Positions 1 through 39,885 of a stretch of 39,885 nucleotides of DNA are shown here, piece by piece. The stretch lies in the IMG/VR virus record IMGVR_UViG_3300009509_000051, positions 1 to 39,885 of that record; one strand, written 5' to 3'. Positions within the stretch are counted from its first letter, which is position 1. Each line of letters opens with the position of its first letter. Made by a program: the position numbers and the translations under genes. Source of the DNA: a virus. A model generated the notes under the pieces. It was not told where the DNA came from. It worked only from the letters and a program-made list of their open reading frames with translations, and ran no database searches.

Positions 1-1
1 G

Positions 2-349
2 ACAGTTTTTTCTCTCGTGCCCTACCCGGAAGATATCGGTCAGGAAATCATCGAAACGGTTCTGGTTAAAGGATACGTCTACGACATCCAGGGCAATCCG
101 GTTGAAGAGGCGATCGACATCAAACTCAATGCCGAAGCCTCGCAATACAAAACCCAGTTCACGATCGCCGGCGAAACCTTCATGATCGATTCTAATTCGG
201 CTGACGGGAGCTGGTCCATATTGTTGCCGGATAATAGCAATATGTTACCGGATAGCTATTATCGATTTACGATCAATGAGAAGACCATCCGGAAGTTGGT
301 TCCGGATTATCCCTTGGAGCATGTTTTGAATCAGCTTGAAGATTATTGA
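2..349 (+). CDS. Partial beta-domain protein, fibre-like or secreted
   Basis: The frame is open to the left edge, so the N-terminus is probably missing; a GTG at 17 is the only internal candidate start seen. The segment around residues 12-30 (VKGYVYDIQGNPVEEA) matches the start of carboxypeptidase-regulatory-like or Ig-type beta domains, in which a 'G.V.D..G.P...A' strand pair opens a beta sandwich. Such domains occur in phage tail fibres and surface proteins. It ends just before a convergent leftward group. Product and role are not identified; the domain call rests on the one motif. Confidence 0.5.
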   Translation, partial: TVFSLVPYPEDIGQEIIETVLVKGYVYDIQGNPVEEAIDIKLNAEASQYKTQFTIAGETFMIDSNSADGSWSILLPDNSNMLPDSYYRFTINEKTIRKLVPDYPLEHVLNQLEDY

Positions 350-398
350 TTATTCCACTCTCCAGACCATTAATTCTTCACCTCTGATTGATCTTTAG

Positions 399-664
399 TT
401 AAGAGGGCGAAATAATATCATTCGGCTGCAAAAACCACAGATCATAGGCATTCTGTAGCTCTAACCAGAATTCAGCAGGAGTTTGAAAGACGATTCCTAA
501 TTGCACCGCTTTTTCAGCCGTTATGTTAGCCTCGTTATCGCAAATCCTATCAATCTGTTAATGCTCCAGTTTAAATGATTCGCCGATTGTCTCCGGCTGA
601 TTTTCAAAGGTTTCATAAATTTTTCTCTCAAAATCATGCCGGGAGAATCAGGACGGCGTTTCAT
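399..664 (-). pseudogene. Frameshifted HigA-like antitoxin
   Basis: The start ATG overlaps the stop of the preceding gene (TAATG). The first frame reads SPGMILREKFMKPLKISRRQ, the N-terminus of HigA/VapI-type Xre antitoxins (PGEILREEFLKPLGIS). That frame then runs off into a stop near 545. The -1/+2 frame continues exactly where expected with NITAEKAVQLG and TPAEFWLELQNAYDLW, the typical HigA C-terminal half. One indel near position 550 explains the break. No HigB toxin is recognised beside it. It is either a decayed antitoxin or a single-base sequence error; the family assignment itself is secure. Confidence 0.75.
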
Positions 665-1224
665 TAGAAATTCTCCGCCATGATCCACTTCTCGCCATCG
701 AACTCCGCGAATTTGTCATTCATACCCCAAAATACCTCCGTGCCGTCTTCGATTCGAAAACCGCCGTTTTTCGTCGGGAGTTCGGCCAGTATTTCCGGAT
801 ATCGTCCACCTTCTTCCCATAACGCATATGCGTCAGAATTCTTGTCGATCTCCTCTATTCTATCGCCGAACATTTCATCGTCGCTGATAGTCTCGAAATC
901 ATCACCGGCTACTTGCTCGATCGCATAGAGAATTTCCCCGGATGTTTTGAGAGCGTTTGAGAATTTTTCATAATTTTTTTTCGTAAACATGGTGTTGTTC
1001 CTTGATACATTATTGTTATCGCCGTAATGTAGTTTTCTAATACATGCCCGGCGTTGAGATTCGGTCATTTCATCGAGTAGAGATTTGATGACTTTGCAGC
1101 TTTGAGTTATTTTCGTAACGTCGCCTTTTTTCATTCTGGCGATAGTGTTTCTTCCCACTCCGAGGAGTTTCGCTAGGCTTTGATCGTTGTCGCAGCCTAG
1201 CTTGTGTTTGAGGTTGTCTATCAT
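664..1224 (-). CDS. HTH-containing hypothetical protein (186 aa)
   Basis: Residues 1-50 look like a helix-turn-helix: DQSLAKLLGVGRNTIARMKKG has the pattern 'S.A..LGV.R.TI.R...G' of Xre/Cro-type or phage CI/CII-type DNA-binding domains. The rest is acidic and ends in a WGMNDKFAEFDGEKW segment of unknown role. It lies 4 bp after the gene at 1229-1537 and its stop overlaps the start of the broken antitoxin, so the three form a leftward operon. A regulator of a toxin-antitoxin-like or maintenance locus is plausible, but no toxin is identified. Confidence 0.6.
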   Translation of the reverse strand: MIDNLKHKLGCDNDQSLAKLLGVGRNTIARMKKGDVTKITQSCKVIKSLLDEMTESQRRACIRKLHYGDNNNVSRNNTMFTKKNYEKFSNALKTSGEILYAIEQVAGDDFETISDDEMFGDRIEEIDKNSDAYALWEEGGRYPEILAELPTKNGGFRIEDGTEVFWGMNDKFAEFDGEKWIMAENF

Positions 1225-1228
1225 TTTT

Positions 1229-1537
1229 TTAATAAATTTTACCTCTGATTCCGACGATAACGAGGTTTTTATTTTCCAAAGCCGCTATTTCTTTTTTTGT
1301 TAGATGTGCTATTCCTTCTATATCGTCGAAATTTCCATCTTTTTGCATATAAGATAGAAGCTCTTTGTAATCAAAGCTTCTTTTCGCGAAATATTCCGGA
1401 ACGTTTTGCGCAAACAGTATATCTTCTGTCGATTTGAAGTCACCTATGGATCTTTTTATTAAATCTCTTTGAGCATTATAGCGACCTGCAAGACTACCAG
1501 GGCGGTGTGATTTGATTTTGACTCTTAATGTTTTCAT
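1229..1537 (-). CDS. Hypothetical 102-aa basic protein
   Basis: This is the first gene of the leftward group. The N-terminal 35 residues are rich in Lys and Arg and the C-terminus is short and hydrophobic (NLVIVGIRGKIY). No family was recognised and it does not look like HigB or RelE. A TTGACA box on the minus strand at 1609-1604 may belong to its promoter, but no good -10 sits at a normal distance. Its position ahead of an HTH gene and a HigA-like gene suggests an addiction or regulatory locus; this is inference. Confidence 0.45.
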   Translation of the reverse strand: MKTLRVKIKSHRPGSLAGRYNAQRDLIKRSIGDFKSTEDILFAQNVPEYFAKRSFDYKELLSYMQKDGNFDDIEGIAHLTKKEIAALENKNLVIVGIRGKIY

Positions 1538-1824
1538 TTTAATCTCCGTTAGAGTTTTCGTTTCGTGATTTGTTAAATATAGTGTCTCAAATTAATACAT
1601 CAATGTCAACTATAAAATGTATTTTTTTGAAATATTTTTTATTTAGGCGATTTCACCTTCAAGACTTCGGAAATAAAAAAATCAAAAAATCCCTCAACAT
1701 GGCATAGCAATTGCTCGCGTACGCGCGCGCGGACTATATAGTCTGATAATACTAGTTATAAATTTTTGTCTTTATCTTGTTTGTCTTATCTTGTTTGTAG
1801 GGCGAAAATCGTCAATTATTTCAG

Positions 1825-1833
1825 TTATCCAAA
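1825..1833 (+). promoter_or_regulatory. DnaA-box-like site
   Basis: TTATCCAAA differs from the consensus TTATCCACA at one position and lies 10 bp before the first iteron, where iteron plasmids usually carry a DnaA box. Confidence 0.5.
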
Positions 1834-1842
1834 AAAAACTAT

Positions 1843-2175
1843 AGCTACAAAAATCCGCAAATCTGGGTAGAAATAGCTACAAAAATCCGCAAAAACAGCT
1901 ACAAAAATCCGCAAATCGACTCGGAAAAGACTCTTTTCGGCTGAGAAACGTGATAATCTGTTGAAAAATTGTTGAAAATGATCATTTTGCTGTTAATAAC
2001 TACTTGTTTGACTAATTATTACAATACTTTATTATAAAATTTCTTTAAAAACGGAATTTCAGATCAATTTCGAAGTTAAAAATTCGCAAAAACAGCTACA
2101 AAAATCCGCTGTAAAATGTTTTTTTAAAAAAAAACAATAACTTATAATCAAGAAATATGCTTACAAAAATCCGCA
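1843..2175 (+). repeat. Iterons, five copies of AGCTACAAAAATCCGC
   Basis: Direct repeats start at 1843, 1875, 1897 and 2094 (AGCTACAAAAATCCGC, the first three extended by AAA), with a variant at 2159 (GCTTACAAAAATCCGCA). All are in the same orientation. Spacings of 32 and 22 bp in the first cluster suggest binding on the same helix face only in part. They are the likely binding sites for the initiator encoded at 2410-3861. Confidence 0.85.
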
Positions 2176-2212
2176 TAATCGCTCACGGATATAGCTATAT
2201 GGTTTTTTTGTG

Positions 2213-2241
2213 TTGACATAGTCGAGTGTCGAGTTTAGATT
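2213..2241 (+). promoter_or_regulatory. Sigma70-type promoter for the rep leader
   Basis: A consensus -35 TTGACA (2213-2218) is followed after exactly 17 bp by TAGATT (2236-2241, 4 of 6 matches to TATAAT). The promoter lies 38 bp past the last iteron, so bound initiator could repress it. Transcription would start near 2248, giving an untranslated leader of about 160 nt before the rep start codon. Confidence 0.65.
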
Positions 2242-2290
2242 GAATGAAAATTTGATAGATTCTGCGAAGCTTGCCAAGATGAGTTTAAGG

Positions 2291-2400
2291 GTTGCACCTA
2301 CAGAATCTCGGAGCTACGGCTCGGAGTGTCGAAGAAAGGTTAGGTGCAACACTAACCCGGAAGATGTCTTGGCATCGCTCGAAACTCCGAGTTTTTTTTT
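2291..2400 (+). terminator. Attenuator-like leader ending in a T-run before rep
   Basis: A perfect 10-bp inverted repeat joins GTTGCACCTA (2291-2300) with TAGGTGCAAC (2341-2350). Two copies of CTCGGAG (2307-2313 and 2320-2326) can each pair with CTCCGAG (2385-2391), which is followed by nine T residues (2392-2400). The pairings can be alternatives, as in transcription attenuators that control copy number. The rep start codon lies 10 bp downstream and has no Shine-Dalgarno sequence. A short ORF across this stretch is probably not real. Confidence 0.55.
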
Positions 2401-2409
2401 GCTCCAATC

Positions 2410-3861
2410 ATGGAAAACAAAAGGGCGATCGTTAAAAAAGACAATGCTTTAGTTGAAAGCGCGAGATATCGCTTATCCGTAAAAGAACAGCGGGTGGTTC
2501 TGACGCTGATTTCCAGAATTCACCCTGACGACGCGGATTTCAAGGACTACCGTTTCAAGGTTTCCGATCTATTCGAGCTGCTGGGCTTCAAAAAGGAAAG
2601 CCTGATAGTCAAAAAACGCGGATTGGAAACGGTTTTGAAAAACCTCAAGAGCAAGAGCATCCGCATCGTCACTAGGGCCAAGCCCGGACATGCCGGACGC
2701 GAAGTGATCATGTTCCCGTCCTGGATAGTCGAACCGTTCATAGACTACGAAGCCGATTCGATTACTCTCAGAGTTTCCGACCTTCTCAAACCTTACCTCC
2801 TGAATCTTCAAGAAAAATTCACACGTTACCCGCTTTCCGAAATAGCGCATTTTCGTTGCGCCTACTCGTTCCGTTTCCTGGAATTCTGCAAAAATCATGA
2901 ACCGCGGGCAGACCGTTACGACTTGATTTCGGATGGTCGTTACGTTAAGACGCAAGTTTATGAAATCATGGAGTTGCGGCGACTTTTGGATATTTCGGAA
3001 GAACTTTATCCGAAATTTCACAACTTTAAAATCCGAGTCCTGGATGCTACTCAGAAGGAAATCAACGACAGAACCAGCAGCTATTTCGAATACGAACTTG
3101 TTAAGGATCCGGAAGACCGCAGACGGACCAAAGCGGTCAAGCTCTTGATCTATGGTCCGTTTTCTCTGGAATTGCTAGGCGTCTGTTTCGTCTGGCCATG
3201 TCTCTATTGCGAGAGAAAATCTTCCCCTTCGCCGCGAACATCGCTTGAAATATCCTCAAGATCATCCTCACAACCTGATAATAGTTTGCGGCGGAGGATG
3301 CTCAATATCGGCGTTTCCGAACGTCTGGCCGATGTGATTTTACAAACAGGCTATGATTACAGACAACTGCATATCGCAATAGACGCGGTTGAGAACTACG
3401 CCAGACGCCATAAGCTTAAATGGCCGGATAGCGTCTTGAATCGTTCTCTTTTGGAAGGTTGGATGTCTCCGACCGAGGAAGCTCGACAATCCGAGGCGCG
3501 GAAAAACGAGCGTAGATTGCAGGACGCGGAGGCCGCTAAAGTTCTGGAACGGAGATTGGTCGAGAATGAAGAGGAACAGGCGCGACGCTACGAAGTACAA
3601 TTGGAACGCGATGAAGAACGCAAATTCAAAGAATACGAGGAACGACTTGAAATATACCGGAATGATTACCAAAAACGGGAAGATAAATCGATTTATGTTT
3701 TGGGACTTTGGGATGCCTTCGCCGATCTGAATGAAGAGCAGCAAGTGAAAATCAGGGACGAGGTCGAGAAAATAATCGAAAAAAACGCTGAATTCCGCGA
3801 TGTTTACGATTTAGCGGGGCGTCTTATTGTCGGTTTTTGCATCTCCGCTGAAAATATTTGA
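2410..3861 (+). CDS. repB: Replication initiator, Rep_3/RepB family
   Basis: The protein should bind the iterons and open the plasmid origin. Residues 13-60 (LVESARYRLSVKEQRVVLTL, then a 'F.VSDLFELLG' segment) are the typical N-terminal winged helix of the Rep_3 superfamily, and a second winged-helix domain follows to about residue 250 (YPLSEIAHFRCAYSFRFLEF). The remaining 200 or so residues are an unusual charged extension, with an Arg/Glu-rich coiled coil at about 355-425. The start ATG has no Shine-Dalgarno and sits right after the leader terminator, so expression is probably tightly limited. Confidence 0.88.
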   Translation: MENKRAIVKKDNALVESARYRLSVKEQRVVLTLISRIHPDDADFKDYRFKVSDLFELLGFKKESLIVKKRGLETVLKNLKSKSIRIVTRAKPGHAGREVIMFPSWIVEPFIDYEADSITLRVSDLLKPYLLNLQEKFTRYPLSEIAHFRCAYSFRFLEFCKNHEPRADRYDLISDGRYVKTQVYEIMELRRLLDISEELYPKFHNFKIRVLDATQKEINDRTSSYFEYELVKDPEDRRRTKAVKLLIYGPFSLELLGVCFVWPCLYCERKSSPSPRTSLEISSRSSSQPDNSLRRRMLNIGVSERLADVILQTGYDYRQLHIAIDAVENYARRHKLKWPDSVLNRSLLEGWMSPTEEARQSEARKNERRLQDAEAAKVLERRLVENEEEQARRYEVQLERDEERKFKEYEERLEIYRNDYQKREDKSIYVLGLWDAFADLNEEQQVKIRDEVEKIIEKNAEFRDVYDLAGRLIVGFCISAENI

Positions 3862-3924
3862 TGAAGAATTAGTATGATTTTTGTAAAGATTTGTTTTTTT
3901 TAGTTGACGGATTCGTTTGCGGCG

Positions 3925-3951
3925 CGTTACGTAATTAGTAACGGTTATAAT
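3925..3951 (+). promoter_or_regulatory. Palindromic operator next to a TATAAT promoter
   Basis: CGTTAC-7 bp-GTAACG (3925-3943) is a perfect interrupted palindrome lying directly upstream of a consensus -10 TATAAT (3946-3951). The string GGCGCGTTACGTA here recurs inside the following gene near 4050. A repressor bound to the palindrome would cover the promoter. Autoregulation by the winged-helix protein next to it is the simplest reading. Confidence 0.55.
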
Positions 3952-3977
3952 AATTGATCACGAACGAATATTTTTTT

Positions 3978-4490
3978 ATGAAACTTTCTGGAAAAAAAAC
4001 AGCTTTTCATGGGAGAGCGAAACAAATCATGATCAGGCTAGCTGATAACGGCGCGTTACGTACTACCCCGTTAATGAAAATGCTAGGGTTGGAGAGCACT
4101 CAGGCTATATCGGGCTATTTGAAACCGCTGCGCGAGCAAGGTTTCGTGGTTAGCGAGAAAGGTATCGGCGGCGACAAGCGTTTTGTTTATCACGAACTGA
4201 CGCGGAAAGGTCGTGAATTCCTGGACGGTTTGCGGGATGGACAAGTCAATGCCGCTCCGGAAATGAAGCTTTGGACCGCTAAGGAAATAGAACGGGAATT
4301 CGGAAAACCAGAGAAGAAACCCGATGATGAAATCGCTTATTACGAGTATCAGGAACGGAAAAACTCCGAATCGACCCGGCATGAGGAGTTGAAACGAATG
4401 GCCGATGAACTGCGTCGTAAAAACGCCGCTGACGAGAAAAAAGAGAAATTCGGAATTCAGGAAAACGAGGACGGTAGCTTGAGTTTTTGA
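3978..4490 (+). CDS. Winged-helix transcriptional regulator
   Basis: The N-terminal half has a MarR/PadR-like winged-helix pattern: a helix (GRAKQIMIRLADNGALRTTP), then LMKMLGLESTQAISGYLKPL, then a wing ending in FVYHELTRKGREFLDGL. Residues from about 100 on are highly charged and probably coiled coil. The ATG at 3978 is preferred over an upstream TTG at 3954 because the TATAAT box ends only 2 bp before that TTG. It probably controls copy number or the lysis-lysogeny choice through the palindrome upstream; the target is inferred. Confidence 0.65.
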   Translation: MKLSGKKTAFHGRAKQIMIRLADNGALRTTPLMKMLGLESTQAISGYLKPLREQGFVVSEKGIGGDKRFVYHELTRKGREFLDGLRDGQVNAAPEMKLWTAKEIEREFGKPEKKPDDEIAYYEYQERKNSESTRHEELKRMADELRRKNAADEKKEKFGIQENEDGSLSF

Positions 4491-4499
4491 GGTATTGTA

Positions 4500-4901
4500 A
4501 TGGATGAAAATTTTGAGGATTACGTAGACGCTGTTTTTGAGGTATTGAGAAAAATTATCGATTCCGATCCGATTTTGTCATTTGCGTTTAATTATACGCA
4601 GAATCACGGAATATCGCCAGATTATGCCGCGTGTCGTCATTTCGGGCTTGATCAGGAACCACTCAACCAGTCGCAAAAAAAAAACGGAGGAAACATGGAA
4701 ATCTTATTGAAGTCAGAAATAATAGCGGCCATGCGGTCTTTTGCTGAATCTTTGTCGAATAGGGAGAAACAGAAATTGCCGAGCATCAAGGCGCGTCTAG
4801 GCAAGAGCCTTCGCCTTTGTCATTCCCATAGAAGTGGAAGTGGAAGCGGGAATCCATTTTCGCGGAAGCAGATACGGGGTAACGAGAGCAATCATGGATA
4901 G
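4500..4901 (+). CDS. Hypothetical protein with repeat-derived C-terminus
   Basis: Starts 9 bp after the winged-helix gene and overlaps the W-like gene by 8 bp. The first 100 residues are acidic and helical (YVDAVFEVLRKIIDSDPILS) and resemble no family I know. The last 30 residues (from about SLRLCHSHRSGS) are translated from one of the dispersed palindromic repeats at 4819-4857, so the original stop may have been lost when the repeat inserted. It occupies the place where a lambda-like phage would carry terminase, but is far too short to be one. Confidence 0.5.
   Translation: MDENFEDYVDAVFEVLRKIIDSDPILSFAFNYTQNHGISPDYAACRHFGLDQEPLNQSQKKNGGNMEILLKSEIIAAMRSFAESLSNREKQKLPSIKARLGKSLRLCHSHRSGSGSGNPFSRKQIRGNESNHG
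4819..4857. repeat. REP-like palindrome, copy 1
   Basis: GTCATTCCC ... GCGGGAATCCAT with a partly duplicated GAAGTG loop. It is read through by the preceding gene. Confidence 0.6.
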
Positions 4902-5157
4902 CTTCACTCGACAGCTTCTACAAGATAGATTGGCTAAGGAAGTCGCCTCTTTGAACAATCTCTATGATCTTCAAGTCAAAATCGAAAACAACCCGCGCCG
5001 TTCTTATGAATTCGATTCCGGGGACGGACGGGTTGTCTCTCGTTTTTTGACGCCTGGAGAAGTAGATCAAATGATTAATACGAGACAAGCCTCAATTGAA
5101 AACATCAATCGCCGTTTATGTCGCACTAACCTTAAAGTCGTTCGCCTGGTACGTTGA
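4894..5157 (+). CDS. gpW-like head-tail joining protein
   Basis: An 87-residue protein with a helix, a short beta-hairpin (RRSYEFDSGDGRVVSRFLTP) and a second helix (EVDQMINTRQASIENINRRL). This is the layout of lambda gpW, which sits in the connector below the portal. Size and position, just before the portal gene, fit as well. The ATG at 4894 is chosen over one at 4834 because the earlier one lies inside the dispersed repeat. Its stop overlaps the next start (TGATG). The call rests on pattern and synteny. Confidence 0.55.
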   Translation: MDSFTRQLLQDRLAKEVASLNNLYDLQVKIENNPRRSYEFDSGDGRVVSRFLTPGEVDQMINTRQASIENINRRLCRTNLKVVRLVR

Positions 5158-5396
5158 TGGCTCAATCAATTGTCTACAAGGAGTGGCTTTTGTTCGGCGT
5201 TATCCCTATCTGGCGCGTCACACGTTCTTTGAGCGAAAAGGAACTAAGGGAACATGCGAAAATTATCAAAGACGAAATCTCGCAGGCTTTGCGAGACGAG
5301 ATTTTAGACAACAAAGAAAATTTTCAAAACGAAATCAAGGAAAAAGTCCTGGACGAAATAGGACGTGCACTTAGAGAACCGATACAGGTTAGATAA
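5157..5396 (+). CDS. Small helical protein between W-like gene and portal
   Basis: A 79-residue protein. After a short hydrophobic N-terminus (SIVYKEWLLFGVIPIWRV) it becomes a charged helix with repeats (ISQALRDEILDN, VLDEIGRALREPI). It is coupled to both neighbours: the start overlaps the upstream stop as TGATG and the stop overlaps the portal start as TAATG. The N-terminal hydrophobic stretch could be a membrane segment. No family recognised; a structural or assembly accessory is possible. Confidence 0.5.
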   Translation: MAQSIVYKEWLLFGVIPIWRVTRSLSEKELREHAKIIKDEISQALRDEILDNKENFQNEIKEKVLDEIGRALREPIQVR

Positions 5397-6991
5397 TGAC
5401 GGAAATTTCCCACTCGGCGCGAGCGATCGCCGCTACTATCAGAACTTCAATGTCCGCTCAGGTATCCGCCGCCGTGAGTTCGCGCTTCGATGGCGATTAT
5501 CGCAGCGGCGGAGGAAAATGGCGCGAGGGTTTGGCCGGGGATGGGCGCAGTTTTGGGATCAATCATTATCGCATGAGGCAGAATGCTAGAAACTCCTATC
5601 ACAACGATACGATAGGCAGGGCGATAATCGAGAGATACGCGGAAACAGCCGCAGGAGTGGGACTTAAATGCGAATCGTCGCCGGCTTTCGAAGTTTTGGG
5701 TATTTCTCTTGAGGAATCCGAGCGTTGGGGGCGAATAGCGGATGAACGTTTCGATCTCTGGATGTCGTCTAAAAGTTGCCATCGTTCCGAAACCATGACC
5801 GGCTATCAATCGCAGCGGCTTTACGTGATAGGACAGCAGCGGGACGGCGATAACTTCATCCGGCTTTATTATTCGGGCGATCGCGAGCTGACGAGTCCGC
5901 TGCAATTCGAGTTTCTTGATCCTGGTCAGATCGCTAGCGATGCCTACACCACGACGCGGGTTTATATGAGTCCCGATGATGGCATTGTTAGAGACGATAG
6001 AGGCCGGGAAATTGCCTATAAAGTGCGGGTTAAAATCAAAGTCTCGGAAACTCAAAGCAAATGGGAAACAAGGACTATATCCGCGAAAGGTCGCGGCTCA
6101 AATCGCCGCATGATGCTTCATGGCTACGCTCCCGAATACGCCGGCCAGGGGCGCGGGTATTCCAGGTTGGGACATGCTTTGCAGGAAATGCAGAAATTGA
6201 CGTCGTTCACGCTGGCGCAGATTATGAAGGCGATTAACCAATCGCTATTCTTTATGTTCGTCAAGCCTGGTCAGGATGCTCCGGCCAGCAATGCTCTGGA
6301 GGACTTAAGCGGTCTGAGCGGCGGAACGTTCGTTAGTCATTACGGCAGTCAGCCGAGTGCGCCGGCCGGGGCGCAAAACGTCACTGATGAAAGCCTTTCT
6401 CCCGTTAATCATTACGGAATACCTTACGGCGATGTCGGAGAACCGGGCAGCATGGCGGTTTTCAGTCTCAACCGGGGCGAAGATCTGAAAGGGTTCGTCA
6501 ACACGGCTCCCGCTGAAAGTTACGATAAATTTGTCGATTCCTTTTCGGCGTATCTAACGGCGTCAACCGGCGTGCCTCTCGAAGTTGTGCTGATGCGATT
6601 CAATAGAAACTACACGGCAGCCAGGGGCGCGTTAGTTATGTTTTGGCAAAATGCCATTATCTGGCGCAAGGAAATGATCAGCGATTACCTGAATCCGTTG
6701 CGATACGCTTGGGTATCCGAGGAAATCGCAGCTGGTAGAATATCCGCGCCGGGTTGGAACGATCCTATTTTGAAAGAAGCTTGGCTTAAGTGCAATTGGC
6801 ACGGTGCGCCGCTGCCCGATATTGACCCGGTTAAAACGGCTAATGCTAATCATATGAACGCTAAAATAGCGGCAAAAACACTTGATACTATAGCCCGCGA
6901 ACACGGCGGCGACGGCTCAAGAAATCGAGCCAAACTTAATAGAGAACTTGAAGAATTAGCGGATTGGCCATTCGATAAAAAGAAAGTTTGA
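5396..6991 (+). CDS. Portal protein, lambda gpB family
   Basis: A 531-residue protein with the marks of the lambda-type portal: an early NDTIGRAIIERYAETAAGVGL segment (first membrane-proximal helix), QFEFLDPGQIASD in the clip/stem region, and STGVPLEVVLMRFNRNYTAARGAL, the signature 'Y...R' of this family. Twelve copies would form the ring through which DNA enters the head. Its length matches the family. The start is coupled to the upstream stop. No terminase gene precedes it, unlike in lambda. Confidence 0.9.
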   Translation: MTEISHSARAIAATIRTSMSAQVSAAVSSRFDGDYRSGGGKWREGLAGDGRSFGINHYRMRQNARNSYHNDTIGRAIIERYAETAAGVGLKCESSPAFEVLGISLEESERWGRIADERFDLWMSSKSCHRSETMTGYQSQRLYVIGQQRDGDNFIRLYYSGDRELTSPLQFEFLDPGQIASDAYTTTRVYMSPDDGIVRDDRGREIAYKVRVKIKVSETQSKWETRTISAKGRGSNRRMMLHGYAPEYAGQGRGYSRLGHALQEMQKLTSFTLAQIMKAINQSLFFMFVKPGQDAPASNALEDLSGLSGGTFVSHYGSQPSAPAGAQNVTDESLSPVNHYGIPYGDVGEPGSMAVFSLNRGEDLKGFVNTAPAESYDKFVDSFSAYLTASTGVPLEVVLMRFNRNYTAARGALVMFWQNAIIWRKEMISDYLNPLRYAWVSEEIAAGRISAPGWNDPILKEAWLKCNWHGAPLPDIDPVKTANANHMNAKIAAKTLDTIAREHGGDGSRNRAKLNRELEELADWPFDKKKV

Positions 6992-6999
6992 TTACATAA

Positions 7000-7057
7000 A
7001 TCGTCGCCTCGATCAACTTGTGGCGAGCTGATGAAGTAATTTTCATGAGGCGACGAT
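7000..7057. terminator. Inverted repeat after the portal gene
   Basis: An 11-bp perfect stem, ATCGTCGCCTC (7000-7010) with GAGGCGACGAT (7047-7057), and a 36-nt loop. There is no T-run and the sequence is unlike the dispersed REP family. It separates the portal gene from the inserted fibre-like genes and may act as an RNA processing or partial termination site. Confidence 0.4.
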
Positions 7058-7073
7058 ATTCAATTAATTAGAT

Positions 7074-7421
7074 ATGACTGCTCAAAATCCTGTGATTATC
7101 CCGGAAACAACCTTGGTCGCCGATACTTGGACTAAAATAGCTGGAGGCGTTAAAACCGGCATAATATTTCCTCTCAAGGAAGGCGTCGTTTATTATCAGA
7201 CTCATCGAATAACGCCGGTCGCGCCGGAAGACGAACCTAGCGCGATATTAACGCCAGATGATCCGGAATTCGAAGGTGTAGTCATATATTACCGCCTGGA
7301 GCGAATAGCGGGAAAAAGCGTAATGCTCGATGGCGCGAGCATTATTTCGACCGTGCCTCGCGATATTTATATTTATCCTCGCGGCGGAGCTGGGCGCGTT
7401 AGATTCGATAGAGGAGAATAA
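7074..7421 (+). CDS. Hypothetical virion-associated beta protein
   Basis: A 115-residue beta-rich protein with no signal peptide or membrane segment. It contains GAGRVRFDRGE at its end and several 'I..P..T' strands. Its stop overlaps the start of the next gene (TAATG), so both are probably made together. Small beta proteins in this position in lambda-like phages often fasten to the head or neck. No family was recognised. Confidence 0.5.
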   Translation: MTAQNPVIIPETTLVADTWTKIAGGVKTGIIFPLKEGVVYYQTHRITPVAPEDEPSAILTPDDPEFEGVVIYYRLERIAGKSVMLDGASIISTVPRDIYIYPRGGAGRVRFDRGE

Positions 7422-8218
7422 TGCCAAATCAAGCAATTGGAGATATCGGCGCAGGAGCGGTGAATGTCTTTTCCGTAGACGGACAAACCGGAACCGTTAG
7501 TCTCGACGGCATTCGCGCTTCCCTGGACGGCACGGGAAAAATCCCGATCGTCGAAATTCCGGAACGGGCCAAAAGCAAAATTTTCACAGCCACCAGCGAA
7601 ATAGAACAGCTCGAGCTGACGGTAGACGAAGGCGACACCTGCGTTAGATTAGATACCGATGAAACCTACATGGCTAAAAATTCGGCTAATCTCTCTCTCG
7701 ACGATTGGCAGCTTTTAGCATCCAGCGGCGGCGGAGCGGTGGAATCGGTCGATGGCAGAATAGGAATCGTTACTCTCGGCGATCTTTATGAAGCTTTAAC
7801 GAATAAAGGCGTCGCGAACGGCTATGCCTCGCTGGACGGAACGGCTAAGGTTCCAGCCGGTCAATTGCCTTCGGCTCCTGCTCCTAATTTCGATTTCGTG
7901 ATTAAATCTGCCGGCAGTCAGAATTTACTGGCTGGCGATCAAAATAAGTGGCTGGAATTCCAGAACGGCGCAAGCGCGGCGGATATTATATTCGTGGCTG
8001 GAGCCACGCATGGATGGGATAACGGCGGATGGTGCTATTCATCGAAAACCGGTTCGGGAGAAGTAGAATACAAACGCGGCGGCGGAGTGACTTTTTTAAC
8101 GGCATTGGGAAACGTCGATTTCAAGATAGACAGCGACGGCACGGATGGATTCGTTTTAAGCTTTCAATATCGCGGTTCCGATATTTGGTATGTGCAGGGA
8201 CCTATTAAATCGGCATAA
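7421..8218 (+). CDS. Fibre-like protein with repeated SVDG/SLDG modules
   Basis: Two related modules are visible: VFSVDGQTGTVSLDGIRASL (residues 15-34) followed by GTGKIPIVEIP, and VESVDGRIGIVTLGDLYEAL (107-126) followed by YASLDGTAKVPAGQLPS. This 'SVDG..G.V.L ... SLDG..KVP..QLP' pattern is common in phage neck, head-fibre and tail-fibre proteins. The C-terminal 110 residues are beta-rich (a Gly-rich WCYSSKTGSGEVEYKRGGG). It is probably a trimeric fibre or neck appendage. Its place between portal and protease points to the head or neck rather than the tail. Confidence 0.6.
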   Translation: MPNQAIGDIGAGAVNVFSVDGQTGTVSLDGIRASLDGTGKIPIVEIPERAKSKIFTATSEIEQLELTVDEGDTCVRLDTDETYMAKNSANLSLDDWQLLASSGGGAVESVDGRIGIVTLGDLYEALTNKGVANGYASLDGTAKVPAGQLPSAPAPNFDFVIKSAGSQNLLAGDQNKWLEFQNGASAADIIFVAGATHGWDNGGWCYSSKTGSGEVEYKRGGGVTFLTALGNVDFKIDSDGTDGFVLSFQYRGSDIWYVQGPIKSA

Positions 8219-8220
8219 AA

Positions 8221-8970
8221 ATGATCATACCCGCAAGGCAACCGCATCCGGCTACCCAGGGCGATATTGGAAACGATATTTTCGTCGATGCCGATGACGC
8301 CGACAAAAGAATTCTCAATGGTTCCAATATCGCTCAATTGCAGAATAAATCGATTTCATCTTATGCGAATTTCTCGCAGGGCATTATCGCCAATCAGCCT
8401 TTATATACCGATGCGGCAATCAATGGACATGGAGCTATTTACGTCGATGTGGTCGGATCAAGCAAAAGATTGATAAGCGTTAATCCTGGAACTTTCCCTT
8501 TGATTTTCTATATATCTTTCATTTATCAATTCGCTACTTATTCAACTTCGACTCGACATGTTTTCGGAATAGATTTCGGTTTCGCAATAGCCACTCACGG
8601 CATTTTAAGAAGCGGTTCAGGATTTATGCAAAGTCAGTATTATGCGCTGGGATGGGGAACGGAAACGATCACGGGCACGACTTTCATAGCTTTCAATACG
8701 CCTTATCTGATCGAGGTATTATATGATGGTTCGACATCCCGGCATGAACTTTACGTCAATGGCAATCTTGAAGCTTCGACAACGAACGTGCATAATAATT
8801 CCTTCACTAAAACTAATGCGACTTTAATGAATTCCGGCAATACTGGTCTGAATTTATCCGCTAAAGGATATATGGGAGGCGTTTTATTCAGACGTGGGAG
8901 TATTCCTTTAGATGAAATTAGATTCTGGAGACGGAAATATTTTCTTACGCGATATGGTATAGCTTCATGA
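8221..8970 (+). CDS. LamG/concanavalin-like lectin-domain protein
   Basis: The region around residues 150-200 (YLIEVLYDGSTSRHELYVNG, then NLEAS) is the 'v.yDG....r.lYvNG' signature of LamG/concanavalin A-like jelly rolls, which bind sugars. It starts 2 bp after the fibre-like gene. The early segment (GNDIFVDADDADKRILNGSN) resembles linker regions of phage head fibres. It ends with a helix-rich tail (IPLDEIRFWRRKYFLTRYG) typical of phage LamG proteins. A glycan-binding decoration or receptor contact is likely; ligand unknown. Confidence 0.6.
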   Translation: MIIPARQPHPATQGDIGNDIFVDADDADKRILNGSNIAQLQNKSISSYANFSQGIIANQPLYTDAAINGHGAIYVDVVGSSKRLISVNPGTFPLIFYISFIYQFATYSTSTRHVFGIDFGFAIATHGILRSGSGFMQSQYYALGWGTETITGTTFIAFNTPYLIEVLYDGSTSRHELYVNGNLEASTTNVHNNSFTKTNATLMNSGNTGLNLSAKGYMGGVLFRRGSIPLDEIRFWRRKYFLTRYGIAS

Positions 8971-9314
8971 ATATAATAGTTTTCGATTCCGAATCGGCTG
9001 CGATTGCGGCTGTTCGGAAAATATACGTTGAAAAGGTCAAGGATGCTCTGCTGGAAGGAAAGACTATCCGCAACGGAGGGGGAACGGTTATAACCGATCT
9101 GACTGGGTGGACGGACGAGGAAATAGTGGGATTGAAAATCTGCGGGATAAAAAAAGGAACCGTGATTTTCGAACAAGGATTGACGACGGAATACGCCACG
9201 GTCAATAAAAGTCTGATTGAGGAAAAATGGTATTTTCCGCTTTGCGACGAGAAATATTTGGAATTCATCAGCGATTACGAAATCATGGAATTGCCGGACG
9301 ATTGGCAGGAATAA
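8967..9314 (+). CDS. Hypothetical 115-aa protein
   Basis: Overlaps the lectin gene by 4 bp (ATGA). The N-terminus (MNIIVFDSESAAIAAVRKIY) looks like an alpha/beta fold, and the middle contains TDLTGWTDEEIVGLKICG. Small proteins of this type often follow fibre genes and may be chaperones or caps. No family was recognised, so this role is a guess from position. Confidence 0.45.
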   Translation: MNIIVFDSESAAIAAVRKIYVEKVKDALLEGKTIRNGGGTVITDLTGWTDEEIVGLKICGIKKGTVIFEQGLTTEYATVNKSLIEEKWYFPLCDEKYLEFISDYEIMELPDDWQE

Positions 9315-9322
9315 TAATACCT

Positions 9323-9383
9323 TCATTCGGACTTCCGAAATCCATTTAACCATATATGGATTTCGGATCAAGTCTGGAATGAA
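9323..9383. repeat. REP-like palindrome pair, copy 2
   Basis: TCATTCGGACTTCCGAAATCCAT faces ATGGATTTCGGATCAAGTCTGGAATGA; the outer arms pair as one long imperfect hairpin between the fibre cluster and the protease gene. Confidence 0.65.
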
Positions 9384-9409
9384 AGAGAAAAAAATATGAG
9401 CGAAAACGC

Positions 9410-10741
9410 ATGAAACTAGACATTTGGGGAGCGGAAGAAGCCTGGCTAATCAATTATATGAACAGCCGAGTTACTTTCAAAGTCGAGCATTCGCAGGAAG
9501 ATATTAAAGCTTTCATAACATCTCGTAGGGATGATCAGAAAGACAGCATTCTTTCTATAGAAAACAATGTCGCCACGATTAGAATTACTGGTCGTCTTAG
9601 CACTGGTGGACCGGATTTCATTGATTATATTTTTGGTTGGGGAGGAACCAGCTATAAGGAAATAATCGCCTCCATAAAGGAAATCAAAAAAAAACAAAAT
9701 CAAGTCAAAACCTTATATCTGCGCATGGACACGCCGGGCGGAGAAATGACAGGTCTCGACAATGTCTGGAAAGAATTGATGGCCCTACGCAAAGAAACGG
9801 ACATCAAAGTCATAGCCGTCAATCATGGGCTATTGGCGTCTGCCGGTTATTATATCGCTTCGGCGGCTCATGAAATACATTCTACTTCAGAGACTAACGA
9901 GATCGGCTCGATCGGAGTTTTGGTGGCTGGAATAGATTGGACCAAATTTGATGAAAAAATGGGCATCAAAGAAGTGGTTATCGTTTCTAAAAACGCTCCG
10001 GATAAATACATCGATATAGGTACGGAGAAAGGACAGAATATTCTACAGAAGCGGGTAGATACCTTTGAGCAGTTTTTTTTTAATCGGATTAGCGAAGGAC
10101 GAAAACTTGAAGTAAAGCATATCACCGATAATTTCGGGCGCGGCGGGCTGTTGGTGTCCAAATCGCCGAATGAAGGGGAGACGGACGCCTTGTCCGTTAA
10201 AATGATTGATAAGGTTTTAAATGTATCACAGGAAGCAGCCGCGACGGTTTCCCCTCCGTCTCCTGTTTCCGGCAACATGAAATGCGAGAGGAATATTATG
10301 AATAATCAAACGTTAGCGGCATTGCTGGCTGAAAATCAGGGAGCGCAGGCTGAATACGATGCAAAGCTGAAAACATACGGCGATGAACGCTATCAGGAAG
10401 GTCTGAAGGCCGGCAAAGAACAAATAGAAAATCGAGTGAAGAAAGCTTTCAGCGTAGTGGGACAAAGCGACGCTTATCCCGCCAGATTCATGACTATGGC
10501 TATAAAAGTTGCTACCGGAGAAGAAGAGCAGGCGGCTTTAACGGCAATTATCACCATGCACGATCAACAAACTGAAGAAAAGAATAGCAAAGCCGCGCAG
10601 CAGGAAACTAAGGCAGCCGGAGACACGGCACCCGATAGTTCAGGCGGACCAATCGCTCCCGGCGGCAAGATTGAAACGCCTGACCAGCTAGGAGCGCATA
10701 TCGCCAGGATCAAGAAAGTCAAAGGCATGCCGGTGAAATAA
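9410..10741 (+). CDS. Capsid protease of the S49 (ClpP-like) family fused to scaffold
   Basis: The N-terminal 285 or so residues form the viral S49 signal-peptide-peptidase-like protease (lambda gpC): LYLRMDTPGGEMTGLDNVW at about 102-120 and LLASAGYYIASAAHEI at 141-156, with Ser144 as probable nucleophile, then TNEIGSIGV. The C-terminal 147 residues are the scaffold, Ala/Glu/Gln-rich and ending in Lys-rich IKKVKGMPVK. It should cut scaffold and portal during head maturation. The start GCATGA overlaps a five-codon ORF (9395-9412), possibly for coupling. Confidence 0.88.
   Translation: MKLDIWGAEEAWLINYMNSRVTFKVEHSQEDIKAFITSRRDDQKDSILSIENNVATIRITGRLSTGGPDFIDYIFGWGGTSYKEIIASIKEIKKKQNQVKTLYLRMDTPGGEMTGLDNVWKELMALRKETDIKVIAVNHGLLASAGYYIASAAHEIHSTSETNEIGSIGVLVAGIDWTKFDEKMGIKEVVIVSKNAPDKYIDIGTEKGQNILQKRVDTFEQFFFNRISEGRKLEVKHITDNFGRGGLLVSKSPNEGETDALSVKMIDKVLNVSQEAAATVSPPSPVSGNMKCERNIMNNQTLAALLAENQGAQAEYDAKLKTYGDERYQEGLKAGKEQIENRVKKAFSVVGQSDAYPARFMTMAIKVATGEEEQAALTAIITMHDQQTEEKNSKAAQQETKAAGDTAPDSSGGPIAPGGKIETPDQLGAHIARIKKVKGMPVK
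10298..10741 (+). CDS. Nested scaffold protein (Nu3-like) from internal start
   Basis: An in-frame ATG at 10298 has AGAGGAA 7 nt upstream, a better ribosome site than that of the full-length gene. Translation from it gives a 147-residue protein made only of the scaffold domain. Lambda makes Nu3 from within gene C in just this way. The internal start is visible; its use is inferred. Confidence 0.6.
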   Translation: MNNQTLAALLAENQGAQAEYDAKLKTYGDERYQEGLKAGKEQIENRVKKAFSVVGQSDAYPARFMTMAIKVATGEEEQAALTAIITMHDQQTEEKNSKAAQQETKAAGDTAPDSSGGPIAPGGKIETPDQLGAHIARIKKVKGMPVK

Positions 10742-10746
10742 AACTT

Positions 10747-10772
10747 TCATTCCCGCGAAAGCGGAAATCCAC
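10747..10772. repeat. REP-like palindrome, copy 3
   Basis: TCATTCCCGCGAAAGCGGAA followed by ATCCAC; short stem between the protease and decoration genes. Confidence 0.6.
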
Positions 10773-10801
10773 TTAACCATTAAAAATATCGAGGATTCAT
10801 C

Positions 10802-11266
10802 ATGACTTATGGAAGATATTCTCCAGTGCAATTACGATACGATGCTGAAATATCCAGGTTTATCGTTAACGGAGAACCGAAAATAGATCACTTGGCGGTA
10901 CTAGTCCAGGATGGCTCTCGCTCCGGCGATCTGGAACCGTTCACGCTTGTAGCGAAAATAGCCGCTACGGGAAAATGGGCTCCTTTCACTGACGAAACCG
11001 CTGTGGACGGAACCGCGATCGCTCGCGGAATTTATGTTGGTCCAACCGTGGCGGAGGACGACATCATAGCCGGAGACGTGGAAAACTTCCCGGTTCTGCT
11101 CAGAGACGCGGAATTTAGAGAAGACTGGCTGGTGATAGAGAATTCTCAAACTCTTGACACGGTTTTCGCTACAGGCACGATTCATGCCGTGACGGTCAGA
11201 GATCATCTGATGCAGCTCAATCTGATTCCGCGCGATGTGGATACTAGCACCGATTTTGAAACATAG
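10802..11266 (+). CDS. Head decoration protein D family
   Basis: A 154-residue protein placed between protease and major capsid genes, as gene D is in lambda. The segment PFTDETAVDGTAIARGIYVG matches the core of the HDPD family ('G.A.GI...'). Trimers of it bind outside the expanded capsid and stabilise it. It is longer than lambda D (110 aa), mainly at the N-terminus. Confidence 0.75.
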   Translation: MTYGRYSPVQLRYDAEISRFIVNGEPKIDHLAVLVQDGSRSGDLEPFTLVAKIAATGKWAPFTDETAVDGTAIARGIYVGPTVAEDDIIAGDVENFPVLLRDAEFREDWLVIENSQTLDTVFATGTIHAVTVRDHLMQLNLIPRDVDTSTDFET

Positions 11267-11274
11267 GAGGCGAT

Positions 11275-12501
11275 ATGGCTAGATTTGGACAAGATGATCA
11301 AACTTACACCAGCGTAATGACCGACCTGACCGATGAACGTCGGCTACATACGACTTGGAAAGGTTTTCAGGCCGCTTTCGGAAATATGGCGAACGGTTCG
11401 GAAACCTTCTATATTAATGACCGCACCGCTTTAAAGATCGAAATAATCCGTTCCGGAGAACCGATCGCCGCCTTGATTCCAAGGGGCACGATCCAGGCCA
11501 CCTTGGTGGGGCAAAAAATTTATCAAGGCGAAAAAAGCACGATTTTCGATCGTACCTTCCCGCTTTCGCACGAGGAGGATAAAATCACCGCTGACGAGAC
11601 CTTTGACCGCGTTCCAGGAGAATTGAACGTCGTGCAGGAAGGCGGCGGCTGGACTCGACAGCAGCGGATGACTTATCACGCCTCCCGCAAGCATGAGGAG
11701 CATATCCGTAAAATCATGCGGCTGCATGAATACCTTGCCGCGCAGTCTATCCTGACGGGTAAAATGCCGGCTATTCTGGGAACAAGCGATCCGGATCAAA
11801 TCTACGATTTCCGCAGAAACCCGGATAATACCTTTCAACCCCTGGATCAGTGGAATGATGACGACACTAAAATATTGCCGACTTTCGATGTCGGTTGCGA
11901 TTTGGTGATTCGTAATGGTTTGGGCGTTCCTAAAATGGCGGTGATGGGCGAGGATGCTTGGCCTGTTTATCTAGGCAGCGACGAAGTCAGAGCTTATCAT
12001 GACAACAAAGGCTACGAGTTGGCTAGAATGTCCGACAGGGAAACCTTCCCGGCCATGTTCGATCGTTATACGGGACAAGGGGGATTCGAGCCGCGAGGCA
12101 CTTTGATTACTCCGAAAGGCCGCAAATTGTATTTATTCAGCTACGAGGGTTTTTATCAGGATTTGAATGGAGATCAACAACTGTTCATGCCTAAAGACCA
12201 GTTAGTTATTTTGGATCCGATGATTATAGCCAATCGTTATTTCGGTCCTGGTCAAAAACTCTGGAATACCAGATTGGACGCTATGTGGATGGAGGACATT
12301 TTCGGATTCGGTCCTATGGGTCTGCCTATGCCTGAAAACATGCCCAATAGCGATATCATCGATCCGCGTATGTTCCATTTCTACGCTTACGAGCAGGATA
12401 AAGAGTTTGTGACGCTGGTTACTCAATCCGCGCCTGTGTTCGCCACGAATCAGACCGACGCCGTGGCCGTAGCCACTGATTTAATAAACTATAGCCCCTA
12501 G
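11275..12501 (+). CDS. Major capsid protein, lambda gpE-like
   Basis: A 408-residue protein with the strongest ribosome site of the head module (AGGAGGCGAT before ATG). PIAALIPRGT early on and FDRTFPLSHEEDKITADETF fit the phage_cap_E family, in which the N-arm is followed by an 'iPrg' strand and an E-loop. A late GAGFDP-like surface is replaced by MWMEDIFGFGPMGLPMPENM. Length compares with 341 in lambda, so an insertion is present. It forms the icosahedral shell. Confidence 0.85.
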   Translation: MARFGQDDQTYTSVMTDLTDERRLHTTWKGFQAAFGNMANGSETFYINDRTALKIEIIRSGEPIAALIPRGTIQATLVGQKIYQGEKSTIFDRTFPLSHEEDKITADETFDRVPGELNVVQEGGGWTRQQRMTYHASRKHEEHIRKIMRLHEYLAAQSILTGKMPAILGTSDPDQIYDFRRNPDNTFQPLDQWNDDDTKILPTFDVGCDLVIRNGLGVPKMAVMGEDAWPVYLGSDEVRAYHDNKGYELARMSDRETFPAMFDRYTGQGGFEPRGTLITPKGRKLYLFSYEGFYQDLNGDQQLFMPKDQLVILDPMIIANRYFGPGQKLWNTRLDAMWMEDIFGFGPMGLPMPENMPNSDIIDPRMFHFYAYEQDKEFVTLVTQSAPVFATNQTDAVAVATDLINYSP

Positions 12502-12506
12502 AAATC

Positions 12507-12872
12507 ATGAGTAGAAAAAAAGGATTTTGGGTTGGGAGCGGCGGACTTTTCATAAACGGCAATATTCCGACTATCTCTAAAAATCAGGAGATACCGCCTG
12601 AAATATTATACAATGAAAAATATGCCGCCAAATTCGCAAAATTCAGAGATGCAGGTTTGATAGTCGATAGTCTGGATGATAAGACATCCGCCAATATCGC
12701 CATCAAGCAAAAGGATAAAGAGCTAAATAAAATCCTGGATGACAACAAGAAGCTAACCGCCGAAAACGCGAAGCTTAAACAGGAAAATGCAGATTTAAAG
12801 CGGGATTTGGCGGACCGCACCAGGGAGCGGGACAAGGCGATTAAAGTGAATCTGGGAGGTAAGAATGTCTAA
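12507..12872 (+). CDS. Coiled-coil head-completion accessory
   Basis: A globular N-terminal half (FWVGSGGLFINGNIPTIS, then EIPPEILYNE) is followed by a clear coiled coil at 70-115 (DDNKKLTAENAKLKQENADL). It overlaps the next gene by 8 bp. Its place after the capsid gene matches lambda FI, but no sequence relation is visible. The N-terminus shares a 'G.I..G..IPP' pattern with the next protein, so the two may be distant duplicates. Confidence 0.55.
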   Translation: MSRKKGFWVGSGGLFINGNIPTISKNQEIPPEILYNEKYAAKFAKFRDAGLIVDSLDDKTSANIAIKQKDKELNKILDDNKKLTAENAKLKQENADLKRDLADRTRERDKAIKVNLGGKNV

Positions 12873-13098
12873 AAAAAAATTCGCGTCTAAAATTATGACG
12901 CCTATCAAGGGAAAAATTTTGGGCATCAAAAACCGTCAGTTTCGGCACGGCGACCAAATCCCGCCTGCTTTCGCTGAAAAAATCCCGGATAAATTCATGC
13001 AGGAATGGAAACAGCCGGCTGAAAAGCCTGAGAAGGATAAAGAACCTGAACAGGGCGATAGCGATGCAAGGCCGATAGACCCGCTTGAGCATTATTAA
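12865..13098 (+). CDS. Small basic/acidic head protein
   Basis: A 77-residue protein with a good ribosome site (GGGAGGTAAGA). A Lys-rich N-terminus leads into FRHGDQIPPAFAEKIPDKFM, and an acidic tail follows. The 'GDQIPP' part resembles the N-terminal part of the preceding protein. Probably a minor connector or completion protein; family not recognised. Confidence 0.5.
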   Translation: MSKKKFASKIMTPIKGKILGIKNRQFRHGDQIPPAFAEKIPDKFMQEWKQPAEKPEKDKEPEQGDSDARPIDPLEHY

Positions 13099-13138
13099 TT
13101 GTTTCCGGTTTGATACGGAATTAACTTAACAATTCGCA

Positions 13139-13528
13139 ATGAACGAATTCAGACAAGAAATCGAAGAGGCCGCCGCTTTCGTAATCGAAGAGCAGGTCAA
13201 TTCAAAAGCCGTTATTATTTATAGCGACGGCGTAGAGCAAACCAAATCCGCCTTGGATTCCGAGAAGGATTTAATGTGTTGGTTCGTTCAGGAAAGTCGT
13301 GAATTAGACCGCGAAACAGGTTTCGACATGATTTCCAATCGCGCCGTGGCGACGTTCAGAACCCGTTCTTTAAATCGTATTCCATTGGGGGCTGAACGTT
13401 GCCTGATTAAAATTCAAACCGACGCATTCAGCGAAAACTTTACGATTTATCAAATCGTAGGGCCGCCTAAATCAGGCCGGACCATAGGTTTCGTTAATTT
13501 TCAACTTCAAACTATCAGTCAAATTTAA
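13139..13528 (+). CDS. Head-tail joining protein, FII/stopper-like
   Basis: A 129-residue beta-rich protein. The segment FRTRSLNRIPLGAERCLIKI and the final YQIVGPPKSGRTIGFVNFQL look like the beta-barrel connector proteins that close the head (lambda gpFII and relatives). Its position after capsid and completion genes and before the tail terminator agrees. The assignment rests on size, fold pattern and synteny. Confidence 0.5.
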   Translation: MNEFRQEIEEAAAFVIEEQVNSKAVIIYSDGVEQTKSALDSEKDLMCWFVQESRELDRETGFDMISNRAVATFRTRSLNRIPLGAERCLIKIQTDAFSENFTIYQIVGPPKSGRTIGFVNFQLQTISQI

Positions 13529-13561
13529 TTTTCACCTGATTGACCTGGAATCCATCTTGCC

Positions 13562-14224
13562 ATGCCCAAAGAATTCTTCGACAACCAAATGGTTTTCGAG
13601 ATCGTCTATCGCAGTCTAGTGAATAATGTGCTCGGTCCCTATGCAAAAAATAGATTTCGTCTCCTCGACTATCCCATGGCGATCGAAGGCGCGGAAGGAA
13701 CTCTCGATGAATTGCGCAGCGTCAGCATTTATATGGATACATTCAAAGTTAAAACCGGATCTTTCAGGAAACCTGAACCGGATATTAAATATAATCTGGA
13801 CTTTCTGGTTACAGCCGATGCTAAAGCGGACCTGGCCGTCCTGGAACAGAATTTCGAACAGAATCAAGCGGACATCTATTTTCGCGCGATTCATGAAATG
13901 CAGGACGCCAAAACCCGCGCTAATGCATTGATGGACGAGCTTTTCAGGATAATCTATCAGATCGTAATGAATCCGTTGAATGATAAATTAGGGTTGGACC
14001 GCATGAACCCGAATCCAGGCATCAAAATGGGAGATCGAGATATAACCGACTATCACAAAGGCGTGGTCTATTCGAGAGGCAATAAAATCATGCTTGAAGC
14101 GCAGGCCGTTCTAGCCTGCAATTTCGAGGAATATATTTTCGGCGGGGAGCAGCCTCTAAGCGAGGAGGGCGCGGGAGATACCATCGGCGCGGCATTCGAG
14201 CTATCAGCCGATTTCATGCCGTAA
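13562..14224 (+). CDS. Tail terminator or connector-type protein
   Basis: A 220-residue protein directly before the sheath gene, where phage Mu encodes gp37 and P2-like phages encode a tail terminator. It is mixed alpha/beta with AKADLAVLEQNFEQNQADIY in the middle and an acidic C-terminus. No catalytic motif. A tail terminator or head-tail adaptor is the most likely role, inferred from position only. Confidence 0.45.
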   Translation: MPKEFFDNQMVFEIVYRSLVNNVLGPYAKNRFRLLDYPMAIEGAEGTLDELRSVSIYMDTFKVKTGSFRKPEPDIKYNLDFLVTADAKADLAVLEQNFEQNQADIYFRAIHEMQDAKTRANALMDELFRIIYQIVMNPLNDKLGLDRMNPNPGIKMGDRDITDYHKGVVYSRGNKIMLEAQAVLACNFEEYIFGGEQPLSEEGAGDTIGAAFELSADFMP

Positions 14225-14234
14225 TTCTTTTTTT

Positions 14235-14295
14235 GTCATGCCGGGTTTGACCCGGCATCCATTCAACATTAGATGCCGGTCAAGCCCGGTATGAC
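14235..14295. repeat. REP-like palindrome pair, copy 4
   Basis: GTCATGCCGGGTTTGACCCG ... GGTCAAGCCCGGTATGAC forms two small hairpins and one large hairpin just before the sheath gene. Confidence 0.75.
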
Positions 14296-14307
14296 ACAAT
14301 AAAAAAA

Positions 14308-15876
14308 ATGACTATCACACCAAATAGCAAAGCCGCTTTTAAAGGCGTAGGTTTCCGAAACGAGGCTTTCAGCGTCGGCGGCGGAGCGATAGCTAGAAAA
14401 ATAAACATCATCGGAACATATGACCCAGCCTTGACGGAAGTCGTGGCCGATGAGCCAATTCGAGTCTTCAGCCCGGAAGACGGGGGGAGCAAGTTCGGTT
14501 TCGGATTCATGATACATCGATTGCTGCTTTGGCTTTATCGAGGTTCGCAGGGTATTGAAACCTGGGTAACTCCTCAAGCCGAGGCCGGCGGATCCGCGGC
14601 ATCAACCGGAAATATCGATTTCGCCGGCAGCGTAGTGACCAAAGCCGGAACGTTGGCTTTTTACGCGGCGGCTTGGCGCATAGTTACTAATTTATTCGTA
14701 GATGATGACGAGGACTCGATAGCGATAGCTTTCGCAGCCGCGATCAATGCCGATGCCGACGCGCCTATTACTGCCGCGGTCGACGGCGTTACCACCAGTC
14801 AAGTCAACCTGACCGCCAAATCAAAGGGACCATGGGGCGACGATATAACCTTGTCTTTCAATCTCGGATTCGGCGAGGAATTGCCCGACGGCGTAGCGCA
14901 GGCCACCACTCCCATGAGCGGAGGCTCCGGAGTGCCGGACGTGCAGGATGCGCTGGATGCATGGGGGACCGGCGATCAACAGAATGACGAATGGTTCACC
15001 GACGTTATTTGCGGCTACGGCCAGGATTCCTCCACGCTGGATAAAATCAGCGCGTACAACGGGCTGGCTAACGACGCCACCGGCAATTATGCCAAGGAAG
15101 TCGGCAGACCTTTCCGCGCTCTGGTCGGCGATACCGTAGCGGATACGGCAGGTTTGAATGCTTTGATAGCTCTAGCAGACGCTAGGGCGGAAACGGATAT
15201 GACTAACGGCGTAATAGCCGAGCCAGGCTCTTATCATCATCCGATGGAATTGGCAGCCGTGGCCATGGGTGTCATGGCTAGAATCAACAGCATCAGAGCG
15301 GAAGAGGGCTATATAGACCGCGCTTTGCCGGGATTGATTCCCAGTCCGTTGGCTACGCGTTGGACGAACGATTACGACAATCGGGATATAGCCGTTAAAG
15401 CCGGAATATCCACCACCAAAGTGGCTAACGGCGTAGTTTATCTACAGAATATGCTGACATTCTACCGGCCCTCCAGTCTGCCGATAGACTCGAACGCTTG
15501 GCGATCGATGCGGAATATCTCCATCATTCAAAGCATGTGGGCTACCCATAAAGCGTATTTCGAGCGAGAGGTCTGGAGAGGTTTCACTATCACTCGAAAC
15601 GTCGCCAGAGTGACCAATCTTATCAGCCAGGAGAAAGCCAAGGATTCGGACGATGTCATGGACGCCTTGATTTTTTTAACCCAGTTCTATGAAAAAAACG
15701 CTTGGCTTTATACCGCCGACTACACGATAGACGAGTTGAAAAAAGGCGATAAAATCATTTTACGAAACGACGGAAGCGGTTGGGATTATACTATGCCGAT
15801 TATTCTGTCAGGAGAAGGGGGTATTTTGAACGGTTTGATTACCCTCGACGCCAGTTTTGCCGTAATTACTAACTAG
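14308..15876 (+). CDS. Contractile tail sheath protein, Mu gpL-like
   Basis: A 522-residue protein with the sheath pattern: N-terminal insertion strands (NSKAAFKGVGFRNEAFSVGG), a variable middle with SKGPWGDDITLSFNLG, and a conserved C-terminal domain (NGVVYLQNMLTFYRPSS, then NISIIQSMWATHKAYFERE). It assembles around the tube and contracts on infection. The gene order sheath, tube, chaperone, tape measure follows directly. The start lacks a strong Shine-Dalgarno and follows the repeat copy at once. Confidence 0.88.
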   Translation: MTITPNSKAAFKGVGFRNEAFSVGGGAIARKINIIGTYDPALTEVVADEPIRVFSPEDGGSKFGFGFMIHRLLLWLYRGSQGIETWVTPQAEAGGSAASTGNIDFAGSVVTKAGTLAFYAAAWRIVTNLFVDDDEDSIAIAFAAAINADADAPITAAVDGVTTSQVNLTAKSKGPWGDDITLSFNLGFGEELPDGVAQATTPMSGGSGVPDVQDALDAWGTGDQQNDEWFTDVICGYGQDSSTLDKISAYNGLANDATGNYAKEVGRPFRALVGDTVADTAGLNALIALADARAETDMTNGVIAEPGSYHHPMELAAVAMGVMARINSIRAEEGYIDRALPGLIPSPLATRWTNDYDNRDIAVKAGISTTKVANGVVYLQNMLTFYRPSSLPIDSNAWRSMRNISIIQSMWATHKAYFEREVWRGFTITRNVARVTNLISQEKAKDSDDVMDALIFLTQFYEKNAWLYTADYTIDELKKGDKIILRNDGSGWDYTMPIILSGEGGILNGLITLDASFAVITN

Positions 15877-15885
15877 GAGGTAATC

Positions 15886-16266
15886 ATGCCGGCATCAGGA
15901 ACACCGCAATATGTTAAAGTAGATGGATTGACCGCGTTCCCAAATCGAGACTGCAACGTCAGATTACCTAGCGGCGTCTACGAGAATGAAGCCAGACCCC
16001 ATGCTGGCGGCAATCAAAAAAAAATGCTCCGGGCATCCGGAGTTTTGACGAATTTCACTTTCAAAGCCGACAAAGCGGAATATGAACGCTGGCAGGCATT
16101 GAACGACGATCCGCGCGAAACTATGTCGCTTAGTTTCAAAGATCGGGCCGGAAATATTTATCGCGCTGTAGGCTGGATAGAACTTGAAGGTTTGGATGAC
16201 GCCGATAATTTAGCTACGGTCAGACTTGTTCCGGCTGACGGCGTCTGGACCTTATTTACACCTTAA
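15886..16266 (+). CDS. Tail tube protein, Mu gpM-like
   Basis: A 126-residue protein with a strong ribosome site (AGGAGGTAATC). It begins with YVKVDGLTAFPNRDCNVRLP and carries MSLSFKDRAGNIYRAVGWIE, a beta-barrel pattern of the Mu-type tube family. It stacks in hexamers inside the sheath and forms the DNA channel. Size matches Mu gp40. Confidence 0.8.
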   Translation: MPASGTPQYVKVDGLTAFPNRDCNVRLPSGVYENEARPHAGGNQKKMLRASGVLTNFTFKADKAEYERWQALNDDPRETMSLSFKDRAGNIYRAVGWIELEGLDDADNLATVRLVPADGVWTLFTP

Positions 16267-16267
16267 A

Positions 16268-16304
16268 TTTCATTCCGGACTTACCCCAGCTTGACTGGGG
16301 TAAG
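16268..16304. repeat. REP-like element with 9-bp hairpin, copy 5
   Basis: TTTCATTCCGG leads into CTTACCCCA (16280-16288) paired with TGGGGTAAG (16296-16304), a strong hairpin after the tube gene that could lower readthrough. Confidence 0.65.
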
Positions 16305-16329
16305 CCGAAACTATAACTAATAATTAAAC

Positions 16330-16800
16330 ATGGCCAAAACGCACTTCAAAACCCGGAAAAGAAAAACCGAATTCAAACTTTCGGAAGAAACCGCGCAGGA
16401 ACAATTAGCGATTCTGCTGGATTTCTATGAGCTTTACCCTGATGAATTCGAGAATCAATCCCAAACAAACCTTTACGAAATGCATTGCGCCAATCTCGTT
16501 AAAGGCATTCGCTCCGGGCGTCTGGAAATCTCCAACACGGATGGCAACCTTCAAATCGTTCAAAATACCAAAAACTTCATTGAGAGCGGTCCTATCATTT
16601 ACAAGGAACTGAGCTTCAAGGCCAAAATGCAGGGAAGCGGCATCAGGGGCGAAACTTCAGACGCGGAGGCGATCATGCCGCGCCGCAACGCCGCCATTCT
16701 TGGAGAACTGAGCGGCTTGGGCGTAGATGGTATATCAATGCTGAAAGGCGTCGATATGTCGCTGGCGGAAAGTCTCGCTTTTTTATTTGGTCTCGTGTAG
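16330..16800 (+). CDS. Tail assembly chaperone, short form (G/gp41-like)
   Basis: A 156-residue protein between the tube and tape-measure genes, as in Mu gp41 and lambda G. It starts with basic FKTRKRKTEFKLSEETAQEQ and is otherwise helical. Its role should be to coat the tape measure while the tube is built. The stop at 16798-16800 follows 13 bp after a slippery heptamer, and a second product comes from frameshifting there. Confidence 0.7.
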   Translation: MAKTHFKTRKRKTEFKLSEETAQEQLAILLDFYELYPDEFENQSQTNLYEMHCANLVKGIRSGRLEISNTDGNLQIVQNTKNFIESGPIIYKELSFKAKMQGSGIRGETSDAEAIMPRRNAAILGELSGLGVDGISMLKGVDMSLAESLAFLFGLV

Positions 16801-16964
16801 TTCCCAGGCTGCACGAATTCGCTGGATTGTTGTTCGATCGGGGCGTTTCGCCTCTTGAGATCGAGCAGATGAGTTATATGCAAATGCGATATTGGGCGGA
16901 ATGGGCTAAGGCTTTCAATAAACGAGACAGAAAGCAAATCGAAAAAATGTCGCGCCGGCCTTAA
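16330..16964 (+). CDS. Frameshifted tail chaperone (GT-like), -1 at 16779-16785
   Basis: Zero frame reads GCT TTT TTA. T TTT TTA at 16779-16785 is a canonical X XXY YYZ slippery site, the same as in HIV-1. After a -1 slip the frame continues for 59 codons (ending at TAA 16962-16964) with IWSRVVPRLHEFAGLLFDRG and YMQMRYWAEWAKAFNKRDRK. This extension lies in an otherwise gene-less gap before the tape measure and looks like the T domain of other phages. Both products are needed in lambda. The site is seen; frameshifting is inferred from family precedent. Confidence 0.8.
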
Positions 16965-16980
16965 TCATTCATAAATTTCC

Positions 16981-17043
16981 GTCATTCCGGTCTTGAGCCG
17001 GATCCATTTGTCACTAGCATGGATTCGTGCAAGTCCGGCATGA
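16981..17043. repeat. REP-like palindrome pair, copy 6
   Basis: GTCATTCCGGTCTTGAGCCGG ... CATGGATTCGTGCAAGTCCG then GCATGAT. An apparent early ATG for the tape measure at 17019 lies inside it. Confidence 0.7.
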
Positions 17044-17087
17044 TATATAAAAAATTTCACCCGGCTTTGAGTCGGCATAATAAAGAT

Positions 17088-18989
17088 ATGCCTGAAAATT
17101 TCATAGTCAGCACTCAATTCGTCGCAAAGGACATGATGGCGGCGTTCTGGGCGAAACAGATTCGTAGCGCGGATAAATTCGGAGACACGACTAGTCGCGA
17201 ATTCAACCGCGCTTCGAATTCCGCCAGCCGATTCGGAGACGTGCTGGGAGGAATCATCGGCGCGAATCTAATCGAGCGAGCGTTTTTTCAGGCTAAGGAA
17301 CAAATCGGCTCCTTTATTACCGAAGCCGCCAGAATCGAAAGCGCGGAAACCGCTTTCAAACGACTGGTCGGCGGCATGGAGAATGCCAAGCGAACAATTA
17401 CCGATCTTCGCATCCTGGGAGCGGAGACGCCTTTCGAGTTCCGCGATCTGGCTGAAGCCAGCACGACCTTATTAGGTTTCGAGGCGGTCACGCGACAAAC
17501 CTTGATTCCGACTCTCAGAATGCTGGGAGATTTGGCTGGAGGCAATGTCGATAAACTTAATCGTATAGTTCTGGCCTTTGGTCAAGTAGAAGCGGGCGGC
17601 AAGGCATCTATGCAGGATGTCAATCAATTCGTCAATGCCGGCATTCCAATTCTGGGAGCATTGGCTCGACAATGGGGAGTCAATGTCATGGAGGCCCGCA
17701 AGATGGTTTCCCAGGGCAAGGCCACTAGTACGGAAGTGCGAAAAGCATTCCGTGCCATGACTGCGGAAGGCGGGTTGTTTTATCGCGGCATGGCGGATGC
17801 TTCGCAAACTTTCGAGGGGCGGATGTCAACCTTGAGAGACGAGATCAACATGGCAAAACAGACCATAGGTCTGCAATTCCTGCCTATTCTCAAGGATTAT
17901 ATCATCGACTCCATAACCTTAGCTAAAACAGTCGGAGACTGGGCCGAAGCCAATCAGTTATTAATCAAAGAAGAAGTCAATAAATGGCTGGCCACGACGC
18001 GGGATATTCTTAAGGAAGTCTGGCCGATCGCCAAAACAGTTTTGGGAATCGTCAGCGATATGCTGCCCGTTATCCGCGCGATGGCTCCGATCCTGCCTGT
18101 TTTGGCGGCTGGCTGGGCGGCCAATAAAACCGTGATGATTGGCATTATGACCCTTGAGTTTGGTAAATCGCTACTAGTCATGACTGGCATAGTGAAAGGA
18201 GTTACCGCCGCGCAATGGGGGTGGAACGTGGCTATGTCCGCGAATCCAGTCGGAGCGATTATTTTGGGAGTGACCGCGTTAATCGCCGGCATAGTTTTAT
18301 TAGTCAAACACTGGGATACGGTGGAAGCCGCGATTATCAGCGGAGCCAATAAGATTTTGACGGCTTTCAAAGAAGATTTCTTTGAAACTCTGAGAATATC
18401 CACTTGGGTTTTCAGAATGATCGCCAAAGGCGCGTTTGAGTTCATCCGCCGCATGGGACAAATCTTCGGCTTCAAAACCGTGGAAAAAGAATTCGGCAAT
18501 CTGGTCAACGTCATGGACGATCTGGACGCAAAACTAAAAGAAGCCTCCGGCGTAAAACCTTGGTGGAGAGAACGCGATACGCAACAGGCGATGCAGAATC
18601 TTTTCAAAACTCAACGACTGATGGTTAAGCCTCCAACGATAACGCTTGCTCCCAGCGATTATGTCGTAGAAGATTTGCCGAAAGTTTCTCAGGCTCTAAA
18701 GCTCGACGTGCGCCGTCTGAATGTTGAAAATCTCTTTTCCCAAATGAGGGAAGCCGCGCCGCCGCGTTTTACCGGTCTGGTTCAACCTCAAGTCAATATC
18801 GCGCCTGCCGCCGCGCCGCCGGCGGAACGCGGCGGATTCGTCGCGCCCGACAGGATAGACAGGCAGGTAATAGAGCACAGAATGACGATCGATATCCCAG
18901 GAGCACCGGAAGGAACTAGAATCACCATCGGCAAAAGCAAGGCGACCGCTCCTCCGGTTTCGGTCAACCTGCTGGGCAAGGCATCATGA
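17088..18989 (+). CDS. Tape measure protein
   Basis: About 633 residues from the ATG at 17088; an earlier ATG at 17019 lies in the repeat and is not preferred. The N-terminal 230 or so residues fit the tape_meas_nterm domain: GAETPFEFRDLAEASTTLLG and QDVNQFVNAGIPILGALARQ are its characteristic segments. A hydrophobic stretch around ANPVGAIILGVTALIAGIVL could cross the host membrane on DNA entry. The C-terminus is Pro/Ala-rich. Its length sets tail length; 633 residues suggests a tail near 90-100 nm by the usual 1.5 angstrom per residue rule. Confidence 0.88.
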   Translation: MPENFIVSTQFVAKDMMAAFWAKQIRSADKFGDTTSREFNRASNSASRFGDVLGGIIGANLIERAFFQAKEQIGSFITEAARIESAETAFKRLVGGMENAKRTITDLRILGAETPFEFRDLAEASTTLLGFEAVTRQTLIPTLRMLGDLAGGNVDKLNRIVLAFGQVEAGGKASMQDVNQFVNAGIPILGALARQWGVNVMEARKMVSQGKATSTEVRKAFRAMTAEGGLFYRGMADASQTFEGRMSTLRDEINMAKQTIGLQFLPILKDYIIDSITLAKTVGDWAEANQLLIKEEVNKWLATTRDILKEVWPIAKTVLGIVSDMLPVIRAMAPILPVLAAGWAANKTVMIGIMTLEFGKSLLVMTGIVKGVTAAQWGWNVAMSANPVGAIILGVTALIAGIVLLVKHWDTVEAAIISGANKILTAFKEDFFETLRISTWVFRMIAKGAFEFIRRMGQIFGFKTVEKEFGNLVNVMDDLDAKLKEASGVKPWWRERDTQQAMQNLFKTQRLMVKPPTITLAPSDYVVEDLPKVSQALKLDVRRLNVENLFSQMREAAPPRFTGLVQPQVNIAPAAAPPAERGGFVAPDRIDRQVIEHRMTIDIPGAPEGTRITIGKSKATAPPVSVNLLGKAS

Positions 18990-20248
18990 CTTGGCAACAG
19001 CGCGTAAGGGATACGATAGAATTCGTTTCACCTCAAAAAAAATCGTTTTTCGCCTACTGGGAAGAGGTAACGGAATCTTTAGCGCACACCCTGGGAATAT
19101 TCAAATATCCAAAAATCAAGGGTATCGTTATCCAAGACCTGGACGATAGCGGATTTCTGCATAATTTTTCATTCTCGTTTCATGGCGAAAACCACGACCA
19201 GCAGGCGCGGGCGTTCTTCCAAGCCTGTCGGGAAACTGGAACATGGGAGATCACGCACCCGAATAACGGAAAGCTGAATCTTCAGCTTTCCGAAATAACG
19301 AAAAGATACAGGCCGAATCAGGATGCGAACGCGACCTATTTCGACAGCTCCTGGCTTGAGCCGGCTCCAGCGGAACAAATCATCAGCGTCGAGGAAAATA
19401 TTGAAAACCTGCGTGCGCAATCTACTATCGTCAATGAGACGGCGGCGGGACAATTCGAGAGATTCACGGATTTAAGCACAGCCAGTCTGCGAAACTCCAC
19501 CGTGGTGGCTAGTAGATCGCTGCTTGAGAGAATCCAAAGCGCATTGGCCAGTCTCTACGAGCTTAACGCTACCCTGAACGGCTATATAAATTCGGTCGTC
19601 AGAGCCGTCAACAACGCTCTGAACCAGGCTGAAATATTCACGGCAACCTTGGCTAATCAGTTTCAGCAATTAATCCAGTTGCCGCTGCTGGTCACCAACA
19701 ATATAACGAATCGCCTTGATTCCCTAACGAACTTGGCGGACTCGATTTTCGATCTGACGCCGATCAACTCTTTCGCGGAAAGTCGCAATACGGCTTCAGT
19801 CATGGATATGGGCATAACAGCAGTTTTGACGGCGGCGGGCCTGAGCGTCATAGACGCCAACCTGGAAACCAGAAAGGACGCGCTTGACGCGGCCGCGGTG
19901 ATTTCCGACTTATTCACGGAAAATACCGAACGTCTTGACCAGCTTCAAAAACTGTTCATTGACCAGGACGCCAGAAGGCAATATTTCAGTCAGTCGGAAT
20001 CTTTCCCGGATACCACGGTTTTGATTCTGAGAGCGATCGATATAATCATTCAACAGTCATTCAACCTGAAAATCGAGAAAAAATTCACGCTGGACTTTCC
20101 CAGAGTTCCGCTTGAGATCGCCATGACCGAATACGGCGGACCGGGGGAGAACGACGCCAACATTGATTTTTTCATTCAAAGCAACGCTCTATCCGGCAAT
20201 GAGATTATTCTATTGCCGGCTGGAAGGAAGGTAATAGTTTATGTCTAA
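18986..20248 (+). CDS. DNA circulation / tail protein, Mu gpN (gp43)-like
   Basis: A 420-residue protein overlapping the tape-measure stop by 4 bp. The first 100 residues (SFSFHGENHDQQARAFFQAC, then GTWEITHPNNGKLNLQLSEI) are the DNA_circ_N domain of Mu gp43, where 'G..l..P..G.l.v' is typical. The long middle part is helical and the end returns to a beta pattern. Such proteins link tape measure and baseplate hub. In Mu the hub gene follows at once, whereas here the Csf cassette intervenes. Confidence 0.8.
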   Translation: MTWQQRVRDTIEFVSPQKKSFFAYWEEVTESLAHTLGIFKYPKIKGIVIQDLDDSGFLHNFSFSFHGENHDQQARAFFQACRETGTWEITHPNNGKLNLQLSEITKRYRPNQDANATYFDSSWLEPAPAEQIISVEENIENLRAQSTIVNETAAGQFERFTDLSTASLRNSTVVASRSLLERIQSALASLYELNATLNGYINSVVRAVNNALNQAEIFTATLANQFQQLIQLPLLVTNNITNRLDSLTNLADSIFDLTPINSFAESRNTASVMDMGITAVLTAAGLSVIDANLETRKDALDAAAVISDLFTENTERLDQLQKLFIDQDARRQYFSQSESFPDTTVLILRAIDIIIQQSFNLKIEKKFTLDFPRVPLEIAMTEYGGPGENDANIDFFIQSNALSGNEIILLPAGRKVIVYV

Positions 20249-20606
20249 AAATTGCTTATTAGATTTAGTTGATAGCGAAATTAGACCGGATTTCATAAAA
20301 CACAGCGTCAGAACCGCGAAACAACCGCATCAATGCTGCGAATGCGGCATGGCTATTGCCGCGCTTGAGCAATATGAATATACGGCAGGCGCATGGGATG
20401 GAGATTTCAGAACCTTCAAAACCTGTCTGCCCTGCGTCGAAATTCGCGACGAGTTGTTTTGTTCCTTCATCTTCACGGAAATATACTCGAGTCTAGAAAA
20501 TGAGGCTTTTGAAGTGAACATGGCCGCGCTGGAAAGATTCAGCCCGACGGCGCAGCGGAAATTGATTGAAAACTTGGTTTTGCCCTGGCTGGATAAGGAG
20601 GACTAA
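20241..20606 (+). CDS. Small zinc-binding phage protein
   Basis: A 121-residue protein overlapping the tail gene by 8 bp. Two Cys pairs, C32-C35 (with an extra C33) and C62-C65, frame EQYEYTAGAWDGDFRTFKTC. This pattern is seen in many prophage proteins of unknown role. It is the first gene after the tail-gene junction and may belong to the inserted segment. A strong AAGGAGGA at its 3' end supplies the ribosome site for the Csf2-like gene. Confidence 0.6.
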   Translation: MSKNCLLDLVDSEIRPDFIKHSVRTAKQPHQCCECGMAIAALEQYEYTAGAWDGDFRTFKTCLPCVEIRDELFCSFIFTEIYSSLENEAFEVNMAALERFSPTAQRKLIENLVLPWLDKED

Positions 20607-20609
20607 AAT
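20580..20609 (+). promoter_or_regulatory. Candidate promoter for the csf cassette
   Basis: TTGCCC (20580-20585), 18 bp, TAAAAT (20604-20609). The match is moderate and lies within the end of the upstream gene, so transcription would begin at about the csf2 start codon. It could only serve genes after csf2 properly, and may be chance. Confidence 0.2.
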
Positions 20610-20615
20610 TTAAAT

Positions 20616-21914
20616 ATGATTAAATTATCGTATAAAGCAGAGGCGTTACAGCCGATTTTTACAGGCAGCGATGAAGACGCCGGAATCACGAAAACATTAA
20701 GACGCGAAAAAGTTTCCTTTTCCGATCCGATCATTCATCAATCATGGTTTAAATCGGAAAATTCAAGACGACAAGCCGCGCTGTTGATTCTTGAAGAGAT
20801 TTGGAAAAAAATAGATTTCACGGATATGGGCGGCAATCGCCGCATGCGAATCTGGGATGAGTTTTCTTCTAAAATGCTGGCCGCGACAAGGGTCAGAAAT
20901 CGGTTTCAATTCCTGAATGAATTGACCAGGGCGTTCAATATCAGATCATTGAATAATCCCTTGATTTCGGAATTAATCCAACGTTTTTCAGATGACGAAT
21001 TCTTGACTTTGCTTCGAGACGAGCAACAATTTCTGATTCTGCTTTTAAGATCGAAACGTCAGGAAATTCAGGAAAAGAAAAAAGCGCAGGATGAATACGA
21101 TTCCACTAGCCCTTTCGATATTATCGATGATGAATCAAATGAATCTGTCGCTGATCTTGAAAAAAAAGGTTTCGGGTTGAAGAAATTCGGAAGAGATATG
21201 GAAAGCAAGGATGCTCCTCTGATCTATGCTAAAACTTTCGATAGAATCCCGTATATATCAGGTAACTCCATTAGGGGTTTGCTACGTAGACTTGTTATGC
21301 GCGATTTCTGCGAAAGAACCGGCATAAAGCAATTGAAAAAGGATATGTATCACCAGCTTTTCACCGGTGGGAATATTACGGATTCGACGATTTACGAAAA
21401 TATAGAACAACGTGAACGCTATGTCGCGATGTGTCCTCCAATAGGTCTTTTCGGTTCGGCTATCGGCAATATGACGATCGAAGGAGAATTGAAAGTGGGA
21501 GCTATGCGACCTTGTTGTTCCGAACATAAAACAGGAGGAGTATCTTTTTGGGAGTTGCTTGGCGTGGAATTCGGAACTCGCAGGGATGATTCCAAGCTGG
21601 AGCGCGACATAAAGATAATCGCGGAAAATTCGGAAAAGGATAAGCCGCAACAAATGAAATACGATTATGAAGTGTTCGTGAAAGGAACCATATTCAATCA
21701 TCAATTCATATGTACCACATATGATCCGCTTATCGAATCGGCATTTTGGCATGCTATGCGGATGTTCAAGGCAAATCCTTTCATCGGAGGAAATTCAGCT
21801 ATCGGCAATGGAGAAATAGAATTGAATTTTTCGGTTGAAGAAACTAAAGGCCAAAAATATCTTCAATATCTAGATGATCGAAAGTCCGAAATTCAGGAAT
21901 ATTTCGCTGGATAA
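20616..21914 (+). CDS. csf2: Cas7-family RAMP protein, Csf2-like (type IV backbone)
   Basis: In type IV complexes Csf2 polymerises along the guide RNA. Here the N-terminal strand (KLSYKAEALQPIFTGS) opens a RAMP ferredoxin fold. IPYISGNSIRGLLRRLV at 211-227 is the hallmark 'iP.iSGNSiRG.lR' seen in Csf2 and other Cas7 proteins. MCPPIGLFGSAIGN (272-285) and FIGGNSAIGNGEIEL (389-403) are the later Gly-rich segments. A charged helical insertion (about 50-190) makes it 432 residues, against about 350 usual for the family. The stop overlaps the next start (ATAATGG). Base composition is richer in A+T than the flanking tail genes. Confidence 0.82.
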   Translation: MIKLSYKAEALQPIFTGSDEDAGITKTLRREKVSFSDPIIHQSWFKSENSRRQAALLILEEIWKKIDFTDMGGNRRMRIWDEFSSKMLAATRVRNRFQFLNELTRAFNIRSLNNPLISELIQRFSDDEFLTLLRDEQQFLILLLRSKRQEIQEKKKAQDEYDSTSPFDIIDDESNESVADLEKKGFGLKKFGRDMESKDAPLIYAKTFDRIPYISGNSIRGLLRRLVMRDFCERTGIKQLKKDMYHQLFTGGNITDSTIYENIEQRERYVAMCPPIGLFGSAIGNMTIEGELKVGAMRPCCSEHKTGGVSFWELLGVEFGTRRDDSKLERDIKIIAENSEKDKPQQMKYDYEVFVKGTIFNHQFICTTYDPLIESAFWHAMRMFKANPFIGGNSAIGNGEIELNFSVEETKGQKYLQYLDDRKSEIQEYFAG

Positions 21915-22573
21915 TGGAATTCGTTTATCCTATTCCGGCGTGGATGAGAGGAAAAATTCTTGATAGGAAAAGACTATACGCTTTTCCCAATATCCCAGAG
22001 GAAAAACCTTTCATTCTCGATAGCGGAGCCTTTGGTTTGTTTAAATCGGGAAAACGCATGAATAATGCTTATTTCGAACGCTTATATAAGCATTATTCAT
22101 TATATGAAGGTTGGAAAGTCGCTCCTGATGTTTTTCTCGATCCTCGCGTCAGCATGAATAATTTTCGGTTATGGATGAAAAAATATGCTGATTGCCGAAT
22201 ATGCCCAGTCGTTCAATTTGCTAAAAAGAAAAAAATAGATCAGGTTTTAACTGAATATCAAATAGAATTCTATCTTAATTCAATAAATGAACTGCCGATC
22301 ATTTTCATTTCCAATCCAGGTTTGATCGCGGAAGCCTGGCCGCATGATTTTTTTCTTAAACTGAAAAACAAATATAATCTTAATTGGATACATTTGCTTG
22401 GAGCGGGCTGGAATATGAATGACATAAGAATTTACGCGACGCTCAAGGGATTGGATAGCATAGACAGCATTGTTTATTATCAAGATGATTTTTTCAATAT
22501 TAAAGGAACGAAGACGGAAATAGCCCTTAATAATCAACGTAAAATAGATGAATTGCTTTCAAATAACTTTTGA
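21914..22573 (+). CDS. TGT/DpdA-like TIM-barrel enzyme in the csf cassette
   Basis: A 219-residue protein resembling the tRNA-guanine transglycosylase superfamily, which swaps guanine for 7-deazaguanines in tRNA or, in DpdA, in DNA. FILDSGAFGLF (33-43) carries the Asp-Ser-Gly motif of the active site. APDVFLD (70-76), CPVVQF (97-102), HLLGAGWN (160-167) and SIDSIVYYQD (182-191) follow the barrel strands; Asp184 is the probable nucleophile. It lacks the C-terminal Cys3-His zinc site of tRNA TGTs and is much shorter, like single-domain phage versions. It sits between csf2 and csf3 with overlaps on both sides. Activity and substrate are inferred. Confidence 0.68.
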   Translation: MEFVYPIPAWMRGKILDRKRLYAFPNIPEEKPFILDSGAFGLFKSGKRMNNAYFERLYKHYSLYEGWKVAPDVFLDPRVSMNNFRLWMKKYADCRICPVVQFAKKKKIDQVLTEYQIEFYLNSINELPIIFISNPGLIAEAWPHDFFLKLKNKYNLNWIHLLGAGWNMNDIRIYATLKGLDSIDSIVYYQDDFFNIKGTKTEIALNNQRKIDELLSNNF

Positions 22574-23210
22574 AATGTCTTCTCCCATTTGCTTCATCGA
22601 TAGACCGATTTTCGACGCGATGATAGTTTATTGCTGGATGAAGGAGAAATACGGCAATATACCTGTCAAACTCGAATTATCGAATGAACAATTATCATCG
22701 TTTCCTGATTTGCCAATCGAATATCATGAAGACGGATACCCGCTTTCCTCGGTAATGACGTTCATGGGCAGTCTTGAATATACTGGAAGTTGGAAAAAAC
22801 GATGGGATAATCGAAACGACGTTTTGGCGGACTTCAATAAAAGTCAACGTAAAATCAATGTCGGTAAAGGAGCTTTCAAGTCGTACGATATGCCGTTGCC
22901 ATTATATCACATCGAGAATGTTGCGTTTTATTTCGTCGGAGATGCGGACCGTATCGAATATCTAATCAAACGTCACCTTCCAGGAATCGGCAAAAAAATA
23001 AGCCAGGGTTACGGCTTTTTCAAATCCTTTAAAATAAAGCCGGCGCAACGACGTTTATTTGACGATTTTTTATTGCGCCCAATTCCAGTCGCATCCGCGA
23101 TGCATTATGAATATTCAGATACCAATAATTACGAAATTAGATTTTGCGGCTACAGACCATCTTATTATTTACCGGAGAATCAAGCTAAATGCATTTATCC
23201 AGTTTTATAA
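22548..23210 (+). CDS. csf3: Cas5-family RAMP protein, Csf3-like
   Basis: Csf3 caps the 5' end of the guide in type IV complexes. Residues 1-16 (MNCFQITFEMSSPICF) form the first RAMP strand, so the ATG at 22548 is preferred over one at 22575 even though it overlaps the upstream gene by 26 bp. VGKGAFKSYDMPLPLYHIEN (105-124) resembles the conserved 'G.fK.y..p' region. GIGKKISQGYGFFKSFKI (146-163) is the Cas5 Gly-rich loop. GYRPSYYLPENQAKCIYPV (201-219) matches the typical Csf3 ending. Length 220 is normal. No catalytic His for Cas5d-like cleavage is evident. Confidence 0.78.
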   Translation: MNCFQITFEMSSPICFIDRPIFDAMIVYCWMKEKYGNIPVKLELSNEQLSSFPDLPIEYHEDGYPLSSVMTFMGSLEYTGSWKKRWDNRNDVLADFNKSQRKINVGKGAFKSYDMPLPLYHIENVAFYFVGDADRIEYLIKRHLPGIGKKISQGYGFFKSFKIKPAQRRLFDDFLLRPIPVASAMHYEYSDTNNYEIRFCGYRPSYYLPENQAKCIYPVL

Positions 23211-23989
23211 CTAAGCATATTAAATTCGAATATCCGGTTGAAGGTCGGGAAACGGTCTGTAAAATGTGCGGTCTTGGAATAACGCAGGGAGTTCATCAGA
23301 AAAACATAATTAAAAAAGCGACCTTCAATGATTACCAATATCTGAAATACGATTCCGATTTTCTATGTCAGCCTTGCGCCGCGTTGATTAGCGATATAAG
23401 GTTCGCGGATGACGTGAAAGACCAGAAACGCAGATTAAGAAGTTTTTCCTTTCTCGCGACTGAAAACGGGTTTAAAGTCTTGAAACGCGAAGATATTTGG
23501 GAAACGATATTCACGCCGCCCGCTGGTCCATTCGTTTTTTGCGTCACATATAGCAATAAAAAACATATAGCTTTCAAAACGCGGATTCAATGCGATAGTC
23601 AAAATTACGTGGTCTATACTGACAAAGGAGAAGTGCTGTTGGAACTTGCGAAAATAACAGAACTCGCGAGAATAATTTCATGCTGGTATAAAATATTGCC
23701 AGGAAAACAAAATATAAAACAGCAACCGACGTTTTTCACGAAATCGGAAATATTGCATGGCGGATACAACTTCAGAAATATATCTGAATACGGCATCGAA
23801 CGATATAATATCGAAAATAGATTTCTGGAAAAGTATAGAAATACGACTCTTTTAACGCTGTTGGTATTCGCTCTCAATAAAACTATTGATTCCAATATCG
23901 TCGCGAATACGATGCCGAATTCGGATATCGACGAAAATGATAATAATGTTGTTATTAAAGAAGATAAAGATGGAATTTTAAGTTTTTAA
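23189..23989 (+). CDS. csf1: Csf1-like zinc-finger protein (type IV Cas8-like subunit)
   Basis: Two CxxC pairs (C24-C27 and C60-C63) form the N-terminal zinc finger of Csf1. The segment FTPPAGPFVFCVTYSNKKHI (108-127) matches the conserved 'PP..PF.......KH' block of the family. The remainder is helical, and its last 20 residues are acidic. Csf1 acts as the large-subunit equivalent. It overlaps csf3 by 22 bp and ends 6 bp before the baseplate hub gene, so the cassette sits in the late tail transcript. Length 266 is within the family range. Confidence 0.76.
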   Translation: MHLSSFITKHIKFEYPVEGRETVCKMCGLGITQGVHQKNIIKKATFNDYQYLKYDSDFLCQPCAALISDIRFADDVKDQKRRLRSFSFLATENGFKVLKREDIWETIFTPPAGPFVFCVTYSNKKHIAFKTRIQCDSQNYVVYTDKGEVLLELAKITELARIISCWYKILPGKQNIKQQPTFFTKSEILHGGYNFRNISEYGIERYNIENRFLEKYRNTTLLTLLVFALNKTIDSNIVANTMPNSDIDENDNNVVIKEDKDGILSF

Positions 23990-23995
23990 TCAAAT

Positions 23996-25279
23996 ATGAT
24001 ACCGAAACCAGGAACAATCTACACAGTCCAACAAGGCGACACGCTCAACGATATAGCCGCTCGCGCCTACGGCAGTCCGGCGGAGCGAACCCGCATCATA
24101 GAGGCTAACGGCATAGCGGACCCGAATAAAATAATCGTCGGACAAGTGCTGGTGATTCCCGTAGTTCCGGAGCTGGCCGCGCTGCAAAGGCGATTCAGTA
24201 TTCGGGATGAAGGTTTCAGACTCAAGCTCGGCGGCAGAATCCTGCCCGTAATGGCCGGGAGAGTACTCAGAACCATGGACACTCCCGCGGACGGTTGGTC
24301 GGCGATCATAGCTTGGGAGCCTGGACAAGACGCGCAGCTAGACGCGCTCACGGAACCGGGAGCGTTTCCGGAAGCTTCCGTATACCTCGATGGAAATCTC
24401 ATGGTGCAGGGGCGGCTCTACAATGTCAAATCCTCGTCCGGCAATGAGGGCCGCATCCTGGAACTGGAAGGATTTTCAAAAACCGTCGATATCGTGGACT
24501 CGCACCTGTTTCCGCCGTATCAATATCAAGACCTGACATTGGTCGGTTTCTGCGTCGAATTATTCAAAATAACCGGTATCGGCATAATCATAGATGAAGG
24601 GTTGAACGTGGATATTGGAGGAGTCTTCAAAGAAGAGAAAATCAGTCCTACAGAAACGATCTCCGGCTTTCTGCAAAAATTGGCCGATCGCAAGAGCGCA
24701 ATGCTTTCCTCCACCCGCGAAGGCGATCTCCTCATTACCAGGGCCAACACGCGAAAGCCGGTGATCGGAACCATCGAAGAAGGAGTAAGCCCGGTTTCAA
24801 AGTGGGAATTGGATTTCAAAGGCCGTCAATTATTCAGAACCTACAGGGGCGTTTTGCAGAAACAGGCCATGCCTGAAGGTAAAACTATAATAGCCGTCGA
24901 TAAAACAGTAACTTTTCAACGCATCAAAACCTTCATGGTTACTAAAGGCGATGAAAAGGACTTGGAAGCCGCCGTGCGCTGGGAAAGAAATAAGACCCTT
25001 GCCGAAGCCATGACCTTTTCCTTGCCGATAGATACGTGGTATGCTCCGGATGGTCGTTTATGGACTGAAAACAGCAGCGTTCTGGTAAAATCTTCCACCA
25101 TGAGAGTGCCGAACGGGTTTACCTTCATAATCCGGAGAGTGGAATTCATCTGGGGAGAAAACGGCAAGACAGCCGTTCTGGATTTGACGCCGCCGAGTCT
25201 TTACACTAAACAAGACCCGGTTCTCCCCTGGGCGGAAAAAAGTTTTGAAATACGCTACGAGGATTTAAAATCAACTTAG
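23996..25279 (+). CDS. Baseplate hub protein, Mu gpP (gp44)-like with LysM
   Basis: Residues 8-56 are a LysM domain (YTVQQGDTLNDIAARAYGSP, then IIVGQVLVIPV) that binds peptidoglycan or helps assembly. The rest fits the Mu gp44/late-control-D hub: DGWSAIIAWEPGQD, LMVQGRLYNVKSSSGNEGRI and LVGFCVELFKITGIGIII. It trimers at the centre of the baseplate. Mu gp44 has no LysM, so this is a fused or expanded form like P2-type X-D combinations. Confidence 0.82.
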   Translation: MIPKPGTIYTVQQGDTLNDIAARAYGSPAERTRIIEANGIADPNKIIVGQVLVIPVVPELAALQRRFSIRDEGFRLKLGGRILPVMAGRVLRTMDTPADGWSAIIAWEPGQDAQLDALTEPGAFPEASVYLDGNLMVQGRLYNVKSSSGNEGRILELEGFSKTVDIVDSHLFPPYQYQDLTLVGFCVELFKITGIGIIIDEGLNVDIGGVFKEEKISPTETISGFLQKLADRKSAMLSSTREGDLLITRANTRKPVIGTIEEGVSPVSKWELDFKGRQLFRTYRGVLQKQAMPEGKTIIAVDKTVTFQRIKTFMVTKGDEKDLEAAVRWERNKTLAEAMTFSLPIDTWYAPDGRLWTENSSVLVKSSTMRVPNGFTFIIRRVEFIWGENGKTAVLDLTPPSLYTKQDPVLPWAEKSFEIRYEDLKST

Positions 25280-25294
25280 CGGGGATGTCTTGAT

Positions 25295-25975
25295 ATGTAT
25301 TCTAGCTATTTTTTAATTAAACACTGTTTTATGGCCGCTATAGCTATTTTCCTATTTTGCGGTAATTTAGCGGCTATGAATTGCGAAAAACTGCGCCAAA
25401 CACGACAATGGCCGGAAAAAAATTATCAGGAATGCGTAGATTATAAAAAAAATATTCAGGAAGGCTGCGAAAGACGGAAATTAGTTGGACCCGTTCAGGA
25501 ATGCATCGAATTTGAAGAAACCGATTGGCTGCGCCGGCATCCTGATCCTGGTCAATATTGGAAATGTGATCAAGGTATTTTTTCAAACATGGGAGCGCGC
25601 GAAAAGTGCCGGCGCATTGAAACGGAGTTTTGGGCATGGGCCGGACGTCCGCTGGACCTTGCGGCATTGGAACTTAAATCGGACGCATGGTTTCTACCCC
25701 GCTATCTGCTGATATGCAATCAGAGAGAACTTTTAATCAACGAGTACAACGCCATTATGTATGGCGGCGGCTATTACTATCCCGACAATCTGAACGACGG
25801 ATGTTACGCTCTGAGAGATTCCTATATCGGACGCATAGCTGAAACCTTTCCAAACAGCGAAGTGGTCAAAATTCAATACAAAGACGCCATGTTCAAGGAT
25901 GTGCGGGAGGTCTTCACGCATAGAGACTTGATAACTCCCATGTCCGAATACAGAAAACGCTTAGTTAAGAACTGA
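25295..25975 (+). CDS. Exported Cys-rich protein between hub and spike genes
   Basis: The N-terminus (FMAAIAIFLFCGNLAAMNCE) is a signal peptide with a likely cut after NLAA; the Cys residue just after it does not form a clear lipobox. The mature part has about ten Cys, suggesting disulphides in the periplasm (ECVDYKK, CERRKL, ECIEFEE, KCDQGIF). It has its own ribosome site (GGGGATG) and a 7-bp hairpin (25979-25985 with 26005-26011) follows it. Not part of the usual Mu tail set. Perhaps a lysis, exclusion or lysogenic conversion protein; family unknown. Confidence 0.55.
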   Translation: MYSSYFLIKHCFMAAIAIFLFCGNLAAMNCEKLRQTRQWPEKNYQECVDYKKNIQEGCERRKLVGPVQECIEFEETDWLRRHPDPGQYWKCDQGIFSNMGAREKCRRIETEFWAWAGRPLDLAALELKSDAWFLPRYLLICNQRELLINEYNAIMYGGGYYYPDNLNDGCYALRDSYIGRIAETFPNSEVVKIQYKDAMFKDVREVFTHRDLITPMSEYRKRLVKN

Positions 25976-26025
25976 TTTCTTCCCGTTGAACCTAATCTTG
26001 TTGGCGGGAAGTTTCATTACCATCT

Positions 26026-26051
26026 GTCATTCCGACTTGACCCGGAATGAC
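26026..26051. repeat. REP-like palindrome, copy 7
   Basis: GTCATTCCGACTTGACCCGG then AATGAC. The apparent ATG for the spike gene at 26047 lies inside the arm. Confidence 0.7.
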
Positions 26052-26070
26052 AACAAAAACGAATATCAAA

Positions 26071-26586
26071 ATGTTAGATATCGACTTCGGAACGATAACA
26101 AAAGTAGAGCTTAAATTAAATCAGGAAGGCGATTCGGCGCGATTCGTTCAATGCCAAGTCACAGCCGACCAGGATGCTCAATTGGTTGAATTAATCACCC
26201 CGCCGGGCGACGATTCATCTCCTCCGATAGGTGCAAGCGTCCTCATCATCGATATTGGAGGCCGGCGGGTTGGTTTTCTCCTGAATGCCGGAATAGCTCT
26301 TGATTCCCAATCCGAAGAGAAAGCGATTTACGGCTCCAGCGGCGGAGCCAAGACTAGTTTTTTGAAGCTCAAACCGAACGGAACGATTGAAATAAATGGT
26401 TTTTCTGATTTCGCCGTCAGATTCAATGCTTTGCAAACCATCATGATCGTCGCCGTTCAGACCGCGATCAATACGCAATTAGGATTGATTTCAACTGAGA
26501 TTAACAATCTAGGCGGGGATTATACCCCTACGCCGTTGAATATCGATTTGTCGACGGCCAGAGTGGACAACGTAAAATTACCTTAA
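26071..26586 (+). CDS. Baseplate spike-like protein (Mu gp45 type)
   Basis: From the ATG at 26071 the protein has 171 residues; the ATG at 26047 lies in the palindrome and is less likely. It begins with strands fitting the OB-fold of spike proteins (VQCQVTADQDAQLVELITPP, then GASVLIIDIGGRRVGFLLNA), followed by GGAKTSFLKLKPNGTIEING, the entry into a beta-helix. Mu gp45 pierces the outer membrane. It follows the hub gene, with the exported protein gene in between. Confidence 0.75.
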   Translation: MLDIDFGTITKVELKLNQEGDSARFVQCQVTADQDAQLVELITPPGDDSSPPIGASVLIIDIGGRRVGFLLNAGIALDSQSEEKAIYGSSGGAKTSFLKLKPNGTIEINGFSDFAVRFNALQTIMIVAVQTAINTQLGLISTEINNLGGDYTPTPLNIDLSTARVDNVKLP

Positions 26587-26644
26587 CCCGACATCCTTTA
26601 GCGGGAGAAAATTGCAAGAGGTTGCTAGATTAGCCGGGTTAAGG
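26581..26644. terminator. Inverted repeat after the spike gene
   Basis: CCTTAACCCG (26581-26590) pairs perfectly with CGGGTTAAGG (26635-26644), 44-nt loop. It contains the spike stop codon and differs from the REP family. Possibly an RNA-stability or partial termination element. Confidence 0.45.
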
Positions 26645-26672
26645 TAATTCCGGATCAAATCCAGATTTAACG

Positions 26673-27128
26673 ATGAAAAGAACATTTCAAGGCGATACGC
26701 GCTTAATTATAGAACCTAACGGCACGACGCTGACATTTACCGGTGGGCAACCGGTCATGGACGCAGGGCTTGAAAACTATATTCTGCATAGACTGTTCGT
26801 TAAGCAAGGCTGGGCTGGAAACTATCTGTTTTCCGATCCTAACAATCAAAGCGGAACCGATTTCGAGGAAACAGCAGCCGGAACTTTGACGCTGCAAAAA
26901 TTGACCGACATCGAAAAAGCCGGCGAACGGGCCTTGAAAAAATTACAGGATACAGGTTTCGCCGAGTCCATCCACATTGAAGTCTTCAATCCGAGCGCGG
27001 ATAGTTTGAGAATCGAAATCACTATCAAACAGCCAGACCAGAAAGCCGAACAATTAACCTTAAGCCGCGTCAATTCTATCTGGCGATCGCAGTTTCTTAA
27101 TCCGGCTTACGAGAAAGTAGCACAATGA
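26673..27128 (+). CDS. Baseplate protein, Mu gp46-like (gpW/gp25 class)
   Basis: A 151-residue protein in gp46 position. MDAGLENYILHRLFVKQGWAG (residues 29-49 region) followed by NYLFSDPNNQSG is the typical start of the phage GP46 family, where 'GLe.av.i.LFtd..w.gn' is conserved. The second half carries RALKKLQDTGFAESIHIEVF. It joins the baseplate wedge with gp47 and gp48. Confidence 0.78.
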   Translation: MKRTFQGDTRLIIEPNGTTLTFTGGQPVMDAGLENYILHRLFVKQGWAGNYLFSDPNNQSGTDFEETAAGTLTLQKLTDIEKAGERALKKLQDTGFAESIHIEVFNPSADSLRIEITIKQPDQKAEQLTLSRVNSIWRSQFLNPAYEKVAQ

Positions 27129-27142
27129 TAACCATGCCATTT

Positions 27143-27168
27143 GTCATTCCCGCGCATGCGGGATTCAC
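27143..27168. repeat. REP-like palindrome, copy 8
   Basis: GTCATTCCCGCGCATGCGGG then ATTCAC; perfect CCCGCGCATGCGGG core. Confidence 0.65.
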
Positions 27169-27223
27169 TTGGCGAAAATTAGGAAAAACGAAAGAACATT
27201 AAAAAATTAGTCGTAAAATAATA

Positions 27224-28405
27224 ATGACTTTTCCAATTAAAACCGTAGCAGAGCTGACGGCTAAAAACCTAGCCAATTTCGAGAGCAAGCTCGGCGTCGA
27301 AAGCCCGCTGAACGACGAATCGTTTCTAAGAGTTCTCTCCGCCGTTCTAGGCTTGACCGAGTCGACGCTCTACAAGTTCGGCAATGAACGCGCTCTGCAA
27401 GCTCTAGCGGCCACGGCCACATTGGAAGGTCTTAAGGATATCGGCTTGCCCTACGGAGTTATCTACAAGGAAGCCCAAGCCGCCATTCTCAATATCTCGC
27501 TACCGGCCACGGACGGAACGGTCATTCCGGACACCGTCATTTTCACAGGAGACGACAACGGCGAAAAGTACAGGCCCGACAATCCGGTTACAGCAGCCGG
27601 AGGCTCCGCCGACATGGTGGTTACAGCCGAGAATCCAGGAACCAACGCCAATCTGCCGGACGCCAGCACTTTGACGATAAACGTTCAGATACCAGGCGCG
27701 GAAACGATCGCCACCGTCACCTCCACCGACACTTTCGGAACAGCGGACGAGAATCTTCAATTGTTCCGGCAGAGAGTCTTCAACGCCATTCGCCGAAAGG
27801 CCGGCGGAGGCAATAAAGCGGATATTCGATTCTGGGGTGAAGCGGTAGAGGGCGTAGCGGGTATCTATCCTTTCACGGGCAGACCGTATCTCGAAAGCCC
27901 GGAGCTTTCCGTGCCTCCGGAGCGGACCGTCTACGTTGAAGCCACCACCGACATAGACCCGGACGGAATCGCGCCGCCGGCTCTGCTGGACTCGGTTAGA
28001 GCGGCTTTAGCCGCCGATCCCGAAACCGGGCTGGAACGCGAAAAACTGGGCATGATCGATGATCTTCTTTATATGCGTTCGATTATTCGCAAATTATTTT
28101 ATGTCGAAGTCCGAGACCTGATAACTCCCGTCGGTCAGGAAACTCAAGTGCAGCAGGGGATAGAGTCAGCTCTGACCGTGTTTTTCGCTTCATTGAGAAT
28201 GTACGTCGCCGGACTGGATTTCGAAGCTGAACGAAACGACCTGATAACCGATTCCAAAGTCGCAAAAGTGGTCGAAGATGTTTTGCAGCCTAGCGGCTCA
28301 TCGATCGCTGGCGTAGGTTTCGGAACTTTGCCAGGAATTTTTCTAGGTCGTTATTATCTTGTGCCTGGCGAACTTGGAAAACTGGCGACTGTAACTTTCG
28401 CGTAA
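27224..28405 (+). CDS. Baseplate protein J, Mu gp47-like
   Basis: A 393-residue protein of the Baseplate_J family. GTVIPDTVIFTGDDNGEKYR and PVTAAGGSADMVVTAENPG are the beta domain; DASTLTINVQIPGAETIATV and ENLQLFRQRVFNAIRRKAGG (the conserved 'e.dd.lR.Ri.....'), then VEGVAGIYPFTGRPY, follow in normal order. It builds the wedges of the baseplate. Length matches Mu gp47. Confidence 0.88.
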   Translation: MTFPIKTVAELTAKNLANFESKLGVESPLNDESFLRVLSAVLGLTESTLYKFGNERALQALAATATLEGLKDIGLPYGVIYKEAQAAILNISLPATDGTVIPDTVIFTGDDNGEKYRPDNPVTAAGGSADMVVTAENPGTNANLPDASTLTINVQIPGAETIATVTSTDTFGTADENLQLFRQRVFNAIRRKAGGGNKADIRFWGEAVEGVAGIYPFTGRPYLESPELSVPPERTVYVEATTDIDPDGIAPPALLDSVRAALAADPETGLEREKLGMIDDLLYMRSIIRKLFYVEVRDLITPVGQETQVQQGIESALTVFFASLRMYVAGLDFEAERNDLITDSKVAKVVEDVLQPSGSSIAGVGFGTLPGIFLGRYYLVPGELGKLATVTFA

Positions 28406-28406
28406 A

Positions 28407-29129
28407 ATGACTTCAGAATTATTGCTTGCTCACATCAAAGCCCTGCTGCCGCCTGGAACGCTTTACGCTCTTGATGAACAAGGCGATCTGCATAAGCTTT
28501 TCGAGGCTATCAGCGAAAACTACGAGGATGTTTATCGATTCTTAAGCGCTTTGAGCGCGACGCGGTTTCCGCTCGACACGCCGTATCTGGACGAGCTTGA
28601 GTGGGACATGGGAATGGTCAGCGATTTCGAGCTGACCGAGGACGAACGAAGACAGCAATTAGCCGCCTTCAAGTATAACCGAACTGAAAACGGAGGCACG
28701 GCGCAAAATCTTGAGGACTATCTGAGAAACGCCGGTTTCAATGTCTACGTGCATAAAAACAATCCGGCTGTCGATCCCTCGTTGTTTCCTGGAGATTTAT
28801 TGCTTAACGGAGACATCATAGAATTCGGCCCGGCATATATAGCTCAATGCGGAGGAACAACGACCGTTTGCGGAAACGCCGATGCGGTTTGCGGACGCTT
28901 TGATACCTTCGAGTCAATATTATTGATCTATGAAACGCCGATCGATCCGGACTCCTGGCCGTTTATATTTTTCGTCGGAGGAGCGGCGACCAGGGACGGC
29001 ATCACCGGAGAGCTGACGGCGATCGCTCCAGCTAACGTGCCTTTGCAACGCAAGGAACAATTCAAAAAAATAATTCTACAGATGAAGCCTGAAGAAACCT
29101 GGGCGGTTTTGAGAGTGAACTATGTCTAA
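28407..29129 (+). CDS. Baseplate protein, Mu gp48-like (DUF2313/YmfQ)
   Basis: Starts 1 bp after gp47. The beginning, LLAHIKALLPPGTLYALDEQ, is the usual YmfQ 'll..LlP.G.aw' motif, and DTPYLDELEWDMGMVSDFEL with DERRQQLAAFKYNRTENGGT fits the middle part. A cysteine-rich ECGGTT-like patch (CGGTTTVCGNADAVCGRF) is common in this family near fibres. It links wedges to tail fibres. Confidence 0.82.
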   Translation: MTSELLLAHIKALLPPGTLYALDEQGDLHKLFEAISENYEDVYRFLSALSATRFPLDTPYLDELEWDMGMVSDFELTEDERRQQLAAFKYNRTENGGTAQNLEDYLRNAGFNVYVHKNNPAVDPSLFPGDLLLNGDIIEFGPAYIAQCGGTTTVCGNADAVCGRFDTFESILLIYETPIDPDSWPFIFFVGGAATRDGITGELTAIAPANVPLQRKEQFKKIILQMKPEETWAVLRVNYV

Positions 29130-29973
29130 AGATTATAATCTCTATTTTGGAAATACGAATGGATTACCCCATCCGAATACTAGAGCAGTTAATGCCACTG
29201 GTCCTACGGCCACGGACGGAACCGAACTTATCGCCGAATTCATGGACGACGTCTGGCTGGCGAAACAAGCGGAACTGGATTTCTATGATTTTCCACCTAA
29301 CGATCTTGACAATCTTCCCGGCATAGATGCCGGCGGCTATCCGCGTTCGCAGCCGCTATTGTTGAAATATATGAACTACGGCACTCCCGGAGTTATCGTG
29401 CCCTGGTGCGGACAAGACGATCCGGCGACGCTTTCCGCCGCAATAGGTTGCGACATCAGGCTTCTGCTTCTACAGGGACAAGGCATCAATCGTACTCTCG
29501 ACGATTATAAGCTCTTAGACGCGCTTTGCTATAACGGAGACGCCAATAACGGCATCGCGTCGTCTTTTTATCACGCGACCGATGCCGCCGGCACTATTCG
29601 CAATATCGCCGGAAATTATTTGATTCTGCCTAACTTACGCGGCTATGTTCTAAGAGGTTGGGATCCATCCGGAATTATCGATCCTGATGGCGCAAGCAGG
29701 CTGATAGGAAGCTATCAACAAGACGCAAGTCAAGGTCATTGGCATAATATGCAGACGACTACGGTCGGAGGAGTTTCAGCCGGGCTTGTTTCTTCGGAAT
29801 ACGGCACGGGACTAACTACGCCAGGAACAAGAGGAGCTGGTTGGGGTTTGGTTCAGAATCAGGAATTAATTCAGACTACAAATCCAATTTCAAATGGGGT
29901 TCATGGAACACCTCGTCTTTCTTCTGAAACAAGAATGAAAAACGTAATCACTCGATTCGCTATTTATTACTAA
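29122..29973 (+). CDS. Tail fibre with collar-like domain
   Basis: A 283-residue protein. The C-terminal half shows the phage tail-collar pattern: LPNLRGYVLRGWDPSG, then GSYQQDASQGHWHNMQTTTV, and a last block of SETRMKNVITRFAIYY ('R.kNv...y.I.y'). The N-terminal half attaches to the baseplate. It is the main receptor-binding fibre candidate. It overlaps gp48 by 8 bp and its stop overlaps the next start. Confidence 0.78.
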   Translation: MSKDYNLYFGNTNGLPHPNTRAVNATGPTATDGTELIAEFMDDVWLAKQAELDFYDFPPNDLDNLPGIDAGGYPRSQPLLLKYMNYGTPGVIVPWCGQDDPATLSAAIGCDIRLLLLQGQGINRTLDDYKLLDALCYNGDANNGIASSFYHATDAAGTIRNIAGNYLILPNLRGYVLRGWDPSGIIDPDGASRLIGSYQQDASQGHWHNMQTTTVGGVSAGLVSSEYGTGLTTPGTRGAGWGLVQNQELIQTTNPISNGVHGTPRLSSETRMKNVITRFAIYY

Positions 29974-31064
29974 TGAAAAAAACGATTATCACGGAATCAA
30001 TAGACGGATATAACATCGTTTTCGGCTTCGATATTCCGGTTATAGACCCCAGACAAACTAAGCAGATCGTAACGCCATTGCTGGAAGCCACGCCGGAATA
30101 TATCGCCTATGCTCAAGCCAAAGACGCCGCCGCGATAGCTATTGAAGCCGCCAAAGTAGCGGTTAATAATAAAAAAGCGGTTCTGATGGCGAATTATATC
30201 GCCGAGGATGTCGACGTTTTATTGCGGCAAACCCAGGAATACAGCGCATACCAAACTTTGCAGAATGAAAATCCTGACGATACTGCCGCTCTTTCAGCCG
30301 CCTACAATGCTTTGCAGGCGCGAAAGATTATTTTGACCAGGGCCGCCGATTCAGCCGTTAATCCGACTCTGCTGGGAACGTCAGAATATCAAGATTATCT
30401 GACGACGAAAACGGAACAGAGCGGACTCGTAAAAACCGCCGAAATCGCGATGCTGGATCAAAATAGGACTTTGACGGTGGCCAATGCCGAATATTTCCAA
30501 CCGCGTTCAGGAGAAATAATCGTCGATGAAGCTCAAGCCGATAGTCTGAAGGCGGCTAAAGACGCCTTGCAGCAATATAAAGTCTTATCGGTGACAATCG
30601 ATGAAAACGGCGATATCGTTTCCAGTGCCGAAATAGACGATTATAAAGGTCTACGATATTGGTTGACGGATGTCGATGGAGTTTGGAGCAGCGGAATAAT
30701 CGAAGCTATCGGCGAAAGCTTGCCCAGCGGCGGTATTCTAGGAACAGACCTGACTGCTGAACAAATCGATGAAATCAAAACTCAAGCAGAAGAACAGCGT
30801 ATAGACGTTTTAAGCGACGCCGACCGGCGAACGGAATTCGAGCCTAAAGCCCAGGCTTTAGCGGTTCAGGCCGCGCAGCAGAAAGATGTCCTGATAATAA
30901 CCGGCACATCTGAAGCCGACGCCACCACTGCGGCAACCGCCTGGCTGGATATCGAATTAAGGACGCTCTGGGATGAATACGGCTATACCCGTATAGGACG
31001 GCAATATTGCATCGACTGGGCTGGAGCTGATATTTGGAACCAATACGGAATAGAGGATATATAA
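29973..31064 (+). CDS. Fibre-associated protein with Ala-rich coils and DUF4376-like end
   Basis: A 363-residue protein. The N-terminal part is a long Ala-rich coil with partly repeated segments (LLEATPEYIAYAQAKDAAAI, LRQTQEYSAYQTLQ, LLGTSEYQDYLTTK), each starting with a '.EY..Y' core. The middle has ISSAEIDDYKGLRYW-like strands. The end (DVLIITGTSEADATTAATAW) resembles DUF4376 tail-assembly proteins. Probably a fibre chaperone or second fibre subunit. Its stop overlaps the next start as TAATG. Confidence 0.6.
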   Translation: MKKTIITESIDGYNIVFGFDIPVIDPRQTKQIVTPLLEATPEYIAYAQAKDAAAIAIEAAKVAVNNKKAVLMANYIAEDVDVLLRQTQEYSAYQTLQNENPDDTAALSAAYNALQARKIILTRAADSAVNPTLLGTSEYQDYLTTKTEQSGLVKTAEIAMLDQNRTLTVANAEYFQPRSGEIIVDEAQADSLKAAKDALQQYKVLSVTIDENGDIVSSAEIDDYKGLRYWLTDVDGVWSSGIIEAIGESLPSGGILGTDLTAEQIDEIKTQAEEQRIDVLSDADRRTEFEPKAQALAVQAAQQKDVLIITGTSEADATTAATAWLDIELRTLWDEYGYTRIGRQYCIDWAGADIWNQYGIEDI

Positions 31065-31288
31065 TGAAGGTTAAAGAATTAATTCGGGATTTATTGATTG
31101 AAGCTGGCAAGAATAAAAGAGCTATGCAAATCTTCAAAGAATTGGATGCAAATGAAGTAGGAGAAGCAGACATAGGCGCGGATGTAGATTCAGATGCTAT
31201 TCGTTATTGTGAAAGTATTATAAATGAGGCTCCTGGATACGTCGCGTTAAAATGCGAACATTATAATGTATATAGTTTTGATTATTAA
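31064..31288 (+). CDS. Small acidic protein after the fibre genes
   Basis: A 74-residue protein whose ATG overlaps the fibre stop; an upstream in-frame ATG at 31034 is less likely. It is helical (MKVKELIRDLLIEAGKNKRA) with an acidic middle and ends in HYNVYSFDY. Composition is richer in A+T than the fibre gene. No family recognised. Confidence 0.5.
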   Translation: MKVKELIRDLLIEAGKNKRAMQIFKELDANEVGEADIGADVDSDAIRYCESIINEAPGYVALKCEHYNVYSFDY

Positions 31289-31296
31289 AATCATTT

Positions 31297-31362
31297 GTCA
31301 TTCCCGCGGAGGGGGGAATCCACCTAATTTGAAGATGGATGCCGGATCAAGTCAGGCATGAT
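31297..31362. repeat. REP-like palindrome pair, copy 9
   Basis: GTCATTCCCGCGGAGGGGGG then AATCCAC ... ATGGATGCCGGATCAAGTCAG then GCATGAT. Marks the boundary between fibre genes and the accessory block. Confidence 0.7.
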
Positions 31363-31391
31363 ATATAGAAGATCATAGAAAATAGCACGAT

Positions 31392-31856
31392 ATGAGCAAC
31401 GGATTAACAATTTTAGGCGGCATCAAAAATTCCGGCATTCAACCGCGGAATGGAGAACAAAGCTTTTTTTGGCAAATGGAAGAGCTTGAAAACGCCTTCC
31501 ATTTTTCAATGCCGGCGCAACCGGAAGTAGAATCGCTATTCATTGAATTCGACGAATTGACCGCAGCCGGAACAGCCTACAAAGAACGCGGTCCGCTTAA
31601 CATGCTCGATTTGCTGTTGTCCCTGGAAACTCTCGCGCCTGGCTTTCAGGGTATAATTCTCAATCATCAGGCGCGATTGCTCAGACAACGTTTATCTCGA
31701 TCCTCCGGACTATCTCTTGAAATAGCCGGAAAGACGATTATTTTTCAAAAAGAGGAAACTCTTAAAACGGTTAATTTTCTGGATTTTTTCAACGATTTTT
31801 TGAAACCAAGAATAGACGGAGGTCTAAATGGAAAAGACGTTATTGAAACGCCTTAA
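31392..31856 (+). CDS. Hypothetical protein paired with the pseudo-patatin
   Basis: A 154-residue cytoplasmic-type protein, no signal or membrane segment. It has a Leu-rich helical middle (LNMLDLLLSLETLAPGFQGI) and a beta end (LSLEIAGKTIIFQKEETLKT). It overlaps the pseudo-patatin gene by 29 bp, so the pair is probably translated together and may form a complex. No family recognised. Confidence 0.5.
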   Translation: MSNGLTILGGIKNSGIQPRNGEQSFFWQMEELENAFHFSMPAQPEVESLFIEFDELTAAGTAYKERGPLNMLDLLLSLETLAPGFQGIILNHQARLLRQRLSRSSGLSLEIAGKTIIFQKEETLKTVNFLDFFNDFLKPRIDGGLNGKDVIETP

Positions 31857-33144
31857 ACGGCAAGTACCGGATTTCGGCTATCTGGAAATCCATTTGCCGG
31901 AAGCCGCCGGCAAAAAATTGACGGAACTGGCGGCTGAAACGCCGGACGGAACACGACATAAACTTTGGAAGAATGGCCGCAAAGACTACATTAATCTAAC
32001 GTTTCGAGGTCAACGTCCTCAAAATACCGTCGAGATAGATTTTTTTCTTCTGAATACCGAAGGCCCGCCGCAGATCAAGCCCGTAAATCAAATCCCAGTG
32101 GCCAAGGCGACGCCTCCACCTGAAAAACCGAAAAAAAAACGGAAGATGCCGTTTTTCAGCGGACTTCAAGAAAAACAGGCCGAGCGAGCCGCCTTGAATC
32201 TAGCCGAGATAAAATCCATCCGCGAAACAGATTTATCCTGCCCGAATCTTTCAAACCAGAATGTGTTGACTTTCGATGCCGCGTATTGCTGGGCGCGAGC
32301 CTGGGGCATGATCCAGAAGGCGCAGCAGCTTCAATTTCAACTCGGAAAACCTCTCTATAAATGCTATGACCGGATTTGCGGACAAGGAGACGGAGCCATT
32401 ATCGCCGCCGCGATCGCCGCCGGAATCAGTTTCGACCGTTTAGGCGCATGGTGGAGCAATGAGTGGCGCAAGGTTCACAATCCTAATCTGCTGAAAGCTA
32501 GTCAACGCTGGCTGGTCTCTAAGGTCAAACCGTCTCAAAGTGGCTACGACGCGAAACAGGCCCGTAAAGCTCTGCGGATTCTGTTTCAGAAAAACGGCGC
32601 GGACATGCGCATGAAGGACGTGCAGACCGAATTGCAAATCATGGTGATTCAGGCCGATCTTAAAGTTACGTTTCATTACAGCCCGGAAAACCCGGATATA
32701 GAACTATGGACCGTGGTCGAAGACTCGGCAGTTACCAAAATGCACTATAATCAAAAGGAAACCATCAGCGGCGGAGCTATTTTTCTCGGAGCGATCGAAA
32801 AGAACGATGCCCTGGGGCTGGCGTTATCCTCCGGAAACACCAACCTTAGCATTTTATCAATCGGTACTCCGGTGAGAGTCAATCCGCAGACGGCTAAGAA
32901 ATTCTCCAAACTTGGCCATGCCGGAGATAAAATCAATCTTCAGAATGGCGGTTTCTTTTTGCATGAAAAGAGAACGGAACAACTAGTCGAAAAACTGAAC
33001 GGAGCAGGGTATCAAATCGTTTATCGACGGCTTGAATGCGCTCCGATGGACGGCATAGTCTGCAACGATACCAGCGATTTCGCCAAGAGCGTCGGCATTG
33101 AAAGCGGATCCGGGCAAATCATCAACACGGGAGCAGCATCATGA
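31828..33144 (+). CDS. Degenerate patatin-like protein (pseudoenzyme)
   Basis: A 438-residue protein. Residues 175-204 follow patatin-like phospholipases: 'plyk.yD.i.GxSxG' appears as LYKCYDRICGQGDGAIIAAA, so the nucleophile Ser is Gly187. The second catalytic motif DGG is SGG at 314-316 (ISGGAIFLGAIEKNDALGLA), followed by ILSIGTP (342-348), which matches 'vlSlGTG'. Both catalytic residues of the dyad are thus absent while the scaffold persists. The first 150 residues are a separate basic domain with a Pro/Lys linker. Binding rather than lipid cleavage is likely. Confidence 0.62.
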   Translation: MEKTLLKRLKRQVPDFGYLEIHLPEAAGKKLTELAAETPDGTRHKLWKNGRKDYINLTFRGQRPQNTVEIDFFLLNTEGPPQIKPVNQIPVAKATPPPEKPKKKRKMPFFSGLQEKQAERAALNLAEIKSIRETDLSCPNLSNQNVLTFDAAYCWARAWGMIQKAQQLQFQLGKPLYKCYDRICGQGDGAIIAAAIAAGISFDRLGAWWSNEWRKVHNPNLLKASQRWLVSKVKPSQSGYDAKQARKALRILFQKNGADMRMKDVQTELQIMVIQADLKVTFHYSPENPDIELWTVVEDSAVTKMHYNQKETISGGAIFLGAIEKNDALGLALSSGNTNLSILSIGTPVRVNPQTAKKFSKLGHAGDKINLQNGGFFLHEKRTEQLVEKLNGAGYQIVYRRLECAPMDGIVCNDTSDFAKSVGIESGSGQIINTGAAS

Positions 33145-33974
33145 GAGATTCAATATTAGCCGCGAATAATCCGCTTGAAGCGGAAGCCGCGACCACGACG
33201 ACTATTAGCGATGCTCAAGCGGTGGACGATACGCCGGGCGGAATCTCGGTTTTGTTCAACCTATTTATTCGTGTCCTTTGGATTTTGACCGTTAGCATAG
33301 GTTTGTGCGCTATAAGTTTTCCCTATTTTTTTCCGCAGTGGGCGGATGAAAATAAAGACGCGCTTAAGGACTTAAGCATTGCCGTCAATACTTCGCATTT
33401 CATTCAAACAGCCAAAAGCGTGGATTGGGATAAGGCTTTCAGCAAAATAAGCCTTGAGAATCTTCGTTACGTAGGGACTGGAATGCATCCATTATTGAGA
33501 AACAATCCAGGTCTGAAATCAGGAACGTTTTATAATGGAAAAGGTTTTATAATGAAAACCTATGTCCTTCAAGGAGAATTTTTAAAGTTCATCGGAGATC
33601 TGGAAAAAGACGCTATTTTAGAACTCGATCTATTGAAACCAGTTACAGATGTCGATCACGGCGATGCGCAAGCTTATTGTCAGGCACAAGGCGGACGTCT
33701 GCCGTACGCAGAGGAAATCGATTTGTCGCTATATTGGGCTAAACGTTTTTCCAAAGAGAAAGGCGGAATCATTACTTGGTTAAAACCTAATTTGGAGTTT
33801 CATATCACTCCGAAATTTGCGCTTTGGACGCTTGATCGACAGGGCGACGATTATATGACGCGGGATAATTTTCTGGCTTATACGCCTGGAGCTATCGAGC
33901 ATAAATTTAGAGACGACGGAGACGATAGCGAAAATCTGAGTTTCCTGTGTTTCCTGCCTGAATCTAAGAAATAA
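33141..33974 (+). CDS. Membrane-anchored FGE/SUMF1-fold protein
   Basis: A 277-residue protein overlapping the pseudo-patatin by 4 bp. One membrane segment at about 37-64 (FNLFIRVLWILTVSIGLCAI) places the C-terminal domain outside the cytoplasm. PVTDVDHGDAQAYCQAQGGR then LPYAEEIDL (167-195) fits 'PV..V...dA.aYc.w.GgRLPteaE' of formylglycine-generating enzyme relatives; the end has LSFLCFLP in place of the usual 'GFR'. The Cys residues needed by true FGE are not evident. A structural or ligand-binding use of the fold is more likely. Confidence 0.6.
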   Translation: MRDSILAANNPLEAEAATTTTISDAQAVDDTPGGISVLFNLFIRVLWILTVSIGLCAISFPYFFPQWADENKDALKDLSIAVNTSHFIQTAKSVDWDKAFSKISLENLRYVGTGMHPLLRNNPGLKSGTFYNGKGFIMKTYVLQGEFLKFIGDLEKDAILELDLLKPVTDVDHGDAQAYCQAQGGRLPYAEEIDLSLYWAKRFSKEKGGIITWLKPNLEFHITPKFALWTLDRQGDDYMTRDNFLAYTPGAIEHKFRDDGDDSENLSFLCFLPESKK

Positions 33975-33985
33975 TTTTCCTTTAA

Positions 33986-34567
33986 ATGAACATGAAAAAG
34001 CTGAAATTTTGGATCATAGAACGTTACAATGCTCTGAATAACGCTATTTATCGCGGCCAGCGATTTATCGGCGGAATTTACGATCGTTATTTCACTCTTC
34101 ATGCTTCATTGATAGCGGCATTGATAACCGGGGGGTTTCTGGGGTTGACTGGCGATGATTGTCTCGGAAAGATACCTTTTGATTCCCCGGTTTTCTGGAC
34201 TCTCATGCTGGCCGCGTTTTTCTTTTTTTTTCAAACTTTCGTTCTTATTCAATTAACGGTCGGAAGAATCATCAGATTATTGACAGTGGCTGTTTGCGGT
34301 CATTATCTTTTTTATCAAGGTTACGGATTGTGGAGTCAAGCGAATGTGGAATTGATTGGAACAAAAATCGCTTCTCAGACCTATTCTAAAATCATACTGG
34401 CCATGAACGATGCGACTTTGGTTGCCGCCATAAACGGCGTAGGCATCTGTAAACCTTTCGCTTTAGCGAATACTTTTTATGGACATGCATGGATCACCGT
34501 GCCGGCCATGCTGTTGGTGTTGATATGTCTTTTCGTCGGAAACGCCAAAAAAGAACTTGATAAGTAA
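33986..34567 (+). CDS. Multi-span membrane protein
   Basis: A 193-residue protein with about four membrane helices: SLIAALITGGFLGLTG, FWTLMLAAFFFFFQTFVLIQ, IIRLLTVAVCGHYLFYQGYG and ITVPAMLLVLICLFVGN. A basic N-terminus (NMKKLKFWIIERYNALN) suggests a cytoplasmic start. It lies in the same block as the FGE-fold protein and could form a membrane complex with it. Could be a holin-like or exclusion protein; the sequence does not decide. Confidence 0.55.
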   Translation: MNMKKLKFWIIERYNALNNAIYRGQRFIGGIYDRYFTLHASLIAALITGGFLGLTGDDCLGKIPFDSPVFWTLMLAAFFFFFQTFVLIQLTVGRIIRLLTVAVCGHYLFYQGYGLWSQANVELIGTKIASQTYSKIILAMNDATLVAAINGVGICKPFALANTFYGHAWITVPAMLLVLICLFVGNAKKELDK

Positions 34568-34577
34568 AACAATTAAT

Positions 34578-34636
34578 TCATTCCCGTGCCGGCGGGAATT
34601 ATCCGGCCATGTATAATCCTGCTTGCCGGGAATGAC
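34578..34636. repeat. REP-like palindrome pair, copy 10
   Basis: TCATTCCCGTGCCGGCGGGA ... CTTGCCGGGAATGAC, immediately before the start of the next gene. Confidence 0.7.
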
Positions 34637-34638
34637 TC

Positions 34639-35142
34639 ATGAAAACATTCATTGTTGCGATATTTTTTGTATTTTCAGCGATTTCAGCTTTGGGAGTCGT
34701 GAAACAACTTCCATATGACACTATTTTCTATCCAGGCGACAAGGTTTGCATCTATGATATCGATAAGGATGACCCTTTGGTAAACGGCGGGAATGATTCC
34801 TTGAAATATCTTTATCGTTCATCGACCGGACCTGGAAAAAGCTGGCAATTAAGACCGATAGCTAGAAAAACGATGTTTAAAGTTCTACATCCAGGATTGA
34901 CAATCAGCAAGCAGCCGGATAGAACCGGACAATATTGGTATTCAGGCGCGTTAGTAGTAGTCGACGGCGGTTACAGAATCAAAGCGGGAGAGAAGACCTA
35001 CACGATTCAATTAGGTCAAAATAATCTGGTGGGACAACTTGGCGTGCCATGGTTGCTCAACTGGCAGGTGATACACTTTGAAAAAGCTAGATTCAGTAAA
35101 AAACAAATGTTTTCCTGCGAACGTAAATACGAGAAATTTTAA
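34639..35142 (+). CDS. Secreted hypothetical protein
   Basis: Begins with a signal peptide (KTFIVAIFFVFSAISALGVV, cut probably after ISALG). The mature 145 residues are beta-rich with GPGKSWQLRPIARKTMFKVL and YRIKAGEKTYTIQLGQNNLV. The stop overlaps the next start (TAATG). Periplasmic or surface role; no family recognised. Confidence 0.55.
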   Translation: MKTFIVAIFFVFSAISALGVVKQLPYDTIFYPGDKVCIYDIDKDDPLVNGGNDSLKYLYRSSTGPGKSWQLRPIARKTMFKVLHPGLTISKQPDRTGQYWYSGALVVVDGGYRIKAGEKTYTIQLGQNNLVGQLGVPWLLNWQVIHFEKARFSKKQMFSCERKYEKF

Positions 35143-35615
35143 TGAATTTTACAGGCCATGCAATCGGAGCCGGAATCGGCGGAACCGCGCTTATCGAATT
35201 GCTATTATTTTTTAAAGATATGCCGCTGATTTCAGCTCTTGCAGGGGGCGGAGTGTTTTGGCTTGGAGGTCAATTTCCCGATCTGGATATAGGTTCGATT
35301 CCCGGACGCTGGTTCGGGCGTCTGGGCTTTCTGACGGCTGGAATCATGTTCGCTTTTGGAATCAGTCAAAAGCAATTATTATTCATGACCATCAGTTCGG
35401 CTATAGGATTGCTTGCGCTGTTCCTCCTGGGCATGAAACATAGAGGGCCGACACATAAATATTGGCTGCCCGTATTTTTGATTCTGGTGGCTATTTTGGG
35501 CGTTTTTCCCGATCAGACGACGCCGATCCTGATAGCGGCATTCGCCGCTGGGATAATTCTGCACCTGATTCTTGACTTGATTTTTCCCTGGAGCTTTAAA
35601 GGCTGGTTTTTATAA
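35142..35615 (+). CDS. YdjM-like (DUF457) membrane metal-hydrolase family protein
   Basis: A 157-residue membrane protein with the family motifs HAIGAGIG (residues 5-12), LGGQFPDLDIGSIPGRWFGR (about 44-63) and HRGPTHKYW (about 102-110), where His and Asp residues probably bind a metal. Several hydrophobic helices surround them. YdjM of E. coli is an SOS-controlled membrane protein; phage copies are occasional. The function here is unknown. Confidence 0.72.
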   Translation: MNFTGHAIGAGIGGTALIELLLFFKDMPLISALAGGGVFWLGGQFPDLDIGSIPGRWFGRLGFLTAGIMFAFGISQKQLLFMTISSAIGLLALFLLGMKHRGPTHKYWLPVFLILVAILGVFPDQTTPILIAAFAAGIILHLILDLIFPWSFKGWFL

Positions 35616-35618
35616 CCT

Positions 35619-35686
35619 GTCATTCCGGGCTTGACCCGGAATCCATCGTGGTGGCTAGGTGGATTCCGGATCAAGTCCGGAATGAC
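35619..35686. repeat. REP-like palindrome pair, copy 11 (best preserved)
   Basis: GTCATTCCGGGCTTGACCCG then GAATCC ... GGATTCCGGATCAAGTCCGG then AATGAC; each arm folds alone and both arms pair over about 25 bp. Confidence 0.8.
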
Positions 35687-35718
35687 AAGTAGTAGGATGA
35701 CAAAGAAAAGAGGTGAAA

Positions 35719-36087
35719 ATGATTGGAGATATAGCACAAGCTTTAGCGACCTATTACGGATATAAAACGCTTGGGGGGCTGTTGTCCGCCAACTCAGGCT
35801 TGATCGTAGTTTTGGCGGCGTTGATATGCGTAACGCTAGTGTTTCTGAAGATATTAAGTCGTCAATATCCAGGCGGCAACCCGCCGCCGTTCCGACAACG
35901 TTTGATCAAAACCACCGTGATTTTCTTCATCTGCGCTTTTATATTCATCTGCGGATTCACGGTGTTTTATGAGAGAAAAAAGACGGTCGAAAAAGCGTCT
36001 CTTATCATTCCCGCGCAGGCAGGAGTTCATTTATGGGTTAACCTCGAAAAAAGCTTTGGCGAAACCTGGCGGCGTAGTGCTTCTTAA
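35719..36087 (+). CDS. Small two-span membrane protein with repeat-derived tail
   Basis: A 122-residue protein with a good ribosome site (AAGAGGTG) before the ATG at 35719. Two membrane segments: SGLIVVLAALICVTLVFLKI and TTVIFFICAFIFICGFTVFY. The last 30 residues (from SLIIPAQAGVHLWV) are translated from a REP-like copy at 36005-36030 and then from the antisense of the methyltransferase end. Its original stop may have been replaced. Perhaps a holin-like protein. Confidence 0.5.
   Translation: MIGDIAQALATYYGYKTLGGLLSANSGLIVVLAALICVTLVFLKILSRQYPGGNPPPFRQRLIKTTVIFFICAFIFICGFTVFYERKKTVEKASLIIPAQAGVHLWVNLEKSFGETWRRSAS
36005..36030. repeat. REP-like palindrome, copy 12 (inside coding end)
   Basis: TCATTCCCGCGCAGGCAGGA then GTTCAT, read in frame as SLIIPAQAGVHL by the upstream gene. 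It lies at the junction of the rightward and leftward transcripts. Confidence 0.6.
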
Positions 36088-36726
36088 CATTTGCCTATCT
36101 TTACCAAGTTTATACTCGCGTTCTTTCCAATATCGATCAATTGAATGATGTCCACGCTTTGTCTCAGGTAATTCTATCCTATCAGGCTTTGGAATATTGA
36201 ACTTACCCCAAAGGCATGTTTTTTTCGTGTATGGATCTCCATAATCGCAAGGATCGAATATCCATTGCGGATCACCTATATAATGCTTCAATCGTCCAAC
36301 TGGATTTTCAAAAACCCACCATTCCGGATCACAGAATAAAACAAGCCTGGCGCAAGCATCGAAAACGCTTAAGCCTTCTAATAAAGTCGATTCTCCTTTT
36401 TTTCTCCACGATGCCGCGCCGCTGCTGGCAAAATGCGTACAAGGCGGAGCGGCCAATATTCCGTGAACTTTCCCTTGATGTTTTAAAAGTCTGACATCTT
36501 GACCATGCTGAATATCGATACGGTGTACTTTATAACCGGCGTCCGCATAAGGTTGAGACCAATTGCTGCTATAATCGCATAAAGATAAAATTATATCGTT
36601 TTTAGTCGTTAATTTCGAGTTACGAATAAAACGATGATAATAGACGCGGCAAGTAGTCGAGCAAAAAAGTTGATCCGAGCGTTTCACTTTGAATTTTTTT
36701 TGGCATCTAAGGCATCTTTTTTTCAT
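36031..36726 (-). CDS. C5 cytosine DNA methyltransferase with N-terminal zinc ribbon
   Basis: A 231-residue phage-type enzyme. The catalytic PPC is at 94-96 (LAAPPCTHFASSGAASW) and the ENP motif at 130-132 (FENPVGRL). RSTTPPGFAKAF near the end matches motif X of Dcm-like enzymes. The first 26 residues carry C5-C8 and C22-C26, a small zinc finger. It probably marks phage or plasmid DNA against host restriction; the target sequence is unknown. The gene overlaps the preceding one by 20 bp and converges on the late genes. Confidence 0.78.
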   Translation of the reverse strand: MKKRCLRCQKKFKVKRSDQLFCSTTCRVYYHRFIRNSKLTTKNDIILSLCDYSSNWSQPYADAGYKVHRIDIQHGQDVRLLKHQGKVHGILAAPPCTHFASSGAASWRKKGESTLLEGLSVFDACARLVLFCDPEWWVFENPVGRLKHYIGDPQWIFDPCDYGDPYTKKTCLWGKFNIPKPDRIELPETKRGHHSIDRYWKEREYKLGKDRQMLRSTTPPGFAKAFFEVNP

Positions 36727-36916
36727 AATATCTTTTTACATCCTCCAAAGTCGCCGGATATCGTTTCGATTGCCACGCACCGCAGCTTTCGCAAGCCACT
36801 ACCGAGCGCGATTTGATATTATCTCCTTCCGCGCATTGACATACCCAGTAATTCGGGTGCGCTCTAACCAATCCTATTCTACATACTTCCTCATTCATCA
36901 TTTTCTTTTTCATCAC
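36707..36916 (-). CDS. Small zinc-finger protein
   Basis: A 69-residue protein (or 63 from the ATG at 36898) with CQC and CESCG pairs. It lies between the coiled-coil zinc protein and the methyltransferase and overlaps both. Possibly a regulator or nucleic-acid clamp; no family recognised. Confidence 0.5.
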   Translation of the reverse strand: MMKKKMMNEEVCRIGLVRAHPNYWVCQCAEGDNIKSRSVVACESCGAWQSKRYPATLEDVKRYYEKKMP

Positions 36917-37490
36917 TTTCTCCTAAAAAAAATTTAGAATCAAAAAGCAAAGCAAGATGTATATTGTCTTCTAAAAGTTTATCTAAACGATCGATTTCCG
37001 CCTGAAGCTTCGCTCTTTCAGGCGGTGGAGGCTCTATGAATTCCGTTCTTGTCAATTCGCGATTAAGTCGATTCATCAGCACTTTAGTCTCTTCGAATTG
37101 GTCAAAGGTTAAGCAACGTTTTTTCTTGTTTTCAGATATCGTCATGGAATTCTTTTCCAATGACGAAGCCGCCTTTTTTCTACAAATTCCGCAAATTTCG
37201 ATCGGGAAAAAAGAGATCGCTCCGCAATGCCGACAAATATTTTCCATCGGCATGAACGGCGGAGGTTCCGCTGAAATTTCCGATTTCGTCATAAGTGCTC
37301 CAGGGAAAGTGCTCGAGCGAACTTTTTTTAGAAAATCATAATTTTCCATTTTTGATTCTCCGGACTCTCCATATACATGCGTAAATTTATCCGGTTGATT
37401 CGGGTTCCAAATCGTATATAGCAAAGCAGGGTTTTCAATATCGCCAAGAAATTTTTTTTCATGGACCAAGGGGTTCTTAAATATAGTCAT
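36891..37490 (-). CDS. Zinc-ribbon and coiled-coil hypothetical protein
   Basis: A 199-residue protein with CRHCGAISFFPIEICGICRK in the middle, a clear zinc ribbon (CxxC-12-CxxC), and a C-terminal coiled coil (FEETKVLMNRLNRELTRTEF, then ERAKLQAEIDRLDKLLE). Part of the leftward early operon, overlapping the gene before it by 14 bp. No family recognised; binding to DNA or RNA is possible. Confidence 0.5.
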   Translation of the reverse strand: MTIFKNPLVHEKKFLGDIENPALLYTIWNPNQPDKFTHVYGESGESKMENYDFLKKVRSSTFPGALMTKSEISAEPPPFMPMENICRHCGAISFFPIEICGICRKKAASSLEKNSMTISENKKKRCLTFDQFEETKVLMNRLNRELTRTEFIEPPPPERAKLQAEIDRLDKLLEDNIHLALLFDSKFFLGESDEKENDE

Positions 37491-37683
37491 GATGCTTCAA
37501 TAGACTCCTAATATATGTCGACAGCTTTCCAATACCGCTATCGATCGCTTGTTGTTCTATTTTAAGCTTTTCGGAAGGACGCAGCTTCAATATTATCTGC
37601 GCCGTCATTTTTTCCGGAGTTATCGATTGTTCAGTCTTTAAAATATTTTTATTTTCTGGTTTTTTGAATTGTTTTAAGTCCAT
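37477..37683 (-). CDS. RHH-like (CopG/Arc) small DNA-binding protein
   Basis: A 68-residue protein. The stretch TAQIILKLRPSEKLKIEQQA, then GKLSTYIRSLL, has the beta-helix-helix pattern of ribbon-helix-helix repressors ('i.lrl..se...l...A...g...s.yiR..l'). Such proteins often control plasmid copy number or partner a ParA. With ParA in the same operon and no ParB seen, it is the best candidate centromere-binding partner, but this is speculative. Confidence 0.6.
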   Translation of the reverse strand: MDLKQFKKPENKNILKTEQSITPEKMTAQIILKLRPSEKLKIEQQAIDSGIGKLSTYIRSLLKHHDYI

Positions 37684-37696
37684 ATTTTTTTATTGA

Positions 37697-37858
37697 TTAA
37701 CCGCAACCTTTTTCCGTTTCGCCGCAAACCGTGCAAGCTCTACAAGAGCCGGACCAGATAAACATAATGTTGCCGCAAGCATGACAGACATAATGCGAAC
37801 GAGGTTTGTTTTTCAAGGATTGGTTTTTAGGTTTTTCCTGTTTCCGTTTTTTTTTCAT
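37697..37858 (-). CDS. Small zinc-ribbon protein after DnaB
   Basis: A 53-residue protein. A Lys-rich start leads to CHACGNIMFIWSGSCRACTV followed by CGETEKGCG, with four Cys pairs typical of zinc ribbons. The ATG at 37858 lies one base past the DnaB stop (TAGCATG), so the two are coupled. A longer reading from further upstream would overlap DnaB and is not preferred. Resembles C-terminal zinc ribbons of ribonucleotide reductases; function unknown. Confidence 0.55.
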   Translation of the reverse strand: MKKKRKQEKPKNQSLKNKPRSHYVCHACGNIMFIWSGSCRACTVCGETEKGCG

Positions 37859-37859
37859 G

Positions 37860-39206
37860 CTAAAAATCAGGCGAGGATTGTCGAGAAAGATTGGCGAACT
37901 TGGTATATTTTCCCAAAAACGCCAACTGAATCCGACCAGTCGGGCCATTGCGATGCTTCGCGATGATGATTTCGGCGATTCCCTTATCGGAGGAATCCTC
38001 ATGATACATTTCATCGCGATAAATGAAGAGTATCAAATCAGCATCTTGTTCTATCGATCCTGATTCCCTCAGATCGGAAAGTTGAGGCCGTTTATCCGTT
38101 CTGGATTCCACAGCCCGATTTAATTGAGATAAAGCTATAACCGGGATATGCAGTTCCTTGGCTATGCCTTTCAAGGAGCGGGATATTTCAGCTATTTCCT
38201 GCTCGCGAAAAGTATTGATTTTGCCGCCTTGCATGAGTTGCAGATAATCGATTATCACTAATGACAATTGTCCTCCTAGCTCTTTATAGAGCTGCTTTAT
38301 CGATCCCGTCAGTTCATAAGGCGTAATATTGCTTATATCGCTAAGATAAATTTCCATCCGGGAAATTTTATCGGACGCATCCGCGAGTTTATCCCAATCG
38401 TTGGCGTCCATACGTCCGTTTTTAAGCTTTTTACTATCGACCATAGCCTCGCTTGCCAGTAGACGCATGGCTAATTGCTCCTTCGACATTTCCAGGCTGG
38501 AGATCATGACTTTACCTTTAATTTCCGGTCGTCCTGCCACATATGAAGCGATATTCATAGCCAATGCCGTTTTTCCCATCGATGGACGTCCAGCAATAAT
38601 GATTAAGTCTGCCGGCTGCAAGCCGGCAGTCAATCTATCGAAATCCAAAAATCCAGTCGGCAAGCCGGTTATTTCCCCGGAATATTCAGATTTATAAGCC
38701 AATTCCTTATAAGCGTTCTCCATAATGCTATCAATGCGTGTATAACATCTATCGCTCGTGCGATTCGCGATTTCCGCAAGTTTACTTTCAGCTTCCGAAA
38801 GTAAATCCTTAATATTAATCACCGGATTAAGCGCCTGCTGACTCAAATTTCGCGAAATGCTAATCATATCCCGAATCAACTTATGCTCGCGGATAATTTT
38901 CGCATAATATACGATATTGGCCGAACCAGGAGCGGTTTCTGTAAGTTCCGCCAAATAAGTATAACCTCCTGATTTTTCGAGTTGATCATTAAGTTTTAAT
39001 TGATTGCCGAGCAATATTTCATCGATAGGCTTTCCTTGCTCGGATAATTCCAGAATAGCTTTATAAATATTCTGATGAGAAATAGCGAAAAAGGAGTCAG
39101 GTTCTAAAATAGAAGTAATTTGATAGAGTAAATCGTTATTGTAGATCAGTAGTCCCAAAATCGCTTTTTCAGCTTCTTGATCTTGAGGAATTGCCGCAGT
39201 ATTCAT
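37860..39206 (-). CDS. dnaB: Replicative DNA helicase DnaB
   Basis: A full-length 448-residue helicase. The N-terminal domain (QDQEAEKAILGLLIYNNDLL) leads to the RecA-like domain with Walker A GRPSMGKT (206-213), Walker B (LVIIDYLQLM) and the RESGSIEQDADLILFIYRDE stretch near the end. As a phage-plasmid helicase it should be loaded by the Rep initiator and replace the host enzyme. It lies 11 bp after the ParA gene. Confidence 0.93.
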   Translation of the reverse strand: MNTAAIPQDQEAEKAILGLLIYNNDLLYQITSILEPDSFFAISHQNIYKAILELSEQGKPIDEILLGNQLKLNDQLEKSGGYTYLAELTETAPGSANIVYYAKIIREHKLIRDMISISRNLSQQALNPVINIKDLLSEAESKLAEIANRTSDRCYTRIDSIMENAYKELAYKSEYSGEITGLPTGFLDFDRLTAGLQPADLIIIAGRPSMGKTALAMNIASYVAGRPEIKGKVMISSLEMSKEQLAMRLLASEAMVDSKKLKNGRMDANDWDKLADASDKISRMEIYLSDISNITPYELTGSIKQLYKELGGQLSLVIIDYLQLMQGGKINTFREQEIAEISRSLKGIAKELHIPVIALSQLNRAVESRTDKRPQLSDLRESGSIEQDADLILFIYRDEMYHEDSSDKGIAEIIIAKHRNGPTGRIQLAFLGKYTKFANLSRQSSPDF

Positions 39207-39217
39207 AATTCAATTTA

Positions 39218-39847
39218 TTAGCTTTTAAGAAAAATGTAATCGATGATAGCTTTAAACATTTCAACCACCAATTGGAAATGTCGTTGGTGTATTCTATAAT
39301 CCAATACCATTTGCATGATAGAAGTCTTACGCGCAATCATATGACTGAAAGCCGTTGATTTCTTCATTTCGAAAATCGCCAATTTCGGGTAAAAATGCCG
39401 AAAAACTTTCGACACGGCTTGAAATTGTTCCTTTGAAGTCTGGTTGACGATAAGAATAATATCCTCGATATTTTTATATTTCAAAAGCTCCTCGACAAAA
39501 TTCAAATTCGTCTGGATATTCTCCTTATACGGAAGAATTGGCATTAAAACGAATCGAGACATTGTCAAGGCCGTTTCCACTCTGGAGTCTGGATAACCTC
39601 CGAAATCGAAGATCAAGGGCCATTCCGCAGGCATATCCGGGATATTCTGATTTTTATCCAGAATCATATAACGATCTGAAGGCAAAATTTGGTCAACGAT
39701 ACTCAGACGATCATTGGTCACTATTCCATAGTCGCAAGTCAATGCCAAATTAATCGCTATCGCGGTTTTACCCACGCCGCCTTTAGGATTGAACACCATC
39801 AGTCGATTGATGTTTTTTAAATTCGTCGATATTCCTTTTTTTTCCAT
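39218..39847 (-). CDS. parA: ParA-type partition ATPase
   Basis: A 209-residue ATPase with the deviant Walker A KGGVGKTAIAINLA (residues 18-31), the marker of ParA/MinD proteins, and IFDFGGYPDSRVE as the switch/Walker B region. It is short, without an N-terminal HTH, like ParA of small type Ib systems. It would distribute the plasmid form between daughter cells. No ParB is recognised; the RHH-like gene in the operon may replace it. Being first in the operon it probably starts just inside the window edge. Confidence 0.85.
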   Translation of the reverse strand: MEKKGISTNLKNINRLMVFNPKGGVGKTAIAINLALTCDYGIVTNDRLSIVDQILPSDRYMILDKNQNIPDMPAEWPLIFDFGGYPDSRVETALTMSRFVLMPILPYKENIQTNLNFVEELLKYKNIEDIILIVNQTSKEQFQAVSKVFRHFYPKLAIFEMKKSTAFSHMIARKTSIMQMVLDYRIHQRHFQLVVEMFKAIIDYIFLKS

Positions 39848-39885
39848 TTACCTGATTTCATCTCCATAACGAAGTTTTTTTTATT

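Follow-up and report, generated by a model that had tools for sequence, protein, structure and literature searches.

A type IV-B-like csf cassette in a phage-plasmid tail operon carries a predicted transglycosylase-fold protein in the place of CysH

The window, by which we mean the whole stretch of 39,885 nucleotides of viral DNA analysed in this work, contains a type IV Csf core with homologues of Csf1, Csf2 and Csf3 together (PADLOC E-values from 1.2e-27 to 1.5e-49), in a cassette of four genes. These are csf2 (Cas7-like, 432 aa, 20616..21914; PADLOC Csf2_0_IV, 1.5e-49), a gene for a 219-aa accessory protein (21914..22573), csf3 (Cas5-like, 220 aa, 22548..23210; PADLOC Csf3_0_IV, 4.7e-38; NCBIfam cas5_csf3, 5.1e-17, under cut-off) and csf1 (Cas8-like large subunit with two CxxC pairs, 266 aa, 23189..23989; PADLOC Csf1_0_IV, 1.2e-27; NCBIfam cas8u_csf1, 2.2e-15, under cut-off). 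All four genes are open, lie on the + strand and overlap or almost touch, as an earlier sequence-only reading of this DNA had described for the csf genes. That reading had placed the three csf genes where the PADLOC models find them, but its gene list missed the fourth one at 21914-22573. The NCBIfam models for csf1, csf2 and csf3 were matched with scores under their curated cut-offs, which indicates that the Csf proteins of this cassette are divergent members; since the profile search returned type IV Csf models for all three proteins, the alternative that they belong to different RAMP families and lack Csf support does not hold. The type IV-B small subunit Cas11 is also present, as an insertion within Csf2 after approximately residue 44: its first 35 residues correspond in alignment to the start of ordinary Csf2, residues 45-190 align with stand-alone Cas11, and residues 52-162 match the type IV Cas11 model (PADLOC Cas11_1_IV, 3.5e-17). 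The hallmarks of type IV-A are missing, with no array, no Cas6 and no match to DinG among the scanned ORFs, the last in a search without a DinG-specific model.

The cassette is flanked by genes for a Mu gp43-like baseplate hub (18986..20248, + strand; phrog_184, 5.6e-22) and a Mu gp44-like baseplate hub (23996..25279, + strand; phrog_177, 1.8e-47), in agreement with the position first proposed for it. In two phage contigs (L010 and L011) whose proteins are 43-75% identical to those of the window along the aligned tail module (66% for the gp43-like and 63% for the gp44-like hub), the two hub genes directly adjoin with no cassette between them, and therefore the block is an insert. The four genes have GC contents of 0.41, 0.35, 0.39 and 0.37, whereas 21 other genes of the phage have 0.478 +/- 0.034 (z from -2.0 to -3.7), so the A+T richness noted by eye is borne out. 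Relative to the two cassette-free contigs, the insert also takes in a small CxxC-containing ORF (20241..20606, + strand; phrog_7314, 8.9e-11, function unknown) of normal GC (z -0.4), a relative of which sits upstream of csf1 in another locus (L037); whether this ORF is a member of the cassette is uncertain. Promoter and terminator signals in the cassette block did not exceed chance expectation, which fits its placement in the tail operon. The window also encodes a Rep_3 replication protein and has iteron-like repeats at 1834-2175; together with the type IV profiles and the empty site in both relatives, this upholds the view that a type IV-like cassette has entered the tail operon of a phage-plasmid. 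Decay of an insertion that no longer has a function would be in line with the finding of just one such window in this phage group and of two relatives lacking the cassette, but we consider it very improbable, as the four genes are open and overlapping and the accessory protein keeps the invariant residues described below.

The accessory protein was modelled with AF2 from a 12-sequence input (pLDDT 91.8, pTM 0.89). The 50 best PDB matches listed by VIA-align were all tRNA-guanine transglycosylases (TGT, ArcTGT) or the DNA preQ0 insertase DpdA, with Z values of 15.5-16.5; the best match was 1iq8 (Z 16.5), the DpdA structure 7ui4 reached Z 15.6, and the best superposition covered 208 of the 219 residues at 3.0 A. 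Residues D36, D72, Q101, G163 and D184 are invariant in all 12 TGT-like sequences, and D36, D72, Q101 and D184 stand on or just past the ends of strands 3, 4, 5 and 8 of the predicted model. In the TGT of Z. mobilis, we take their equivalents to be the catalytic pair D102 and D280 (for D36 and D184) and the base-recognition residues D156 and Q203 (for D72 and Q101), a correspondence based on motif and strand order rather than on residue-level superposition. The sequence likeness to known TGTs is very weak. The PHROG queuine tRNA-ribosyltransferase family gave weak matches, the best within the TGT-like family being 4.6e-5; hhalign of the family against DpdA gave a probability of 9%, and its alignments to bacterial TGT and phage 9g DpdA extended little, if at all, beyond the DSGxF motif; and searches of PDB sequences with TGT-like profiles returned no relatives. 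In comparison with tRNA TGTs, with which it shares the predicted TIM-barrel and the positions of the catalytic and base-recognition residues, the cassette protein is short (approximately 220 residues), is encoded in a csf cassette, has no match to PF01702 in the window's record or in nine other TGT-type records, and has no conserved Cys column across the 12 sequences. Since the zinc site of tRNA TGTs is made up of three Cys and one His, a Cys-based zinc subdomain is lacking. Thus, it is well supported by the predicted structure and the invariant residues that this previously unreported gene product adopts a TGT/DpdA fold with TGT active-site residues. An earlier model from three sequences was poor and matched assorted TIM barrels in the PDB; the 12-sequence model was used in its place.

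Twelve distinct TGT-type loci were found. When the TGT-like protein alone was used as query, all 11 of the loci found were csf cassettes, in which its gene mostly overlaps csf genes, and a further TGT-type csf locus (L019) is present in a Massilibacteroides MAG. CysH has been described as strictly conserved in type IV-B (PMC8175902), and the PAPS-reductase family to which it belongs (PF01507) was matched in 7 of 7 CysH-type records but neither in the record of the window nor in any of the 12 TGT-type viral records. The exchange can be followed in two matched pairs. Between L022 (TGT) and L021 (CysH), csf2 and csf3 are 91% and 89% identical in DNA while the stretch between them differs; between L019 (TGT) and L027 (CysH), the stretch csf1-cas11-csf2 is 70% alike as far as the stop codon of csf2, and csf3 is 67% alike. 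In both pairs the change is located exactly at the accessory gene. On the Csf2 tree the exchange of CysH and TGT takes about seven changes and a single TGT clade is rejected (p-AU 1e-54), and the Csf3 tree concurs (7 changes, p 2e-35). The TGT-like protein therefore alternates exclusively with CysH in the same slot of the cassette, and its role as a dedicated partner tied to csf cassettes is well supported. Outside these loci, relatives were scarce: with the window's protein as query (E <= 10), GenBank phages gave a single weak match (0.08) within an antirestriction protein, and that of L055 found nothing in the same phages; plasmids searched with that of L059 gave nothing; and 398 genomes from the phylum of L014 contained no TGT-like relative, in a search run without a positive control. 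These near-empty searches suggest a rare subfamily rather than a common phage gene.

The distribution bears on whether the gene could be an ordinary DpdA-like DNA-modification gene lying next to csf genes by chance. DpdA is a phage enzyme of the same fold, the cassette protein shares its LDSGAF motif, and phages are described as protecting their DNA with DpdA (PMC6884629). Nevertheless, the cassette protein is shorter than DpdA, shows no recognisable full-length sequence similarity to it and lacks the base-synthesis gene QueC beside it; all relatives found are in csf cassettes, and the gene alternates with CysH, so that a chance neighbourhood seems hardly credible.

Among known systems the closest is type IV-B, for example the complex of Mycobacterium sp. 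JS623, with homologous Csf1, Csf2, Csf3 and Cas11 (PMC7937560). As in type IV-B, the cassette is borne on a mobile element and no CRISPR array was found; it differs in the insertion of Cas11 in Csf2, in the gene order csf2-TGT-csf3-csf1 and in the predicted TGT-fold protein in the place of cysH. Type IV-B effector genes encoded by viruses, as here, are known in Fuxiviridae, where, unlike in the window, they are accompanied by CysH and a mini-array (PMC10848311). We found no identical arrangement in the literature searched, although an earlier mention in the type IV surveys (PMC8658065, PMC7038947) is possible. Our reading is of a variant of type IV-B whose Csf ribonucleoprotein acts together with a 7-deazaguanine transglycosylase.

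As to catalysis, the base used, the nucleic-acid substrate, the source of guides, targeting and the biological effect, we infer the following scheme. Csf2, including the Cas11 domain it contains, would assemble with Csf3 and Csf1 into a filament on a small RNA, as is known for type IV-B, and the TGT-like enzyme would cooperate with this filament. Using the putative aspartate pair D36 and D184, the enzyme would replace guanine with a 7-deazaguanine base (preQ0, preQ1 or queuine), either in the nucleic acid held by the filament or in one paired with it. Being small and having no Cys zinc site like that of tRNA TGTs, the enzyme probably relies on the Csf complex for presentation of its substrate. 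Csf2 of type IV-B flips out one base per six nucleotides (PMC7937560), and this base is a candidate site of exchange. Modification would serve to mark or inactivate the nucleic acid rather than to cut it, and the benefit to the phage would most likely be counter-defence or self-marking late in infection. We hold it somewhat probable that the cassette encodes a Csf ribonucleoprotein of type IV-B-like make-up, with a small TGT/DpdA-superfamily transglycosylase instead of CysH, and that this enzyme modifies nucleic acid at the filament.

How the site would be chosen is a separate matter. The window contains neither a CRISPR array nor array-like repeats, and no array was found in those parts of nine further TGT-type records that were searched, so there is no spacer to reveal a target; moreover, Cas6 is absent from the window's record and present in just one TGT-type locus, and sequence guidance may thus not exist. 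Nor do the data lend specific weight to the earlier suggestion that the cassette may act on rival elements. One type IV-B complex formed on RNAs of non-CRISPR origin and showed no evident specificity for them (PMC7937560). These data also suit a Csf complex that acts as a sponge for host crRNAs, a hypothesis reviewed previously (PMC8175902), with the TGT modifying or inactivating the captured RNA without target recognition. Such a sponge does not alone explain why CysH stands in for the TGT; it is a special case of the nucleic-acid-modifying ribonucleoprotein favoured above and not distinguishable from it here, so that the confidence placed in the two overlaps, and we regard it as rather less than likely. 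Only slightly more readily, and still tentatively, we entertain that the CRISPR-derived ribonucleoprotein directs the exchange of guanine for 7-deazaguanine at sites chosen by the bound RNA, with CysH doing related nucleic-acid chemistry. Were guidance real, the cassette would represent RNA-guided nucleobase replacement in nature, and programmable base replacement of a new kind.

Modification of nucleic acids does not follow from a TGT fold alone. In type IV CBASS, a TGT-like protein (Cap10) has likewise been recruited to a conflict system with 7-deazaguanine chemistry, where it binds the modified, deazaguanylated N-terminus of a protein and partners the QueC-like Cap9 (PMC11996544). Type IV CBASS loci encode Cap10 together with Cap9/QueC and a CD-NTase. 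The cassette protein may, like Cap10, modify or bind a protein, the Csf complex itself being the modified or regulated partner. The use of a TGT-family protein in protein conjugation by CBASS speaks for this, and so do the membership of IV-B CysH and Cap9 in related PP-loop families and the weak match of T. nautili CysH to QueC. On the other hand, QueC or a QueC-like partner is absent from all 12 TGT-type records, including that of the window, where the partner is a predicted RNA-binding Cas7 filament; no PADLOC CBASS model matches the TGT-like family; and the transglycosylase aspartates are invariant, as expected of an enzyme acting on nucleosides. Cap10 is outside VIA-align and the libraries used, so its missing from the match lists says nothing. 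Modification or binding of a protein is thus unlikely in our view.

If nucleic-acid modification is the activity, the result would matter for type IV-B at large. CysH, which has so far counted as the hallmark accessory of type IV-B, proves replaceable by a TGT-like enzyme, and the answer to the role of type IV-B has been thought probably to lie in this conserved and unexplained protein (PMC8175902, PMC7937560). The replacement of CysH in near-identical cassettes by an enzyme family with a well-understood reaction points to nucleic-acid modification as the shared output and gives it a defined assay. The cassette thereby suggests that type IV-B relatives chemically tag nucleic acids instead of cutting them and, if this is true, interchangeability implies that ordinary type IV-B CysH performs a related modification.

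The 7-deazaguanine base would be drawn from the host pool; some relatives could instead import it by way of a transporter that their cassette encodes. In the window's record neither QPTR/YhhQ nor QueT was found and, QueC being absent as well, the base would need a host source. No preQ1 riboswitch was detected near the cassettes, nor any tRNA with a Q-type anticodon, the only tRNA there being a tRNA-Leu(TAG) in L053. QPTR/YhhQ and QueT are the sole known families of Q-precursor transporters (PMC11130926), and none was found in the CysH-type viral records tested. Among the TGT-type loci, L055 and L056 carry a Vut_1 protein (2.5e-38) that also scores over the cut-off of the NCBIfam equivalog 'queuosine precursor transporter' (QPTR/YhhQ), while L060 has QueT (1.4e-27); in each the transporter gene is located between csf1 and cas11. 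The linkage is limited to two independent lineages; a transporter for the likely base in these cassettes is the same pointer to nucleic-acid modification as the replacement of CysH.

The Mu gp43-like gene and the gp44-like gene enclose five plus-strand ORFs, four of which constitute the cassette: csf2 (20616-21914), a gene for a TGT-like protein of 219 aa that overlaps both of its neighbors (21914-22573), csf3 (22548-23210) and csf1 (23189-23989). The sequence-only reading had described a type IV-like Csf2-Csf3-Csf1 cassette, and PADLOC profile searches confirmed these three identities (Csf2, 1.5e-49; Csf3, 4.7e-38; Csf1, 1.2e-27), but the fourth gene had been overlooked. The names were also confirmed by NCBIfam, with scores under the curated cut-offs, and the Csf proteins of the window are therefore divergent members. 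Neighboring cassette genes all abut or overlap, and the four are richer in A+T than 21 other phage genes (z -2.0 to -3.7), as that reading had stated; the small ORF outside the cassette (20241-20606) shows no such enrichment in the same comparison. Csf2 contains a type IV Cas11 domain (3.5e-17): in alignments its first 35 residues match the ordinary Csf2 N-terminus, residues 45-190 match the stand-alone Cas11 of relatives, and the remainder matches the Cas7 body. A comparably long Csf2 is also found in the related loci L012, L013 and L032-L037.

The 219-aa protein had no match in Pfam, NCBIfam or PDB sequences, and in PHROGs it matched queuine tRNA-ribosyltransferase weakly, the best value for any family member being 4.6e-5. 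An AlphaFold2 model built from an alignment of 12 family members was confident (pLDDT 91.8, pTM 0.89), and its best VIA-align match was the archaeosine TGT 1iq8 (Z 16.5, 208 residues, 3.0 A), with Z. mobilis TGT at Z about 16 and the DNA preQ0 insertase DpdA (7ui4) at Z 15.6; among the matches listed, 50 of 50 entries belong to the TGT/DpdA superfamily. D36, D72, Q101, G163 and D184 are invariant in all 12 members, within the motifs DSGAF, APD, VQ, LGAGW and DSIAYY, and we take D36, D72, Q101 and D184 to correspond to D102, D156, Q203 and D280 of TGT, matched by strand order and motif rather than by residue-level superposition. The invariant aspartates favor a real transglycosylase. No cysteine is conserved across the family, which therefore lacks the Cys zinc site present in tRNA TGTs.

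Related loci were gathered from genomes and viruses by Csf2 alignment. Most bacterial loci have the order csf1-cas11-csf2-cysH-csf3, and cysH follows csf3 in archaeal and some other loci; L022, L031 and L035 instead have a gene related to the window TGT in the cysH place, between csf2 and csf3. Used by itself as the query, the TGT family found 11 loci (L022, L031, L035, L053, L054, L055, L056, L057, L059, L060 and L061), all 11 inside csf cassettes. With the window, the additional locus L019 (a Massilibacteroides MAG contig) and L056 counted together with L055, of which it is a near copy, there are 12 distinct TGT-type loci, copies of the same contig being entered once; all but one come from uncultured viruses and many records are fragments. 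The PAPS reductase family, to which CysH belongs, was found in none of 12 TGT-type viral records (L056 included, L019 left out) and in 7/7 CysH-type records.

Judged from these cassettes, CysH and TGT replace each other in the same slot, which two locus pairs show directly. L021 and L022 share 91% DNA identity in csf2 and 89% in csf3, and between the shared parts the CysH-type L021 carries cysH and an N-terminal Csf3 extension where L022 carries TGT; this extension (~156 residues; L021 6434-7642) resembles an HD phosphohydrolase domain and is missing from the near-identical TGT-type cassette. L019 and L027 share 70% DNA identity along csf1-cas11-csf2 as far as the csf2 stop and 67% in csf3, and in between L027 has cysH and L019 has TGT plus one gene of unknown family. 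The Csf2 tree of 44 loci requires seven changes between CysH and TGT, each of them imposed by well-supported branches, and the Csf3 tree likewise requires seven, four of them so imposed, these being changes of state without direction. A single TGT clade was rejected on both trees (Csf2, p-AU 1e-54; Csf3, p 2e-35).

According to PMC8175902, CysH is ubiquitous or strictly conserved among type IV-B systems. Since type IV-B proper carries CysH and the window cassette does not, we do not class the latter as IV-B proper; no earlier report tying TGT or queuine to type IV was found in the literature searched, two main type IV surveys lying outside it, and we therefore call the cassette a new variant of type IV-B.

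The best hint of a substrate comes from companion genes. The gene between csf1 and cas11 in L055/L056 is a Vut_1 member (2.5e-38), above cut-off for the NCBIfam equivalog "queuosine precursor transporter", and the gene in that position in L060 is QueT (1.4e-27); one paper names these as the only two families known to transport queuosine precursors (PMC11130926). Neither was present in the CysH-type viral records tested, the one other QueT found lies in the bacterial genome of L014, far from its cassette, and the window's own record contains neither family and no QueC. The two transporter families are unrelated to each other yet share this position beside the same enzyme, which would point to a queuosine precursor. 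In type IV-B, Csf2 and Cas11 assemble along small RNA into a filament that flips out one base per six nucleotides (PMC7937560). The simplest reading is that the TGT would swap guanine for a 7-deazaguanine base in the filament-bound RNA or in the strand paired to it. Alternatively, it may modify a protein, as in type IV CBASS (PMC11996544), or disable guide RNAs captured by the Csf complex, as hypothesized in PMC8175902; the transporters are compatible with base exchange and with both alternatives alike.

Other genes accompany these loci. DUF3440, a second PAPS-reductase-like family, and a ParB-like gene stand beside the CysH-type loci L003, L014 (with DUF3440 between cysH and csf3), L016, L026, L036 and L041 and, by annotation, L004 and L006; the pair was seen in no TGT-type locus. 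Similar genes of 306-314 aa and unassigned family adjoin the TGT gene inside the cassettes of L019 (9674-10618) and L053 (5075-5995). In L061, csf3 and the TGT gene are separated by a weakly methyltransferase-like gene (4575-5381; best match tRNA guanine-26 dimethyltransferase, 1.2e-5, far under cut-off). L059, with no CRISPR array in 20 kb, is the only TGT-type record with a Cas6 gene above cut-off (6639-7286, after the TGT gene; Pfam 1.1e-13).

The cassette is an insert in the tail module. In the IMG/VR contigs L010 and L011, whose genes match this module one by one (mostly 43-75% protein identity), the gp43-like gene is followed directly by the gp44-like gene; the cassette and the small ORF are missing, which supports the earlier claim of a cassette placed inside the tail operon. 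A relative of the small ORF is found at 943-1341 of L037, upstream of a CysH-type cassette rearranged to csf1-csf3-cysH-csf2 (3871-7215). No promoter or terminator for the cassette rose above chance level, and it is therefore likely to be expressed with the late genes. The element combines portal, capsid and tail genes with a Rep_3 protein and its iteron-like repeats, which fits a phage-plasmid, in line with the view of the element as both. The GCTACAAAAATCCGC-type repeats immediately upstream of the Rep_3 gene (1834-2175) are probably plasmid-origin iterons. A palindromic repeat, TCATTCCCGCG...CGGGAATC, is scattered between phage genes (10741-10769, 27138-27166, 31292-31320 and 35999-36027), and the window also holds a patatin-like phospholipase match slightly under cut-off (31828-33144, 2.1e-5) and a weak C5-cytosine methylase match (36034-36726).
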